From Euzebya tangerina (lineage in GTDB: Bacteria; Actinomycetota; Nitriliruptoria; Euzebyales; Euzebyaceae): a stretch of 64,000 nt of DNA. A program made the translations under genes and the position numbers. The notes beneath the pieces were generated by a model that searched no databases, was not told where the DNA came from, and was given only the letters and a program-made list of their open reading frames with translations. Within the stretch, counting starts at the first letter, position 1. Each line of letters begins with the position of its first letter. Location of the stretch: contig NZ_PPDK01000001.1 in assembly GCF_003074135.1 (NCBI RefSeq), forward strand, positions 3,100,001 to 3,164,000, given 5' to 3'. Below, one piece after another: positions 1 through 64,000 of this stretch.

Positions 1-1
1 A

Positions 2-565
2 CCCTCGGAGATCCAACGCATGCTGCGGGCCGGGCGATCGCCCGAGACCGTGGCGGATCAGGCCGGCGTCAGTCGTGAGTGGGTCATGCGCTGGTACCAG
101 CCGATCGCTGCGGAGCAGCGCAAGGTCATCAGCTCGGTCCGCGGGGGCCGACAGGAGCGGCCCGGGTTCGGTCTGTCCGACACCCTGATCGGCGAGGCGG
201 TCCGGATGAACCTGATGGAGCGCGGGGTGGAAGATGAGGACGTCGAGTGGCAGGCCACACGCCCGGAGGGCCGCCCCTACTGGACCGTGACCGTGGTCTT
301 CACAGAGAACAGGCGTCCCCAGAAGGCGACCTGGCGGTACGACATCGGCACCGGACGGGTCACGGCTCGCGACGACCTGGCCATCGACCTGGGCTGGACC
401 ATGCCGGTCACCCATCCAACGCCAGGGGTGTTGCACGCGGCCATGCCGGAGGAGGACGAGGAGCAGCCCCGTCCGACCCGGCGGGCGGCACCGCCACCGC
501 CACCGCGGCGTGATCGGACGTCGTGGGCGCCGCCGTCGCCGCCGTCGGGGCCAAGGAGACGATGA
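2..565 (+). CDS. sepH: SepH (DUF3071) family septation protein, 5' end outside window
   Basis: The reading frame is open from base 2, so the N-terminus lies upstream of the window; the ATG at 20 is internal because the preceding codons (PSEIQR) continue the family pattern. The first visible part, with RSPETVADQAGVSREWVMR, is the helix-turn-helix-like segment typical of SepH. The middle part (ATWRYDIGTGRVTARDD) also fits the family. The last ~45 residues are a Pro/Arg-rich tail. In Streptomyces, SepH is known to bind FtsZ and promote Z-ring assembly, so a cytosolic division role is inferred. Its stop overlaps the ATG of the M48 protease gene (ATGA at 562), indicating an operon. Confidence 0.75.
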   Translation, partial: PSEIQRMLRAGRSPETVADQAGVSREWVMRWYQPIAAEQRKVISSVRGGRQERPGFGLSDTLIGEAVRMNLMERGVEDEDVEWQATRPEGRPYWTVTVVFTENRRPQKATWRYDIGTGRVTARDDLAIDLGWTMPVTHPTPGVLHAAMPEEDEEQPRPTRRAAPPPPPRRDRTSWAPPSPPSGPRRR

Positions 566-1848
566 ACGACGGTGTTGCCGGAGCGTCGGGGAGCGCCGCC
601 CGCGTCGCGAGCATCCCCTCCGGGTGGTATCGGGGGTTGTGGGTGGCGGCCGGCCTGGCCGTCGTGGGGGCGGTAGTCGCAGAGCTGACCCGACCCGTCG
701 CCGACCCGGCCGTGCCCGTCGCACTGGTCGAGTTCCTCGGCGAGGAGCAGGTCGCAGCCGCGGAGACGTATCGGGCTCCGCTGCGGGTCGCATCGCTGGT
801 GTCGAGGGGACTGCGGATCGCCGCGGCCGGTCTGCTGCTGTGGTGGGCTGCTCGGTCGGACGCGGGGAGCCGATGGCTGCAGGTGCGCTCGCGCCGTCGG
901 TCCTGGCAGCGCCTGGTCGGTCTCGGTGCCGTCGCCGCTGCGGCGTGGGCCATCACCGACCTGGTGCGACTGCCCCTGCAGCTCTGGGCCCGGACCCGGT
1001 CTGTGGACGTCGGCCTGTCAACCCAGGACCTGACTGGCTGGTTCCGTGATTATGTCGTCACCGTGGGGCCGCAGTGGATCGGGGTGGCGCTCGCCGCCAT
1101 CGCCGGCGTGGTGCTGCGTGAACGGCTTGGTCGGCAGTGGGTTCCGGTCGCCGCCCTGCTGGCCGGTCTGGTCGGGGCGATCCTCGTGGTCGTGAGCCCG
1201 CGGGTGTTCGAGCCGCTGCTCTTCGACTTCACCCCCCTCCCGGCGGGCGAGTTGCGGGACGGCATCACCGAGTTGGCCGACACCGCACCGTTCGACGCCG
1301 AGATCTTGGTCGCGGACGCCAGCCGCCGGACGACGGCGGCCAACGCCTACGTCTCGGGGATCGCCGGAACCCGTCGGATCGTGCTGTACGACACCCTCAT
1401 CGAGGACACGCCGACACCGGTCATCCTGGCGACGGTGGCCCATGAGATCGCCCACACCGAACACCGGGACCTCGAGCGGACGGCGCTCAGCCTGTTCGGC
1501 ATCGCGGTCGTGATCGTGTGGGTGCTGGACCGGGTGATGGGTGAGACGGCCGTGGGCGCATCCGGACGGGTTCGGGCCAGCGGCGTCGTCCGCGCGGTTG
1601 CCGTCCTCGTGGTGGGGGCGGTGCTCATCGCACCGATCGGCCAGTGGTCGTCTCGGCGGACCGAACGAGCAGCCGACCAGCGGGCCTTGGAGATCTTGCA
1701 GGACGGTGCGGTGTACCGCGAGATGCTGCTGACGCTGGCCGAACGCAACCTCTCGGATCCCGATCCGCCGGCCTGGATCGTCGGCCTGGCCTTCTCCCAC
1801 CCGCCCATGCCCGAGCGGGTCGGCCGAGCGGAAGCGGCCACAAGGTGA
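562..1848 (+). CDS. M48 family (Ste24/HtpX-like) membrane zinc metalloprotease
   Basis: A 428-residue membrane protease. The zinc motif HEIAH is followed by the expected downstream glutamate in the segment RRTERAADQRAL, which supplies the third ligand. Several hydrophobic stretches precede the motif (around residues 20-40, 85-100, 120-145 and 195-225) and one or two follow it, the usual topology of Ste24-like enzymes with a cytoplasmic active site. The start chosen is ATG 562, which overlaps the sepH stop; a longer frame from 523 would run into sepH. The stop overlaps the GTG of pimB (GTGA), so sepH, this gene and pimB are probably one transcript. Membrane-protein quality control is the likely role; the substrate is unknown. 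Confidence 0.85.
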   Translation: MNDGVAGASGSAARVASIPSGWYRGLWVAAGLAVVGAVVAELTRPVADPAVPVALVEFLGEEQVAAAETYRAPLRVASLVSRGLRIAAAGLLLWWAARSDAGSRWLQVRSRRRSWQRLVGLGAVAAAAWAITDLVRLPLQLWARTRSVDVGLSTQDLTGWFRDYVVTVGPQWIGVALAAIAGVVLRERLGRQWVPVAALLAGLVGAILVVVSPRVFEPLLFDFTPLPAGELRDGITELADTAPFDAEILVADASRRTTAANAYVSGIAGTRRIVLYDTLIEDTPTPVILATVAHEIAHTEHRDLERTALSLFGIAVVIVWVLDRVMGETAVGASGRVRASGVVRAVAVLVVGAVLIAPIGQWSSRRTERAADQRALEILQDGAVYREMLLTLAERNLSDPDPPAWIVGLAFSHPPMPERVGRAEAATR

Positions 1849-3011
1849 ACGACGGGCGTGGTCGGCCGGGCAGGGAGTCGGAGGAGGCGTGCCCACGGAC
1901 CCTCTGGGTGACCAACGACTTCCCCCCTCGCTCGGGCGGCATCGAGCAGATGGTGTCCCACCTCGTGGGCACGCTGCCCCCGGATTCGGTCATGGTCCTC
2001 GCCTCGCCGTGGCAGGGAGCCACCGAGCACGACCGGGCGTTGCCCTACCCGGTCCGGCGGGTCCACCGACGCCCCCTGCTCCCCACGCCGGCACTTCTGC
2101 GCACCGTCCGGGCGGCCGCCAGTGATCACCAGGCCGATGTCGTGGTCTTCGGCTCTGCCTGGCCGCTCGCCGAGCTGGCCGGACGACTTGACCTCCCCAC
2201 GTTGGGCATCACCCACGGCCGCGAGGCCGGCATGGCCCGCTACGGACTGGCGCCCCTCATGCGTCGACTGGCTCGGGGCTGCACGGCCATGACCGTGCTG
2301 AGTGACTACACCGCCGGCCTCTTGGCGCCGGTGCTGGACCGTCTGACCGACCTCCACCGACTGCCGGGTGGGGTCGACACCCAGACGTTCACGCCCGACG
2401 GGCCAGACCTGCGCGAGCAGCACGGCCTCGAGCCTGACCAACCCGTCGTGGTCTGCATCAGCCGCCTGGTCCGGCGGAAGGGACAGGACGTCCTGATCGA
2501 GCAGTGGCCACGCGTCCGGGCAGCCGTGGCAGATGCCCACCTCCTCATCGTGGGGACCGGTCCGCTGGAGGAGGAGTTGACCGATCGCGTCGCCGAGCTC
2601 GGACTGGGCGACGCCGTCACCCTCACCGGTGAGGTCCCCTGGGCCGACCTGCCGGCCTACTACCGAACCGGCGATGCCTTCGCGATGCCGTGCCGGACGA
2701 GGTTGCTGGGAACCGACGTCGAGGGTCTGGGCCTGGTGTTCCTCGAGGCCCAGGCATGTGGTGTCCCGGTGGTGGTGGGCGACTCCGGCGGCGCACCGCA
2801 GACGGTCGTACAGGGCGAGACCGGCGTCGTGGTCGACGGACACGACCCGGATTCGGTCTACGCGGCTGTGGTGGGGCTGCTCAGCGACCCCGGCCGTCTG
2901 CGGACCATGGGGGAGGCCGGCACCGAGTTCGTCCGGCGGCAGTGGGAGTGGTCGGTGATCGGCCAGCGGTTGCTCCGAGCGATCCAGGCGGCAGCGCGTG
3001 GCGGAGCATGA
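1845..3011 (+). CDS. pimB: GT4 glycosyltransferase, PimB-like (phosphatidylinositol mannosyltransferase)
   Basis: A 388-residue GT-B fold enzyme. The N-terminal motif WVTNDFPPRSGGIEQ, the middle SRLVRRKGQDVLI and the C-terminal acceptor/donor site CRTRLLGTDVEGLGLVFLEA match the PimB/PimB' group, which transfers mannose from GDP-mannose to PI-monomannoside at the membrane inner face. The EGLGLVFLEA motif carries the two family glutamates. The GTG start at 1845 is chosen because it overlaps the M48 stop; the frame opens further upstream inside the previous gene, which is an artefact. PimB assignment is by motif resemblance; another alpha-mannosyl or alpha-glucosyl transferase is possible. Confidence 0.75.
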   Translation: MNDGRGRPGRESEEACPRTLWVTNDFPPRSGGIEQMVSHLVGTLPPDSVMVLASPWQGATEHDRALPYPVRRVHRRPLLPTPALLRTVRAAASDHQADVVVFGSAWPLAELAGRLDLPTLGITHGREAGMARYGLAPLMRRLARGCTAMTVLSDYTAGLLAPVLDRLTDLHRLPGGVDTQTFTPDGPDLREQHGLEPDQPVVVCISRLVRRKGQDVLIEQWPRVRAAVADAHLLIVGTGPLEEELTDRVAELGLGDAVTLTGEVPWADLPAYYRTGDAFAMPCRTRLLGTDVEGLGLVFLEAQACGVPVVVGDSGGAPQTVVQGETGVVVDGHDPDSVYAAVVGLLSDPGRLRTMGEAGTEFVRRQWEWSVIGQRLLRAIQAAARGGA

Positions 3012-3077
3012 CTTGCTACGGTCCGGGCTGGCGTCGGCTGACCGGCTGACGTGCGACGCGAGCCGAGGAGCCGGAGC

Positions 3078-3977
3078 ATGGACCGCACACTGACCAGGTT
3101 GACCGATGGCGGTCACTTCTACGAGGGTCCGCGGTGGCGCGACGACCGCTGGTACGTGAGTGACTTCTACGCCCACGAGGTCTTCACCATCACGCCTGAC
3201 GGGCACCGTGAGACGATCATGGAGGTGCCCGGCCAGCCGTCAGGCCTCGGGTGGCTGCCCGACGGCTCGATGCTGGTGGTGAGCATGACGGACCACACGG
3301 TGCTGCGACGGGCCCTGGACGGACAGGTCAGCGTGCACGCCGACATCAGCGAGCACTGCGGCGGGAAGGCCAACGACATGGTCGTGGACGCCAGCGGGAG
3401 GGCCTTCATCGGGAACTTCGGCTTCGACCTGATGGCCGGCGCCGACCCGGTGACTGCCACGCTGGTCCGGGTGGACCCGGATGGGGCGGTCACGGCGGTC
3501 GCCAACGACCTGTACTTCCCCAATGGGAGCGTCATCCTGCCGGACGAGGTCACCTTGGTGGTGGGCGAGTCGATCGGGTGTCGCTACACCGCGTTCACGA
3601 TCGGCGACGACGGCTCGTTGACGGACCGGCGGGTGTGGGCGCAGCTGGCGCCGACCCCACCGCTGGCCACGTTCGAGGAGACGCTGGCCGCGACTGCCGT
3701 CGCGCCGGACGGCTGCACCCTGGACGCGGAGGGACAGATCTGGGCGGCCGACGCCCTGGGTGCCCGGGTGATCCGGGTGGCTGAGGGCGGCGAGATCACC
3801 GACCAGATCACCATGCCGGAGGGGCTCGGTGCCTTCGCCTGCCAGCTCGGAGGGCCGGAGGGGACGACGCTGCTGATCTGTTCGGCGCCGGACTTCGCCG
3901 AGCAGGCGCGGGAGGCGGCCAGGGAAGCCGTCCTGTTCACGGTCGACGTGGGTGTGATGGCGGCCGGCCGGCCCTAG
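3078..3977 (+). CDS. SMP-30/gluconolactonase family protein
   Basis: A 299-residue beta-propeller hydrolase. The N-terminal EGPRWRDDRWYVSD contains the metal-binding glutamate of the SMP-30/gluconolaconase family; GGKANDMVVDASGRAFIGN and PNGSVILPD are the other conserved metal/active-site segments. Such enzymes open sugar or other lactones using a divalent metal. The ATG at 3078 is preceded by GAGGAG with about 7 nt spacing, so it is preferred over the GTG at 3051. The stop codon TAG is created by the left end of the MITE-like element starting at 3977; without the element the frame would run about 80 bases further, so the C-terminus may be altered. Substrate cannot be told. Confidence 0.8.
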   Translation: MDRTLTRLTDGGHFYEGPRWRDDRWYVSDFYAHEVFTITPDGHRETIMEVPGQPSGLGWLPDGSMLVVSMTDHTVLRRALDGQVSVHADISEHCGGKANDMVVDASGRAFIGNFGFDLMAGADPVTATLVRVDPDGAVTAVANDLYFPNGSVILPDEVTLVVGESIGCRYTAFTIGDDGSLTDRRVWAQLAPTPPLATFEETLAATAVAPDGCTLDAEGQIWAADALGARVIRVAEGGEITDQITMPEGLGAFACQLGGPEGTTLLICSAPDFAEQAREAAREAVLFTVDVGVMAAGRP

Positions 3978-4136
3978 TGGTCCGTAGTTCAAATCTCTTT
4001 GGCATCCGCGGCCCCCGCATCACCGCTGGACTGCGTTGCGCTCGCTTGAATGACCCGCCATGCGGCGGCTTCGCGCGCCTTGCCAGCGGCGCGCGGCTGA
4101 CCGCGGCTGGCGCAAAGATCTTCTCCTACAGACCAC
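3977..4136. mobile_element. 160-bp MITE-like element, copy 1
   Basis: A 160-bp non-coding unit present again in inverted orientation at 13751-13910. Comparing the two base by base shows one difference, near the right end (TACAGACCAC here, TACGGACCAC there). The ends are inverted repeats: 11 bases GTGGTCCGTAG are perfect in copy 2, followed by an imperfectly paired stretch including CTTTG. TA flanks both ends (3975-3976 and 4137-4138), as expected from TA target duplication by an IS630/Tc1-mariner-type transposase. No transposase is in the window. It lies between the lactonase and the carboxylase alpha gene. Confidence 0.85.
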
Positions 4137-4154
4137 TATCAGCTGGACTGGCCT

Positions 4155-6233
4155 TCAGAGGATGCGGGCGAGGGTGTCGCCCCCCGCCACCTGAGCTCCC
4201 TCCGAGACCAACAGTGACTCGACGGTCCCGGCGTGCGGGGCGGTGACCCGGTGCTCCATCTTCATGGCCTCGAGCACCATGACGAGATCGCCCTCCTCGA
4301 CCTCATGACCCTCCGCCACCGCCACGCGCAGGACCGTCCCGGGCATCGGTGCGTCCAGGTCCCCCGGTGCCACCTCGGCCGCGGCGCTCGGGAACCGGGG
4401 GAGCTGCATCAGCGTGGCGGAACCGAGTGGTGAGTCCACCGCCCACCGCCTCGACTCGTCGCCGTACGAGACGTCGTGACCGTCTGGCAGCTCGCTGACC
4501 CGCAGCGTCCACTGTCGCCCGTCGAGTGTCAGCGAGACCGCGTCGCCGTCAACCCGAACATCGCTCACCCGGACCCGCGGGCCATGACCTGGCTCGTCAG
4601 CCCCCGCGGCCGTACGGGACACGTCCACGATCAGCTCGTCACCCTCGGGACGGTATGAGACCGTGACCGTCGATCCTGCCGAGCCCTCGAAGGCCACGGC
4701 TGTTCCAGCGGTCGGGTTGTTGCGCCAGCCGGTCGGGATCGACTCCTGGACGCGTCGCTGTGCGGAGCGGCGCGCCCGACCCGCCAGGGTTGCCCCGATC
4801 AGATGCAGCCGTTGTGCGTCCGCCGACGGCTCCGGGTCCAGCACCGCCGGATCCAGTCGATCGATGAAGCCGGTGTCGAGTGTTCCCGCGACCATCTCCT
4901 CATGGGCCAGCATCCCGATCAGGGCGTCGCGGTTGGTCCGGAGACCGTGCAGGCGGGTCTGGGACAGCTCGCGGCCGAGCAGCCGCAGCGCGTCCGCCCG
5001 GGAGGACCCGTGCGCGATCACCTTGGCGATCATCGGGTCGAAGTGGGGGCCGATCTCGTCGCCGGTCTCGACACCGGTGTCCCAGCGGGTCCCCGGTCCA
5101 TTCGCCGGCTCGAGCAGCTCGACGGGGCCGGTGACGGGCAGGAATCCGGTAGCGGGGTCCTCGGCGTACAGCCGGGCCTCCACCGCGTGCCCGGCCAGGC
5201 GCAGATCGTCCTGACCGAACGGTAGCGGCCGCCCCTCGGCCACCTCGAGCTGCAGTCGGACCAGGTCGAGCGGGACACCATCGGACCGGGCCCAGGCCAG
5301 CTCGGTCACGGGATGCTCGACCTGCAGCCGCGTGTTCATCTCGAGGAAGAAGAACTCCGGCCCGCCCTCGGCCGTCGGCTGGGACGCCACGAACTCGACC
5401 GTCCCCGCACCGACGTAGTCGACCGCCCGGGCAGCCGCCACCGCTGCGTGGCCCAGCCGCTCCCGTGTCTCGGGGTCGACGGCCGGCGAGGGTGCCTCCT
5501 CGATCACCTTCTGGTGGCGGCGTTGGATCGAACACTCCCGCTCGCCCAGGTGGACGGTGGCGCCGCGGCCATCGGCGAAGACCTGCACCTCGATGTGGCG
5601 CGGACGCTCGATGAAGCGCTCGAGGAAGACCCGGTCGTCTCCGAAGGCCGAGGCGGCCTCGCGCCGCGCCGCCTCGACCGCGTCGGCCAACGCCTCGGGC
5701 GAGGTGACGATCCGCATCCCCTTGCCGCCACCTCCTGCGGCCGCCTTGACGATGAGCGGGTAGCCGACCTCAGCGGCCGTGTCCGGATCCGTCACGGAGG
5801 GGAGGACCGGGACACCTGCCTCCGCCATCAGCTGCTTGGCGGAGATCTTGTCGCCCATGGCCGCGATGGCCTGGGCCGGCGGGCCGACCCAGGTCAGGCC
5901 GGCGTCGGCGAACGCCGTGGCGGCGTCGGCTCGCTCGGAGAGGAAGCCGTAGCCGGGGTGGATCGCGTCGGCCTCACTCGTATGGGCCGCCGCGATGATC
6001 GCCGGGATGTCCAGGTAGGTCTGCCCGGCGGTGACGCCGTCGAGGCCGACCGATTGGTCGGCCAGGCGGACGTGCCGCGCGTCGGCATCACCCTGCGAGT
6101 AGACCGCGACAGCCTCGATGCCCATCGTCCGGCAGGTCCGGATGATGCGGCAGGCGATCTCGCCACGATTGGCGATGAGCAGCCGGCGGATCGGCCCGAC
6201 GGGTGAGCCAGGCTCAGCAGGCGTGGCGCTCAA
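4155..6233 (-). CDS. Acyl-CoA carboxylase alpha subunit (biotin carboxylase + biotin carrier)
   Basis: A 692-residue protein joining biotin carboxylase and BCCP. The N-terminus [15 protein letters not shown] and the ATP-grasp part with [10 protein letters not shown] and [14 protein letters not shown] are biotin carboxylase hallmarks (about residues 15-460). The last ~70 residues form the biotinyl domain with the biotinylation site EAMKMEH. It carboxylates biotin with ATP and bicarbonate and hands CO2 to the beta subunit encoded just upstream. The first codon is TTG at 6233, overlapping the TGA of the beta gene (TTGA), so the two are translationally coupled. Whether the substrate is acetyl-, propionyl- or methylcrotonyl-CoA cannot be settled; no leucine-degradation genes are nearby. 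Confidence 0.9.
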
Positions 6234-7825
6234 TGCCGGAACACCCCATAGCTGCCGGTCCCCGCGATGGGGGCGGAGTGTGCGGCAGACAGGGCGATGG
6301 CGAGCACCGTGCGCGTGTCACGTGGATCGATGATCCCGTCGTCCCACAGTCGGGCCGTGGCGTACAGGGCCGTTGACTGCCGCTCGATCTCAGCCTCGAA
6401 CGCTGCGGTCATCTGGTCGGCGGCGTCGGTGTCCACCTCTTGCCCGGACTTCTTCATCCGCGCTTCCATGACGATCCGCATGACCCCGGCCAGCTGCTTT
6501 GCACCCATCACGGCGATCTTGTGGTTCGGCCAGGTGAACAGGAATCGTGGGTCGTACGCCCGTCCACACATGCCGTAGTTGCCCGCCCCGAACGAGGCGC
6601 CGATCATGACCGTCAGGTGGGGGACCTCGGAGTTGGCCACCGCATTGATCAGCTTCGCACCGTCCTTGATGATCCCGCCCTGCTCGTAGGCCGTGCCGAC
6701 CATGAAGCCCGTGATGTTCTGGAGGAAGACCAGCGGGGTGTTCGTCGCGTTGCAGAGCTGGATGAACTGCGAGCCCTTCTGCGACTCGGGGCTGAACAGG
6801 ATGCCGTTGTTGCCGAGGATTCCGACCGGGTACCCGTGCAGGGTGGCCCAGCCGCAGATCAGCTGGGGCCCATACCGGGGTTTGAACTCCTCGAAGCGGG
6901 AGCCATCGGTGATCCGCCCGATGACCTCACGGACGTCGAATGGCACTCGGATGTCGGCTGAGCCGATGCCGAGCAGCTCGTCCGGGTCGTGGACGGGCTC
7001 CTCGACGTCCGAGGCCGGCGCGGGACCAGCTTTGCGCCAGTTGAGGTGGGCGACGATCTGTCGGCCGATGCGGATGGCGTCGAGTTCGTCGGCTGCCAGG
7101 TAGTCGGCGACCCCACTGACCGAGGCGTGCATGGCCGCTCCACCGAGGGACTCCTCCTCCGCGTCCTCGCCGGTCGCCATCTTCACCAGTGGCGGGCCAC
7201 CGAGGTAGACCCGCGCCTGCTGGTCGACCATGACCGAGTAGTCGCTCATGCCGGGGATGTAGGCGCCGCCGGCGGTGCTCGGGCCGAACACGAGGGAGAT
7301 GGTCGGGATGCCGGCCTTGGAGAGCTGCGTGAGGTTCTTGAACGAGGCGCCACCCGGGACGAAGATCTCGGCCTGCTTCGGCAGGTCGGCGCCGCCGGAC
7401 TCCGTGAGGTTGATCAGCGGGAGGCGGTTGGCTGCGGCGATCTCCGCCAGGCGGAGTGACTTCTGGAGGCCGTAGGGGTTGACCGAGCCGCCCTTGACCG
7501 TGGGGTCGGAGGCGGAGATGGCGCACTCGACCCCACTCACCACGCCGATGGCCGAGACGCTGGAGCCCCCGACGGTGTACTCGGTCCCGTTGGCTGTGAG
7601 CGTGGACAACTCGAGCAGTGCGCTGTCACGGTCGACGAGCAGCTCGATGCGTTCGCGGGGGAGGAGGCGGCCACGCTCCCGGTGTCGCGTGACGTACTTG
7701 GGACCGCCGCCGGCGTTGGCCTCTTGGGTCAGGCGGTCCAGTTCGGCCAGCAGGTCGAGCATGCCGGCCCGGTTGGCCTGATACTCGGCGCTGGTCGGGT
7801 CGGTCGTCGAGGTCAGGACGTCCAT
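6230..7825 (-). CDS. Acyl-CoA carboxylase beta subunit (carboxyltransferase)
   Basis: A 531-residue carboxyltransferase of the AccD/PccB/MccB family. [16 protein letters not shown] and [14 protein letters not shown] are the acyl-CoA and biotin binding regions, and the C-terminal half has [18 protein letters not shown]. It transfers the carboxyl group from the biotin of the adjacent alpha subunit to an acyl-CoA. The start at ATG 7825 gives the family N-terminus ([10 protein letters not shown]); the open frame to 8170 is antisense to the SRPBCC gene and is rejected. A TAGGCT box lies 10 bases before the ATG, so the mRNA leader may be very short. It forms a two-gene operon with the alpha gene. 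Confidence 0.9.
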
Positions 7826-7862
7826 GTGGGTTCGCAGCCTACGAGATGGGAACAGATCCCCC

Positions 7863-8375
7863 ATGGGTTCGTTCGCGCAGCGCATCATCTCCGACGACCG
7901 CATCGCTGTTGCGCCAGCCCGAGTCCACGAGGTGCTCAGCACGCCGGAGATGTTGGCTGAGCTGACGCCACTGGTCGCGTCGATCGACGTGCACCTGGCT
8001 GGGCCGGACGGTGATCGGTGGACCTGGCAGCTGAGCGGCGTGAACGCGCTCGGGATCCGGGCTGCACCCTCCTTCACGACCCTCATGGACATCGGCGAGC
8101 AGGCCATCATCTTCGCGCCCGAGCCGGGTACCGACGAGCGGGCCATGGCGAGCGGGAGGATCGACGTCACGGCCGGGTCGACGATGGAGGAGACGGTCGT
8201 CGCGATCGACCTGATCGCGACGGTGGAGCTGCCGCTGCCTCAGTTGGCGCGGCGAGCCGTCAAGTCGGTGATGTTCCAGACCATGAAGGTCGGTGGCACG
8301 CGGTTCGCCGAGAACCTCCTGCGCCACCTGGGCGATCCCTGGCATCGCGGCCTGAACGTCCGCGATCCGGGCTGA
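7863..8375 (+). CDS. SRPBCC family protein (polyketide cyclase/START-like)
   Basis: A 170-residue soluble protein with the overall pattern of the SRPBCC/coenzyme Q-binding Coq10-like fold: an N-terminal [23 protein letters not shown] helix-strand unit, central beta strands and a long C-terminal helix ([15 protein letters not shown]). Such proteins bind hydrophobic ligands. The ATG at 7863 is chosen over the one at 7824, which would overlap the carboxylase start. It is divergent from the carboxylase operon with about 37 bases between the starts, so the promoters must overlap. Function is not identified. Confidence 0.65.
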
Positions 8376-8381
8376 GCGTCG

Positions 8382-9212
8382 CTACTCGAGCTTGCGGAAC
8401 TGGTAGACGCTCAGCGGGATGAAGAGCGCCAGGATCCCGATGGTCCAGATGACCGTCAGCAGCACCGGCTGCGCGACCGGGCCGGTCACGGCAAGACCCC
8501 GTGCGGCGTCTGCTGCCGCGGTGATGGGGGAGTTGCGAGCGATGAAGGCCAACCACTCGACGGGGATGCTCTCCGGTGGCACGAAGACGCTGGAGACGAA
8601 CGACAAGGGGAAGGCGGCCACGAAGGCAGCCGATTGGGCGGACTCCGCACCCGGGACGTTGAGGGCGACGAAGACGAAGACCCAGGACAAGCCGTAGCCC
8701 AGGAGCGCCACGATGAGCACGGACCCGATGGCGCCGAGGATGCTGGTGAACCGGAAGCCCACCGCCACGCCGAAGACGGTCATCAGTAGGATCACCGCTG
8801 CCGCGCGGACGAGGTCGGCGATGGTGCGGCCGATGAGGACGCCGGCGCGCGACATCGGCAGCGATCGGAACCGGTCGATGACGCCCTTCTCCAGGTCTTC
8901 GGCCAGGCCCACCGCCGTCGTGGTCATCCGGAACACCGTCGACTGGATGAAGATGCCCGGCAAGACGAACGAGAGGTAGTTGGGGAACCCGTCCGGGAGT
9001 GAGCCGCTGACCGCCCCGTCGAAGATGTAGCCGAACAGCAGGACGAACATGACCGGCTGGATCGTGGAGAAGACCAGCAGGCGCGGCAGCCGCGTGAAGT
9101 GCTTGAGGTTCCGCTTGCCGATGGTCCAGCCGTCGGCCAGCGCAGCGATGACGCCGGTGCGGTGACGCTGCTCGATCGCGTCGGTGGACAGCAGTTGCTG
9201 GGTCGTGCTCAC
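8382..9212 (-). CDS. ABC-2 type exporter permease, DrrB-like (exporter 1)
   Basis: A 276-residue integral membrane protein with about six hydrophobic segments. The N-terminal HFTRLPRLLVFSTIQPVMFV and the central GLAEDLEKGVIDRFRSLPM are signatures of the DrrB/ABC-2 permease group; the latter is the coupling segment to the ATPase. It starts with GTG at 9212, overlapping the stop of the ATPase gene (GTGA) and preceded by GGAGGG. It forms an exporter with the ATPase encoded at 9209-10243. Drug or lipid export is the family role; the substrate is unknown. A paralogous pair lies at 22113-23902. Confidence 0.88.
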   Translation of the reverse strand: MSTTQQLLSTDAIEQRHRTGVIAALADGWTIGKRNLKHFTRLPRLLVFSTIQPVMFVLLFGYIFDGAVSGSLPDGFPNYLSFVLPGIFIQSTVFRMTTTAVGLAEDLEKGVIDRFRSLPMSRAGVLIGRTIADLVRAAAVILLMTVFGVAVGFRFTSILGAIGSVLIVALLGYGLSWVFVFVALNVPGAESAQSAAFVAAFPLSFVSSVFVPPESIPVEWLAFIARNSPITAAADAARGLAVTGPVAQPVLLTVIWTIGILALFIPLSVYQFRKLE

Positions 9213-10243
9213 GCTGCGGTCCCTCCAGAGCGCTCTGACGTGGCGGATGGGGCGCCGTTCTCGTCTCCCGTCAGTTGCAGGAACACCTCGTCCAGGGAGG
9301 CCCGACGCAGACCGAGGTCGTTGACCACGATGTTCGCCTCGCGCAGGGCACCGGCGACCTGCTGGACGGTTCGCAGACCGTCGTCGGACGTCGTGGGCAC
9401 CTCGAGGTCCGCAGTCGGGGCGGTCACGCCGTGTCCCGTCAGGCCGACCTTCTGCAAGGCCTGGCAGGCCGCCGGGATGTCGTCGGAGCTGCCGAGCAGG
9501 ATCTCGACGGTGATCCCCCCTGCGGCCTCCTTGAGCTCATCGCCGGTGCCGTCGGCGATGATCTTGCCGGCGTCGATGACCACGATGCGGTTGGCGAGCT
9601 GGTCGGCCTCCTCCAGGTACTGGGTCGTGAGCAGCAGTGTCGTGCCTTCGCTGACCAGCTCGCGGATCACGTCCCACATCTCGTTGCGGGTGCGGGGGTC
9701 GAGGCCGGTCGTGGGCTCGTCGAGGAAGAGGAGCTTCGGCGGCAGGATGACGCTGGAGGCGAGGTCCAGCCGTCGGCGCATGCCGCCGGAGTAGGTGGCG
9801 GCACGCCGGTCGGCCGCGTCGCCCAGCGAGAACCGCTCCAGCAGCTCGTCGGCTCGGGCCTGGGCGGACGCCGGCGTCAGCTGGAGCAGCTCGGCGAACA
9901 TCAGAAGGTTCTCGCGGCCGGTGAGCAGCCCGTCGACGGCAGCGTACTGGCCGGTGAGGGAGATCTGTTCGCGAACCCGATGCGGGTCCGCGGTGACATC
10001 GGTGCCGAAGATCCTGGCATAGCCATCGGTGGGGCTGAGCAGGGTGGCGAGGACGCGGACGAGGGTGGTCTTGCCGGCGCCGTTGGGTCCCAGCAGGCCG
10101 ACGACACCGCCTGGCTTGACCGTCAGGTCGACGCCATCCAGGGCCCGTGTGGTGCCAAAGACCTTGGTGACACCGGCGACTTCGATGGCTGGAACGGTAT
10201 TCGCTTGTCTGGAGCCGCCCGCATCGTCCGGAGTTGTCTTCAC
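9209..10243 (-). CDS. ABC transporter ATPase, DrrA-like (exporter 1)
   Basis: A 344-residue nucleotide-binding subunit. Walker A is GPNGAGKTT, the signature is YSGGMRRRLD, Walker B is LLFLDEPTTGLD, and the switch segment is LLTTQYLEEAD. The C-terminal ~100 residues are the DrrA-type extension that docks on the permease. The start is GTG at 10243: the box TAGGCT (10251-10256, minus strand) sits exactly 7 bases upstream, the leaderless pattern seen elsewhere in the window. A GTG two codons earlier has no such support. The long upstream extension of this frame is antisense to the MFS gene at 10331 and is rejected. Confidence 0.9.
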   Translation of the reverse strand: MKTTPDDAGGSRQANTVPAIEVAGVTKVFGTTRALDGVDLTVKPGGVVGLLGPNGAGKTTLVRVLATLLSPTDGYARIFGTDVTADPHRVREQISLTGQYAAVDGLLTGRENLLMFAELLQLTPASAQARADELLERFSLGDAADRRAATYSGGMRRRLDLASSVILPPKLLFLDEPTTGLDPRTRNEMWDVIRELVSEGTTLLLTTQYLEEADQLANRIVVIDAGKIIADGTGDELKEAAGGITVEILLGSSDDIPAACQALQKVGLTGHGVTAPTADLEVPTTSDDGLRTVQQVAGALREANIVVNDLGLRRASLDEVFLQLTGDENGAPSATSERSGGTAA

Positions 10244-10250
10244 CCGCACG

Positions 10251-10256
10251 AGCCTA
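10251..10256 (-). promoter_or_regulatory. -10 box of a leaderless promoter for DrrA-like exporter 1
   Basis: TAGGCT lies 7 bases before GTG 10243, so the transcript would begin at or next to the start codon. No convincing -35 is seen. Confidence 0.6.
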
Positions 10257-10266
10257 CCCACCGCCT

Positions 10267-10328
10267 CCCAGGGACTGCTCGTTCCCCTGGGTCGGGTTCC
10301 GCTGCACCAAGCTGTACTCTCCCGACCC
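10267..10328. repeat. Two overlapping inverted repeats before the MFS start
   Basis: CCCAGGG at 10267-10273 pairs with CCCTGGG at 10285-10291 (11-nt loop). GGGTCGGG at 10289-10296 pairs with CCCGACCC at 10321-10328, ending 2 bases before ATG 10331. The two pairings share bases 10289-10291, so in an mRNA they would compete. Confidence 0.45.
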
Positions 10329-10330
10329 TG

Positions 10331-11737
10331 ATGACGACCGCCTCGGACCCGACGCAAACGGGCCTGGCTGGTGACGGTGACGGGCACCCCTCGGAGACCT
10401 CCGGGATAACGGGGATGTGGCCGCTGTTCGTCGGCCTCGGGCTCCTGATGATCGGCAACGGTCTGAACGGCGCGGTCATCGGGGTCCGATCTGCCAGTGA
10501 GGGATTTGGCCTCACCATCACCGGTGTGATCATGGCCGGCTTCTTCGCAGGGTTCCTCCTGGCGCCCACGGTCGTATTCAGACTGCTCAGGACGGTGGGC
10601 CACGTCCGCGTGTTTGCCGGGCTGGCGTCCACTGCATCCAGCGCGGTCCTGGTGCACGCCATCGCTGTGTTCCCGGCGTCGTGGACGGCGATGCGCTTCA
10701 TCTTCGGCTTCTGCGTCGCTGGGCTGTACATCGTGATCGAGTCGTGGTTGGCGGAGATGACGACAGCCGCCAATCGCGGCCGGGTCATGGCCATCTACAT
10801 GATCGTGTGGTTGGCCGGGCTCGGCGCCGGCCAGTACCTCATCGCACTCGGTGACCCGACCACCTTCCGCCTCTTCATCGTCTCCTCGGTCCTCGTCTCG
10901 ATGTCGCTGGTGCCGATCACCCTCAAGTCGAGCACGGCGCCACCATCCGAGTCGGCTGAGAAGGTGTCCGTTCTCGAGCTCATCCGCATCGTCCCGACAG
11001 GTGTGATCGGCTCGTTCATGGGAGGCGCAACGGCTGGCATCCTGCTCGGGTTGGGAGCGGTGTACGCCACGGCGGTCGGTCTGTCGCTCGACCGAACCGG
11101 GACGTTCCTCGTGGCTCCGATGATCGGAGCGATGATCTTGCAGTGGCCGATAGGGCGGCTGTCGGACAGGGTCTCGCGCCGCCTCGTCATCTTCTTCGTG
11201 GCGCTGATCGGCCTGGCCACCTCGGGCAGCCTTGCCCTGATCCCTTCTCAAAGCGTCCTGGTGCTCGTGCTGATGGCGGCGCTCGGGGGGACGCTGTTCC
11301 CGCTGTACTCGCTGATCGTGTCGTACACCATCGACTGGGTGCCGCCCGGTAAGGTGAGCGGAGCTGCGGCGAAGCTGATCGGGATCAACGGATCGGGAGC
11401 GTTCCTGGGCCCGCTGGCCGCCGCACCGCTCATGTCGGTCTACGGTCCGAGTTGGTTCTTCTGGTGCATGGCCGTGGCCTTCGGCGTCGTCGTCGCCTAC
11501 CTGGCGTGGCGTCTGGTGGTCAAAGAGGCGATGCCTCGCGAACTGCAGAAGCAGTTCGTGCCCTTCCCTGCCAGGGCCGGGGCTCTCGCGATGTCGATGA
11601 CGGTCGAGAGCGTCCGTCAGGCGACCAAGATCGCCGCCGGGAGGGGTATCAGGATCCGTCGACACATGGCCAAGGACACGTCCCCAGCGTCGGACGGCGG
11701 CGACATCGGATCCGAGGTGCGGCCGCCACGTCGTTAG
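10331..11737 (+). CDS. MFS transporter, YcaD-like
   Basis: A 468-residue membrane carrier with about twelve hydrophobic segments, followed by a ~60-residue basic cytosolic tail. The segment GLYIVIESWLAEMTTAANRG between helices 4 and 5 matches the YcaD-type MFS signature, and GRLSDRVSRR is the MFS loop between helices 8 and 9. The ATG at 10331 gives a normal N-terminus; the frame opens far upstream but antisense to the exporter ATPase. It is divergent from the DrrAB-like operon, and its stop overlaps the S9 peptidase stop by 4 bases (convergent). Substrate not known. Confidence 0.85.
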   Translation: MTTASDPTQTGLAGDGDGHPSETSGITGMWPLFVGLGLLMIGNGLNGAVIGVRSASEGFGLTITGVIMAGFFAGFLLAPTVVFRLLRTVGHVRVFAGLASTASSAVLVHAIAVFPASWTAMRFIFGFCVAGLYIVIESWLAEMTTAANRGRVMAIYMIVWLAGLGAGQYLIALGDPTTFRLFIVSSVLVSMSLVPITLKSSTAPPSESAEKVSVLELIRIVPTGVIGSFMGGATAGILLGLGAVYATAVGLSLDRTGTFLVAPMIGAMILQWPIGRLSDRVSRRLVIFFVALIGLATSGSLALIPSQSVLVLVLMAALGGTLFPLYSLIVSYTIDWVPPGKVSGAAAKLIGINGSGAFLGPLAAAPLMSVYGPSWFFWCMAVAFGVVVAYLAWRLVVKEAMPRELQKQFVPFPARAGALAMSMTVESVRQATKIAAGRGIRIRRHMAKDTSPASDGGDIGSEVRPPRR

Positions 11738-13737
11738 GTTCCCGGGACGAACTCCGGCAAGTCGATCTCATCCGCTGGATCGAAGCCCAAGATGCGCCCG
11801 TAGAAGGCCAGCCGCGCCTCCAACGAGCGGGCCACGTTCTGGGGCTGGCGGAAGCCGTGCTGCTCACCCTCGAACAGCAGGTAGGCGTGCGCGATGCCGC
11901 GCTCCGCCATCGCGTCGACCATCACCTCCGACTGCGACGGCGGGACCACCCTGTCCTCATCGCCCTGCAGGACGATCATCGGCGTCCGCAGGGTGTCGAC
12001 GTGGGTGATGGGGGAGCGGTCGATGTAGACCTGCTCCTCCTGCGGCCAGCTGCCGACCATGGAGTCGAGGTAGCGGCTCTCGAACTTGTGGGTGTCGGTT
12101 GCCAGGGCGCGGAGGTCGGAGACGCCGAACAGGCAGCCGCCCGCCGCGAAGACATCGGTGGTGCAGAGCGCCAGCAGGGTCGTGTACCCACCGGCACTCC
12201 CGCCCTCGATGATGAACCGGTCGGGGTCGGCCAGGCCCTGGTCGGCCAGGTGGCGGGCGGCGGCGACGCAGTCGGTCAGGTCGTGCAGCCCCCAGTTGCC
12301 GCGGAGCGAGTCTCGGTAGGCCCGGCCGTACCCGACCGACCCGCGATAGTTGACGTCGACGACGGCGAACCCCCGTGATGCCCAGTACTGCGCCGTGGGC
12401 TGCAGGGAGGTGCTGGCCATACCTGTCGGCCCGCCATGCGTGAGCACGATCAGCGGAGGCGCCTGATCGTCCGGGCCACGGTGGGAGGCCGACGTCGGCG
12501 GGTAGTACAGGACGTGCGCCTCGGCGGTGCCATCCTCGGTCGGGAACGTGATCGGCTCAGGGACCGCCCCGACCCGGGTGGCCGGCGATGTCGGGATCTG
12601 GCTGAGGATCTCCGTCGTGCCAGAGGTGGGATCGATGCGCACCACGTTCGTCGTGACGCTCGGTCCGCCGGCGATCGCGATGACCTGGTCGCCCTGCCCG
12701 ACGGCGTTGCCGATGCTGGCATAGGGACCGGTGTCGACCGGCTCTCCTCGGGTGACCGGTTCCGCCGACGCCGCAGGGATGCGCCGAAGATGCCGAAAGC
12801 CGCCCTCGAACGTCGTCGCCAGCAGTTGACCGTCGTCGAGGGCCACCAGCACGGCAGGAACCGCCCAGCGGACGATCCCGCTGTCGAGCGGCTCCTCCTG
12901 CAGCCGGGTGACGCCGTCGGTGGCCGTCCAGGCGTAGACGTTCCACCAGCCGTCGGGATCGTCGGAGAACACCAGACGCTCGTCGTCGGTCCAGATGGCA
13001 TCGCACACGGCGCTGTCCGCGCCATCGCTGCCCGAGCCCGCCCCGCCGGCGATGTGGACCGGCTCGCCCACCCCCGCCGACGTCAGTGGCGCCGTCCACA
13101 GCTGCGCGGTGTCCCACGGCATGTCCGGGTGGTTCCACTGCACCCAGGCGATCGCCGTGCCGGACGGGTTGACCCACGGTCCGCCGACGAAATCAGGGCC
13201 GGTGACGAGCACCGTCGTCTCGCCCGAGTCGAGGTCGACGCGGACGATCTCGTTGACGGCCTCCTCCGCCCCGTGGATGTTGATGTTGGCCCGGGGTCGA
13301 TCGGCACCGTGGGTCTCCCGCACGGCCAGGAAGGCGTCGCCGCCGGGCAGCACCTGCATCCCCGCCCAGCGGATGCCGGCCGGCTCGGCTGGCTCGGGCG
13401 TCACGGGGAGGGCGGACCCGCCGTCCAACCGGTACACGCGCTGATCGGTGAAGTTGCTGGCCACGATCACACCGTGGCCGGCGCCGAGTGCTCCGCCGCC
13501 GTACTCCTGCACCCGCGTGCGGGCGTTGAACTCCGGCGGGGTGTGCACTTCGATCACGCCGTCCCCGCCGCGCGACCGGACGGCGTAGCGGCCGTGGTTG
13601 TCCGGGTCGCTCTGCAACCACAGGACCCGGTCCCCGTCCACGCGCACGTCGGCGAACGAGGCAGAGGCCCCCGCCAGATCCGCGGCCGAGAGAGGTGAGG
13701 GCCAGGTCCCGTAGGGCGCAACGGCTGAGGTGGTCAT
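11734..13737 (-). CDS. S9 family prolyl oligopeptidase-type peptidase
   Basis: A 667-residue protein with an N-terminal beta-propeller (about residues 40-390) and a C-terminal alpha/beta hydrolase domain. The catalytic serine is in IEGGSAGGYTTL, the aspartate is in the segment GDEDRVVPPS, and the histidine in EGEQHGF. No signal peptide is visible, so it is probably cytosolic. The ATG at 13737 is 7 bases downstream of a TAGAGT box, matching the leaderless pattern. The TA of that box is also the target dinucleotide of MITE copy 2, so upstream promoter sequence now comes from the element. Members (acylaminoacyl-peptidase group) cleave short peptides. Confidence 0.88.
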   Translation of the reverse strand: MTTSAVAPYGTWPSPLSAADLAGASASFADVRVDGDRVLWLQSDPDNHGRYAVRSRGGDGVIEVHTPPEFNARTRVQEYGGGALGAGHGVIVASNFTDQRVYRLDGGSALPVTPEPAEPAGIRWAGMQVLPGGDAFLAVRETHGADRPRANINIHGAEEAVNEIVRVDLDSGETTVLVTGPDFVGGPWVNPSGTAIAWVQWNHPDMPWDTAQLWTAPLTSAGVGEPVHIAGGAGSGSDGADSAVCDAIWTDDERLVFSDDPDGWWNVYAWTATDGVTRLQEEPLDSGIVRWAVPAVLVALDDGQLLATTFEGGFRHLRRIPAASAEPVTRGEPVDTGPYASIGNAVGQGDQVIAIAGGPSVTTNVVRIDPTSGTTEILSQIPTSPATRVGAVPEPITFPTEDGTAEAHVLYYPPTSASHRGPDDQAPPLIVLTHGGPTGMASTSLQPTAQYWASRGFAVVDVNYRGSVGYGRAYRDSLRGNWGLHDLTDCVAAARHLADQGLADPDRFIIEGGSAGGYTTLLALCTTDVFAAGGCLFGVSDLRALATDTHKFESRYLDSMVGSWPQEEQVYIDRSPITHVDTLRTPMIVLQGDEDRVVPPSQSEVMVDAMAERGIAHAYLLFEGEQHGFRQPQNVARSLEARLAFYGRILGFDPADEIDLPEFVPGT

Positions 13738-13744
13738 GATCCCG

Positions 13745-13750
13745 ACTCTA
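13745..13750 (-). promoter_or_regulatory. -10 box of the S9 peptidase, abutting MITE copy 2
   Basis: TAGAGT lies 7 bases before ATG 13737. Its first two bases (13749-13750) are the TA flank of the element that begins at 13751. Confidence 0.55.
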
Positions 13751-13910
13751 GTGGTCCGTAGGAGAAGATCTTTGCGCCAGCCGCGGTCAGCCGCGCGCCG
13801 CTGGCAAGGCGCGCGAAGCCGCCGCATGGCGGGTCATTCAAGCGAGCGCAACGCAGTCCAGCGGTGATGCGGGGGCCGCGGATGCCAAAGAGATTTGAAC
13901 TACGGACCAC
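13751..13910. mobile_element. 160-bp MITE-like element, copy 2
   Basis: The reverse complement of this unit equals the unit at 3977-4136 except for one base. Ends: GTGGTCCGTAG at left, CTACGGACCAC at right, an 11-bp perfect terminal inverted repeat. TA flanks both sides (13749-13750 and 13911-13912); the wider context is CTAG on each side, the preferred target reported for IS630-type transposases. The 321-base gap between the S9 and DUF6882-like starts holds this element plus a hairpin and a palindrome, and no gene. Confidence 0.88.
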
Positions 13911-13941
13911 TAGGCTCCTCTCCGACCCGCGGGCCCGATCT

Positions 13942-13959
13942 CTGAGCCGGACGGCTCAG
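13942..13959. repeat. Short hairpin
   Basis: CTGAGCC, loop GGAC, GGCTCAG: a 7-bp perfect stem in the gap upstream of the gene at 14059. It has no T-tract. Confidence 0.4.
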
Positions 13960-13970
13960 CGTGCTGCAGT

Positions 13971-13984
13971 TGCGCGATCGCGCA
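13971..13984. promoter_or_regulatory. 14-bp perfect palindrome, possible operator
   Basis: TGCGCGATCGCGCA is a perfect palindrome located 62 bases before the -10 box of the gene at 14059. It contains GCGATCGC. A regulator binding site is possible but no regulator gene is adjacent. Confidence 0.3.
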
Positions 13985-14045
13985 GTTCTTCGGCCAGGGG
14001 CGAGGATCTCCACGATCGCGCCGAATCGAGCGCGAGGGCGACCCG

Positions 14046-14051
14046 TAGGCT
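14046..14051 (+). promoter_or_regulatory. -10 box of a leaderless promoter for the DUF6882-like gene
   Basis: TAGGCT with 7 bases to ATG 14059; fixes the start and implies little or no leader. Confidence 0.6.
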
Positions 14052-14058
14052 GGCGACC

Positions 14059-14715
14059 ATGCTCATCCTGGACCTGGCCGCCGAGCACGTCCCCGCCACC
14101 TTGCTGCGACAGCAACGACTCGCGGCCCTGGTCGGGGACCGGGTCCTGGACGTCGACCTCGACTCCGGTGTCGCCCGCTTCGAGGCCGAGGGAGACGATG
14201 CCGATCCGCTCACCTTCGATTTGCAGGTCATCGGCAGCGTCAACGAGGCCGAGCAGTCCTTCACCTGGGGCTGGGCCACCGGCGGCGATCCTCGCCTGGT
14301 CACCGGCGTGGCCGCTCTGCGGGACTACGGCGTGGAGCATAACGTGGCCGAGCTCACCGAGGCCATCTGGCACACCGACGACGTCGACCCCTTCCTGCTG
14401 GCCGCCATCGCCCGCGGCTGGTGCCAGGCCGACGCGATGTACCGGGCCCCCGCGCCGGGTGGCGCCGTGTACCTGCTCCTCGGCGACGTCGACCTGCCCC
14501 CGGCGACCGCGCCCCAGGTGGTCCAGGCACTGACCACGGGGATCGCGCTGACCCCCATGGACCATCGGGCCGCCGCTCTCTCGCTCTTCGGCGACAACGG
14601 CTTCTCCGTCACCGGCATGGATGACCTCGTCGTGGCGAGCGTCGACGGTCAACTGGTCAACGTCGTCTACACCGAGGACGGCACGATCGCCGACGTGACG
14701 GTCAGCCGCCTCTAG
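14059..14715 (+). CDS. DUF6882-like protein of unknown function
   Basis: A 218-residue soluble protein. The segment around residues 55-75 (FDLQVIGSVNEAEQSFTWGW) and the later VYLLLGDVDLPP resemble the DUF6882 family, which has no known function. It is moderately acidic, with no signal peptide or membrane segment. The ATG at 14059 is supported by the TAGGCT box 7 bases upstream; an earlier ATG at 13864 would run through the MITE-like element and is rejected. It lies 62 bases before leuS on the same strand, but leuS has its own -10-like box, so they are probably separate transcripts. Confidence 0.6.
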   Translation: MLILDLAAEHVPATLLRQQRLAALVGDRVLDVDLDSGVARFEAEGDDADPLTFDLQVIGSVNEAEQSFTWGWATGGDPRLVTGVAALRDYGVEHNVAELTEAIWHTDDVDPFLLAAIARGWCQADAMYRAPAPGGAVYLLLGDVDLPPATAPQVVQALTTGIALTPMDHRAAALSLFGDNGFSVTGMDDLVVASVDGQLVNVVYTEDGTIADVTVSRL

Positions 14716-14764
14716 GACCAGACGCGCGTCCCGGCCGCCAGCGCCACGGAAACGGCCCGATCGC

Positions 14765-14770
14765 TACCCT
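14765..14770 (+). promoter_or_regulatory. -10 box of a leaderless promoter for leuS
   Basis: TACCCT with 7 bases to ATG 14778. No leader, T-box or other riboregulator can therefore precede leuS. Confidence 0.6.
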
Positions 14771-14777
14771 CGGCGCC

Positions 14778-17396
14778 ATGTCGGAGACCACCCACCTGTA
14801 CAACCCGAGCGACATCGAGCCCAAGTGGCAGCGGTACTGGGAGGAGGGGCAGACCTTCCGGGCCACCGAGGACCCCGACCGGCCCAAGTACTACGCGATG
14901 CCGATGTTCCCCTACCCCTCGGGTAGCGGCCTCCACGTCGGCCACCCGGAGAGCTACACGGCCGTCGACCTCGTCGCCCGGTACAAGCGGATGAGGGGGT
15001 TCAGCGTCCTCCACCCGATGGGCTTCGACGCCTTCGGCCTTCCCGCCGAACGCGCCGCCCAGCGGGACGGGATCCACCCGGGGGTCATCACCGACCAGCG
15101 GATCGAGTACTTCACCACCCAGATGAAGGCCATCGGGTTCTCCTACGACTGGTCCCGGGAGGTCGTCAGCTCGCACGCCGACTACTACCGCTGGACCCAG
15201 TGGATCTTCCTCAAGCTGTACGAGAAGGGCCTGGCCTACCTGGAGGACGTCCCCGTCTGGTGGTGTGCGGCGCAGGGAACCGTGCTCGCCAACGAAGAGG
15301 TGGTCGACAACCGCTACGTCGAGACCGGCGATCCGGTCGAGCGGCGCAACATGCGGCAGTGGATGCTGCGCATCACCGACTACGCCCAGGAGCTGCTGGA
15401 CGATCTGGACAGCGAGGGCTTGCAGTGGCCCGAGGGGGTCCTCGAGATGCAGCGCCAGTGGATCGGTCGGTCCGAGGGGGCGGAGGTGACGTTCCGGGTC
15501 GCCGGTCAGGACGATGACGAGGACGATCGGAGCTTCCTGGTCTACACCACGCGGCCGGACACGCTGTTCGGTGCCACGTACTGCGTGCTGGCGCCCGAGC
15601 ACGAGCTGGTCGCCGAGATCACCACCCAGGCGCAGCGCGAGACCGTTGAGGCCTACGTCGCGCAGGCCACCAGCAAGTCCGAGCTGGACCGGCAGATGGG
15701 TGGCGAGCGCAACAAGACCGGTGTCTTCACCGGCGCCTACGCCATCAATCCGGTGAACGACGAGCGGGTGCCGATCTGGGTCGCTGACTACGTCCTGGCC
15801 ACGTACGGCACCGGCGCGATCATGGCCGTCCCGGCCCACGACGAGCGGGACCACGCCTTCGCCCGCACCTTCGGCCTGCCGATCGTCCCCACCTACACGG
15901 TGCCGGACGGCCATGACATCCAGGCCGAGGTGTACGTCTCCACGAGCGAGACGGTGGTCAACTCCGGGCAGTTCGACGGCATGACGACGGCTGAGATGAT
16001 GCCGGCCATCATCGATTGGCTCGAGGAGCACGGTCACGGCGAGCGGCGGGTCAACTTCAAGCTGCGGGACTGGCTGTTCTCGCGGCAGCGCTACTGGGGT
16101 GAGCCCTTTCCGATCCTGCACATCACCGACGAGGACGGGACGCCCACTGGTGAGATCGTGCCAGTCCCGTACGAGGATCTGCCGGTCGAGCTGCCACACG
16201 TGGACGAGTACAAGCCCACGACCACGGGCGAGCCACCGCTGGCCCGCGCCACCGAGTGGCTGCACACCACCGCGCCTGATGGTCGCCCGGCGTTGCGGGA
16301 GACCAACACGATGCCCCAGTGGGCCGGCTCCTGCTGGTACTACCTGCGCTACACCGACCCTGACAACACCACGGCGCCGTGGAGCCAGGACCGCGTCAAC
16401 TACTGGGGTGCCGTCGACCTGTACATCGGTGGGGTCGAGCACGCCGTGCTGCACCTGCTGTACGCCCGCTTCTGGCACAAGGTCCTGCACGACCTGGACC
16501 TGGTCCCCACGCGCGAGCCGTTCATGCGCCTGGCCAACCAGGGGGACATCCTGGCCAACAGCTACCGCGAGAGCGGCGGCAAATATCACCACCCCGACGA
16601 CGTCGAGGAGCGCCCCGGCTCGCCGGTCACCATGACGAGCGCCCACGACCAGTCCGAGGTGACGACCACCTTCTACGTCCGAGGAACCGACACGCCGGTC
16701 GAGCAGAAGGCCGGGAGGATGGGCAAGAGCCTCAACAACGGCGTGGACCCGATGGATGTCATCGCCCGGTACGGCGCCGACAGCCTGCGCCTGTACGAGA
16801 TGTTCATGGGCCCGCTGGAGCAGACCAAGGTGTGGAACACCAGCGGGGTCGAGGGTGTCCACCGGTTCCTGTCGCGTGTCTGGCGCCTGTTCATCGACAC
16901 CGACACCGGGGCGCTGCGGGAGATGGCCGCCGAGACCTCTCGTGAGCAGCTCCGCGCGCTGCACACCGCCATCCGCGAGACCACGACCGGGATCGAGGAC
17001 CTGAAGGTCAACACGCCGATCGCCAAGATGATGGAGCTGGTGAACACCTGCTCGGGCGAGACCATGGCCAGGCCGGAGATGGAGCAGTTCCTGCTCATCC
17101 TCTCGCCCTACGCGCCGCACCTGGCGGAGGAGCTGTGGTCCCGGATGGGCCACGACACCACGCTCGCCTACGAGGCCTGGCCGGAGTGGGACGAGGCGGC
17201 CTTGGCCGTGGACTCGATCACCATCGCGATCCAGGTGCAGGGCAAGCTGCGCGGCACCGTCGAGGTACCGAGTGAGGCGTCGAAGGATGACATCCTGGCG
17301 GCGGCGAAGGACGAGGTCGCAGACCACCTGGACGGCAAGGAGATCCGCAAGGAGATCGTGGTCCCCGGCCGTCTGGTCAACTTCGTCGTCGGGTAG
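14778..17396 (+). CDS. leuS: Leucyl-tRNA synthetase
   Basis: An 872-residue class I aminoacyl-tRNA synthetase that charges tRNA-Leu. The HIGH-type motif is in PYPSGSGLHVGH near residue 50. The CP1 editing domain spans about residues 230-420, with YTTRPDTLFGATY and AVPAHDERDH. The KMSKS-type loop appears as RMGKSLNNGVDP, a variant of the sort found in actinobacterial enzymes. The anticodon-binding domain follows, then the C-terminal domain ending in GRLVNFVVG. The length is normal for the bacterial enzyme. glpK begins 42 bases downstream on the same strand. Confidence 0.97.
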   Translation: MSETTHLYNPSDIEPKWQRYWEEGQTFRATEDPDRPKYYAMPMFPYPSGSGLHVGHPESYTAVDLVARYKRMRGFSVLHPMGFDAFGLPAERAAQRDGIHPGVITDQRIEYFTTQMKAIGFSYDWSREVVSSHADYYRWTQWIFLKLYEKGLAYLEDVPVWWCAAQGTVLANEEVVDNRYVETGDPVERRNMRQWMLRITDYAQELLDDLDSEGLQWPEGVLEMQRQWIGRSEGAEVTFRVAGQDDDEDDRSFLVYTTRPDTLFGATYCVLAPEHELVAEITTQAQRETVEAYVAQATSKSELDRQMGGERNKTGVFTGAYAINPVNDERVPIWVADYVLATYGTGAIMAVPAHDERDHAFARTFGLPIVPTYTVPDGHDIQAEVYVSTSETVVNSGQFDGMTTAEMMPAIIDWLEEHGHGERRVNFKLRDWLFSRQRYWGEPFPILHITDEDGTPTGEIVPVPYEDLPVELPHVDEYKPTTTGEPPLARATEWLHTTAPDGRPALRETNTMPQWAGSCWYYLRYTDPDNTTAPWSQDRVNYWGAVDLYIGGVEHAVLHLLYARFWHKVLHDLDLVPTREPFMRLANQGDILANSYRESGGKYHHPDDVEERPGSPVTMTSAHDQSEVTTTFYVRGTDTPVEQKAGRMGKSLNNGVDPMDVIARYGADSLRLYEMFMGPLEQTKVWNTSGVEGVHRFLSRVWRLFIDTDTGALREMAAETSREQLRALHTAIRETTTGIEDLKVNTPIAKMMELVNTCSGETMARPEMEQFLLILSPYAPHLAEELWSRMGHDTTLAYEAWPEWDEAALAVDSITIAIQVQGKLRGTVEVPSEASKDDILAAAKDEVADHLDGKEIRKEIVVPGRLVNFVVG

Positions 17397-17438
17397 GTTC
17401 CCTCTTCCACGCCAGCGACGAGGCCAGGAAGAGTTGCC

Positions 17439-18959
17439 ATGAGTGAGTTCGTAGCCGCCATCGACCAGGGAACCACCAGCAGCCGGATGATGATCTTCGA
17501 TCACGGCGGCGCCGCCGTCGCACGTGGTCAACTCGAGTTCGAGCAGATCCTGCCCCAGGCCGGGTGGGTGGAGCACGACCCGGTGGCGATCTGGGACTCG
17601 GTGCGGGACGCCATCGGCGCCTGCCTGTCCGGCGACATCTCCGCTGAGCAGTTGGCCGCCGTCGGCGTCACGAACCAGCGCGAGACCACCGTCGTGTGGA
17701 ACCCCACGACCGGCGAGCCGTACCACAACGCCATCGTGTGGCAGGACACCCGCAACGACCGGCTCGTGAGCCGCCACAAGAACGAGGGGCACGAGGAGAT
17801 CGTGAAGGCCAAGGCCGGGCTGCCGGTCGCCACCTACTTCGCAGGAGGCAAGATCGAGTGGCTGTTCGAGCACGTCGACGGCCTGCGGGAGGCGGCGCAC
17901 AACGGCGAGGCGGTCTTCGGGACCACCGACACGTGGGTGCTGTGGAACCTGACCGGCGGGACGGACGGCGGTATCCACGTCACCGACGTCACCAACGCCT
18001 CCCGGTCGATGCTGATGGATCTGACGACGCTCGACTGGGACGACGAGCTGTTGGAGCTCTTCGGCATCCCGCGCGAGATGCTGCCGGAGATCAAGGCATC
18101 CTCCGAGCCTGACTTCTACGGCGTCACCCGAGCTGACGGACCGTTCGGCCGGGAGCTGCCGCTCTGCGGGATCCTCGGGGACCAGCAGGCCGCCACCGTC
18201 GGCCAGGTCTGCTACGACAAGGGTGAGGGGAAGAACACCTACGGCACCGGCAACTTCATGCTGCTCAACACCGGTACCACGCCGGTGCCGAGCGAGAACG
18301 GTCTGCTGACGACGCTCGGGTACAAGTTCGGCGACGACGACCCCGTCTACTGCCTCGAGGGGTCAATCGCCGTCACCGGCAGCTCGATCCAGTGGCTCCG
18401 TGACCAGCTGGGCATCATCGACGACGCAGCGGAGTCCGAGGCTCTGGCGAACGAGGTCGACGACACCGGCGGCATGGTCTTCGTCCCCGCGTTCAGCGGC
18501 CTGTTCGCGCCCTACTGGGACTCGGCGGCTCGTGGCGTGATGGTCGGGATGTCACGCTTCAACACCAAGGCCCACGTGGCCCGCGCGGCGCTCGAGGCGG
18601 TCTGCTACCAGTCGAAGGACGTCGCAATCGCCATGCAGCAGGACTCCGGTGTGGAACTCGACGTCATGAAGGTCGACGGCGGCATGACGTCCAATGACAC
18701 CCTCATGCAGATGCAGGCCGACATCGCCGGCGTCCCGGTCTCCAAGCCCGTCGTGGCCGAGACGACCGCACTGGGCGCCGCCTACGCCGCCGGACTGGCG
18801 ACCGGCTTCTGGTCGGGGACCGACGAGCTGCGGGACAACTGGCTGGAGGACAAGCGCTGGGAGCCGCAGTGGAGCGACGACCAGCGCGAGGCCGGCTACG
18901 ACCGCTGGAAGCGAGCCATCGAGCGCACCCGCGACTGGGTGGACGTCGAGGACGCGTAG
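17439..18959 (+). CDS. glpK: Glycerol kinase
   Basis: A 506-residue FGGY-family kinase that phosphorylates glycerol to glycerol-3-phosphate with ATP in the cytosol. The N-terminus [17 protein letters not shown] and the segment [12 protein letters not shown] are diagnostic; [11 protein letters not shown] near the end is the second FGGY signature region. AGGAAG lies upstream of ATG 17439. No glycerol facilitator or glpD is adjacent. The 3' end faces pfkA, with a hairpin covering the 9-base gap. Confidence 0.97.
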
Positions 18960-18982
18960 CCTGGCCGGCTAGCGGGCCAGGC
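18959..18982. terminator. Candidate bidirectional hairpin terminator between glpK and pfkA
   Basis: GCCTGGCC at 18959-18966 pairs perfectly with GGCCAGGC at 18975-18982 across an 8-base loop. It lies between the convergent glpK and pfkA ends and includes the pfkA stop. There is no T-tract on either side, as is common in high-GC genomes. Confidence 0.5.
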
Positions 18983-19946
18983 GGTCCATCAGCGCGAGCA
19001 GGCCGCCGAAGTCACGGTCGTCGGTCGTCCACGTCTCCTGGAACGGTGTCCGGATGATCTCCAGCTTCCGCTCGCCGATCATCACCTCGTTGTCGCCGTC
19101 CAACAGCGCCGTGACGGCGCCGTCACCCAGCCGCGCACCGAGGATCCGGTCCCGCATCGTCGGCGCGCCGCCACGCTGCATGTGTCCGAGGGTCGAGACC
19201 CGGTAGTCCAGCTCAGTGGCCTCGCAGATCCGCTGGGCCACCCCGAAGGCTCCACCCTCCCGCTCGCCCTCGGCGACGACCACGATGCAGAACCGCTTGC
19301 CCAAGGCGAACGACTCGACCACCTTGCGGCGGATGTTGTCCTCGTCCCAGTCGCTCTCGGGCACCAACACGGCCGTGGCGCCGCCGGACAGGCCCGAGTA
19401 CAGCGCGATCCAGCCGGCATTGCGGCCCATCACCTCGATGAAGAAGAGTCGGTTGTGGCTGGCGGCTGTGTCACGGATCTTGTCGATCGCCTCGAGGGCC
19501 GTGTTCACGGCAGTGTCGAACCCGAGGGTGAAGTCCGTGCCGGAGAGATCGTTGTCGATCGTTCCCGGCACGCCGACGACGTTGAAGCCGTGTTCCTGGC
19601 TGAGCAACTCCGCCCCGTGCATCGATCCGTCCCCACCGATCACGACCACCGAGTCAACACCGGCGTTGCGCAGGTTGGTCGCGGCCTTCGCCCGTCCCTC
19701 CTCGGTGTAGAACTTCTTGGAGCGGGCCGTCCCGAGGACGGTGCCGCCCAGTTGGATGATTCCGCTGACGTCTCGGGCGTCCAGTGGTCGGATCTGACCC
19801 TGGATCATGCCCCGGTAGCCGTCGCTGACCCCGACACAGCCGACACCCGCGGCGTCCGCGGCCCTGGCGACGGCACGGACGGCCGCGTTCATGCCGGGAG
19901 AGTCCCCTCCGCTGGTCAGGACGGCGATGCGGCGAATCGAGGTCAT
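18969..19946 (-). CDS. pfkA: 6-phosphofructokinase (ATP type by sequence)
   Basis: A 325-residue enzyme converting fructose-6-phosphate to the 1,6-bisphosphate in glycolysis. Motifs: VLTSGGDSPGMNAAVRA at the N-terminus, GGDGSMHGA for nucleotide binding, PGTIDNDLSGTD with the catalytic aspartate, and MGRNAGWIALYSG for substrate. The G in PGTIDND (rather than K) and GGDGS favour ATP over pyrophosphate as donor. The ATG at 19946 gives the standard N-terminus; the frame extends upstream into the antisense of the M13 gene and that part is rejected. A TACCGT box at 19990-19995 is a possible -10. Confidence 0.92.
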   Translation of the reverse strand: MTSIRRIAVLTSGGDSPGMNAAVRAVARAADAAGVGCVGVSDGYRGMIQGQIRPLDARDVSGIIQLGGTVLGTARSKKFYTEEGRAKAATNLRNAGVDSVVVIGGDGSMHGAELLSQEHGFNVVGVPGTIDNDLSGTDFTLGFDTAVNTALEAIDKIRDTAASHNRLFFIEVMGRNAGWIALYSGLSGGATAVLVPESDWDEDNIRRKVVESFALGKRFCIVVVAEGEREGGAFGVAQRICEATELDYRVSTLGHMQRGGAPTMRDRILGARLGDGAVTALLDGDNEVMIGERKLEIIRTPFQETWTTDDRDFGGLLALMDRLAR

Positions 19947-20007
19947 GGCGCGGACTTTCACGTTGCTGGGCCGGGTGTGGTCGCTCGTCACGGTAGCCCA
20001 AACCACG

Positions 20008-20060
20008 CGTGACATGTTGCACCAGCCCTGCGGAGAGCAGGCTTCCTGCAACATGTCACG
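20008..20060. promoter_or_regulatory. 14-bp inverted repeat between pfkA and the M13 peptidase gene
   Basis: CGTGACATGTTGCA (20008-20021) and TGCAACATGTCACG (20047-20060) are perfect reverse complements 25 bases apart. Inside lies a smaller stem, CCTGC/GCAGG (20027-20031 and 20037-20041). The arms fall near the expected -35 positions of the two divergent promoters. It may be a shared operator or an RNA hairpin. Confidence 0.55.
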
Positions 20061-20114
20061 CCATGGGACACAGTAGAGGCGCCCATCGTCCCGCCGACGG
20101 CCAGGAGCCTGCTT

Positions 20115-22094
20115 GTGACCACCACCGACCAACCCCCGATCGTGAGCGAGTTGGATCCGTCGACGCGCCCCCAGGATGACCTCTTCGGTCACGTCAACAA
20201 CGCCTGGATCAGCACCACGTCCATCCCGGAGGACCGCTCCACCTACGGGTCGTTCGACATCCTCCGCGACCAGGCCGAGATCGATGTGCGGCAGATCATC
20301 GAGGAGGCGGCGAAGGCCGACGCCCAGGCTGGCTCCGAGGAGCAGAAGATCGGCGACGCCTTCGCCTCGTTCATGGACACCGAGGCCATCGAGGCCGCCG
20401 GCGTCCAACCGCTGGAGCCCCTGCTGGAGCGGGTGCGTGCCGTCGGGAATCGGACGGACCTGATGCTGCTGATGGGAGAGTTCGGTCGTGAGGGGATCGG
20501 GGGACTTCTGGCGGCTGGCGTTTGGATCGACCGGGGCAACCCCAAGCGGTATCTGGTCCACATCGGTCAGTCGGGACTCGGGTTGCCCGACGAGTCCTAC
20601 TACCGCCTCGACGAACACGCGGAGATCAGAGCGGCCTACGTCGGCCACCTCGCTCGGATGATGGTCCTCACCGAGGTGGCGCCCACGGAGTCCCACGGAA
20701 CGGCGATCGCCGAGCAGGTCATGGCGCTGGAGACCCAGATCGCCGCGGCGCACTGGGATCGCACCGCCATGCGGGACACCGTGAAGACCTACAACCTGAC
20801 CACCGCGGAGGCGCTGGAGAAGGCACTGCCGGGGGCCGGCACCTGGTTGGGCGCCATGGGTGTCACCGAGGCCGGTCGCGCGGAGGTGGTCGTCGGCCAG
20901 CCCGACGTCGTGGCCGCGATGTCGGAGCTCCTCGACAGCGAGCCCCTGGAGGAGTGGAAGACATGGTTGACCTGGCGGGTCATCCGCGGCATGTCCCGGC
21001 TGCTGAACGAGGATCTGGTCGAGGAGTCCTTCGACTTCTATGGCCGGACCCTGACCGGTGCGCCGGAGTTGCGACCGCGGTGGAAACGTGGTGTCGCCCT
21101 GGTCGAGAGCCTGCTGGGTGAGCTGGTGGGCCGGCTCTACGTCGAGCGTCACTATCCCGAACGGTCACAGGAGCAGATGGCGGTCCTGATCGACCACCTC
21201 ATTGCGGCCTACGACGAACGGATCACCGGCCTCGAGTGGATGGCGGAGGAGACCCGGGCGCGCGCGATCGAGAAGCTCCGTGCCTTCACGCCGAAGGTCG
21301 GCAAGCCCGTGAAGTGGAAGGACTACTCGGCCCTCCAGATCGACCCAAAGGACCTGTTGGGCAACGTCCGTCGGGCCAACGCGATCGAGAGCGATCGCGA
21401 GCTGGCCAAGCTCGACGGGCCGGTGGACCGCGATGAGTGGTTCATGACCCCGCAGACCGTGAACGCCTACTACAACCCGACCATGAACGAGATCGTGTTC
21501 CCGGCCGCGATCCTCCAACCCCCGTTCTTCGACCCGGACCGGGACCCGGCGTACAACTACGGCGGGATCGGCGCGGTCATCGGTCACGAGATCGGGCACG
21601 GCTTCGACGACCAGGGATCGAAGTACGCCGGTGACGGGAGCCTGTCGAACTGGTGGACTGACGAGGACCGCGAGCGCTTCGACGCCAAGGTGCAGGCGCT
21701 GATCGAGCAGTACGACGACTACAGCCCCCGTGAGGTCTCGGGCGACCAGACGGTCAACGGTGCACTGACCGTGGGCGAGAACATCGGCGACCTGGGCGGG
21801 GTCGCGGTCGCGTTCCACGCCTACCGGCTGTTCGTCGAGCAGGAGCTCGGCGGAGAGGCGCCCGTGATCGACGGCTTGACCGGGGACCAACGGTTCTTCA
21901 TCGGCTGGTCAGCGGTGTGGCGCGTCGTTTCTCGTGAGCAGGAGGCGCTCCGTCGCCTGACCGTCGACCCGCACTCGCCGCCGGAGTTCCGCGCCAACGT
22001 CGTCCGCAACGTCGATGCCTTCCATCAGGCGTTCGAGACGTCCGAGGGTGACGGGCTCTGGCTGGATCCGGCTGACCGGGTCGACATCTGGTAG
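20115..22094 (+). CDS. M13 family (neprilysin-like/PepO) metallopeptidase
   Basis: A 659-residue zinc endopeptidase. The zinc site is VIGHEIGHGFDDQG with the third ligand in GENIGDLGGVAVAFHA. The substrate-binding NAYYNPTMNEIVFPA and the C-terminal FRANVVRNVDAFHQAF complete the M13 catalytic domain (about residues 460-659); the N-terminal helical domain precedes it. There is no signal peptide or membrane anchor, so it is probably cytosolic like other actinobacterial members. The GTG start at 20115 is preceded by AGGAG with 7-nt spacing. Divergent from pfkA, with the inverted repeat at 20008-20060 between them. Confidence 0.93.
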   Translation: MTTTDQPPIVSELDPSTRPQDDLFGHVNNAWISTTSIPEDRSTYGSFDILRDQAEIDVRQIIEEAAKADAQAGSEEQKIGDAFASFMDTEAIEAAGVQPLEPLLERVRAVGNRTDLMLLMGEFGREGIGGLLAAGVWIDRGNPKRYLVHIGQSGLGLPDESYYRLDEHAEIRAAYVGHLARMMVLTEVAPTESHGTAIAEQVMALETQIAAAHWDRTAMRDTVKTYNLTTAEALEKALPGAGTWLGAMGVTEAGRAEVVVGQPDVVAAMSELLDSEPLEEWKTWLTWRVIRGMSRLLNEDLVEESFDFYGRTLTGAPELRPRWKRGVALVESLLGELVGRLYVERHYPERSQEQMAVLIDHLIAAYDERITGLEWMAEETRARAIEKLRAFTPKVGKPVKWKDYSALQIDPKDLLGNVRRANAIESDRELAKLDGPVDRDEWFMTPQTVNAYYNPTMNEIVFPAAILQPPFFDPDRDPAYNYGGIGAVIGHEIGHGFDDQGSKYAGDGSLSNWWTDEDRERFDAKVQALIEQYDDYSPREVSGDQTVNGALTVGENIGDLGGVAVAFHAYRLFVEQELGGEAPVIDGLTGDQRFFIGWSAVWRVVSREQEALRRLTVDPHSPPEFRANVVRNVDAFHQAFETSEGDGLWLDPADRVDIW

Positions 22095-22112
22095 CCCCCG
22101 GCTCCTCGTTTG

Positions 22113-22922
22113 TCAGCTGCGCTCCGTCGTCCGCTGGAACTGGCGAGACGACAGCGGCACGAAGATCACCAGGATGATCACCGTCCAGATCAGGGTGTAG
22201 AGGACGGGGTTCTGCAACGGCCAGTCATCGGGCGGCGCCGCTAACGGGTTGGTGTTGCCGAACAGCTCCCGGGCCGCCTGGGTGACCGCGGACACCGGAT
22301 TCCACGCCGCCAAGGTCCGCAGCGGCTCCACCAGCGTCTCCAACGGGACGAAGGCGTTGGAGATGAACGTCAGTGGGAAGATCACGACGAACGAGGCGTT
22401 GTTCACGACCTCGGGCGAGGGGACCAGCAGACCGACGTAGGCCATCACCCAGCTGAACGCGTAGGCGAACAGCAGCAGCAGCAGGAACCCACCCAGCCCC
22501 TCCAGCACGGAGGTCGTGATCCGCCATCCGACCACCAGGCCCGTGAGCGACATGACGATCAGGACCAGGACGTTGTTGACCACGTCACTGGCGGTGCGGC
22601 CCGCCAGCACGGCGGACCGGGCCATCGGCAACGAGCGGAACCGGTCGATGATGCCCTTCTGGATGTCCTCTGCGAGTCCGGCCCCCGTCAGCGTTGCGCC
22701 GAAGACGACGGTCTGAGCAAAGATGCCGCCGATGAGGAAGGTCCGGTAGCTGCCGCCGTCCGGCACATCGATCGCGCCGCCGAACACGTAGGCGAAGAGC
22801 AGCACGAACATGATCGGGCTGATCAAGGTGAAGACCAGCAGGTCGGGGACGCGCTTGATCTTGATGAGGTTGCGCTTGGCGACGACGCCGGCGTCGCGGG
22901 CCGTGCGGGCGAGGCTGGTCAT
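22113..22922 (-). CDS. ABC-2 type exporter permease, DrrB-like (exporter 2)
   Basis: A 269-residue membrane protein with about six hydrophobic segments. Motifs KRVPDLLVFTLISPIMFV and GLAEDIQKGIIDRFRSLPMA match the permease of exporter 1 at 8382-9212. The ATG at 22922 overlaps the stop of the ATPase gene (ATGA). It forms the membrane part of an exporter with the protein encoded at 22919-23902. Substrate unknown. Confidence 0.88.
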   Translation of the reverse strand: MTSLARTARDAGVVAKRNLIKIKRVPDLLVFTLISPIMFVLLFAYVFGGAIDVPDGGSYRTFLIGGIFAQTVVFGATLTGAGLAEDIQKGIIDRFRSLPMARSAVLAGRTASDVVNNVLVLIVMSLTGLVVGWRITTSVLEGLGGFLLLLLFAYAFSWVMAYVGLLVPSPEVVNNASFVVIFPLTFISNAFVPLETLVEPLRTLAAWNPVSAVTQAARELFGNTNPLAAPPDDWPLQNPVLYTLIWTVIILVIFVPLSSRQFQRTTERS

Positions 22923-23902
22923 GCCGTTGCCTCCTTGGTCGTGTCGGTGCGAGGTTGCTCGCTGCTTGCCTTCTGGCCCGTGAGGGTGAGGAACACGTCG
23001 TCCAGCGTCGGTCGCCGCAGCCCGAAGTCGACGACGGCAACGCCCTGCTGATCCAGGTCCGCCATGACATCGCGCAGGGCGCCCATCCCGCCCCCGACCT
23101 GTGCGGTCAGCGTCCGCGACTGCGAGCCGATGGCGACGTCGCCGACGGCGACCTTCTGCAGCAGCGACGCGGTCTGCTCGGCCTGTGCGGGGTCCTCGAG
23201 GGTGAGCTCGACCCGTTCGCCGCCGATCTGGTCCTTCAGCTCCTCTGCGGTTCCCTGGGCAATCATCCGGCCGTGGTCCATGACGATGATGTTGTCCGCA
23301 AGCTGGTCCGCCTCCTCCAGGTACTGCGTGGTCAGCAGGAGGGTGGCACCACGTGACACGAGCTCGCGGATGACCCCCCACAGCTCGTTCCGGGCCCGGG
23401 GGTCCAGGCCCGTGGTGGGTTCGTCCATGAACAGGACAGGTGGGCGGGCCACGAGGGCAGCGGCCAGGTCCAGCCGCCGACGCATCCCCCCGGAGTACCC
23501 CTTGACCGGGCGGTCACCTGCATCAGCCAAGCTGAACTCCTCGAGGAGTTCACGGGCACGCCGCTTGGCATCCCCCGTCGGCATCCCGTAGAGCTGGCCC
23601 ACCATCTGCAGGTTCTCCGCGCCCGTCAGGTACTCGTCCACCGCCGCGGACTGGCCCGAGAGGCCGATCTTCTCGCGCACACCCGTGGGATCGGCGAACA
23701 CATCGACGCCGGCCACCGTCGCCTCGCCCTCGTCGGGCTTGAGCAGGGTCGTCAGGATCCGAACAGCGGTGGTCTTGCCCGCCCCGTTCGGACCGAGAAC
23801 GCCGAGGACCTGCCCCTCGGGAACGGTCAGGTCGAATCCGTCGAGTGCCGTCACGTCGCCGTAGCGTTTGACCAACCCCCTCGCAGTGATCATCTCTGTC
23901 AT
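22919..23902 (-). CDS. ABC transporter ATPase, DrrA-like (exporter 2)
   Basis: A 327-residue ATPase. Walker A GPNGAGKTT, signature YSGGMRRRLDLA, Walker B VLFMDEPTTGLDP and LLTTQYLEEADQLAD are clear; a DrrA-type C-terminal domain follows. The start ATG 23902 is chosen over ATG 23932 because a TACGCT box (23910-23915, minus strand) lies exactly 7 bases upstream, and neither ATG has a ribosome-binding site. Paralogous to exporter 1. Confidence 0.9.
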   Translation of the reverse strand: MTEMITARGLVKRYGDVTALDGFDLTVPEGQVLGVLGPNGAGKTTAVRILTTLLKPDEGEATVAGVDVFADPTGVREKIGLSGQSAAVDEYLTGAENLQMVGQLYGMPTGDAKRRARELLEEFSLADAGDRPVKGYSGGMRRRLDLAAALVARPPVLFMDEPTTGLDPRARNELWGVIRELVSRGATLLLTTQYLEEADQLADNIIVMDHGRMIAQGTAEELKDQIGGERVELTLEDPAQAEQTASLLQKVAVGDVAIGSQSRTLTAQVGGGMGALRDVMADLDQQGVAVVDFGLRRPTLDDVFLTLTGQKASSEQPRTDTTKEATA

Positions 23903-23909
23903 GTCCGGC

Positions 23910-23915
23910 AGCGTA
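23910..23915 (-). promoter_or_regulatory. -10 box of a leaderless promoter for DrrA-like exporter 2
   Basis: TACGCT, 7 bases before ATG 23902; decides between two possible starts. Confidence 0.6.
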
Positions 23916-24024
23916 CGCGGTGCCTGTGACATCGGGTTGAACGTTTGTCCGCGATCAGGTGTCGCGAGGTCCCCACGAACGCCCGGAGTGCTCGTGTCCC
24001 TCGGTCGCCGAGCGCCAGGCCACG

Positions 24025-24030
24025 TAAGGT
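24025..24030 (+). promoter_or_regulatory. -10 box upstream of the second MFS gene
   Basis: TAAGGT with 7 bases to a GTG at 24038, which opens a five-codon frame (GTG AGG ACG AAC CGG TGA) whose stop overlaps the MFS GTG at 24052. The same bases give GAGG about 8 bases before that GTG, so it may instead be a plain short leader. Confidence 0.45.
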
Positions 24031-24051
24031 CCTAGCGGTGAGGACGAACCG

Positions 24052-25551
24052 GTGACGGCCGACACCGCTGCGGGTGGGATCTTCAGCCCAGCGCTGCGCC
24101 GCCAGTCCGTCGCACTGCTGACCACCGTGGGGCTGAGCTCCTTCGAAGCGTTGGCCGCGTCGGCCGCGCTCCCGGCGATCGCTGCCGACCTGGGGGACGT
24201 CGCGCTCCTGCCCTGGGTCATCACCGCCTACCTGCTGACCTCCGGGGTCGCGACGGTGGCGGCCGGGGCGTTGGTCGACCGCCACGGCATCGGCCCGGTG
24301 TTCCGGTGGTCGATCGTCACCTTCGTCGTCGGGGCAACGCTTGCCGGGCTCGCGCCGTCCATGGCTGGCGTCATCGCGGCCCGCGTGCTGCAGGGCGTCG
24401 GATCCGGCGCCGTCACCGCGGTGTCGCTGGCTGCGGTGACGATCGTGTTCCCTGCCCGTCTGGTCAGTCGAGCATTCGCAGCCAACTCGACCGTGTGGGG
24501 CGTGATGGGTGTGGCCGGCCCCGCGCTGGCCGCCGGCCTGCTGGCCGTCGCCTCGTGGCGGTGGGTCTTCCTGGTCGCCATCCCGCTCGGGGCGTCAGCC
24601 CTGGCACTGGGGTGGCGCAGCCTGCCGGCCACGCCGCCGACGTCGGCTCGCGGCACCGGCGCCCGGCTGAATCCGACCGTCCTGGGCCTGCTCACCGTCG
24701 TCAGTGCGAGCCTGCTCTACGCCGTCGATGCGCTGGACTGGACCTCCGCACCGGCCGCGGTGGTGTGTGTCGGTGCCGGCTGGCTGGTCCTTCGTCTTCA
24801 GCGTGGGCGTTCCGACGCTCTCGTCGCCCCACGACACGCCATCGACTCGCCGCTCGGTCCCCTGGCGTTCACACCATCGCTGATCCTGGTGGGCGGGATC
24901 GGCCTGAGTGCGTTCATGCCCCTGTACCTCGCGGCCGGGCGCGGTATCGCCCAGGCCTCGGCTGCCTGGTCGGTCGTGTTCTTCACCGTCGGTTGGACCC
25001 TCGGGGCCAACGTGGCCAGCAGACTGGTGGAGCGCTGGACGCCGCTCGTGGTGACACGCGGCGGCGTCCTGCTGATGCCGCTGGCCCTCAGCGCGTTCGC
25101 GGCGGGGGTCCTGCTGGACGGCCCGTTGTGGGTGCTCTTCGCGCTTGCCGTCCTCGGTGGCTCCTCGGCCGGCACGACGACGAACTCAGCGCTGACCATT
25201 CTCGGTCGTCTGGCACCCACGGACGAACTCGGACGAGCGACGGCTGCCCATCAGTTCGTCCGAAACACCGGCTTCGCGGTGGGCAACGCGATGGTGGGAG
25301 CCGTGATCCTGTTCGTCGTGGCCACCGGCAGCGGTGACGTCGGACTGGTCCAAGAGGTCCTCGCCAGCGCCGGCGAAGGCGCAGAGGGCGCGATGGACGA
25401 GGTGGCGGACGCCATCCGGCGGGGGTACGGCGTCGCGGTCGCCATCGGGGCGGCGATCTCGGCCCTCGCCCTCGTCCCCCTCCGACGGGTCGGGCGGGCG
25501 CTCCAGACCATCGATGGGCAGGACGGTCAGATGAACACCCAGCGGTCATAG
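24052..25551 (+). CDS. MFS transporter, DHA2-like drug/proton antiporter family
   Basis: A 499-residue carrier with about fourteen hydrophobic segments. LPAIAADLGDVALLPWVITAYLL is represented by its core (DLGDVALLPWVITAYLLT), typical of helix 1-2 in DHA2-type exporters; GALVDRHG is the MFS loop and RVLQGVGSGAV is motif C-like. Start GTG 24052 has GAGG about 8 bases upstream. It is divergent from the exporter 2 operon, and its last 25 bases overlap the convergent GtrA-like gene. Substrate unknown. Confidence 0.85.
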   Translation: MTADTAAGGIFSPALRRQSVALLTTVGLSSFEALAASAALPAIAADLGDVALLPWVITAYLLTSGVATVAAGALVDRHGIGPVFRWSIVTFVVGATLAGLAPSMAGVIAARVLQGVGSGAVTAVSLAAVTIVFPARLVSRAFAANSTVWGVMGVAGPALAAGLLAVASWRWVFLVAIPLGASALALGWRSLPATPPTSARGTGARLNPTVLGLLTVVSASLLYAVDALDWTSAPAAVVCVGAGWLVLRLQRGRSDALVAPRHAIDSPLGPLAFTPSLILVGGIGLSAFMPLYLAAGRGIAQASAAWSVVFFTVGWTLGANVASRLVERWTPLVVTRGGVLLMPLALSAFAAGVLLDGPLWVLFALAVLGGSSAGTTTNSALTILGRLAPTDELGRATAAHQFVRNTGFAVGNAMVGAVILFVVATGSGDVGLVQEVLASAGEGAEGAMDEVADAIRRGYGVAVAIGAAISALALVPLRRVGRALQTIDGQDGQMNTQRS

Positions 25552-25973
25552 GCCACGAAGGTGCCCAGCGTCCCGATGCCGATGGCCGCGATCTTGGCGA
25601 GCACGTACGGCACGCCGAGTGACACGCCGCCGGTGACGATCGCCAGGGTCAGCAGGTAGTTCAGACCCACCACGGTCAAGTACCGCGCGAAGGGCGCTCG
25701 CACGGCTGCGACACCGAAGGACCAGGCGCGGTTCAGCGAGAAGTTGTACAGCAGCGCCGTCCAGAACGCGATGGTGGTCGCCACCGGGATGGACACCCCG
25801 CCGAGTTCGCGGAGCGACACCAGCAGGCCCAGGTCGATGACGGCGCTCGAGACGCCCACGACCACGAACTTCACCAGCTTGGCCCGCAGGGTCTGCGGGG
25901 GCCGCGTCGGCGCCGCCCCCTCCGACGGGGGTGCGTGGGTTGCGGCGGCAGCCGAGGAGACGTTCTGGCTCAC
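25527..25973 (-). CDS. GtrA-like family membrane protein
   Basis: A 148-residue protein with four hydrophobic segments after a ~30-residue Pro/Ala-rich cytosolic N-terminus. The first helix FVVVGVSSAVIDLGLLVSL and the following YNFSLNRAWSFG are characteristic of GtrA (PF04138), thought to move polyprenyl-linked sugars across the membrane for cell-surface glycan assembly. The GTG at 25973 is 8 bases after a TACGGT box. No partner glycosyltransferase is adjacent. Confidence 0.85.
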   Translation of the reverse strand: MSQNVSSAAAATHAPPSEGAAPTRPPQTLRAKLVKFVVVGVSSAVIDLGLLVSLRELGGVSIPVATTIAFWTALLYNFSLNRAWSFGVAAVRAPFARYLTVVGLNYLLTLAIVTGGVSLGVPYVLAKIAAIGIGTLGTFVAYDRWVFI

Positions 25974-25981
25974 GGCCGACC

Positions 25982-25987
25982 ACCGTA
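25982..25987 (-). promoter_or_regulatory. -10 box of a leaderless promoter for the GtrA-like gene
   Basis: TACGGT with 8 bases to GTG 25973. Confidence 0.55.
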
Positions 25988-26007
25988 GCCACTCCGGCGT
26001 CCGGTCA

Positions 26008-26037
26008 GCGCACGACGTCCAAGCGCACGACGTCCAA
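26008..26037. repeat. 15-bp tandem repeat, two copies
   Basis: GCGCACGACGTCCAA occurs twice in tandem, followed by a partial third copy (CGAACGACGT), in the gap between the PlsC-like and GtrA-like genes. Role not seen. Confidence 0.7.
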
Positions 26038-26054
26038 CCGAACGACGTGGCCGG

Positions 26055-26795
26055 TCAGGCGGCGACGTCGGGCATGTAGGAGGGGTCGATGGCCTGCAGG
26101 TCCCGCGTCGCCTGCTGCAGCAGCTCCTCCTGGACATCACGCAGCGTGCTCGCGTTGGCGCGGTGGTCGTCGCCGTACAGCCACAGCGGCTCGTCGGCCA
26201 CGCGGACCAACACCGTCCGGCGGCGAAACGGGATCATGCGCGGGAAGCGTCGTGGCCTGGTCCACACCCGCTCGCCACCGACCAGCGCGATCGCCAGGAC
26301 CGGGACGCCGGAGCCGACGGCCAGACGGCTCACGCCAGTCTTGAAGCGCCCCAGCTGCAGGGGGTTGTCCGGATCCCAGTGCAGGCCCCCTTCGGGCATG
26401 ATGGCCACGGAGTCGCCGTCCTTCAGCGCCCTGATCGCCGCGTCGAAGGATCCTCGAGGGTCGGTCTTGCGATACACGGGGATCGCATCGATGGCCCTGA
26501 CCGCCCAGGCGTAGGCCGGCATGCGCCAGAACTCGCTGGCGATCATGACGCGTGCGTACACCCCGTAGTGGCGGAGGGCGACGATCGCGTGGGGGAAGTC
26601 GAAGACCGAGCGGTGGTTAGCCGACATGACCCAGTTGTCGTACGCCTGGATCGTGGCGCCGCCGCGGAACTCCCACCTCACGAAGGGGATGGCCATCAGG
26701 CGGAAGAGCCCCGCGATCGCGCGGGTGATTGCCAGCGATAGCCAGACGAGGCCACGGTCCTTGGCTGAACGGAAGCGTCCATCAGACGGGTGCAC
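26055..26795 (-). CDS. 1-acyl-sn-glycerol-3-phosphate acyltransferase family (PlsC-like)
   Basis: A 246-residue membrane-associated acyltransferase for phospholipid or other lipid acylation. The catalytic NHX4D motif is SANHRSVFDF, and the substrate motif is MPEGGLHWD. An N-terminal hydrophobic segment (IAGLFRLMAIPFV) would anchor it. The GTG start at 26795 follows a TAACCT box by 6 bases. Same strand as the GtrA-like gene, but with separate -10-like boxes. The acyl acceptor cannot be told. Confidence 0.85.
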   Translation of the reverse strand: MHPSDGRFRSAKDRGLVWLSLAITRAIAGLFRLMAIPFVRWEFRGGATIQAYDNWVMSANHRSVFDFPHAIVALRHYGVYARVMIASEFWRMPAYAWAVRAIDAIPVYRKTDPRGSFDAAIRALKDGDSVAIMPEGGLHWDPDNPLQLGRFKTGVSRLAVGSGVPVLAIALVGGERVWTRPRRFPRMIPFRRRTVLVRVADEPLWLYGDDHRANASTLRDVQEELLQQATRDLQAIDPSYMPDVAA

Positions 26796-26801
26796 GTCGC
26801 C

Positions 26802-26807
26802 AGGTTA
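26802..26807 (-). promoter_or_regulatory. -10 box of a leaderless promoter for the PlsC-like gene
   Basis: TAACCT with 6 bases to GTG 26795. Confidence 0.55.
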
Positions 26808-26851
26808 CGCGACCGTAGGTTCCCTGCCCGGGTGGCCACCCGGACCGGCGC

Positions 26852-28615
26852 TCATCCGCCGGTGATCACCTCGATGGACTGCACCACGTCGTCGCTCACG
26901 AACGACAGGTCACCGAGGACCACTCGTGAGGGGATCATCGAGATCTGCGAGTCGATGAGGTACTGCTCGGTCTCCGCCGGCAGGCTGTCGGTGCGGACCC
27001 CGAGCTGTGGGGCATCGATGGCAGCGGACAGCGGTGCTGCCGCCAACGCCAGCGTCCAGGCGTCGGCCCGGTCGAGGTTGACGAAGACGAAGTCCTCGTC
27101 ACTGGCTGGGATCTCCGGCCACAGGGACGTGGCGACATCAACAGCCGTGGCCATCCGGTTGACGCCGGCCACCCGCTGCGGGTTGGGCACCGCCGCCTCC
27201 ACCTCAGTGCCGATCACTCCCGTGCCACCGACCAGCACTGTTCGGTCAGGGTTGGCCTGGGCGATGATGCGCGCGGCCGCGGGATGCAACGACCTGGTGT
27301 CGGACAGCACCAGCAGCGCGCCAGCCCGCGCGTGGACCCACGCCCCACCGGTGATGGCATCCGGCCAGTTCAGCCCGTACGCGACGACCACGTCGCGCGG
27401 TGGCAGGCCGTCCTGCCCCAACTCGAAGATGGTCTCCTGCGCGATGGCCTCAGCAGTCTCGAAGCGCGTCGGACCGGACAGACGTCGGACCTCGTAGCCC
27501 GCGGCCGTCAACTCGTCCTGCACGGGCTGGGACACCGCGTTGACGCCACCCAGGAGGTACACCACCCCGCCGGGGACCAGTGCACGATCGATCTCATCAC
27601 GCGTCCGGTCGTCGAGCGCCGCCGTCGGACCGCCGGTGGTGAAGAGGATGCACTCGATGAAGGGGAGCTGCGAACCAGCCAGGGCGTCGGCGAAGTCGTC
27701 GCTGCGTGCCAGTGCCACCTGTGCGGCCCGCCCGTCATCGACCAGGAAGTTGCAGATCTGGTCAGCCACGTCGACCGCGTCGCCGGCATCCTCGCCGGGA
27801 AGACGGCTCGTGCCAGGATCGCCTGGCTCGGGGTCGGTCGGCGTGGGCGTCGGCTCGGGGCCCGGCACCTCCTCCTGCGTGAACCCGGAGTAGCGCGCGT
27901 CCGATTGGGAGTAGTTGTAGAAGCCGAACCTTCCGGTCGGATAGGCACCGTCGACATCCATGACGGTCTGACCGTCAAGGACCAGACGGAAGTTGGTGGA
28001 GGTGTAGGTCAGCTCGAAGCTGTACTCGGTGTTGTCCTCCCAACCGCCTTCAGGGTCCCACGCCGTGGCGAGCACCTCGGCTCGGGGGTCGTCGTTGATC
28101 TGCTCATGGCACCACAGGGTGTCCAGGACGAAGTCGCTGTTCACCCGCTCATCTGGCGTCTCGCTCAGCTGGCCGTCGACACGCGTGAGCGTGAAGCCTG
28201 CGGGCGACGTGCACCCACCAAACCCGCCTTGATCAGCCTGCTTCCAGCTGAGCACCACGAAGTCGTAGTCGAACGGATCGGACGCGCCAGGCGCGGTGTA
28301 GCCGAACACGAACCCGACGATGTCGTCGTCGCCCGTGGTCTCGACCTCGAAGGTGCCGCGGATGGTCTGGTTGATGACCGTCTCCGGGCTGACGAAGAAG
28401 AAGGGCTCACCGTTCTGCTCCTGGACGACCTGACTGCCGTCCGGCGCAACGGTCCACGTCCCCCCCGGCCCGAAGTCCTCCCAGTTGCGGAGGTCGAAGT
28501 CGATCGGCTGGCCGCCCGACTGCGCGGTAGCCGGTGGCAGGAGTGCGAGCAGGAGAACCAGGGTGGCGAGGGCCGTCACGAGCAGCCCTCCCCGTGATGC
28601 AGCAGTGGAGGTCAT
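26852..28615 (-). CDS. Secreted protein: thrombospondin-C-like domain plus CWB2 repeats
   Basis: A 587-residue exported protein. Residues 1-31 are a signal peptide ending at PATAQS. Residues ~35-250 look like a thrombospondin C-terminal-type beta-sandwich: DDDIVGFVFGYTAPG, YDFVVLSWKQADQGG and GRFGFYNYSQSDARYSGF align with the eukaryotic family motifs. A Pro/Glu/Thr linker (PGPEPTPTPTDPEPGDPG) follows. Residues ~280-587 carry three CWB2 (PF04122) repeats, with ARSDDFADALAGSQL, YLLGGVNAVS and GPTRFETAEAIA typical; CWB2 binds cell-wall polymers. It would be displayed on the cell wall, possibly binding calcium or sugars. The fold call is by motif only. ATG 28615 is the start. Confidence 0.75.
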   Translation of the reverse strand: MTSTAASRGGLLVTALATLVLLLALLPPATAQSGGQPIDFDLRNWEDFGPGGTWTVAPDGSQVVQEQNGEPFFFVSPETVINQTIRGTFEVETTGDDDIVGFVFGYTAPGASDPFDYDFVVLSWKQADQGGFGGCTSPAGFTLTRVDGQLSETPDERVNSDFVLDTLWCHEQINDDPRAEVLATAWDPEGGWEDNTEYSFELTYTSTNFRLVLDGQTVMDVDGAYPTGRFGFYNYSQSDARYSGFTQEEVPGPEPTPTPTDPEPGDPGTSRLPGEDAGDAVDVADQICNFLVDDGRAAQVALARSDDFADALAGSQLPFIECILFTTGGPTAALDDRTRDEIDRALVPGGVVYLLGGVNAVSQPVQDELTAAGYEVRRLSGPTRFETAEAIAQETIFELGQDGLPPRDVVVAYGLNWPDAITGGAWVHARAGALLVLSDTRSLHPAAARIIAQANPDRTVLVGGTGVIGTEVEAAVPNPQRVAGVNRMATAVDVATSLWPEIPASDEDFVFVNLDRADAWTLALAAAPLSAAIDAPQLGVRTDSLPAETEQYLIDSQISMIPSRVVLGDLSFVSDDVVQSIEVITGG

Positions 28616-28676
28616 GCATCACGTTGTATCAGACACACGCCGGATGGCGCCGTCGGTAACGGTCTGGTGAGATGCG

Positions 28677-29681
28677 CTACTGCGCGGCCGCGTCCACGCC
28701 GTCGCCCATGATCTGCTCGATCCTGGCCATCACGTCATCATCGAGTTGTGCCAGGACGGCCAGCGCCTTCATGTTCTCGGTCACCTGCTCGGGGCGGCTG
28801 GCCCCGGTGATGACGGTGGAGACGTTCTCGTTCGCCGCGCACCACGCGATGGAGAGCTGCGCCAAGGTGCACCCCAGCTCGTCGGCCACGTCCTTCAGCC
28901 TGGCGACCTTGGCGTTGGCCTCATCGTCGGTGACCATCTTGCGCAGCCAGTCGTAGCCCTCGAGCGTGGCCCGACTGCCCTCTGGAACGCCGTCGATGTA
29001 CTTGCCGGTCAGCAGGCCGCTGGCGAGCGGTGACCAGGTGGTCAGCCCCAGACCGATGTCCTCGTAGAGACGGGCGTACTCCTGCTCCACCTTCTCGCGG
29101 GACACCAGGTTGTACTGCGGCTGCTCCATCACCGGCTTGTGCAGGTGGTGGCGTTCTGCGATCTCGTGGGCGGCACGGATCTCGTCGGCCGACCACTCCG
29201 ACGTGCCCCAGTAGAGGGCACGGCCGCTTGCGATGATGTCGTGCATCGCCCACACGGTCTCCTCGATCGGCGTGTCGGGGTCGGGTCGGTGGCAGAAGAT
29301 CAGGTCGAGGTAGTCAAGGCCCAACCGCTCCAGCGAGGGGTCGATGGCCTCCATGAGGTACTTCCGGTTGAGGGTCCAGTGACTGTTGATGGCGTCTGGA
29401 CCGTCGCCGTGGATGCCCCAGAAGAACTTCGAGGAGATGACGTAGCTGTGCCGCTCCCAGCCGAGCTTGGCGATGACGTCGCCCATGATCTGCTCGGACT
29501 GGCCGCCCGAGTAGACCTCGGCGTTGTCGAAGAAGTTGACGCCGTGCTCACGGGCCTCGGTCATGCAGTTGGCGGCCTTGTCGATGTCCAACTGGGGTCC
29601 GAAGGAGACCCAGGAGCCGAAGGAGAGCACGCTCACCTTCAAGCCGGAGCGTCCGAGGCGGCGGTAGGTCATCTCAGTCAT
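28677..29681 (-). CDS. Aldo/keto reductase, voltage-gated K+ channel beta subunit type
   Basis: A 334-residue NADPH-dependent reductase. [19 protein letters not shown] starts the barrel; catalytic residues are visible as the Asp and Tyr in [14 protein letters not shown], Lys in SSKFFWG and His in [29 protein letters not shown] and [16 protein letters not shown] are cofactor-binding segments, typical of the Kv-beta/YghZ group that reduces aldehydes. AGGAG precedes ATG 29681 at 9-nt spacing. A longer frame to 29912 lacks support. Confidence 0.9.
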
Positions 29682-29755
29682 GAGGGATGTCTCCTGGGAG
29701 GCGAAGTGCGTCGTGCATGACGGTTGCCACGCGGGACCGGCAAGAAACGTCTGGG

Positions 29756-29761
29756 TACCCT
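29756..29761 (+). promoter_or_regulatory. -10 box of a leaderless promoter for the 57-residue membrane protein
   Basis: TACCCT with 7 bases to ATG 29769. It is the main reason for believing the small gene. Confidence 0.55.
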
Positions 29762-29768
29762 GATGGTC

Positions 29769-29942
29769 ATGGACAGTGTGCAGACGATGCGATGGATCCT
29801 GGTCAACATGTCCGCGGCAGCGGCGGTCGTGGCGATCGCCTTGGGCTACTGGACCGCCGGGCTGATCCTGCTCCTGGGTGTCGCCGCGCACACCACGCAC
29901 TGGTACCTGCACAAGAAGCGGCCAGAGGCTGCGGCCGAGTAG
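29769..29942 (+). CDS. Small two-helix membrane protein of unknown function
   Basis: A 57-residue protein. Two hydrophobic stretches, [20 protein letters not shown] and [17 protein letters not shown], are separated by a short turn and followed by a basic end (LHKKRP), so the C-terminus is likely cytosolic. The start ATG 29769 is supported by the TACCCT box; ATG 29763 two codons earlier is the alternative. It lies between the divergent aldo/keto reductase and the convergent phosphatase gene, 3 bases from the latter's stop. No family recognised. Confidence 0.6.
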
Positions 29943-29945
29943 AGC

Positions 29946-30638
29946 TCAGGCCGTCACCAGGTCGGGGAGCAGGTGCCCGACGTCGGAGAAGTGCTCGAGC
30001 GCCCACATGTCCGCGGTGGCGATCGGACGGCTGCGCAGCACGGTGATCGAGGCGTGGTTGCAGGGGAACCGCTCCCACTCCCACGGCTGGGGGTCGAGTC
30101 CCAGCAGGTGTGAGGTGATCACGGAGTTCGTGCCGGCGTGCGCCACGAGCATCAGGCGTGGGCCATCATCGGGGACGTCCCAGAGGCGTGCGGGGTCGTC
30201 GACGTGGCGACGGCCACCGAAGCGACCGAGGAAGTCCTCCAGGCCACTCGTGATCCGGGTGTGGAAGTCGCGAAAGGACTCGCTGCCCGGTGCGCCCTCC
30301 CACCACTCGTCCAGCGGACGGGTCTTCAGGCTCTCGAGCACCCGGATGACGTCGTCCTCCGGCTGACCCTCCCAGGCGTCCGGGGGCCCGATCTCCAGGG
30401 CCCACGGCTCGGCTGTGGCGGTTGTGCCCAGTGCCTGTTCGATGGGCCGTGCCGTGGCGACGGCTCGGCGGGCAGTCGAAGAGAACAGGCCGTCCACCGG
30501 CCGGTCCTCCGCAGCTAGCGCCTTGGCCACGCGGTCGGCCTGCACCTGGCCGAGGGACGTCAACTCGGGGTCGTTGGTCGACGTGCCGTCGGCGGTTCGC
30601 CAGGCGGGCTGAGCGTGCCGGATCAGAACCAGTTCCAT
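29946..30638 (-). CDS. Histidine phosphatase family protein
   Basis: A 230-residue phosphoglycerate mutase-like enzyme. The catalytic motif is LVLIRHAQPAW (RHG variant RHA), and the second histidine is in LMLVAHAGTNSVI. LFSSTARRAVATARPI is the phosphate-binding segment. The physiological substrate cannot be inferred. The ATG at 30638 is 8 bases downstream of a TACTGT box. The MFS gene upstream on the same strand ends 37 bases before it. Confidence 0.88.
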   Translation of the reverse strand: MELVLIRHAQPAWRTADGTSTNDPELTSLGQVQADRVAKALAAEDRPVDGLFSSTARRAVATARPIEQALGTTATAEPWALEIGPPDAWEGQPEDDVIRVLESLKTRPLDEWWEGAPGSESFRDFHTRITSGLEDFLGRFGGRRHVDDPARLWDVPDDGPRLMLVAHAGTNSVITSHLLGLDPQPWEWERFPCNHASITVLRSRPIATADMWALEHFSDVGHLLPDLVTA

Positions 30639-30646
30639 GACGGCGC

Positions 30647-30652
30647 ACAGTA
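30647..30652 (-). promoter_or_regulatory. -10 box of a leaderless promoter for the histidine phosphatase
   Basis: TACTGT with 8 bases to ATG 30638. Confidence 0.5.
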
Positions 30653-30675
30653 CCGCGACGGGCCTCGGGCTCGAG

Positions 30676-31977
30676 TCAGGAGACCACCTCGGGTGCTGAC
30701 TCCTCCAGCTCCAGACCCATCGTCTCGGGCAGGTAGCGATACCCGATCACCGACACAGCCGTCGGCACGCTGACGACCCAGGCCGCCGTAGAGAACGATC
30801 CGGTCGCCTCAGCCACCAGCCCGAAGGTGATCAGTCCGGCCACCGCCCCGATGGTGCTGGTCAGCGTCACCCAGCCGGCGGCGGTCCCGCGAATCGACGT
30901 GGGGAAGATCTCCGCCGCGGTGGCGGCGACCGCAGGCGCGTAGCTGGAGCCGATGAAGAGGGTCGCGACATACCCGCCGGCTGCCCCCCACGCCCCCGCG
31001 GAGTAGGTGAGGACGCCAGCCCCCGCCAACGCGAACTTGGTCCACATCGCCGTCGGGATCCGCCCGATCTCATCGGCCAGCCAGATGCCGAACAGCAACC
31101 CGACGCCGCCCAGGACGCCGCCGATGGGCAGGATGATCGTCTGCATGGCGGGGGAGAGACCGACGACCGCCTCGCCGTACAGGAACAGGTAGGTGTTGAC
31201 CGGGCCGGTCAGGAACGCCAGGACGAAGCCCAGGCCGCAGAGGAGGGCCAGACGGCCGACCAGGGGACGGGGTACCCGCCCCAGCCGCTTGGCGGCGGGC
31301 GAGTCGGGATCGATCTCACTGATGACCAACTTCGCTCTCGCGGGCTCGTCCACCAGGCGAGCAACCAAGGGGATCGTCGCCAGCAGCGGGATGGCGACCA
31401 GCAGGATGGCCCGGTACCCGATCGCGCCATCGGTCAGCCCGCGCAGCAGGACGGGTGCGCCGGCGCCGATGCCGTAGCCAGCGGTGATCACGGCGAGGGC
31501 CTTGGACCGGTCTCGCGTCGCCACCTCCTCCGCCGCAATCACCCCGGCGACGGCGTTGACCGCCGAGGCCAGCGGTCGTGCCACCGCGAGGATGATGATC
31601 AGCGGCCAGAAGGAGGGGCTGATCGCGCCGGCCGCGGTGAGGCCCAGGGTCAGCGCCGTCGCCACGAGCAGGACCCGCCGTCGACCCAGTCGGTCCGCCT
31701 GTCGGGCCACCGGCAGCGCGGCGACGGATGCCAGCCGGATGATGCCGAGCGCGATGCCGAGCGTCCCGAGGCCCAGGCCGGCCTGCTCGACGATGGAGGC
31801 GTCGGATCCGGGGACGCCGATGTCGAACGCCTCGGCGATGTCGGGCAGGGCGGCCGTGGCGGTGAACTGGGCGAACCCCGCGTAGATGCTGAAGGCAGCG
31901 GCAGCCAGGACCGACGGGTGCCGCCACGCGTGGACGGTGATCTCGGTGTCGACCGGGGGAGAGGGTGATGCAGACAG
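30676..31977 (-). CDS. MFS transporter with apparent CTG start codon
   Basis: A 433-residue, roughly twelve-helix carrier. The first ATG/GTG/TTG in frame is GTG 31710, but that start would drop helices 1-2; the frame continues upstream with a clear MFS N-terminus (SIYAGFAQFTATAALPDIA, then GLGLGTLGIALGIIRLASVA) to a stop at 31981-31983. The only plausible initiator upstream is CTG at 31977, giving LSASPSPPVDTE. A TACCCT box lies 6 bases before that CTG, the same geometry as other leaderless starts here. VARQADRLGRRRVLL is the MFS loop 2-3 motif. The gene is divergent from glgX. Alternative: a start-codon mutation making it a pseudogene. Confidence 0.75.
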   Translation of the reverse strand: MSASPSPPVDTEITVHAWRHPSVLAAAAFSIYAGFAQFTATAALPDIAEAFDIGVPGSDASIVEQAGLGLGTLGIALGIIRLASVAALPVARQADRLGRRRVLLVATALTLGLTAAGAISPSFWPLIIILAVARPLASAVNAVAGVIAAEEVATRDRSKALAVITAGYGIGAGAPVLLRGLTDGAIGYRAILLVAIPLLATIPLVARLVDEPARAKLVISEIDPDSPAAKRLGRVPRPLVGRLALLCGLGFVLAFLTGPVNTYLFLYGEAVVGLSPAMQTIILPIGGVLGGVGLLFGIWLADEIGRIPTAMWTKFALAGAGVLTYSAGAWGAAGGYVATLFIGSSYAPAVAATAAEIFPTSIRGTAAGWVTLTSTIGAVAGLITFGLVAEATGSFSTAAWVVSVPTAVSVIGYRYLPETMGLELEESAPEVVS

Positions 31978-31983
31978 GCCTCA

Positions 31984-31989
31984 AGGGTA
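31984..31989 (-). promoter_or_regulatory. -10 box for the CTG-initiated MFS gene
   Basis: TACCCT with 6 bases to CTG 31977; supports CTG initiation on a leaderless mRNA. Confidence 0.5.
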
Positions 31990-32067
31990 GGCCGGGCCGG
32001 CCCCCAGGCCAGACCAGGTCCACGATCGCGCTCCGTGCAGGCACCCGTGTGCGAGGCTGGGGCGCAC

Positions 32068-34299
32068 ATGGATCCTGTCAGCAGCACCAGCGGCCCCACC
32101 CTGCCGGGCGAGCCCTACCCGGTGGGGGTCACCTGGGATGGGCGAGGGGTCAACGTCGCGGTGTTCTCCGAGGCCGCCGACGGCGTCGAGTTCTGCCTCT
32201 TCGGCGACGAACCGCAGGACGAGGTGCGGTTCGAGCTCGCCGACTCGACCGGCTTTGTCTGGCACGCCTACATCCCCGGCGTCAGCCCCGGCCAACGCTA
32301 CGGCTTCCGGGTCCACGGCCCGTGGGATCCCGGACGTGGGCTCCTGACCAATCCGACCAAGGTCCTGATCGACCCCTACGCCAAGTCCATCGAGGGGGAC
32401 ATCCGGTGGGATCCGGCCTGCTTCGGCCACGACCTGAACGACCCGGACCGACCCAATACGACGGACAACGCTCCCTTCGTCCCGAAGTCCGTGGTGATCA
32501 ACCCGTTCTTCGACTGGCGGGACGACGCACCACTCCGCCGCCCCTTCGCCGAGACCATCACCTACGAGACACATGTGAAGGGCGCCACGGCCAGGCACCC
32601 CGACATCCCGGCCGGACTCCGGGGGACCTACGCCGGGTTCGCCTCCGCACCCTTCGTCGAGCACCTGGTCGACCTCGGCGTCACCGCGGTCCAACTGCAG
32701 CCGGTCCACCACTTCCTGACCGACCATTTCCTGTGGCAGAAGGGACTGTCGCAGTACTGGGGGTACAACACCATAGGCTTCCTGGCACCACACGCCGGTT
32801 ACGCCTCCGGCGGGACCTTGGGCCAGCAGGTGTATGAGTTCAAGGGCATGGTCGCCGACCTCCACGCTGCCGGGCTCGAGGTCATCCTCGACGTCGTCTA
32901 CAACCACACCGGCGAGGCCGACCACCACGGTCCCACCGTCTCGATGCGCGGGCTGGACAACCCCTCCTACTACCGGCTCGACCCGCACAACCCGCGGCGC
33001 TACATCGACTTCACCGGCACCGGCAACAGCATGAACGTGCAGAACCCGCACGTGCTGCAGCTGATCATGGACTCCCTGCGGTACTGGATCACCGAGATGC
33101 ACGTCGACGGGTTCCGCTTCGACCTGGCCGCGACCCTGGCCCGCGAGCTGCACGACGTCGACAAGCTGAGCGGCTTCTTCGACATCATCCAGCAGGACCC
33201 GGTCATCAGTCAGGCCAAGCTGATCGCCGAGCCGTGGGACCTCGGCGACGGCGGGTATCAGGTCGGCAACTTCCCCGTGAAGTGGACCGAGCTGAACGGC
33301 AAGTACCGCGATGCGATGCGCAGTTGGTGGCTGGGCGCACCCGGTGAGACGGGGGTCGGTGAGGTGGCCAGTCGGCTGGCCGGCTCGAGCGATCTGTACG
33401 CCCACAACGGCCGTCGGCCGTACGCCTCGATCAACTTCGTTACCTCTCACGACGGGTTCACCATGCGGGACCTCGTGTCGTACGACCGCAAGCACAACCA
33501 GGCCAACCTCGATGGCGGCACCAGCGGCGAGGATCACAACCGATCCAACAACCACGGGACCGAGGGGCCGACGACGGATCCCGACGTCCTCCGCCGCCGC
33601 GACCGGTCCGTGCGCAACATGCTGGCGACGCTGCTGCTCAGCCAAGGCGTGCCCATGCTGCTGGGGGGTGATGAGTTCGGACGTACGCAGCAGGGCAACA
33701 ACAACACCTACTGCCAGGACAACGAGCTCACCCACTATGACTGGGCCTGGACCGACGCTGACCGTGCCATGTACACCTTCACGAAGCGGGTCATCGCCCT
33801 GCGACGCGCCCATCCGGTCTTCCGGCGACGCCAGTTCTTCGACGGCGGGGAGGATCTGGTGTGGCTGAATCCCGATGGCACGCCGATGGAGCCACCCGAC
33901 TGGGACGAACACGACCGTCAGACGCTCGGGTTCTTCCTGAACGGCCAGGCGTTGCCCACACGGGACGAGCGCGGCGAGATGGTCACCGACGACAACTTCC
34001 TGGTCCTGCTCAATGCCACAGGGGACGAGGTGGAGCACGTGATACCGGGCGTGGAGTTCGGTGAGCGCTGGCAGGTCGTGCTCGACACCGATCAACCGCG
34101 CATCGCGCGTGACGAGCGGTCGATCATCGCGGCCAAGGACCAGGTCCGAGTCAGCGACCACGCGCTGCTGGTCCTGCGCTCGTGTGGGCACGCCGAGAGC
34201 CGGACCCGGCGCGTCGAAGACCGCAGCAGCGCCGCACCCGGAGTCGGCCACCGGTCCTCGGTCCTCGGTCCGCCCCGTCCGGCCCAGGAGGCCTCGTGA
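32068..34299 (+). CDS. glgX: Glycogen debranching enzyme GlgX
   Basis: A 743-residue GH13 isoamylase-type enzyme that hydrolyses alpha-1,6 branches of glycogen. An N-terminal CBM48 domain (VGVTWDGRGVNVAVFSEAAD) precedes the barrel. Catalytic regions: VVYNHTGEADH, GFRFDLAATLARE (nucleophile Asp), AEPWDLGDGGYQVG (acid Glu) and NFVTSHDGFTMRDL. The last ~50 residues are a low-complexity Ser/Arg/Pro tail. ATG 32068 gives the standard N-terminus. The stop overlaps the GTG of treY (GTGA), so glgX, treY and the DUF368 gene form an operon turning branched glucan into substrate for trehalose formation. Confidence 0.95.
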   Translation: MDPVSSTSGPTLPGEPYPVGVTWDGRGVNVAVFSEAADGVEFCLFGDEPQDEVRFELADSTGFVWHAYIPGVSPGQRYGFRVHGPWDPGRGLLTNPTKVLIDPYAKSIEGDIRWDPACFGHDLNDPDRPNTTDNAPFVPKSVVINPFFDWRDDAPLRRPFAETITYETHVKGATARHPDIPAGLRGTYAGFASAPFVEHLVDLGVTAVQLQPVHHFLTDHFLWQKGLSQYWGYNTIGFLAPHAGYASGGTLGQQVYEFKGMVADLHAAGLEVILDVVYNHTGEADHHGPTVSMRGLDNPSYYRLDPHNPRRYIDFTGTGNSMNVQNPHVLQLIMDSLRYWITEMHVDGFRFDLAATLARELHDVDKLSGFFDIIQQDPVISQAKLIAEPWDLGDGGYQVGNFPVKWTELNGKYRDAMRSWWLGAPGETGVGEVASRLAGSSDLYAHNGRRPYASINFVTSHDGFTMRDLVSYDRKHNQANLDGGTSGEDHNRSNNHGTEGPTTDPDVLRRRDRSVRNMLATLLLSQGVPMLLGGDEFGRTQQGNNNTYCQDNELTHYDWAWTDADRAMYTFTKRVIALRRAHPVFRRRQFFDGGEDLVWLNPDGTPMEPPDWDEHDRQTLGFFLNGQALPTRDERGEMVTDDNFLVLLNATGDEVEHVIPGVEFGERWQVVLDTDQPRIARDERSIIAAKDQVRVSDHALLVLRSCGHAESRTRRVEDRSSAAPGVGHRSSVLGPPRPAQEAS
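34286..34291 (+). promoter_or_regulatory. Ribosome-binding site deciding the treY start
   Basis: AGGAGG ends 4 bases before GTG 34296. The three following in-frame GTGs (34311, 34326, 34341) are too far from it, so the first repeat copy is the likely start. Confidence 0.6.
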
Positions 34300-34355
34300 C
34301 CAGCGCCGATGTGACCAGCGCCGATGTGACCAGAGCCGATGTGACCAGCGCCGAT
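34296..34355 (+). repeat. Four 15-bp tandem repeats at the start of treY
   Basis: GTGACCAGCGCCGAT is repeated four times in frame, with one base change in the third copy (AGAGCC). Each copy encodes VTSAD (third: VTRAD) and carries its own GTG. Copy-number change would keep the frame. Confidence 0.95.
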
Positions 34356-36962
34356 GCCACCGACGCCGAGGCCTCGCACTCCACGATGCCGCAGGCGACG
34401 TACCGACTGCAGCTCACCGCGGACCACCCCTTCGCGGAGGCGGCGGCGCTTGTTCCCTACCTCGCACGTCTCGGCGTCTCCCACCTGTACGTCTCCCCGA
34501 TCCTCGCGGCCCGCCCCGGGACCCGGCACTTCTACAACGTGGCGGACCACGGCAAGATCGACCCGGTGCTGGGTGGCTACGAGGGCCTGGTCGAGTTGGC
34601 CGAGACCGCGCACGCGGCGGGGCTCGGGTTGATCGGGGACATCGTCCCGAACCACATGGGGATCGGCCAGTGGAACTCCCGGTGGGAGACCCTGCTGCGC
34701 GAGGGTCAGTCGTCGCAGGACGCCAAGTTCTTCGACATCGACTGGGAGACCCCGCTGCCGGGCGCGGCCGGCAAGGTCATCCTGCCGGTGCTGGAGCGAC
34801 CGTACGGCGAGGAGCTCGCCGCCGGCAACCTGGGCCTGCAGGAGATCGATGGTGAGCTACGCGTCACCTACGACACGCTGACCTTCCCCCTCAACGCCGA
34901 GACCACCCGTGCGGTGGAGCGGTCGGGCAGCGAGCGGCTGGTCGGCACGCCGGGAGAGCCGCGGTCCTGGAGTCGGATGCACTCCCTGCTGGAGCAGCAG
35001 CACTACCGGCTGGTGGGCTGGAAGGCCGGCAAGCGGCTGATCAACTACCGGCGCTTCCTCCACATCACCGAGTTGGCCGCACTGCGCGTCGAGGACCCGG
35101 TCGTGTTCGAGGCCACCAACGGACTGATGATCAAGCTGGTCACCGATGGTCTCCTCGATGGCCTGCGGGTCGACCACATCGACGGACTCGCCGATCCCAC
35201 CGAGTACCTCACGCGTCTGCGGAACCGGGTCGGCCCGGACGCGTGGTTGGTCGTCGAGAAGCTGGCCCGCCCGGACGAGCCGCTCGACGTCCGCTGGCCG
35301 GTGGACGGCACGACGGGGTATGAGCTGCTCCGGGTTGCCCTCGGTGTGCACCTCGATGCCGACGGCATGGCCGAGCTCCGTCGGCTGGCGGCCCGCCACG
35401 GCGCGTTGCCCGGTGAGAACGACCTGATGGTCCTGAAGCAGGTCATGGTCGAGGAGCACCTGGGCCCTGACGTCCGTCGTCTGGCACGCGTCACCTGGAA
35501 TGCCTGCCAGCAGAGCAACGACGTCCGCGACGTCGACTACCGAACCCTGCTGGAGGCCGTCAGCCGGTTGTTGGTCGCGATGCCCGTCTACCGGACCTAC
35601 GTCGATGCGGAGACCGGCCAGGCCAGCGGCCGAACGGTGGAGATCATCGAGCGCGCAGTCGCCAGCGCCAAGGCGGCCGACAGCGGCGACACCATCCCGG
35701 ACGTCCTGTGGCGGTACCTGAGCCGGCTGTTCTCCGGCCAGATGCCCCGCGCCATCGCCGCCTCCGAGGCGATCACCCGGTTCCAGCAGATCTCTGGTCC
35801 GGTGATGGCACTCGGCGTCGAGGAGCGCCTCTTCCTGCGCCACAACGCCATGGTCGCCGCGTGTGAGCTGGGATCAGACCCCTTCGAGCCGGCCCTCGAC
35901 CTCGACGAGGCCTGGGAGGCGATCCAGCTGCTGCCGGATCGGGGCATGCGCACGACGGCGTCCCACGACACCAAGCACGCCGAGGACGTCCGACAGCGCA
36001 TGGCCGCCCTCAGCGGGATGGCGCAGCGGTTCAGTGCGCTTGCCGACGAGGTCCTCGCAGCCACGGATCCGCCGCTGGCATCCCTCGGCCTGCGACTGCT
36101 GCAGGTCGCCGTCGGGGTGTGGCCCATCACGGATGACGGGTCAGGTGACCTGACGGAGATCCTGGACGTTCCTGACCTCCACAGGCGCTTCACCGAGTAC
36201 GCCCTACGCGTGGCCCGGGGGCAGAACATCCTGACCAGCTACACCGAGAAGGAGCCGGAGGCCGAAGCCGCAGTACGTCAGTGGTGCGACCGGGTGTTCG
36301 ATCCGGACGGCCCGATCGCCGGACGACTGCGCCCGCTGGCGGTGGCGGCCGCAGAGATCGGCATGGTGGCGTCGCTGTCCCAGATCATGCTGCGCCTGGC
36401 CACCGGGGGCACCGCCGACACCTACCAGGGCACCGAGCGGTGGGACGACTCCCTCAGCGACCCGGACAACCGGCGGTCCTTCGACTACACCGACCGGCGG
36501 GATGCGGAGGAGCGCTGGAGCCAGTCGACGCCGGACCTCGAAGAGCTCTGGGCCAACCGGCGGAACGGTGAGGTGAAGCAGTGGGTGCTCGGACAGGCGC
36601 TGCGGGCTCGGCGGGCGCACTGGTCGGTCTTCGAACCCGGCTCGACGCTGCACCGCTGTGCTGTGACCGGTCGGTGGTCCGACAGCCTGCTGGTCGGTCA
36701 CCGCAGTGCGGCAGACGATGGCGACCAGTGTCAGGCCGTTGTGATCGCTCCGGTCTCGCTGGGCCGCCTGACCGATGGTGGACGATTCCCTGCGCTGGGC
36801 CGCGTCTGGGGTGACACGGCGGCAACGCTGCCCCCGTTGACCGAGGGCCGAGTCTGGCGAGATGCGTTGACAGGAGCCACGCTGGAGGGAGGCGACACCA
36901 CCCGGATCGCCACCATCCTGACGTCGCTCCCCGTTGCGCTGCTGATCGCAGACCTTCCATGA
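34296..36962 (+). CDS. treY: Maltooligosyltrehalose synthase TreY
   Basis: An 888-residue GH13 enzyme that turns the reducing end of maltodextrins into a trehalosyl unit. TYRLQLTADHPFAEAA, SPILAARPGTRHFYNV and GDIVPNHMGIG open the barrel; GLRVDHIDGLADPTEYL holds the nucleophile region, and RTTASHDTKHAEDVR and TYQGTERWDDSLSDPDNRR are TreY-specific. The first ~30 residues are an extra tail of VTSAD repeats. The gene overlaps glgX upstream (GTGA) and the DUF368 gene downstream (ATGA). The usual partner treZ, which releases trehalose, is not in the window. Confidence 0.95.
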   Translation: MTSADVTSADVTRADVTSADATDAEASHSTMPQATYRLQLTADHPFAEAAALVPYLARLGVSHLYVSPILAARPGTRHFYNVADHGKIDPVLGGYEGLVELAETAHAAGLGLIGDIVPNHMGIGQWNSRWETLLREGQSSQDAKFFDIDWETPLPGAAGKVILPVLERPYGEELAAGNLGLQEIDGELRVTYDTLTFPLNAETTRAVERSGSERLVGTPGEPRSWSRMHSLLEQQHYRLVGWKAGKRLINYRRFLHITELAALRVEDPVVFEATNGLMIKLVTDGLLDGLRVDHIDGLADPTEYLTRLRNRVGPDAWLVVEKLARPDEPLDVRWPVDGTTGYELLRVALGVHLDADGMAELRRLAARHGALPGENDLMVLKQVMVEEHLGPDVRRLARVTWNACQQSNDVRDVDYRTLLEAVSRLLVAMPVYRTYVDAETGQASGRTVEIIERAVASAKAADSGDTIPDVLWRYLSRLFSGQMPRAIAASEAITRFQQISGPVMALGVEERLFLRHNAMVAACELGSDPFEPALDLDEAWEAIQLLPDRGMRTTASHDTKHAEDVRQRMAALSGMAQRFSALADEVLAATDPPLASLGLRLLQVAVGVWPITDDGSGDLTEILDVPDLHRRFTEYALRVARGQNILTSYTEKEPEAEAAVRQWCDRVFDPDGPIAGRLRPLAVAAAEIGMVASLSQIMLRLATGGTADTYQGTERWDDSLSDPDNRRSFDYTDRRDAEERWSQSTPDLEELWANRRNGEVKQWVLGQALRARRAHWSVFEPGSTLHRCAVTGRWSDSLLVGHRSAADDGDQCQAVVIAPVSLGRLTDGGRFPALGRVWGDTAATLPPLTEGRVWRDALTGATLEGGDTTRIATILTSLPVALLIADLP

Positions 36963-37888
36963 CCACACCTGGCTCGCCACCGCTCCAGACCACCACGACC
37001 ACCCGCTCGCCCCTGATCCTCCGCGTGGCTCAGGGTATGGCGATGGGCTCAGCCGATGTCGTCCCGGGTGTCTCCGGCGGCACGGTCGCCCTCATCCTCG
37101 GCATCTACACGACCCTGGTGGGTGCGATCGAGTCGGTTGCCTCGACCGCCGGCTCCCTGGTGCGGGGCGATCGGGTCTCCGCCGCCAGACACTGGCGAGC
37201 GGTGCCGTGGGGCTTCGTCCTCCCCCTCGGGACCGGCATGCTCGTCGCGCTCGCGATCGGCTCGGTGGTGCTCCCGCCGTTGCTCGAGGGCTACCCGGTC
37301 CAGACCAGCGCGGCGTTCTTCGGGATGATCGTCGCGTCCCTCGCGGTGCCGTGGCGCAAGGTCGCCCCACGTGGGGTGCGGGAGTACGCCGTGCTCGTGG
37401 GGCTGACCCTCGTGGCGTTCGTGATCATGGGGCTGCCAGAGACCACGGTCAGCGGTGAGGTCTCCCTGCTCCGGATCGGCGCGTCGATGGCGGTGGCCAT
37501 CTGCGCGATGATCCTGCCGGGGGTGAGCGGGGCGTTCCTGCTGGTCGCCCTCGGCGTCTACGAGCCGGTCCTCGAGGCCGTCAGCAGCCTGGACCTCCCG
37601 GTCCTCGTCACGGCGGTCGCCGGTGCCGCGTTGGGACTGGGGCTGTTCTCCAAGGTGCTCGGCCACCTGCTGGACCACCACCTGTCGATCACGATGGCCG
37701 GTCTCACGGGACTGATGATCGGTGCGCTGCGCGTGCTGTGGCCGTGGGGTGGGCTGGAGGGTCGGCTGGACGCACCGCCGGCCGCTGGTGAGGCCGTCGT
37801 GGCGCTGGTGGTCGCCGTCATCGGGTTCGTGCTCATCCGGACACTGGTCGTGGTGGGCGAGAGGACGTCGCCCGCTGACCCGGACTGA
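36959..37888 (+). CDS. DUF368 membrane protein, PopT-type undecaprenyl-phosphate translocase family
   Basis: A 309-residue protein with about eight to nine hydrophobic segments. The paired family motifs MGSADVVPGVSGGTVALILG and AMILPGVSGAFLLVALGVYE form an inverted duplication. DUF368 proteins (PopT) have been reported to move undecaprenyl phosphate back across the cytoplasmic membrane for cell-wall lipid recycling; that role is inferred here from the family. The ATG overlaps the treY stop, so it is the last gene of the glgX operon. Its last 56 bases overlap the convergent GT4 gene. Confidence 0.85.
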   Translation: MTTPGSPPLQTTTTTRSPLILRVAQGMAMGSADVVPGVSGGTVALILGIYTTLVGAIESVASTAGSLVRGDRVSAARHWRAVPWGFVLPLGTGMLVALAIGSVVLPPLLEGYPVQTSAAFFGMIVASLAVPWRKVAPRGVREYAVLVGLTLVAFVIMGLPETTVSGEVSLLRIGASMAVAICAMILPGVSGAFLLVALGVYEPVLEAVSSLDLPVLVTAVAGAALGLGLFSKVLGHLLDHHLSITMAGLTGLMIGALRVLWPWGGLEGRLDAPPAAGEAVVALVVAVIGFVLIRTLVVVGERTSPADPD

Positions 37889-39056
37889 CGCGCCGGTACA
37901 CCTCGATCGTGTGGTCGGCGGCTTGCCGCCAGGTGAACGACGTCGCGCGGGCGGGGCCCCGGGCGCGCAACCTGGCTTGAGCCGAGGGATCGCGGAGGAG
38001 GGAACGGAGCGCGCCCCGTAGGGCCTCGACGTCGCCGGGCGGGACCAGCACGCCTGCGTTGCCAACCACGCCGGTGAGCCCACCCGTGTCGCTCGCGATG
38101 ACGGGCACGCCGGCTGCCATGGCTTCGAGGGCGGTCAGGCCGAACGGCTCGTAGAGGGAGGGGATGATGGCGACGGTCGACTGGCCCAAGAGCCGGACCA
38201 GGCCCTCACGGCGCTGGTGACCGACGAAGCGGATCCGGAGGGCCGGTCTGGTGCCGCCGCCCCCGATCGGCGCCCGCCGCCGGCCGAGGATCCGTACGGC
38301 CTGGTCCTTGAGGGCGGTGGCATGTGTTCCCTCACCGGCGATCGTGACGGTCAGATCGCTGGGGACGTCGAGATCGGCGAGCGCGTCGAGGAGCACGTGG
38401 ATGCCCTTCTCGTACTCGAGCCGTCCGGCGGCGAGCACCCGCAGGCCCGTCGTCGACGGAGCGTCGCCACCCGACCATGCCGCGATGTCCACGCCGCCCG
38501 CGATCACCTCGACCGTCGCGGGGTCCGCGTCGAGCTGCTGGATCAGGTGGTCGCGCATGTGGGACGCACAGACGATCACCCGATCGGACCGCGCGACCAG
38601 GTGCCGCTCCTGCGCATCGATCCAGCGGGAGAGGCCAGGTGGCAGGAAGCCCTGATGGCGACCTCGCTCGGTGGCGTGGATCGTGGTGACCAGCGGCACA
38701 CCCCACGCTGCAGCCAGCACCAGGGCCGCGTGGCCGGCCATCCAGTCGTGGACGTGGATCACCTCGGGACGGTCCTGGTCCGATGCGTCGAGGACCCGGT
38801 CGACCATGGCCATCCCGGCGTCGAGGACACCCGCGACCCAGTGATCCGGGTGCAACCCCGGCGCCGTCCGGTTCGCACGGAGCACCGTGGGTCCCGTTGT
38901 CGCCGCTTGGTCGTGCGTGCCATTCGCCAGGGCGGGGGTCAGCACGGCCACCTCCAGACCAGCGCCCACCTGTGCTCGGCTCAGCTCCGCGACGTGACGC
39001 CCCAACCCGCCGTAGAGGCGTGGCGGGAACTCCCACGACAGGTGCAGCACCTTCAC
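37833..39056 (-). CDS. GT4 glycosyltransferase, GlgM/GlgA-like alpha-glucan synthase group
   Basis: A 407-residue GT-B enzyme. The N-terminus VLHLSWEFPPRLYGGLGRHV is the donor-site region of the GlgM/GlgA-like group. VIHVHDWMAGHAALVLA, LAAGRLEYEKGIHVLLDALA and PSLYEPFGLTALEAMAAGVP (E-X7-E motif) are also typical. Such enzymes use ADP-glucose to make maltose-1-phosphate or extend alpha-glucan, which fits the neighbouring glgX/treY and the distant glgE cluster; another sugar donor is possible. GTG 39056 lies 7 bases after a TACCGT box. The 3' end overlaps the DUF368 gene by 56 bases. Confidence 0.8.
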   Translation of the reverse strand: MKVLHLSWEFPPRLYGGLGRHVAELSRAQVGAGLEVAVLTPALANGTHDQAATTGPTVLRANRTAPGLHPDHWVAGVLDAGMAMVDRVLDASDQDRPEVIHVHDWMAGHAALVLAAAWGVPLVTTIHATERGRHQGFLPPGLSRWIDAQERHLVARSDRVIVCASHMRDHLIQQLDADPATVEVIAGGVDIAAWSGGDAPSTTGLRVLAAGRLEYEKGIHVLLDALADLDVPSDLTVTIAGEGTHATALKDQAVRILGRRRAPIGGGGTRPALRIRFVGHQRREGLVRLLGQSTVAIIPSLYEPFGLTALEAMAAGVPVIASDTGGLTGVVGNAGVLVPPGDVEALRGALRSLLRDPSAQARLRARGPARATSFTWRQAADHTIEVYRRVSPGQRATSSRPPRPVSG

Positions 39057-39063
39057 GTCGGTG

Positions 39064-39069
39064 ACGGTA
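39064..39069 (-). promoter_or_regulatory. -10 box of a leaderless promoter for the GT4 gene
   Basis: TACCGT with 7 bases to GTG 39056; 9 bases from the opposing -10 at 39079. Confidence 0.6.
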
Positions 39070-39078
39070 CGCCACACG

Positions 39079-39084
39079 TATCCT
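39079..39084 (+). promoter_or_regulatory. -10 box of a leaderless promoter for the alpha/beta hydrolase
   Basis: TATCCT with 8 bases to ATG 39093. The whole divergent control region is 36 bases. Confidence 0.6.
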
Positions 39085-39092
39085 CGGTGCCC

Positions 39093-39920
39093 ATGGACGG
39101 TGCCGCAGTCTCTGATGCCTACATCGACGATCACCTCATCCGGTTGGGATCGGGCGAGCCGCTGCTGCTCGTCCACGGCCTGGGGCACTGCAAGGAGGGG
39201 TGGGACCCGGTGTTGCCCGCTCTGGCTGGGCGCTTCGACGTCTGCGCACTGGACCTCCCCGGGTTCGGCGGCGCCCCACCGCTCCCGCACACGCCCGACG
39301 ACCGTGCTCTGGCCACCTGGTGTGCGGCGGTCATGGACGTGCTCGGGTGGGACCGGGCCCACATCGTCGGCAACTCACTCGGCGGCCTGATCGGCCTCCA
39401 CCTGGGCGCGGCCGGACGGGCGCTGTCGGTCACCGCGCTCTCCCCGGGCGGACAGATCGTCGGCTGGGAGGGCACCTACGCCACGCGGATGCTCCGGCTG
39501 ATCAAGCGCATCGCTCCGACGCTGGGCACCGTGCCCCTCCTGGTCGACACCGACGCCGGGCGACGAGTGCTCTACGGCCTCGTCTTCGGGCACCCCGAGC
39601 GGCTGACACCCGGCTATGCGCGACTCTCGGCTGCCGCGCTGACCCGAGCAGACGGGTTCGACGACACCCTGGATGCGGTCACGCTGGTCGTCCAGGATCT
39701 CCCACCGCCACAGGTCCCGACGACGATCGCCTGGGGGACCCGCGACCGGCTGCTGTTCCCCCGCCAGGGTCGTCGCTGGCACCAGGCACTGCCCGGCTCC
39801 CGGTTGGTTGCACTGCCGGGTCTGGGACACACCCCGATGCCGGATGACCCCGAGATGGTGGTCGAGGTCGTGACCCGGACGGCGGCAGCCGCGACAAAGG
39901 TCGACGTGGCGGCCGCATGA
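39093..39920 (+). CDS. Alpha/beta fold hydrolase
   Basis: A 275-residue hydrolase. The oxyanion motif HGLGHCKEGW, nucleophile GNSLGGLIGLH, acid in AWGTRDRLLFP and histidine in LPGLGHTPMPDDP give a complete triad. No signal peptide. ATG 39093 fits the TATCCT box; the frame opens much further upstream, antisense to the GT4 gene, which is rejected. The stop overlaps the ATG of the beta-helix gene (ATGA), so the two are co-translated. Substrate unknown. Confidence 0.88.
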   Translation: MDGAAVSDAYIDDHLIRLGSGEPLLLVHGLGHCKEGWDPVLPALAGRFDVCALDLPGFGGAPPLPHTPDDRALATWCAAVMDVLGWDRAHIVGNSLGGLIGLHLGAAGRALSVTALSPGGQIVGWEGTYATRMLRLIKRIAPTLGTVPLLVDTDAGRRVLYGLVFGHPERLTPGYARLSAAALTRADGFDDTLDAVTLVVQDLPPPQVPTTIAWGTRDRLLFPRQGRRWHQALPGSRLVALPGLGHTPMPDDPEMVVEVVTRTAAAATKVDVAAA

Positions 39921-41380
39921 GCTCGACCAGGGCGGTGGTGATCGGCGCTGTCGTGATCGGACTGGGCATGGCCGCCGTGGGCTACGTCCTGGCCCTGCTG
40001 ACCGGCCCCGAGGTCCCCGAGGGCTTCCTAGACGGCGAGTACGTCCGCGTGACCCCCGAGGAGGACCTGGCCGCCATCGTCGCCGCCAATCCGGCAGGCA
40101 CGACCTACCTCGTCGGTCGTGGCGTCCATCGTGGCCACACGATCGCACCCAAGGACGGCGACACGATCGTCGGGGAACCGGGTGCGGTCCTCAGCGGCGC
40201 GGTCGAGCTGACGACCGAGGACTTCTCCGAGACCGACGAGGGATGGGTGAGCGGGGAGCGAACCGAGGAGCCCTTCTTCCACGGCCCCACCTACGACGGG
40301 TTCGAACGCCACGCCGCGCAGCACGAGCTGTGGGGCGGCGTCGAGCGGCTCGAGCACGTCGCGACCCGAGCCGAGGTCGACGAGCCCGGCGAGTGGTTCT
40401 TCGACTACGACGCCGATGAGATCCTGATGTTCGACCCGCCGAGTCGGTACCTGGGCCTCGAGCTGTCGGTGCTGGACGACGGCATCCGGTCGGAAGCGGC
40501 CGATGTGACCATCCGGGACCTGACCGTCACCCGCTACGCCACTCGGGCACAGATCGGTGCCATCCAGGCGGACGGTCCCGGGTGGGACCTGTCGAACCTG
40601 ACGGTCACCGACAACCACGGCGTCGGCGTGCGGCTGGGTGATGGTGCCCAGCTGCGTGACTCGCTGGTCAGCAACAACGGGCAGATGGGTGTCCGCGGGG
40701 AACGTGGCAGCGGCATGCGCGTGGAGAACACCGAGATCGCCTACAACGCGAGCCTGCAGTTCGAGTGGTTCTGGGAGGCGAGCGGCACCAAGTTCCTCTA
40801 CGTCCGCGACTTCACGTTCATCAACAACTGGGTCCACCACAACGGCGGACCTGGGATCTGGTTCGACATCGACACCTACGACAGCGCGGTCATCGGCAAC
40901 CTGGCCGAGCACAACGAGGTCATGGGCATGTTCATCGAAGCCTCATTCGGGGCCGAGATCACCTCCAACACGTTCCGCAACAACGGCTTCGGCCCCAATG
41001 CGGGACGGCTGGGGGCCGGCCTGTCGGTATCGGCCGTGTCGGATGCGGTGGTGACGGACAACCGCTTCGAGGACAACGCCATCGAGTTCTCCGGGATCCA
41101 CTACCGCCGCGAGTCGGAGGAGACCGGCGAGACCTACACCATCGAAGGCCTCGTCTTCTCCGACAACCACGTCGAGGCGAACAGCGAGGGAGCCGTCGCG
41201 TTCTACGTCGACACGGGCGAGGATGAGCTGTACGACAGCGACCAGATCACCTTCACCGACAACACCTACGTGCTCGGCGACTGCGAGCAGTGCTTCCAGT
41301 GGGGTGAGCTGATCGACACGCGGGGCTGGCTGGCGCTCGGCAACGACAGCGAAGCGGCCATCCAGCAGGCGTCGGGCTAG
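39917..41380 (+). CDS. Membrane-anchored or secreted parallel beta-helix protein
   Basis: A 487-residue protein. Residues 7-30 are a hydrophobic signal-anchor (AVVIGAVVIGLGMAAVGYVL). From about residue 180 on it has repeated short strands with Asn turns (VTDNHGVGVRLGDGAQLRDS, VSNNGQMGVRGERGSGMRVE, NTFRNNGFGPNAGR), the pattern of right-handed parallel beta-helices (NosD/PbH1-like). Many such proteins act on or bind polysaccharides. A Cys pair (CEQC) lies near the C-terminus. Co-translated with the alpha/beta hydrolase. No catalytic family recognised. Confidence 0.75.
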   Translation: MSSTRAVVIGAVVIGLGMAAVGYVLALLTGPEVPEGFLDGEYVRVTPEEDLAAIVAANPAGTTYLVGRGVHRGHTIAPKDGDTIVGEPGAVLSGAVELTTEDFSETDEGWVSGERTEEPFFHGPTYDGFERHAAQHELWGGVERLEHVATRAEVDEPGEWFFDYDADEILMFDPPSRYLGLELSVLDDGIRSEAADVTIRDLTVTRYATRAQIGAIQADGPGWDLSNLTVTDNHGVGVRLGDGAQLRDSLVSNNGQMGVRGERGSGMRVENTEIAYNASLQFEWFWEASGTKFLYVRDFTFINNWVHHNGGPGIWFDIDTYDSAVIGNLAEHNEVMGMFIEASFGAEITSNTFRNNGFGPNAGRLGAGLSVSAVSDAVVTDNRFEDNAIEFSGIHYRRESEETGETYTIEGLVFSDNHVEANSEGAVAFYVDTGEDELYDSDQITFTDNTYVLGDCEQCFQWGELIDTRGWLALGNDSEAAIQQASG

Positions 41381-41476
41381 CGCACACCTCCCGGGCAGTG
41401 GCCGTCCAAGTGGTCACGCGACGGCGCGGTAGGGTCCGGGTCTGACGACCATCCGACAGATCAGGAGGGCACGAAC

Positions 41477-42472
41477 ATGGCAGCAGCATTCGGATCGGTG
41501 TTCGCCGGGCGCATGGGCATCACCCACTTCGCGGAGGGTTCGTTCGAGGTACCGGAGCTGATCGACACGGGAGAGCTCACGCTGAGCCCGGCTGCCCACG
41601 CACTGCACTACGGCTCGTCGTGCTTCGAGGGCCTGAAGGCCCACAAGGGTGCCGATGGGGTCACCCGGATCTTCCGCCTGGACGCTCACGTCGAGCGGAT
41701 GCGCCGCAGTGCCGAGCTGCTGATGCTGCCCGTGCCATCCGCCGACCTCCTCAGTGGCCTCATCAGTGACGTGGTCGCGGCCAACCTGGACGACGTGCCG
41801 GACGCACCCGGCGCGCTATACCTGCGACCGGTGCTGCTGGGAACCGAACCCAACATCGGGGCGGCTGCGCGGCCGTCATCGACGGCGTTGCTGTACGTGT
41901 TGGCCTCGCCGGTGGGGGACTACTTCGACTCCTCCCGAACGCTGACAGTGGCGGTGGAGACGGAGTTGCCACGCACCACGCCCCAGTTCGGCCGCATCAA
42001 GACCGGTGCGAACTACGCGATGGCGCTGGGCGTGACCCTGCAGGCCAAGGCCGAGCACGAGGCCGATCAGGTGCTGTTCGCCCCCGGCGGCATCGTGCAG
42101 GAGACCGGCGCCGCGAACTTCCTGATGATCGCCGGCGACACGGTGGTCACCCGGGCGCTCGACGCGAGCTTCCTGCACGGTGTCACCCGGGACTCGGTCC
42201 TGACGTTGGCCGCGGATCACGGGTTGACCGTGGAGGAGCGGGACCTGAGCGTCGACGAGTTGGCCGGAAAGGCCGGTGCATGTGAGGCGGTGCTCTCGGG
42301 CACCGCCGCCGTCCTGGCCCCCATCGGTCACCTGGTCATCGACGGCAAGCGCCTCGAGGTCGGCGACGGCGAGATGGGTCCGCACACCCGGGAGCTGCGT
42401 GAGGCGCTGCTAGCCATCCAGCGGGGTCAGGCGGAGGACGCCCACGGCTGGACCAGACCAGTCGGCGCGTAG
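41477..42472 (+). CDS. ilvE: Branched-chain amino acid aminotransferase
   Basis: A 331-residue fold-type IV PLP enzyme for the last step of Ile, Leu and Val synthesis. The PLP lysine is in FGRIKTGANYAMA; HALHYGSSCFEGLKA and VQETGAANFLMI are family signatures. AGGAGG lies 8 bases before ATG 41477. The gene stands alone; no other ilv/leu genes are adjacent, so amino-acid-specificity is inferred from motifs. A GC-rich hairpin starts at its stop codon. Confidence 0.93.
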   Translation: MAAAFGSVFAGRMGITHFAEGSFEVPELIDTGELTLSPAAHALHYGSSCFEGLKAHKGADGVTRIFRLDAHVERMRRSAELLMLPVPSADLLSGLISDVVAANLDDVPDAPGALYLRPVLLGTEPNIGAAARPSSTALLYVLASPVGDYFDSSRTLTVAVETELPRTTPQFGRIKTGANYAMALGVTLQAKAEHEADQVLFAPGGIVQETGAANFLMIAGDTVVTRALDASFLHGVTRDSVLTLAADHGLTVEERDLSVDELAGKAGACEAVLSGTAAVLAPIGHLVIDGKRLEVGDGEMGPHTRELREALLAIQRGQAEDAHGWTRPVGA

Positions 42473-42489
42473 CCGGGCCGTGGCCCGGC
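42472..42489. terminator. GC-rich hairpin after ilvE
   Basis: GCCGGGCC and GGCCCGGC are perfect complements around GT, so a 6-7 bp stem with a small loop can form directly after the ilvE stop. No T-tract. The convergent ABC exporter gene ends at 42551. Confidence 0.45.
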
Positions 42490-42550
42490 CCACGTGGGTG
42501 TGTCGGGTCTGCGTGGTGGGGCGCTCAGAGGTGACACACGTGCCGTGGCT

Positions 42551-44395
42551 CTACCCGCCGGACGTGGTGCCGGCCTGCCAGGCGCGGTGCAGGCCGGCGT
42601 AGAGGCCCCCCGCCGCCACCAGTTCCCCGTGCGGGCCGTCCTCCACGATCCTCCCGCGGTCGAACACCAGCACCCGGTCGGCCTGCTCGGCTGTGGACAG
42701 CCGATGGGCGATCGTGACGGTCGTCCGGCCCTCGGTCAGACCCGCGAGGGCCCGCTGCAACCGCATCTCCGCCGCCGGGTCGACGGCCGAGGTTGCCTCG
42801 TCCAGCACCAGCAGATCCGGATCGGCCAGGTACGCGCGGGCCAGGGCGACCAGCTGCCGCTCACCGGCCGAGAGAGCGTCACCCCGCTCACCCACAGCGG
42901 TCTGCAGTCCCTGGGGAAGCCCCTCGATCCACTCGTCCAGTTGCAACTCGGCGAAGGCCCGCCGCACGTCGTCAGGATCGCCGTCGGCATCCCCCATGAG
43001 GACGTTGTCGAGGATCGAGCCGGAGAACAACATGCCGTCCTGCGGCACCATCACGACCCGATCCCGCAACGACGGGAAGCGGACCTCCTGCAGCGGCACG
43101 CCCGCCAATCGGATCGTCCCGCCGGTCGGATCCATCAGACGCGTCAGCAGCTTGGCGAACGTGGTCTTGCCGGACCCCGTCTCACCGACCACCGCCACCT
43201 TCGATCGAGGCGCGATCCGCACGTCGACGTCGAACAGCACCTGCGGTCCCTGCCCGACGGCACCACCGGCAGCTCGTGGGTAGGCGAAGTCGACGTGGTC
43301 GAAGTGCACGTCGAGGGGTCCGGCGGGCAGGTCGTCGCCGTCGTGTCCGGGGTCCGCGACATCGGGGTCGAGATCCAGGATGCCGATGACCCGGCGCCAC
43401 CCGGCGACCGCGTTCTGGGCCTCGTTGACCGCCTCCCCGAACGCCTGGACGGGCTCGACGAACAGCTGGGCCAGGAACAGGAAGGCGACGACGCGCCCGA
43501 CCGTGGTGACGTCATTCACGGCGAGGACGGTGCCGACGACAAGAACCCCGGCGATCACCATGGAGCTCATCAGCTCCCCAGCGCCGCTGAACCCGGCGGA
43601 GAGCCATCCAGCCCGAACCGCGGAGCTGCGATGGTCGGCGATGGCGTCGTCGAGGCGCTCGCGGGTGCGATCCTCCACGCCGTAGGCACGGATGACCTGG
43701 GCGCCGACCACCGTCTCGGCCAGGATGCCCAGCATGCGGCCGACCTTGCGCCGAACGACGAGGTACGCGGTGTCCAACCGCGTCTGGAACAGTCGGATCA
43801 CCACGGCGATGACCGGCACCGCCGCCACGACCGCGAGCGCCAGCTGCCACTGCAGGACCACCATCACCAGCAGGGCCAGGGTGGCCTGACCGACGTTCAC
43901 GATGAGCTGCAGGCCGGCCCACTGCATGAATCGCGAGATCTGGTCGATGTCGGTTGTGACTCGGGCGACCAGGACACCGCGCTGCTCGCTGGCCTGGTGC
44001 AGCATCGAGAGATCGTGGATGTGCGCGAAGGTCCGACGCCGCAGGTTCGATAGGGCGGTCTCGGCGACCGTGGCCAGCCGGAGGTTCATGACGCCCGTCG
44101 CCAACGCCGTCAGCAGGACCGCGGCACCACCCGCGGCGACCAACTGCGTCACCACGCCGAGATCCACGCTGTCGGCATCCACGGTGAACCCACGGTCCAG
44201 GATCTGCTGCACCAGGATCGGAACGATCACCCGTCCAGCAGTCGCCACCACGGCCAGGAGACCCGTGACGCCCAGCCCGACCCGCAACTCAGGCGATAGG
44301 GCGAGTCCGCGCGTGATGGTGTCCCACGCCGTGGCCTCCTCCGCCTTCGCGGTCGACTCGAGCTCCTCCGGATCGGCGACCAGACTGCGGCTCAT
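42551..44395 (-). CDS. ABC exporter half-transporter with canonical catalytic residues
   Basis: A 614-residue protein: six-helix membrane domain (about residues 35-330) and ATPase domain (about 360-600). Walker A GETGSGKTTFAKLL, Walker B LLVLDEATSAVD with Glu, H-loop TIAHRLST with His; but its signature motif is LSAGERQ rather than LSGGQ. The start overlaps the partner's stop (ATGA). With the partner it should form a heterodimer of the TM287/288 or BmrCD type, in which this subunit's Walker sites are the active ones. Substrate unknown. Confidence 0.9.
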   Translation of the reverse strand: MSRSLVADPEELESTAKAEEATAWDTITRGLALSPELRVGLGVTGLLAVVATAGRVIVPILVQQILDRGFTVDADSVDLGVVTQLVAAGGAAVLLTALATGVMNLRLATVAETALSNLRRRTFAHIHDLSMLHQASEQRGVLVARVTTDIDQISRFMQWAGLQLIVNVGQATLALLVMVVLQWQLALAVVAAVPVIAVVIRLFQTRLDTAYLVVRRKVGRMLGILAETVVGAQVIRAYGVEDRTRERLDDAIADHRSSAVRAGWLSAGFSGAGELMSSMVIAGVLVVGTVLAVNDVTTVGRVVAFLFLAQLFVEPVQAFGEAVNEAQNAVAGWRRVIGILDLDPDVADPGHDGDDLPAGPLDVHFDHVDFAYPRAAGGAVGQGPQVLFDVDVRIAPRSKVAVVGETGSGKTTFAKLLTRLMDPTGGTIRLAGVPLQEVRFPSLRDRVVMVPQDGMLFSGSILDNVLMGDADGDPDDVRRAFAELQLDEWIEGLPQGLQTAVGERGDALSAGERQLVALARAYLADPDLLVLDEATSAVDPAAEMRLQRALAGLTEGRTTVTIAHRLSTAEQADRVLVFDRGRIVEDGPHGELVAAGGLYAGLHRAWQAGTTSGG

Positions 44396-46275
44396 CGCCC
44401 GGCCCCGGTCGACGCCTCCGGGGCGTCGGTGTCGTAGGCGTCGATGAGGTCGCGGTAGCCCGCGTGGGCGGCGTACAGCTCCTCGTGGGTGCCTCGCCCG
44501 ACGGCGCGACCCCCCGAGACGAAGATGACCTCGTCGGCCAGGCTGATCGAGGAGCGGCGGTACGCGATGAGCACCACGGTCGTGTCGAGCTCGGCGAGAC
44601 CGTGGAGGATCTCGGACTCGACGGCTGGGTCGACGGCCGAGGTGGCGTCGTCGAGGACCAGCAGCCGCGGCTGTCTGAGCAGGGCCCGGGCCAGCGCGAT
44701 CCGCTGTCGCTGTCCGCCGGAGAGGCTGGCGCCGCGCTCGCCGAGTTGGGTCTCGTACCCATCCGGAAGCTCGGCGATGAAGCCATCGGCCCGGGCCGTC
44801 CGGGCGGCCCAGTGGATCCGATCGGTGGGGAGGTCGGCGCCGAGCGTCAGGTTGCCCACCACGCTGTCGTCGAACAGGAAGGCCTCCTGGAAGACCAGCA
44901 CCACGTTGTGTGCGAGCGCGCCACGGTCGAGGTCCTGGAGCGGTCGCCCATCCAGTCGGATCGTGCCATCGTCGGGATCGAAGAGGCGGGCCAGCAGATG
45001 GGCGATGGTGGTCTTGCCCGATCCGGTCGGTCCCACCACCGCAACCGTGGTCCCGGCGGTGATGTCCAGATCGAGGCGCTCCAGACCCCGGGTTCCCGTC
45101 GGGTCTGGTTGGGCGGCCTGACCCCCGTCGGCGCGTGACGGAACAGGCCGGCCGAGGTCCTGATAGGCCGTGTCCGGGTGGGTGTAGCTGAGGTCGTCGG
45201 CGTCAGCCCGCGCGCCACCCGACCCGTCGGTTCGGTCGGTCCCGTACCGGACGTGGCCGGTCTCGGCCAGGACCGAGTCGATGCGCTCCATCCCGACGAT
45301 GGCGCGTGGCAGCTCCCCGAGCAGCCAGCCGAAGACGCGCATCGGCAGCGCGACGAGACGGAAGAGATAGGCGAACGTGACCAAGTCTCCGACGGTGATG
45401 GCACCAGCCGCGACGCGGCGGGCACCGACGAACAGCACCAGCAGGATGCCGATGTTGGGGAGGGCCTCCATGACCGGGTCGAAGACGGCACGCAGGCGAC
45501 CGACCTCGATCAGCCGGTCGCGGAGGGTGTCGCTGTGGCCGCCGAAGCGGTCGGCCTCGGCACCCTCGCGACCGAGGGTCTTGACCACCAGAGCCGCATC
45601 GAAGGACTCGTGGGCGGTCTCCGACACCTGCGCACGCTGCCGCTGGGCCTCCGCAGCCACCACGCGCATCTTCCGCTGATAGACGTAGTTTGCGGCACCC
45701 AGCATGGGACCGACGACGAACCCGATGAAGGCCAGGAAGGGATCGCGTGACACCAGCAGCACCGCCGTCACGATCAGCATGACGATCACGCCGACTGCCA
45801 TGGGGAGTGGGGCGGCGATGAAGGAGGCGGCCTCGACGTCGTCGTTCACGTTGGCCAGCAGTTGGCCCGTCGGGTGTCGGCGGTGCCACTCGATCGGCAG
45901 GCTCAGGTAGCGGTCGGTGACCTCGACCCGGTCACGCTGTTGCAGCCGGTACTGCGCACTGTAGGCGCCAGCCCGGCGGAGGCCGATCCCGACCGCGCGG
46001 ACCATCGACACCCCGATGACCGCGATGGCACCCGTGGCGAGTGCGGCCGTGCCAACCGCCCCCTCGGCGATGGCCGGGAACAGCAGCGTGTCGGTCACCC
46101 ATCCGATCACCAGTGAGGACACGACGGTTGCGCCGGCGTACAGCGTCGTGCCGACCATGCCCCAGGCGAACTCCTTGGGGGCCCGGCGCAGCTGCCGCAT
46201 GATCAGACGTAGGCCCGCGCCGAATAGCCCGCCGCTACTGGCGCGCGCCACAACCACCGATTCGCTCGAGCTCAT
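44392..46275 (-). CDS. ABC exporter half-transporter with degenerate catalytic residues
   Basis: A 627-residue partner of the previous gene: six membrane helices then ATPase domain. Walker A is GPTGSGKTTIAHLL and the signature LSGGQRQRIALARALL is canonical, but Walker B is LLVLDDATSAVD (Asp in place of Glu) and the H-loop reads IAYRRSS (Tyr in place of His). This is the degenerate half expected in asymmetric heterodimeric exporters. ATG 46275 is chosen; a GTG at 46308 would add 11 residues. An ~40-residue charged insert precedes the ATPase domain. Divergent from the LAL regulator gene. Confidence 0.88.
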   Translation of the reverse strand: MSSSESVVVARASSGGLFGAGLRLIMRQLRRAPKEFAWGMVGTTLYAGATVVSSLVIGWVTDTLLFPAIAEGAVGTAALATGAIAVIGVSMVRAVGIGLRRAGAYSAQYRLQQRDRVEVTDRYLSLPIEWHRRHPTGQLLANVNDDVEAASFIAAPLPMAVGVIVMLIVTAVLLVSRDPFLAFIGFVVGPMLGAANYVYQRKMRVVAAEAQRQRAQVSETAHESFDAALVVKTLGREGAEADRFGGHSDTLRDRLIEVGRLRAVFDPVMEALPNIGILLVLFVGARRVAAGAITVGDLVTFAYLFRLVALPMRVFGWLLGELPRAIVGMERIDSVLAETGHVRYGTDRTDGSGGARADADDLSYTHPDTAYQDLGRPVPSRADGGQAAQPDPTGTRGLERLDLDITAGTTVAVVGPTGSGKTTIAHLLARLFDPDDGTIRLDGRPLQDLDRGALAHNVVLVFQEAFLFDDSVVGNLTLGADLPTDRIHWAARTARADGFIAELPDGYETQLGERGASLSGGQRQRIALARALLRQPRLLVLDDATSAVDPAVESEILHGLAELDTTVVLIAYRRSSISLADEVIFVSGGRAVGRGTHEELYAAHAGYRDLIDAYDTDAPEASTGAGR

Positions 46276-46416
46276 ACTGGTCCGCGCACATGGTGCCGGG
46301 CGGCTCACGCATTGCCATGCTCAATCGGCAGGGCGGTGCGGTGAGATCATGGCACGAGGACGTACGCGCACGGGTGCACCTCGCGGTTCACCGGTGGCTA
46401 CGATTCGGGCTCGGCC

Positions 46417-49374
46417 ATGAACACACGGCTTCCAGACAGCAGTTCCCCGGTCGCTCCAACTCGGGATCAGGTTGCTGCCGACCTCATCGAGCGGGTCGAG
46501 CGGGCGCTGCGCGGGGAGGCCGGCGTGACCCTGCTGGAGGGACCGGCGGGCATCGGCAAGTCCCACCTGGTGGGGGAGTTGGCCGAGCACCTGTCGGACC
46601 GCGGCGTCAGGGTGCTGACCGGTCGCTGCCTGGACCTGGTCGACGTGAGCCTGCCCTTCCTCCCCTTCGTCGAGATGCTGCGGCCGGTCCGGGAGCAGCT
46701 TCGACGCGCGGATCTGCTGTCGACCAGCCGCGGTCTCGCGGCTCTGATCGGTGCACCCGAGGAGGCGCCCACAACCGACGCGGTCGCAGCCCTGGGCCAC
46801 CTCCGTCTGTTCGAGGAGGTGCTTCGGGCCCTCGATGTCGTGAGAGACGATGCGGGTCTGGTCCTCCTCCTCGAGGACGTCCACGCGGCCGACCCGTCGA
46901 CCATCGATCTCCTGACGTTCCTCGTCGGACCGCTGGAGCCGCTGGCGATCGGCGTCGTCGGCACCATGCGGCCTCCGGGTCCGGCGGACGCAGCCCTCGC
47001 CCAGCTCCGAGCGGCGATCACCCGCGCAGATCCTGATGCCATCCGGACCGTGCCGCCGATGGGCGACGACGAGATCGAGGTGATCATCGTCGGCACCGGA
47101 CCCCAGGAGCTGCCCTACGAGACGGTGGCCGCCATCGCCGCCCGTGCCGAAGGCAATCCGTTGTTCGCCCAAGAGCTGGCGGCAGCAGCTCGCCATGGTG
47201 GTGGTGGCCTGCCGGACGGCCTGCGGGCTACGCTGCTCGCCCGCTTCGACCGAACGTCCACCGAGACCCAGCGCATCCTCCGGGTGGCCGCGGCGATCGG
47301 GCGCCACGTGCACCCGAGGGTCCTGGCCAAGCTGGTCACCACCGCAGAGGACCAACTCTGGACCGCGCTGCGAGAGGCCGTGGATGCGGGCCTGCTGGTG
47401 GTCCAACGCCAGGCGGGGACCTACCGGTTCAGGCACGCGCTGCTGGGTGAGGCCGTCTACGAGACCTTGCTGCCGGGGCAGAAGGAGGCGTTGCACCGTC
47501 GGATCGCGGAGGTGCTCGCAGGGCACCAGGCAGACCTCGACCCGCTGGGTGCCGGCGAGCTGGCACGGCACCACCGACTTGCCGGTCTGTGGCAACCGGC
47601 CTTCACCGGAGCCCTGGTCGCCGCGGCCGAAGCAGAACGAGTTGGAGCGCTGGGTGATGCCCTCCAGCACATCCGGACGGCCATCGATCTGTGGGATCAG
47701 GTCGAGGACCCGATCGCCCTGGCAGGACGTGACCGTGCCAGTCTGCTGGCGCACTCGGCCGAGCTGGCCAACGCCAGCGGTCGTGGCGACGCGGTGGAGC
47801 TGGTCACGGAGGCCATCGCGAGCCTGGATCCTGCCTCCGACGGTGTCACGTTGGGTCTGCTCCACGAACGATTGGGGAGCTACAGCCTCGATGTCGGACA
47901 TCGGGATGCGGGGCGTCGGGCACTGGCTCGTGCGGCTGATCTGGTCGGTGACGCACCCTCGGTCCCCCGTGCCCAGGTCTTGGCGACCACCGCGATCTTC
48001 CTGACCCTGTCGTGTCGCTACGGCGAAGCGCTCACGGTGGCGACGCAGACGCTCGAACTCGCCCGGGCCACGGAGGATCCCCGCTCCGCGATCCGCGCGC
48101 TCTCGGCCATGGGGATGTGCATGGCCTATCTCGGTAGGCTCGAGGAGGGGATCGAGTGCCTGGAGACGGCAGACCATCTGGCCGCCGAGGCCGGAACGCC
48201 GAGTGACGTCACGCGGACGTATCGCATGCGCAGCGACATCCTCCGGCTGGCGGGCCGTCTGGACGACGCGGTCGCGATCGCAGACGACGGCCTGGAGGTG
48301 GCAGAGCGGCTCGGTGTCGCGCACTCCGATGGCTTGGTCATTCGCACTCACCGGGCCTGGGCCTGCCTGGGTACGGGGGCCTGGGAGGACGCCCGCACCA
48401 CCCTGGCTCCCGCGCTCCGCTCGCCCGGGGCGTACTGGGTCGAGCTGCCGTTGCTGGTCAGCGCCGAGTTGGAGCTCCTCGAGGGGAATCCGGACCGAGC
48501 CGCTCTCGCCCTGGACGCTGCCGCCCGAGTGGCCCATGAGCCGCGGTGGCAGCCGGCTTGGACCCGGCTGCGCGCGGAGGTGGCCCTGGCTGAGGGCAAC
48601 CCGGACCTGGCCGTCAACGGTGTGGCCGACGCGCTGCTGGTCCCGTTGGAGCGTGGCAATGCCCCCGAGCAGGTTCGACTGGCGGCGGTCGGCCTGCAGG
48701 CCGTCGGGGACCTGCTGCCGCTGCGCCGGGCCAACGGGGAGCCGACCGAGCCGCTGCTGCAGGAGGCCCGGACGTTCCTCGATCGGGCACGTGCCGCCGC
48801 GGACGCGGCCACGTCCGTCACGCTGGACGCGGATGCGTGGTCGGCGACGGCGCAGGCCGAGTTCGCCCGAAGTACCGCGGACGTCGACGTCGCGGCCGCG
48901 TGGGTTGACGCCGAGGGCTGGTGGAGGACGCTCGAGCGTCCGTATCTCGTTGCCTACTGCGGCTACCGTCATGCGGAGGCGCTGGTGGCGACCGGCATCG
49001 GTCGGGCCGAGGCCGGCGCCGTGGCCCGATCCGCCCACGTGGCCGCCACCGACCTCGGCGCCGCCGGCCTGCGTGACGCCATCGAGTTGCTGGCCCGGCG
49101 CGCCCGTCTTCGCCTGGTCGGCACCGACGAAGTGACGGCGCCGCCCTCCGCCAGTTCACCACTCACACCGCGTGAGACGGAGGTCCTGGGGCTGGTCGCC
49201 CAGGGGCTCAGCAATGGCGAGATCGCCGAGATGCTGGTCATCAGCCCGAAGACGGCGAGCGTGCACGTCTCCAACATCCTGGCCAAGTTGGATGTGCCGG
49301 GACGCGTCGAAGCCGCGGCGGTCGGCCAGCAGTTGGGGCTGCTGGACGATCCCGCCGCGGCCGGTGGGGGGTGA
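46417..49374 (+). CDS. LAL-type (large ATP-binding LuxR) transcriptional regulator
   Basis: A 985-residue regulator. N-terminal AAA ATPase: Walker A EGPAGIGKSHL near residue 42 and Walker B LVLLLEDVHAADP near 150. The middle (about 350-880) is alpha-helical and TPR-like. The last ~65 residues are a LuxR helix-turn-helix: LTPRETEVLGLVAQGLSNGE, then SPKTASVHVSNILAKL. Such proteins usually activate neighbouring genes in response to a small molecule. It starts 141 bases from the divergent ABC exporter operon, its likeliest target. The 3' end faces the zinc-ribbon gene with 4 bases between stops. Confidence 0.9.
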   Translation: MNTRLPDSSSPVAPTRDQVAADLIERVERALRGEAGVTLLEGPAGIGKSHLVGELAEHLSDRGVRVLTGRCLDLVDVSLPFLPFVEMLRPVREQLRRADLLSTSRGLAALIGAPEEAPTTDAVAALGHLRLFEEVLRALDVVRDDAGLVLLLEDVHAADPSTIDLLTFLVGPLEPLAIGVVGTMRPPGPADAALAQLRAAITRADPDAIRTVPPMGDDEIEVIIVGTGPQELPYETVAAIAARAEGNPLFAQELAAAARHGGGGLPDGLRATLLARFDRTSTETQRILRVAAAIGRHVHPRVLAKLVTTAEDQLWTALREAVDAGLLVVQRQAGTYRFRHALLGEAVYETLLPGQKEALHRRIAEVLAGHQADLDPLGAGELARHHRLAGLWQPAFTGALVAAAEAERVGALGDALQHIRTAIDLWDQVEDPIALAGRDRASLLAHSAELANASGRGDAVELVTEAIASLDPASDGVTLGLLHERLGSYSLDVGHRDAGRRALARAADLVGDAPSVPRAQVLATTAIFLTLSCRYGEALTVATQTLELARATEDPRSAIRALSAMGMCMAYLGRLEEGIECLETADHLAAEAGTPSDVTRTYRMRSDILRLAGRLDDAVAIADDGLEVAERLGVAHSDGLVIRTHRAWACLGTGAWEDARTTLAPALRSPGAYWVELPLLVSAELELLEGNPDRAALALDAAARVAHEPRWQPAWTRLRAEVALAEGNPDLAVNGVADALLVPLERGNAPEQVRLAAVGLQAVGDLLPLRRANGEPTEPLLQEARTFLDRARAAADAATSVTLDADAWSATAQAEFARSTADVDVAAAWVDAEGWWRTLERPYLVAYCGYRHAEALVATGIGRAEAGAVARSAHVAATDLGAAGLRDAIELLARRARLRLVGTDEVTAPPSASSPLTPRETEVLGLVAQGLSNGEIAEMLVISPKTASVHVSNILAKLDVPGRVEAAAVGQQLGLLDDPAAAGGG

Positions 49375-49378
49375 GGGC

Positions 49379-49579
49379 TCAGCGCAGCTTGGCAACCGGC
49401 ATGAGGAACCAGTGGCCCCCACGCGGACACCACACCCTGGCGTGTTCGATCGGTCCGTCGGTGCTCTCCAGCACCAGGCGCCGCACGATGTGTGCTGGTG
49501 CCCGGCAGGCTGGACAGCGTGTTGCATCCGTAGCCCGGACGGCGATTGCCGACCGGGCGGTGTCGGCCTTAGGGAGCAC
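49379..49579 (-). CDS. Small zinc-ribbon-like protein
   Basis: A 66-residue protein. CPACRAPAHIVRRLVLESTD gives a CXXC pair and the segment VWCPRGGHWFLMP provides a third Cys and a His, a plausible zinc site; similar short proteins with STDGP(V/I)EH are known in actinobacteria without assigned function. The GTG at 49579 lies 8 bases inside the end of the upstream CSLREA gene on the same strand; ATG 49648 would add 23 basic residues. No ribosome-binding site is evident for either. Confidence 0.6.
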   Translation of the reverse strand: MLPKADTARSAIAVRATDATRCPACRAPAHIVRRLVLESTDGPIEHARVWCPRGGHWFLMPVAKLR

Positions 49580-52397
49580 CGTCGAGTGCTGCCTGGATTG
49601 CGGCCTCGACCTCACTTGACACGGCCGCCGTCCCACCGAAGATGACAACCCGGTCGATGTCGTCGGCGTTATCCGTCAGCCAGTCCACGACCGGGGTGGG
49701 TAGGGTGCTCGTGTCGGTGAGCAGCATCGGGCCAGGACCCAGTTCGGGTCGGCCGACGACGGCTCCGCCGGTGAGGGCGTCGGCGAAGTCGTCAGCTCGG
49801 GCGATGCCGACGATGCTCGGATCGGTGAAGTAGCTCTCCGCGACGTCGACGGCCGTGTCGAACCGTGTCGGGCCGCTGATGGCCGGCGCGGCCGGGTAGG
49901 CCTGGCCTGCAGCGCCGCCGACGGTGGTCATCGCCGGGCTGTCGGTCCGCGCGGCCAGGTAGGCGGCGGTCTCGGGCGAGACGTCGGCCCCGGATGTCAG
50001 CACCACCGCCGCATCGACGTTGCCGAGCGGATCGCGGATGGTCGAAGCTGCTGCCCCGGCCACGACGCTGTCGGCGAAGTCACCGCCGTTGGTGGCCAGC
50101 AGCGTGCCGGGATCACCCAGCCCACGCGCAGCGATGATGGCCGCCGTCTCGAAGCGATTGATGCCGCCGTACCGGATCGTGGTGTAGCCGAGGTCCGCCA
50201 GGCGCTGCTGCACCTCGTCGGAGAGGGCCACGGTGCCACCCAGGAGGTAGACGGTGCCGCCGACCGGCAGGACGCGCTGGATCTCGACTTCGGTGTCGGG
50301 GTCCAGGCTGACCGGGCTGGACAGCAGCAGGGGCGCTCCGAGTTGTACGGCCAGCGGAGTGCCGGCCTGGGCATCCGGGAAGAGGTCGGACCTGGTCAAG
50401 ACCACCGCCGGTGCCTGGCCGTCACCACAGATGGCCTGGGAGGCGACGATGGCGGTCTGGATCCGGTTCAGTCCCTCGATGCGGGTGATGCCGTCACCGA
50501 TGACCGGACCAGCGGAGTCGGTCGGTGTGTCCGTTGCGTCGCAGCCGGGACCGCCTGGCGTCGGGGTCTGGTCGCCAAGGACGTCGTCGTTCGGGTCGTT
50601 CGGGTCGTCGGGGTTGTCGGGGTCGTCGGGGTTGCCCGGATCGTCGGGGTTGCCGGGGTCGTCGGGGTTGCCGGGGTCGTCGGGGTTGCCCGGATCATCC
50701 GGGTCGTCGTGATCTTCCGGCGTGGCCTCCACCGCCCCACGGTCACAGGCCGGACCCTGGGGCCGGGCGACCTGCCGCTGGTCGTCGATGATCGGCCCGC
50801 CGCAGATGTTGGGCCCTGAGGAGTCCAGGGCTGGACTGCCTGGCTGCGGGACCCGGCTGATGGTCTGCTGACCGGCAGTCGCTCCTTGCGCGGGGCCGCC
50901 GTTCGGGCCCGCCGGACCCAGCACGGGGTCGGTGTCGGACAGATCCGCGGTGTTCACGAAGTTGCAGTCAGACCGGGAGTCGATGTTGTAGTTGCCCGAG
51001 ATGTGCAGGCCCGGCCCACCACAGTTGCGGTCGTGCTCCGCGACGATCGAGCTGTTCCACACCGTGCCGCGCTCGGCCTCGGCCCACACGCCGGCGCCGG
51101 GTCCTGAGTTGCCCGTGACGGTGACGTGCTCCAGGCCCAGTGGCGGGAATGGACCCTCCTGGCCAGCAAATCCCGCTGTTGGTGTGGCCAGGAAGCCGCT
51201 CGCCGACGTGGGTGAAGGGAGATCCCGCGGGGGCTCAGGTACCCCGATCTGGATGCCCGACCCGCCCGACGGAGAGGTGTTGCCGTGCACGGTGGTGTTG
51301 TTCACCAGTGCGAAGCCGAGATCCACCAGCAGACCACCGCCCGTTCCCTGGATGGTGACGTCGCCGATCGGTGTCGTCGTGACGACGTTGTCGATGAGAG
51401 CGGATCGGTTGATTCCGACGTCACCCACGAAGCCCATGCCACCGCCGGCGTACGTCGCCGCGTTGCCGATGGCGGTCGAGTCGGTGACGACGACCGCCGA
51501 CTCGTAATTGCCCAGGATGGCACCTCCGGCCAGCGTGACGAGACGGCCGTCCCGGGCACCGTTGTCCTCGAACCAGCTGCCAACGACCAGGAGCGGCGTG
51601 GCATCGGTGAAGATCGCGCCGCCGAGGCCGCTCTCGTCCTCGCGCAACTCGAACTGCGCGGAGTTGCGTGTGAAGTCGCTGTCGTCGATGCGGGCCGTCC
51701 CCTCGGAGGACTGGACCAGCGCGATCGCACCACCGTTGCCGCCGCCGTCGTGCTCGCGGTCGGGCAGGCCGGCGTGGTTGTCGTCGAATCGCGAGTCGTC
51801 GACGATCAGCCGCTGGAAGCCCTCCGTGGCGATGGCGCCGCCGTTGAAGAGGACCCGGTTGTTGCTGAACGTGGTGTCCCGGAGGGTGAGGTCACCGCCG
51901 CCGGCGATGAAGATCGCACCACCGTTGCAGCGGCAGCGCCCGCCGGTGACGGCCAGGCCTTCGATGGTTGCGACGACACCCTGGACCTCGAAGGCACGAG
52001 TCGACGAGCCCGCGCTCGGGAAGCCCTGCAGCACGGTGACGCCCTGACCCTGGATGGTCAGATCGTTGGTGATGTCGAGATCATTGACGGTTGCGTCGTT
52101 CTGCTCCAGCCCTGATCGGACGAGTTGGACGGTGCCTGTGGTCTCGAACGTGATGGTGTTCGGTCCTGCGATGGCCGCGTTGGCGGCGATCACGGCTTCG
52201 CGGAGCGAGCAGTCATTGGCACCGCAGCCGTCAGGCTTCGGGTCGTCAGACGGGGCGTTGGTGATCCGGTTGGCCGTGACCGTGAAGGTGGCGGCGCTGG
52301 CCGGGGGAGCGGCAGCGACCATGAGTGCTGCCACCAGGATCAGGATGGCCGCCAGCGCAGCACCCCTGACCCCGGTTGGTCGGGTTGACGTGTTCAT
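49569..52397 (-). CDS. Secreted CSLREA-domain beta-helix protein with CWB2 repeats
   Basis: A 942-residue surface protein. Signal peptide residues 1-35 (ending ASAAT). GANDCSLREAVIAANAA is the CSLREA motif. Residues ~60-480 form a parallel beta-helix with many GGAI turns (NNRVLFNGGAIATEGFQ), ending in a choice-of-anchor Q-type segment (DDQRQVARPQGPACDRGAVE). A linker of DDPGNP repeats follows (about residues 563-605). The C-terminal ~300 residues hold three CWB2 repeats (YLLGGTVALS, GINRFETAAIIAARG, GGTAAVSSEVEAAI). ATG 52397 has GGGGAA upstream. It shares CWB2 anchoring with the protein at 26852-28615. Adhesion or polysaccharide binding is inferred. Confidence 0.85.
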   Translation of the reverse strand: MNTSTRPTGVRGAALAAILILVAALMVAAAPPASAATFTVTANRITNAPSDDPKPDGCGANDCSLREAVIAANAAIAGPNTITFETTGTVQLVRSGLEQNDATVNDLDITNDLTIQGQGVTVLQGFPSAGSSTRAFEVQGVVATIEGLAVTGGRCRCNGGAIFIAGGGDLTLRDTTFSNNRVLFNGGAIATEGFQRLIVDDSRFDDNHAGLPDREHDGGGNGGAIALVQSSEGTARIDDSDFTRNSAQFELREDESGLGGAIFTDATPLLVVGSWFEDNGARDGRLVTLAGGAILGNYESAVVVTDSTAIGNAATYAGGGMGFVGDVGINRSALIDNVVTTTPIGDVTIQGTGGGLLVDLGFALVNNTTVHGNTSPSGGSGIQIGVPEPPRDLPSPTSASGFLATPTAGFAGQEGPFPPLGLEHVTVTGNSGPGAGVWAEAERGTVWNSSIVAEHDRNCGGPGLHISGNYNIDSRSDCNFVNTADLSDTDPVLGPAGPNGGPAQGATAGQQTISRVPQPGSPALDSSGPNICGGPIIDDQRQVARPQGPACDRGAVEATPEDHDDPDDPGNPDDPGNPDDPGNPDDPGNPDDPDNPDDPNDPNDDVLGDQTPTPGGPGCDATDTPTDSAGPVIGDGITRIEGLNRIQTAIVASQAICGDGQAPAVVLTRSDLFPDAQAGTPLAVQLGAPLLLSSPVSLDPDTEVEIQRVLPVGGTVYLLGGTVALSDEVQQRLADLGYTTIRYGGINRFETAAIIAARGLGDPGTLLATNGGDFADSVVAGAAASTIRDPLGNVDAAVVLTSGADVSPETAAYLAARTDSPAMTTVGGAAGQAYPAAPAISGPTRFDTAVDVAESYFTDPSIVGIARADDFADALTGGAVVGRPELGPGPMLLTDTSTLPTPVVDWLTDNADDIDRVVIFGGTAAVSSEVEAAIQAALDGAP
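50587..50711. repeat. 18-bp tandem repeats encoding the DDPGNP linker
   Basis: Units of about 18 bp (GTCGTCGGGGTTGCCGGG on the plus strand) repeat in tandem, several copies almost identical. They encode an acidic Asp/Pro/Gly/Asn spacer between the beta-helix and CWB2 regions and are prone to copy-number change in frame. Confidence 0.9.
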
Positions 52398-52507
52398 CGG
52401 GATTCCCCTCAGATAGACATGTGTGAACACGTCCACCGTCAGCCCTAAGGCACCCCGGCCACATCGGGTCCACCCCCTCAGATGTGCGGCCGGTTGGCCG
52501 TCGTCCC

Positions 52508-53068
52508 TTAGCTCGAGACCTCGAAGAAGCGATCAGTTGTACGGACCGGGAGACCGTCGATGCTCTCCGTGGTCGCGTTCACCTTGGCGAACCACTCGTC
52601 TTCGGTCGTCTTCCCGTGGTACTTCACGAGGGTCTGCCGCTCCTCGGCCAGCTCCATGACGGGGACGCCGTACCCGCAGCTGGTCTGGACGCTGTCGACC
52701 CTGATGTCGAAGATCTGGCGCGTCCCCGGCAGGATGTCGAAGTGATTGGCCAGGTCGTCCCACTCCTCGTCCTGTGGCAGGACCGGTGTGCCGGAGCCGT
52801 AGAGCCGCATGATCCGGGCCGTCCTGCCGAAGTTGTTGAACATGATCGTGATCCGCCCGTCGGCGACGAGGTGGGCGTGGGTCTCGTTGCCGGAGCCGCG
52901 GAGGTCCAGGTAGGCCACCCGCGTGGGGCTGATCACCCGGAACGCGTCGTACCCCTTGGGGGAGAGATTGATCCGGCTGTCGGGTGCGGCCGTGGCCACG
53001 AAGAACATCGGCTGGGCGGCGATGAATGCGATGTGGTCATCGGTGAGGGCGTCGTAGAAGTCGGCCAT
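52508..53068 (-). CDS. Pyridoxamine 5'-phosphate oxidase (PPOX) family protein
   Basis: A 186-residue flavin-type split-barrel protein. FFVATAAPDSRINLSPKGYD and GRITIMFNNFGRTARIMRLY match the PPOX family and would bind FMN or F420. C-terminal part with SCGYGVPVMEL. It need not be a pyridoxine enzyme; most such actinobacterial proteins are uncharacterised. ATG 53068 lies 7 bases after a TACCCT box. Confidence 0.8.
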   Translation of the reverse strand: MADFYDALTDDHIAFIAAQPMFFVATAAPDSRINLSPKGYDAFRVISPTRVAYLDLRGSGNETHAHLVADGRITIMFNNFGRTARIMRLYGSGTPVLPQDEEWDDLANHFDILPGTRQIFDIRVDSVQTSCGYGVPVMELAEERQTLVKYHGKTTEDEWFAKVNATTESIDGLPVRTTDRFFEVSS

Positions 53069-53075
53069 GGCCCTC

Positions 53076-53081
53076 AGGGTA
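53076..53081 (-). promoter_or_regulatory. -10 box of a leaderless promoter for the PPOX gene
   Basis: TACCCT with 7 bases to ATG 53068. Confidence 0.6.
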
Positions 53082-53112
53082 GGGAGTGGCCGGTGTCCAA
53101 TTCGGGCGCCGA

Positions 53113-53619
53113 TCAGGGCTTCCGGTCCCCTGCGGCCCGCTCCATCACCTCGTCGATGGTCTCCCCGGTGTGCTCCGACTGGGCCTGGGTCAGGACCAAC
53201 GTGTTGCCGTCGGGGTCGGTCACCGTCAGGTCACGGGCTCCCCAGGGCTGGTCGATCGGTCGCGGAGAGCCGTCTGGACCGGGGTTGCCGGTGGCGAGCC
53301 GGTCTGCGATGTCGTCGACGTCGGCCACCGTGAAGGTGGGTATGGCGGGCCGGTGTTGGTGTGGCGCGGACGGGCTGAGAAGGACGTCCTGGTACTTCTG
53401 CCTGCGCAGGTGCGTCACCATGGGAACGCCGCCGACGTCCGGGCCGGTGAACATGACGGCGAAGCCCAGCATGTCGACGTAGAAGCGGGTTGCCGCTGCC
53501 ACGTCCGCACAGGTCACGGAGAGGAAGCTCGGCATCGGGTAGACGTCGAACCCGTCGTGGTTGCCGAGGAGTGGCGGTTCGAGGTTCGGGTCGATCTGCG
53601 GTGGTGGTGTGGTGCTCAT
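53113..53619 (-). CDS. VOC family (glyoxalase/dioxygenase-fold) protein
   Basis: A 168-residue protein with the VOC pattern: SFLSVTCADVAAATRFYVDM at the start of the first beta-alpha-beta unit and PWGARDLTVTDPDGNTLVLT in the second. Metal-dependent lyase, dioxygenase or antibiotic-binding roles occur in the family; none can be chosen. It starts at ATG 53619 and ends 45 bases before the PPOX start on the same strand, though PPOX has its own -10-like box. Confidence 0.8.
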   Translation of the reverse strand: MSTTPPPQIDPNLEPPLLGNHDGFDVYPMPSFLSVTCADVAAATRFYVDMLGFAVMFTGPDVGGVPMVTHLRRQKYQDVLLSPSAPHQHRPAIPTFTVADVDDIADRLATGNPGPDGSPRPIDQPWGARDLTVTDPDGNTLVLTQAQSEHTGETIDEVMERAAGDRKP

Positions 53620-53721
53620 GGGATCACTGTGACGCCTGACGTCGCGTGAGGGTCAAGGGAGTTCGTCCTCGTCTTCCGCAGATGGCCTGATGGCGTGGTG
53701 CTGGTGTGCCTGTCGGCCACG

Positions 53722-53727
53722 TACAGT
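53722..53727 (+). promoter_or_regulatory. -10 box of a leaderless promoter for the pentapeptide-like gene
   Basis: TACAGT with 7 bases to GTG 53735. Confidence 0.55.
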
Positions 53728-53734
53728 CGGGCCG

Positions 53735-54421
53735 GTGAGGACGCGCGACGGGCATGACGGCGAGGGGCCCACGGCACCCGCGCCCGTCGAACCGGATGTG
53801 CCGGTCGAGCTGAGGGTGGCGACGTCGCTCCGAGCCGGAGATGACCTGGACGGCGTGCGGCTTCCCCAGCCCGACCTCGCGGGCGCGGGCCTGGGAGACG
53901 TCCGCCTCACCCGGTTCGAACTGGACACCCCGACGCTTGACGGTGCGACTGTCACCGACGCCCTGCTGGCGGATGGCCGAGTCATCGAGATGTCCGGGAC
54001 CAGCCTTGCCCTGGTCGGCACACGGGTCCGCGACGTTGTCCTCGACGGCGGTCGCGTCGGGGCCCTGGATGCTCACGATGCCCATCTGCTCCGTGTCCAT
54101 CTCCGGGGGCTCCGGCTCGGCTTCGTCAACCTCCGTGGTTCGCGCGTCGAGGACGTCGTGGCGGAGGACTGCATCATCGACGAGCTCGACCTGGGCTTGG
54201 CCGAGGTGGCCCGCATGGCATTCCGGTCATGCCGGATCGACCGCTTCGTCGCCGTGGACGCGAGCCTGGCGGATGTGGATCTGCGGGGCACCGAGCTCGG
54301 GGAGGTGGGTTCACCGACCGATCTGCGGGGCTGCACGATCTCGCCAGCTCAGCTCACGCGACTGGCCCCGGCGCTTGCTGCCCATGTCGGCGTGGATGTT
54401 CGGGACGGCGGGACCGGCTAG
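53735..54421 (+). CDS. Pentapeptide-repeat-like protein
   Basis: A 228-residue soluble protein. From about residue 35 to 205 it shows the five-residue A(D/N)LXX rhythm in degenerate form (DLDGVRLPQPDLAGAGLGDV, then VNLRGSRVEDVVAED and ADVDLRGTELGEV), suggesting a quadrilateral beta-helix. Such folds occur in DNA-mimicking gyrase protectors and in many unassigned proteins. The GTG at 53735 follows a TACAGT box by 7 bases; an earlier ATG at 53690 is less likely. No partner genes. Confidence 0.65.
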   Translation: MRTRDGHDGEGPTAPAPVEPDVPVELRVATSLRAGDDLDGVRLPQPDLAGAGLGDVRLTRFELDTPTLDGATVTDALLADGRVIEMSGTSLALVGTRVRDVVLDGGRVGALDAHDAHLLRVHLRGLRLGFVNLRGSRVEDVVAEDCIIDELDLGLAEVARMAFRSCRIDRFVAVDASLADVDLRGTELGEVGSPTDLRGCTISPAQLTRLAPALAAHVGVDVRDGGTG

Positions 54422-54580
54422 CTCCCCGTTTGCATCGCGGTCAGATTCTCGGCCTGCTGGATGGACGGGAGCTTGGGATCAGGCCTTTGCAGGCGGTACA
54501 GGTCGATCTTCGCGTTGGCCAGGCCAGACGGCATGACCCTTCTGGCGTCCCGCGCACCTCAACCCGCCTGACGGGTGGGG

Positions 54581-56185
54581 TCAGGCGGGGAGGCTGGTGT
54601 AGGTGCGGCCGTCGGGGGTGGTGAGGGTGACGGCCCTGGTATGTCGATCCAGGTCGAGCTCGAGCCCGCGGGTGTGGACCCGGCTGTGGCAGTCGCGACA
54701 GAGGAGGGTGAGGTTGTCGACGCTGGTGGGTCCGCCCCGGGAGCGGGGGATGATGTGGTGGGCGTCGCAGTGCTGCGGCGGTGCGGTACAGCCGGGCAGG
54801 CGGCAGCCACGATCAACGGCGTGCAGGGTGCGGTAGTGCGCCCTGGTGATCGGCGAGGTGGCATCGCCCACGGCGATGGGCCGGCCGGCATCGGTGACCA
54901 CGATGGTCAGCTGCGGGTCACAGAGGAGCCGATCGACCGTCAGTTGGGTCAGCGGGATCGGGCCGCCATGCCAGCGGGTCAGCGCCCGTCCGGTCGCGGA
55001 GGGCAGGTCGCGGTGGTCGATCACGACCGAGATCGAGGGTCGAGGCGGGCGTGTTGCCCGAGAGGGTGCGGTGGGTCTGGGAGTCGGATCAGCGACGAGA
55101 TCGGCCTGACCGGAGGTGCGTTGAGACCCGCCTGCCGGGTTGGTGTGCGTCGCAGTGCCGTGGGCGTCGGGCTCGCTGGGTGTGGCGGCTGCACCGTCGG
55201 TTGGGGCCCTGGTCTGGTCGGCGATGGTCTGGGGCACGACGGTCTGGGCGTGGTCGAGTGCCGGACCACTGGGCATGCCCTCGGGCGGGTCCGGGGGTTC
55301 GTGTCTGTCCGATGTCGGGAGTGCACCAGCCAGGTAGATGGCAGCGACCCGACGCAGTCCTTCCGCCAGCTGCGCAGACCGGGCGGTCGATGGGAGCAGC
55401 TCAGCCGGCACCGGACTGCCGTCAGCGTCAACCCGAACCGCGTCGGGCTTGGCTGGTGGGTCGGCGGCCGCCTCCGCAGCTTCGGCGATCGCCGTCACCG
55501 CATCGAGGCGGTCATAGCCGTGATAGGCCGCGCCACCAAACAGATCAGGCTGGATCCGGAAGCACCGCCGCTCACCCGGATCCTGCTGCTCGACGGTGGT
55601 GTCTCCGGCGGTGATGACATCGGCCCACCCAAAGGCTCGTTGGACGACGCGGTCCGGCTCCCCCTGCCCGATCTCGGCTGCCAGTTCGGCATCGAGTTCG
55701 GCCATCTGCGCGACCCGCAACCCCTTGACCGCGGTGACGATGCCGCGGACCTGCGACCACGACAGGCGACCCGCAGCGAACGCCTGATCGACCGCGGGCA
55801 AGTGGCACAGCACCCGCTCAGCCCGACAGAGGAACCGGACCTCGGTGCCGGTCCGCCCGGTCGCCAGCGAGACGAGCCGCTCCAACGGCAGACCCGACCG
55901 GCGCTCGGCCTCACCCGACTGGCGGGCCTGCCGGACCAGCCCGACCGCCTCCGCCATGCCGGCATCCAACGATCCGAGCAGCCCGATCAACCGATCCGCG
56001 GCCAACGACCGCGGAATGGCCCCGGTGGAGTCCGCCCCGGCCGGGTGCGGCGCGCCAGGCCAGACCACATCATCAGCCCACACCACATCATCGACCGGCG
56101 GAACCCAGCCTGATGGCTGCTCCAACGGCGGGTCGATGACGGTTGCGGACATGACTGTATTGAACCAGGAGGGTGTGACAGTCAT
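54581..56185 (-). CDS. DUF222 and HNH endonuclease domain protein (13E12-like)
   Basis: A 534-residue protein. The N-terminal two-thirds is DUF222-like (AERVLCHLPAVDQAFAAGRL, then WSQVRGIVTAVKGL), followed by a ~100-residue Pro/Thr-rich linker, and a C-terminal HNH domain: CRLPGCTAPPQHCDAHHIIP and NLTLLCRDCHSRVH, with four zinc cysteines and the HH pair. This architecture is common and multi-copy in actinobacteria (13E12 repeat family), often linked to mobile DNA; function unproven. ATG 56185 has AAGGGA about 8 bases upstream. Confidence 0.85.
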   Translation of the reverse strand: MTVTPSWFNTVMSATVIDPPLEQPSGWVPPVDDVVWADDVVWPGAPHPAGADSTGAIPRSLAADRLIGLLGSLDAGMAEAVGLVRQARQSGEAERRSGLPLERLVSLATGRTGTEVRFLCRAERVLCHLPAVDQAFAAGRLSWSQVRGIVTAVKGLRVAQMAELDAELAAEIGQGEPDRVVQRAFGWADVITAGDTTVEQQDPGERRCFRIQPDLFGGAAYHGYDRLDAVTAIAEAAEAAADPPAKPDAVRVDADGSPVPAELLPSTARSAQLAEGLRRVAAIYLAGALPTSDRHEPPDPPEGMPSGPALDHAQTVVPQTIADQTRAPTDGAAATPSEPDAHGTATHTNPAGGSQRTSGQADLVADPTPRPTAPSRATRPPRPSISVVIDHRDLPSATGRALTRWHGGPIPLTQLTVDRLLCDPQLTIVVTDAGRPIAVGDATSPITRAHYRTLHAVDRGCRLPGCTAPPQHCDAHHIIPRSRGGPTSVDNLTLLCRDCHSRVHTRGLELDLDRHTRAVTLTTPDGRTYTSLPA

Positions 56186-56322
56186 CCCTCGATCCCTTCC
56201 TGCCTACGAGAGGCGAGACAGGTGCCGAGAGACCGCCGGCTCAGGTCAGTCGTCTTCGAGTCACCGGCAGATCCCGTCGGGCGGTTGTCCGCGCGGTCTT
56301 CTCCAGCGAACATCGAGCGGAC

Positions 56323-58086
56323 GTGGCGACGAACCAGGAGAGCGAGACGGCTGACGACCCGCGCATTCTGGTCGGTCCGCTCCTGCGGTACGTCGACGCG
56401 ACCCGCGCCACCATCTGGCTCGAGACCAGCCGGTCCTGTCGAGTCACCCTCACCACAACTGAACGCCGGCCAGCAACCGCTGGTGCACCGACCAGTCACA
56501 CGGCGACCACGTGGTCGGTCCACGGGCACCACTACTGCCTCATCGTCGTCGACGGGCTGACACCGGCCTCGGTCAACGGGTACACCGTGGCGCTCGACCA
56601 GGCGCAGGTGTGGCCCCTCGCCGGGGACGACTTCCCCGAACCGGTCATCAGGACGGTGCACCCCGATCGACCACACACCCTGGCCTTCGGCAGCTGTCGC
56701 AAGACCGGTCCCTTCGATGAGGAGCACCTCGCCAGCCTGGGCCCGGACGCACTCGTGGCCATGGCCCGACGCATGGCAGCCTCCGACCTCGACGAGTGGC
56801 CGGACACCCTCCTGATGCTCGGGGACCAGATCTACGCCGACGATCCTCCTTCCGGCCTGGCCAGGCGGGTGGCCGCAGCCAACGACGACATCGGCCTGTT
56901 GGCACGGGACGAGGTCCAGGACTTCGAGCAGTACACCCTGCTGTACCAGCAGTCGTGGATGGTGCCGGAGGTCCGGTGGCTCCTGTCGACGGTGCCCAGC
57001 TGCATGCTGCTGGATGACCACGATCTACGCGATGACTGGAACACCTCCCACGACTGGCGGGAGCGCGTGACGTCGCAGGACTGGTGGCGCGACCGGGTTG
57101 TCGGCGCCTACGGCTCGTACTGGGTCTACCAGCACCTCGGCAACCTCAACCCGGATGAGATCGCCACTGACGAGGTGATGGCCGCAATGCGGTCCCTGGA
57201 GAGGGAGGAGGAGCGCAGCGCCGCCCTGGACGACTTCGCCTGGCGCACCGACACGGATCCGTCGACCAGCCGCTTCAGCTTCGTCCGCGATCTCGGTGGT
57301 GGTGAGCGTGGGACACGCCTGGTCGCCGTCGACTCCCGAGGGGCGCGGGTCCTCGACCCCGACAACCGTCGGATGGTCGACGAGCCCGAGTGGGACTGGA
57401 TCCGTTCCAAGGTGCTCGAGCCTGAGCGGCCCGTGGAGCACCTGTTGGTGGCCTCGACGCTCCCGGTGCTGATGCTTCCCGGCGTCCATCACCTGGAGGG
57501 CTGGAACGAGTCGGTTTGCCAGAACGGGACGACCGGGGTGGGCCGGCGTCTCGCCGAGGTGGTGCGTCAGGCGGTCGACCTCGAGCACTGGGCGGCCTTC
57601 CGGAACTCCATGCACGAGGTGGTCCGCCTGCTCGAGGAGGTGGTCGCCGCCGATGCCCCGCCCTCGTCGGTGCTGCTGCTTGCCGGGGACGTCCACTGCA
57701 GCTACACCGCGCCGGCTGAGCTGGTCCAGGCCGACCATCCGAACACCGCCATCCACCAGCTGGTCATGTCCCCGTTCCGCCACGGGATGCCCGGCGCCGT
57801 GAAGGCGGTCAACGGTCTGCTGGACCGGCCCCGTTGGTCGTCACTCGTGCACCGCATGGCCCGCCGTGCTGGCGTGGCCGACGTCGCCATCACGTGGCAG
57901 ATCGAGCATGGGCCGTGGTACGACAACGGCGTGATGACCATCCGGCTGGACGGTGCAGCGGCATCGGTCGAGGTGGCACACGCCGCGATGGAGGAGGAGC
58001 GGCAGGTGCTGGTCCCGACGGTGGAGTTGCCGTTGGGTCACGCGGCACCGGCTGAAGACGCGGAGCGGGCCGTCTCGACCGAGTAA
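56323..58086 (+). CDS. PhoD-like alkaline phosphatase D family protein
   Basis: A 587-residue metallophosphatase. Metal-binding segments: LAFGSCRKTGPFDEEH, LLMLGDQIYADDP, SCMLLDDHDLRDDW and LLLAGDVHCSYTAPA. An N-terminal Fn3-like region precedes (about residues 15-105). No signal or Tat peptide is seen, so unlike classic PhoD it is probably cytosolic. GTG 56323 begins the family-like sequence; the frame opens only shortly before. Divergent from the HNH gene by 137 bases and convergent with glgB. Confidence 0.82.
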   Translation: MATNQESETADDPRILVGPLLRYVDATRATIWLETSRSCRVTLTTTERRPATAGAPTSHTATTWSVHGHHYCLIVVDGLTPASVNGYTVALDQAQVWPLAGDDFPEPVIRTVHPDRPHTLAFGSCRKTGPFDEEHLASLGPDALVAMARRMAASDLDEWPDTLLMLGDQIYADDPPSGLARRVAAANDDIGLLARDEVQDFEQYTLLYQQSWMVPEVRWLLSTVPSCMLLDDHDLRDDWNTSHDWRERVTSQDWWRDRVVGAYGSYWVYQHLGNLNPDEIATDEVMAAMRSLEREEERSAALDDFAWRTDTDPSTSRFSFVRDLGGGERGTRLVAVDSRGARVLDPDNRRMVDEPEWDWIRSKVLEPERPVEHLLVASTLPVLMLPGVHHLEGWNESVCQNGTTGVGRRLAEVVRQAVDLEHWAAFRNSMHEVVRLLEEVVAADAPPSSVLLLAGDVHCSYTAPAELVQADHPNTAIHQLVMSPFRHGMPGAVKAVNGLLDRPRWSSLVHRMARRAGVADVAITWQIEHGPWYDNGVMTIRLDGAAASVEVAHAAMEEERQVLVPTVELPLGHAAPAEDAERAVSTE

Positions 58087-58138
58087 CGGCCGCGCCGCCG
58101 TCCCCGATGGCAGATCCCCGGTCGACAGAGCTCTCAGC

Positions 58139-60610
58139 TCAGCCAGTCGCCTCCCCTTGGGGACTGCGAAGCCAGACGACACCCAGCGGAGGACAGACCA
58201 CCTGGGCGCTGTAGCTCAGGTCGTGCCAGGGCTCATCGGTCGCCTCGACCCCGCCCATGTTCCCGATGTTCCCGCCGCCGTAGCGGCTGGCGTCGGTGTT
58301 GACGATCTCCTCCCACCGACCGGGCCGCGAGAGGCCGACTCGGTGTGACGTCAGCGGGACGGGGGAGAGGTTGGCCACCACCGCGATGTCAGGGTCGCCA
58401 CCGCTGCCGAGGCGCAGGAAGGACAGGACGTTCTGGTCGGCGTTGTTGGCCTCGATCCACCGGAACCCCTCCGGCTCGGTATCACGCTTCCACATCGCCG
58501 GATTCGCCTTGTAGGCCCGGTTGAGGTCGGCCACCAGCAGCAGCACACCCCGATGTGGGTTGTCGTCGGCCTCGTTGTCGAGCAGGAACCAGTCCAGCTG
58601 CCTGCTCTCGGACCACTCGCGGTCCTGCCCGAACTCCTGGCCCATGAACAGCAGCTTCTTCCCGGGGTGGCCCCACATCCAGCCGTACAGCGCCCGCAGG
58701 TTGGCGAACTGCTGCCAGCGGTCGCCGGGCATCTTGCCCATCAACGAGCCCTTGCCGTGCACCACCTCGTCGTGCGACAGCGGCAGGACGAAGTTCTCGT
58801 TGAAGGCGTACATCAGCCCGAAGGTGAGCTGGTTGTGGTGGTACTTCCGGTAGATCGGCTCCTTGGAGAAGTACTCCAGCGTGTCGTGCATCCACCCCAT
58901 GTTCCACTTGAAGCCGAAGCCCAGACCACCGAGGTGGGTCGGTCGCGAGACGCCCGGCCACGCCGTCGACTCCTCGGCCACGGTGAACGCCGTCGGGTTG
59001 CGCTTGTAGACCGTGGCGTTGGTCTCCTGCAGCAGCTCCACTGCCTTGAGGTTCTCGTTGCCGCCGTACTCGTTGGGGATCCACTGCCCCTCTTCGCGCG
59101 AGTAGTCCAGGTACAGCATCGATGCGACGGCATCGACCCGGAGCGCGTCGACGCCGAGGGACTCGAGCCAGTACAGCGCGGAGGCGACGATGAAGTTCCG
59201 CACCTCGGTCCGGCCGTAGTTGAAGACCATCGTCCCCCAGTCGGGGTGCTCGCCGAGTCGCGGGTCCTCGTGTTCGTACAGCGCCGTCCCGTCGAAGCGG
59301 CGCAGCGCCCACTCATCCTTCGGGAAGTGGGCGGGCACCCAGTCGATGATCACCCCGATGCCGAGGGAGTGGAGGTGGTCGACCAGATACCGGAAATCGT
59401 CCGGCGTCCCGAATCGGGCAGTCGGGGCGAACTGGCCGGTGACCTGGTACCCCCACGAGCCGCCGAAGGGGTGCTCGGCCGGGGGCAGCATCTCCACGTG
59501 GGTGAAGCCGGTGTCGGTCACGTACTCGCCCAGCTGCTCAGCCAGGTCCCGGTAGCCCAGCGGCTGTCCGTCGCGGTGGCGCCAGCTCTCCAGGTGCAGT
59601 TCGTAGATCGCCAGGGGACCGTCGTGGACGGCTGGCGCCTCCCACTCGGTCTGCCACTCGAAGGCCGAGGTGAAGACCCGACTGGCGGTGCCCGGCGGGA
59701 CCTCGGCCCACTTGGCCCAGGGGTCGGCGCGGGTCACCAGGGCACCATCGGCCGTGACGAGTTCGTACTTGTAGTGGGCGCCGTCGGGGATGTCGGGGAC
59801 GAAGAGCTCCCAGATGCCACTGGAGCCCAGTGAGCGCATGGGGAGCAGACGACCGTCCCACGTGGTGAACTCGCCGATGACCCTGACGGCCTGGGCGTTG
59901 GGTGCCCAGACCGTGAAGGCGACGCCGGTGATCCCTTCGAGCGTCCGGCGGTTGGCCCCCATGACCGTCCAGGCCTCTTCGTGTCGTCCCTCCGACAGCA
60001 GGTGCTGGTCGAGCTCGCCCAGTGTGGGCGCGAAGGCGTAGGGATCGACCAGGTCGTAGCTGCTCCCGTCCACGTAGGAGACGCGCCAGCGGTACTGACC
60101 GGCCTGCGGTTGCTCGTCGAGCGTGACCTGCCACAGGGCGTCGGCGACGTGCTCGGCGGGGCGCGGCTCGGCGTCGGGGGAGGAGAGATACGCGACCGAG
60201 GAGGCACCCGGCCGGAAGGCCCGGGCCACCCAGCCGTCGTCGGTCTGGTGGTAGCCAAGCAGGCTGTGGGGGTCGCGATGGCGACCATCGAACAGCGCCA
60301 TCATCGAGTCCTCGAGTGCGGCCTGCTCCTGCTCTTGGCTCGGTGTCGCCGCCGCGGCCTCCACCACCGGCTCGGGAACGGCACGGGGTGCGGCCGTCCC
60401 TGCGGTCTTCTTGGCAGCTGCCTTCTTCGCGGTGGCCTTCTTCGCGGTGGTCTTTTTCGCGGTGGCCTTCTTGCCTGCCTGCTTCGCCGTCTTCTTGGCC
60501 GCTGACTTCTTGGCCGCCGTCTTCTTGGCGGTGGCCTTCTTCGCAGCCTTCTTCTTGGCGGTGGCCTTCTTTGCTGTCGTCTTCTTCGGCGTCTCTGGGG
60601 TGTCAGACAT
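58139..60610 (-). CDS. glgB: 1,4-alpha-glucan branching enzyme GlgB with histone H1-like Lys/Ala tail
   Basis: An 823-residue GH13 enzyme that makes alpha-1,6 branches. Residues 9-69 are a basic tail of KKATAKK/KKTAAKK units with 26 lysines and no acidic residue. The GlgB part follows: N1 domain (GRHRDPHSLLGYHQTDDGWV), CBM48 (AFTVWAPNAQAVRVIGEF) and the catalytic barrel with GVDALRVDAVASMLYLDY (nucleophile Asp), TVAEESTAWPGV (acid Glu) and LPLSHDEVVHGKGSL. GGAAG lies about 10 bases before ATG 60610. It is the last gene of the glgE-treS-mak-glgB set, 18 bases after mak. The tail is discussed under findings. Confidence 0.96.
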   Translation of the reverse strand: MSDTPETPKKTTAKKATAKKKAAKKATAKKTAAKKSAAKKTAKQAGKKATAKKTTAKKATAKKAAAKKTAGTAAPRAVPEPVVEAAAATPSQEQEQAALEDSMMALFDGRHRDPHSLLGYHQTDDGWVARAFRPGASSVAYLSSPDAEPRPAEHVADALWQVTLDEQPQAGQYRWRVSYVDGSSYDLVDPYAFAPTLGELDQHLLSEGRHEEAWTVMGANRRTLEGITGVAFTVWAPNAQAVRVIGEFTTWDGRLLPMRSLGSSGIWELFVPDIPDGAHYKYELVTADGALVTRADPWAKWAEVPPGTASRVFTSAFEWQTEWEAPAVHDGPLAIYELHLESWRHRDGQPLGYRDLAEQLGEYVTDTGFTHVEMLPPAEHPFGGSWGYQVTGQFAPTARFGTPDDFRYLVDHLHSLGIGVIIDWVPAHFPKDEWALRRFDGTALYEHEDPRLGEHPDWGTMVFNYGRTEVRNFIVASALYWLESLGVDALRVDAVASMLYLDYSREEGQWIPNEYGGNENLKAVELLQETNATVYKRNPTAFTVAEESTAWPGVSRPTHLGGLGFGFKWNMGWMHDTLEYFSKEPIYRKYHHNQLTFGLMYAFNENFVLPLSHDEVVHGKGSLMGKMPGDRWQQFANLRALYGWMWGHPGKKLLFMGQEFGQDREWSESRQLDWFLLDNEADDNPHRGVLLLVADLNRAYKANPAMWKRDTEPEGFRWIEANNADQNVLSFLRLGSGGDPDIAVVANLSPVPLTSHRVGLSRPGRWEEIVNTDASRYGGGNIGNMGGVEATDEPWHDLSYSAQVVCPPLGVVWLRSPQGEATG
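60404..60586 (-). repeat. Repeat region encoding the Lys/Ala-rich tail of GlgB
   Basis: About twelve degenerate units of the type GCC ACC GCG AAG AAG (minus strand) encode KKATA-like pentads. AAG is used for nearly every lysine, and in-frame pentad periodicity is clear. Confidence 0.9.
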
Positions 60611-60628
60611 GAGGTCGGGTCTTCCGTT

Positions 60629-62020
60629 TCAGGCGTCAGGCCGGTCGATCAGCGGGTCGGCGTGGATGCCCAGTGCGGCCAGCGGGATGGGCAACCAGTC
60701 CGGTCGGTTCGCGGCTTCGTAGCGAACCTCGTACAACAGCTTCTCCAGCTCGTAGACCGCCAGCCACGAGCCCAGTCTGTTTGGACCGTACCCGGACAGG
60801 AACGCCGTACGCGCCCGGTCGGCCCATGCGGCTGCGGTCGACGGGTTCGCACCCTCGATGACCGCAGCCCCTCGCGCGTAGTCGAGCGACCGGAGCAGGC
60901 CGGCCACATCCTTCGCCGGGTGGGACGGCTGGCGGCGCTCGGCGATGCTGCGGGCAGGCTCCCCCTCGAAGTCCAGGATCCACCAGTTGCCGGCCGGTCC
61001 CCGCAGGACCTGCCCCAGGTGGAAGTCGCCGTGGACCCGCTGCAGCACGGGCCCGTCGTCTGGTAGCTCGCCGACCGCGCGGTCGACGAGCCCTCGGATC
61101 ACTGCTCCGGCCTCGGCGCCGGCCACCTGCCCCGCGAGCACCTCGATCGTCTGCTCGGCTTGGGTGCGCAGCCGGTCCGCCACGCCCACGGTCTCGCCGT
61201 CACCAGCGAACGTCCCGAGCATTGCCGCCAACTGCTCGTGCACCTCGGCGGTCAGGGTCCCGAGCGCCGCCATCCCCGCTGCCGTGCCGGTCTCGGCACG
61301 GCCTGCCGCTTCGTCAACGGCCAGCCGCCAGGCATCCTCGGCGTCGGGCACGAAGGCAGACGCTACGACCAGGGCCTCAGCGTCCGGGCCGGTCAGCGTG
61401 CCGACCAGCGCCGGCACCCCGCTCTGACCCGCCGCGGTGAGCGCACCGGTCAGCTCGATGTCGGGGTTCGGACCCACCTCCAGACGCCGGATCACCTTGA
61501 CGCTCATCGGTGCGGCACCGGCGCCCGGGGGTGTGACCACCAGGGAGGTGTTGGACTGCTCGACTCCCATCGCCCGCACGGCCGGTCGGCGGTCGCCGTC
61601 TGCTGCGACAGCCAGGGCCTGGGACAACGCCGCCGAGCCGGACGCCTCGATCTGCAGACCGCCGCCGATGTCGAGCGACCTGCCCTCTCGCATCGCGTGC
61701 AGCAGCGTCAGGACGAGGACGGGATGGTCCGCGATGTCGACCACGGGGATTCCGTCGATGCGGCCAACCGTGAGGTCGGCTGGTCCACCCGGCCCGAGCA
61801 CCAACAGCCAGCGGTCTGCCGGGCCGACCTGGTAGGACGCTCGGACGACCACGAGGGAGACCGGCTTGCCCTCCGGCCCACCAGCAACCGGGACCACGCG
61901 GTCGACCACGGCCGCGGCCAGGGGACGATCCTTGCTGCCGTACCATCGCCTGGCCGTCAGCCAGGCGGACAGGTCACCGAGATCGACTGTGGTCACTCCG
62001 CCGTCACTCCGCCCGGTCAC
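60629..62020 (-). CDS. mak: Maltokinase
   Basis: A 463-residue kinase (Pep2/Mak) that phosphorylates maltose with ATP to maltose-1-phosphate, the GlgE substrate. WLTARRWYGSKDRPL is the family N-cap; the aminoglycoside-kinase-like catalytic core has LQRVHGDFHLGQVLR with the catalytic Asp, WWILDFEGEPARSIAERRQP with the metal Asp, and SHPAKDVAGLLRSLDYA. It is separate from TreS here, whereas many bacteria fuse the two. The GTG at 62020 is 5 bases downstream of GAGGGCGGA; an in-frame GTG at 61996 is the alternative. Confidence 0.93.
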   Translation of the reverse strand: MTGRSDGGVTTVDLGDLSAWLTARRWYGSKDRPLAAAVVDRVVPVAGGPEGKPVSLVVVRASYQVGPADRWLLVLGPGGPADLTVGRIDGIPVVDIADHPVLVLTLLHAMREGRSLDIGGGLQIEASGSAALSQALAVAADGDRRPAVRAMGVEQSNTSLVVTPPGAGAAPMSVKVIRRLEVGPNPDIELTGALTAAGQSGVPALVGTLTGPDAEALVVASAFVPDAEDAWRLAVDEAAGRAETGTAAGMAALGTLTAEVHEQLAAMLGTFAGDGETVGVADRLRTQAEQTIEVLAGQVAGAEAGAVIRGLVDRAVGELPDDGPVLQRVHGDFHLGQVLRGPAGNWWILDFEGEPARSIAERRQPSHPAKDVAGLLRSLDYARGAAVIEGANPSTAAAWADRARTAFLSGYGPNRLGSWLAVYELEKLLYEVRYEAANRPDWLPIPLAALGIHADPLIDRPDA

Positions 62021-62026
62021 TCCGCC
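61992..62026. repeat. Three 11-bp repeats at the mak start
   Basis: GTCACTCCGCC occurs at 61992-62002, 62003-62013 and 62016-62026. Read on the minus strand each is GGCGGAGTGAC, so each provides a purine-rich patch and a GTG; two GTGs are in the mak frame. Confidence 0.85.
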
Positions 62027-62027
62027 C

Positions 62028-63703
<1,676 letters not shown>

Positions 63704-63704
<1 letters not shown>

Positions 63705-64000
63705 CACCCGTGCGGCACGCGGATGCGGAACACGTGGACCGGGTCCTCGTGGTGCGGGTCCAGTCGGATCCAGTTGGACGACCCGTGCCAGGTCCACGAG
63801 GTGTCCCTGATGAGGTCGTGCACCAGGTAGGGACCCTCGAAGGTGTCCAGACCCAACTGCCACAGATCGAGGTGCACGAAGCCCTGCTGGACGTTGTGGG
63901 GGTCGAGGTTCGCTACCACCAGCAGCGCGTCCGTGGGGACGGGGCCGTTCGGCAGCCGCCGGCCACCCGCGGTCTTGGAGTAGACGATCAGTTGCTCGTT
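63704..64000 (-). CDS. glgE: Maltose-1-phosphate maltosyltransferase GlgE, C-terminal part only
   Basis: The last 98 residues of the enzyme are visible; the rest lies beyond the window end. [48 protein letters not shown] and the final [13 protein letters not shown] match the GlgE C-terminal domain. GlgE extends alpha-1,4-glucan with maltosyl units from maltose-1-phosphate. Its position ahead of treS, mak and glgB supports the call. The stop overlaps the treS start. Confidence 0.88.

Follow-up and report, generated by a model that had tools for sequence, protein, structure and literature searches.

A putative leaderless CTG start in an MFS transporter gene next to glgX in Euzebya tangerina

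The prevailing view is that leaderless initiation requires an mRNA beginning with AUG or GUG. In Mycobacterium smegmatis, ATG and GTG work as leaderless starts, and CTG and TTG are ineffective (Shell et al. 2015, PMC4633059); in M. tuberculosis, 95% of the transcription starts are purines (PMC4633059). The output of CUG in Escherichia coli is 0.86% of that of AUG, and CUG sums up to 0.024% of bacterial start codons (PMC11497404). Here, an MFS transporter gene of Euzebya tangerina is described, which has the geometry of a leaderless gene and carries a CTG at the place of the start codon. The gene lies within a stretch of 64,000 nucleotides, referred to as the window, and coordinates are window positions unless another prefix is given.

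The MFS gene is encoded on the minus strand, and its frame runs from stop to stop over 434 codons (30676-31980). Read from the CTG, it occupies 30676..31977 and comprises 433 codons and a stop. The frame is bounded by an in-frame TGA (31981..31983, minus strand), the second codon before CTG 31977, with GGC as the sole codon between them. The protein matches PF07690 MFS_1 (E 1.6e-29; 103.4 bits, curated cutoff 33.4), all its matches in NCBIfam stay below cutoff, with no specific transporter family or substrate predicted, and solved structures resemble it only weakly. The first-pass annotation had reported a full and conserved first-helix region in a frame with no ATG, GTG or TTG ahead of GTG 31710, and both observations were confirmed. 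The first such codon of the stop-to-stop frame is exactly GTG 31710-31708, 90 codons in, and relatives share the WRHP motif and the first helix. The predicted first transmembrane helix (31855..31911, minus strand) is a Kyte-Doolittle peak at residues 24-42 of the open frame, and just before it stands the conserved W-R/L-H-P-S-V motif (31909..31926, minus strand), which was recognized in alignments with genus-mates and more distant relatives. The N-terminal half including helix 1 is complete only if the start lies upstream of 31926. A start at GTG 31710 (31708..31710, minus strand) was rejected, as it would remove the WRHP motif together with helices 1-2.

The gene is flanked by the divergent glgX gene for a glycogen debranching enzyme (32068..34299, plus strand; TIGR02100 score 919.8, cutoff 640.9) and, downstream, by a histidine phosphatase gene (29946..30638, minus strand; PF00300, E 8.4e-27). 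In 17 of the 19 other related loci examined (L002-L020), glgX also adjoins the MFS gene, and this adjacency, kept across the order, hints at a role of the transporter linked to glycogen or trehalose metabolism.

Of 61 related genomes, 53 carry an ortholog of the MFS gene, and the starts of these orthologs were assigned from sequence in this analysis, not taken from annotations. The proteins of three genus-mates are 64-65% identical to the protein described here and have HPSV and the following first helix in common with it. Across the order, the proteins begin with some 10-30 variable residues, after which most have [HRY][GAS]W[RL]HP; therefore, the MFS start must be placed ahead of the Trp codon (31926). 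The relatives start with GTG, TTG or ATG, 10-30 codons ahead of the WRHP motif. In G001 (L004), the start is a GTG followed by Ser-Ala-Ser, which aligns with the CTG followed by Ser-Ala-Ser of our gene (V-SAS vs L-SAS). The starts of G002 and G003 are GTG and TTG, respectively, with AAPPADDH next in both, and the other resolved relatives have ATG or GTG. The orthologous codon, proposed earlier as a check, is thus an ordinary initiator in all relatives that could be resolved. A TANNNT hexamer stands 7-9 bases before the MFS start in seven relatives of the same order (L007-L011, L013, L018), so leaderless-type spacing is a recurrent trait of the gene family. No -10 box at leaderless spacing was found before the start in the three genus-mates. 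A scan of genome contigs for other strains or close copies returned a distant relative only.

Upstream of the MFS frame, a TACCCT hexamer (31984..31989, minus strand) lies six bases from the proposed initiation codon (CTG, 31975..31977, minus strand), just as the first-pass annotation had placed it; it is the putative -10 box of a leaderless-type promoter. From 31989 downward, the minus strand reads TACCCT-TGAGGC-CTG, and the in-frame TGA is inside the six-base spacer. No Shine-Dalgarno sequence is present at a working distance; the sole GAGG cannot act as one for CTG 31977 because it sits 1 base away, which is too close. With TACCCT at 6 bases, the gene has the box expected about 6-9 bases before the codon of a leaderless gene, but the codon itself is CTG and not ATG or GTG. 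The CTG is the only near-cognate codon that is rightly placed, and it aligns with the GTG of G001. Very unlikely is the alternative that translation begins at another codon, such as ATC (31939..31941, minus strand), or at the CTG on a longer, leadered mRNA that lacks a Shine-Dalgarno sequence. The ATC stands 5 codons before the conserved Trp, and codon-usage support sets in from around codon 10, but neither a Shine-Dalgarno sequence nor a -10 box serves it and congeners do not start at this position; for a leadered CTG, the GAGG is placed as unfavorably as described above.

To place the gene among others of its genome, the window was joined with 1.6 Mb of the same contig (1.66 Mb in total), in which 1361 genes were called by a simple codon-usage method, and occurrences of TANNNT were counted ahead of in-frame codons close to the gene fronts. 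The hexamer was seen 6-9 bases before ATG 197 times (18.6 expected) and before GTG 64 times (22.3 expected), with a gap of 6 being common (51 ATG, 21 GTG); therefore, about 220 genes, or about 16% of those called, are leaderless in type. TTG showed no enrichment of TANNNT at 6-9 bases in the 1.66 Mb (7 seen, 7.0 expected), and a class of leaderless CTG genes was sought in the same sequence and not found (11 seen, 29.2 expected). The leaderless-type genes of this genome use ATG or GTG only. In the 261 ATG or GTG genes with TANNNT at 6-9 bases, TACCCT is the commonest box (24 genes) and Ser the commonest second residue (60 genes), and at least four of codons 2-7 end in A/T in 17 of them, compared with 10 of 1361 mid-gene stretches. 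In the MFS gene, the second residue is Ser and four of codons 2-7 end in A/T. TTGA/TTGC-like -35 elements are rare with leaderless boxes in the 1.66 Mb (12/261). The MFS sequence is one base away from a perfect leaderless GTG gene of the genome's own style, and a genus-mate has GTG, which would also be expected if a base-call or assembly error hid a true GTG (or ATG) in an ordinary leaderless gene. Such an error is unlikely; broken frames are rare in the 1.66 Mb and the assembly looks clean, a check that tests indels better than substitutions.

The combination found at the MFS gene is unusual within the genome. TANNNT lies 6-9 bases before 11 of 2181 CTG codons near gene fronts in the 1.66 Mb, and exactly 6 bases before 2 of them. 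The MFS gene alone among these 11 is free of ATG, GTG and TTG from the upstream stop to +50 codons; the other 10 have an ordinary start nearby. Open reading frames were also flagged when their coding signal preceded the first usual start by 20 codons or more, which was the case for 19 among the 1361 called genes. The coding score lost in this way is 40.7 for the MFS gene and 21.1 for the next. Judged from their translations, most of the other flagged frames look like antisense shadow frames, and two besides the MFS gene look real, namely rsfS and a protein at G000:C1:1721314. The latter is a 237-codon frame on the minus strand with LNEGSLHAALKEVYR, and its first 53 codons contain no ATG, GTG or TTG. 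No Pfam match was found for this protein, and its start is perhaps an ATC after AGGTGG.

The rsfS gene (L112, G000:C1:2507754; TIGR00090, 77.9 bits, cutoff 56.9) has no usual start before codon 46, and an in-frame CTG stands 8 bases after AAGGA. The CTG and its Shine-Dalgarno sequence are present in at least 15 relatives of the sister families f2 and f3 (L116-L121, L123-L126, L128-L131, L162), and the codon is TTG in genus-mates, ATT in the family-mate G004 and GTG or TTG in f4, the other family of the class that was examined. No report of a CTG start in rsfS came up in a limited literature search, a weak sign that it is new. The scan of this genome revealed no general class of CTG genes led by a Shine-Dalgarno sequence (64 seen, 95.9 expected), and rsfS is a single case. 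A CTG near window position 20045, flagged in the same scan, was rejected; it belongs to a putative M13-type peptidase frame, which has an ordinary GTG a little downstream. In the gene of a ribosome-silencing factor, such a conserved weak start codon suggests translational control. The infC gene has an AUU start. By analogy, the CTG of rsfS may serve regulation in the way of the AUU of infC.

The explanation of the MFS gene builds on the directly observed frame, box, spacing and conservation of the start region, and on the ATG/GTG leaderless class of the genome. There is about an even chance that it is an ordinary leaderless actinobacterial gene with a CTG start. RNA polymerase would use the TACCCT -10 box, and the 5' end of the mRNA would probably fall at C31977 or within a base or two. 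Initiator tRNA would then start at the CTG, yielding fMet-SASPSPPVDTEITVHAWRHPSV ahead of helix 1, and initiation at CTG 31977 would probably be weak. The CTG most likely arose from a GTG, as found in G001, by one G-to-C change, a direction that we infer. The intact open reading frame argues for a CTG start, and the conserved Shine-Dalgarno-led CTG of rsfS indicates that the lineage can apparently use one. Against it, the +1 base would be C, compared with 95% purine in M. tuberculosis (PMC4633059); the genus-mates lack the box at this spacing, CTG is not enriched at leaderless spacing in the genome itself, and CTG is ineffective at the 5' end in M. smegmatis (PMC4633059), with CUG giving 0.86% in E. 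coli (PMC11497404). The choice of CTG 31977 in the first-pass annotation holds for the site and its leaderless geometry, which relatives and own-genome statistics support well, and less firmly for initiation at the codon. Its argument that a leaderless mRNA makes a CTG start more plausible is contradicted by M. smegmatis (PMC4633059) and by the ATG/GTG-only pattern of the genome.

The same ineffectiveness of leaderless CTG in mycobacteria, and the lack of a CTG leaderless class in this genome, would fit a natural loss of the start. In that case, a genuine GTG-to-CTG (or ATG-to-CTG) change would have all but abolished translation of the leaderless mRNA, leaving the transporter silent or nearly so in this strain. 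Such a loss is unlikely. The branch of the MFS tree leading to our gene is 0.39, compared with 0.23 in G001 and about 0.20 in other congeners, and the own branch is not longer in this way for glgX (0.23 vs 0.21) or rsfS (0.16 vs 0.26). However, 434 codons are kept without stop or frameshift, conserved motifs are retained and the relative-rate chi-square is modest (0.4-5.9). A slight relaxation of the gene is possible; decay was not seen in the frame, the motifs, the tree branches or the relative-rate tests. The best reading is a leaderless gene of the GTG type whose first base is now C and which initiates weakly or not at all. Somewhat short of an even chance is given to a working natural leaderless CUG start, which would keep the transporter low where leaderless genes otherwise use AUG or GUG only. 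If this natural CUG case is true, the demand for AUG or GUG is not strict outside mycobacteria, and a native template is at hand for testing why; if the CTG does not work, the gene cleanly illustrates how a single base can switch off a transporter.

Compared with the known TANNNT-led leaderless genes of Actinobacteria (PMC3160421, BMC Genomics 2011; PMC4633059), the MFS gene is alike in having the box at 6-9 bases and no Shine-Dalgarno sequence, and it has a hexamer and spacing like those of the approximately 220 leaderless-type genes of its own genome. The known leaderless starts in Actinobacteria are ATG or GTG, whereas the MFS gene has CTG. The orthologs of the order beside glgX (L002-L020) resemble it in the gene, the neighbor and the N-terminal motif, several with leaderless-type spacing, but all their resolved starts are ATG, GTG or TTG, unlike the CTG described here. 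Within the same lineage, rsfS resembles the MFS gene in having CTG as its apparent initiation codon; in rsfS, AAGGA/AGGAG stands upstream and the CTG is kept across families, whereas the proposed CTG start of the MFS gene lacks a Shine-Dalgarno sequence and is confined to this genome.
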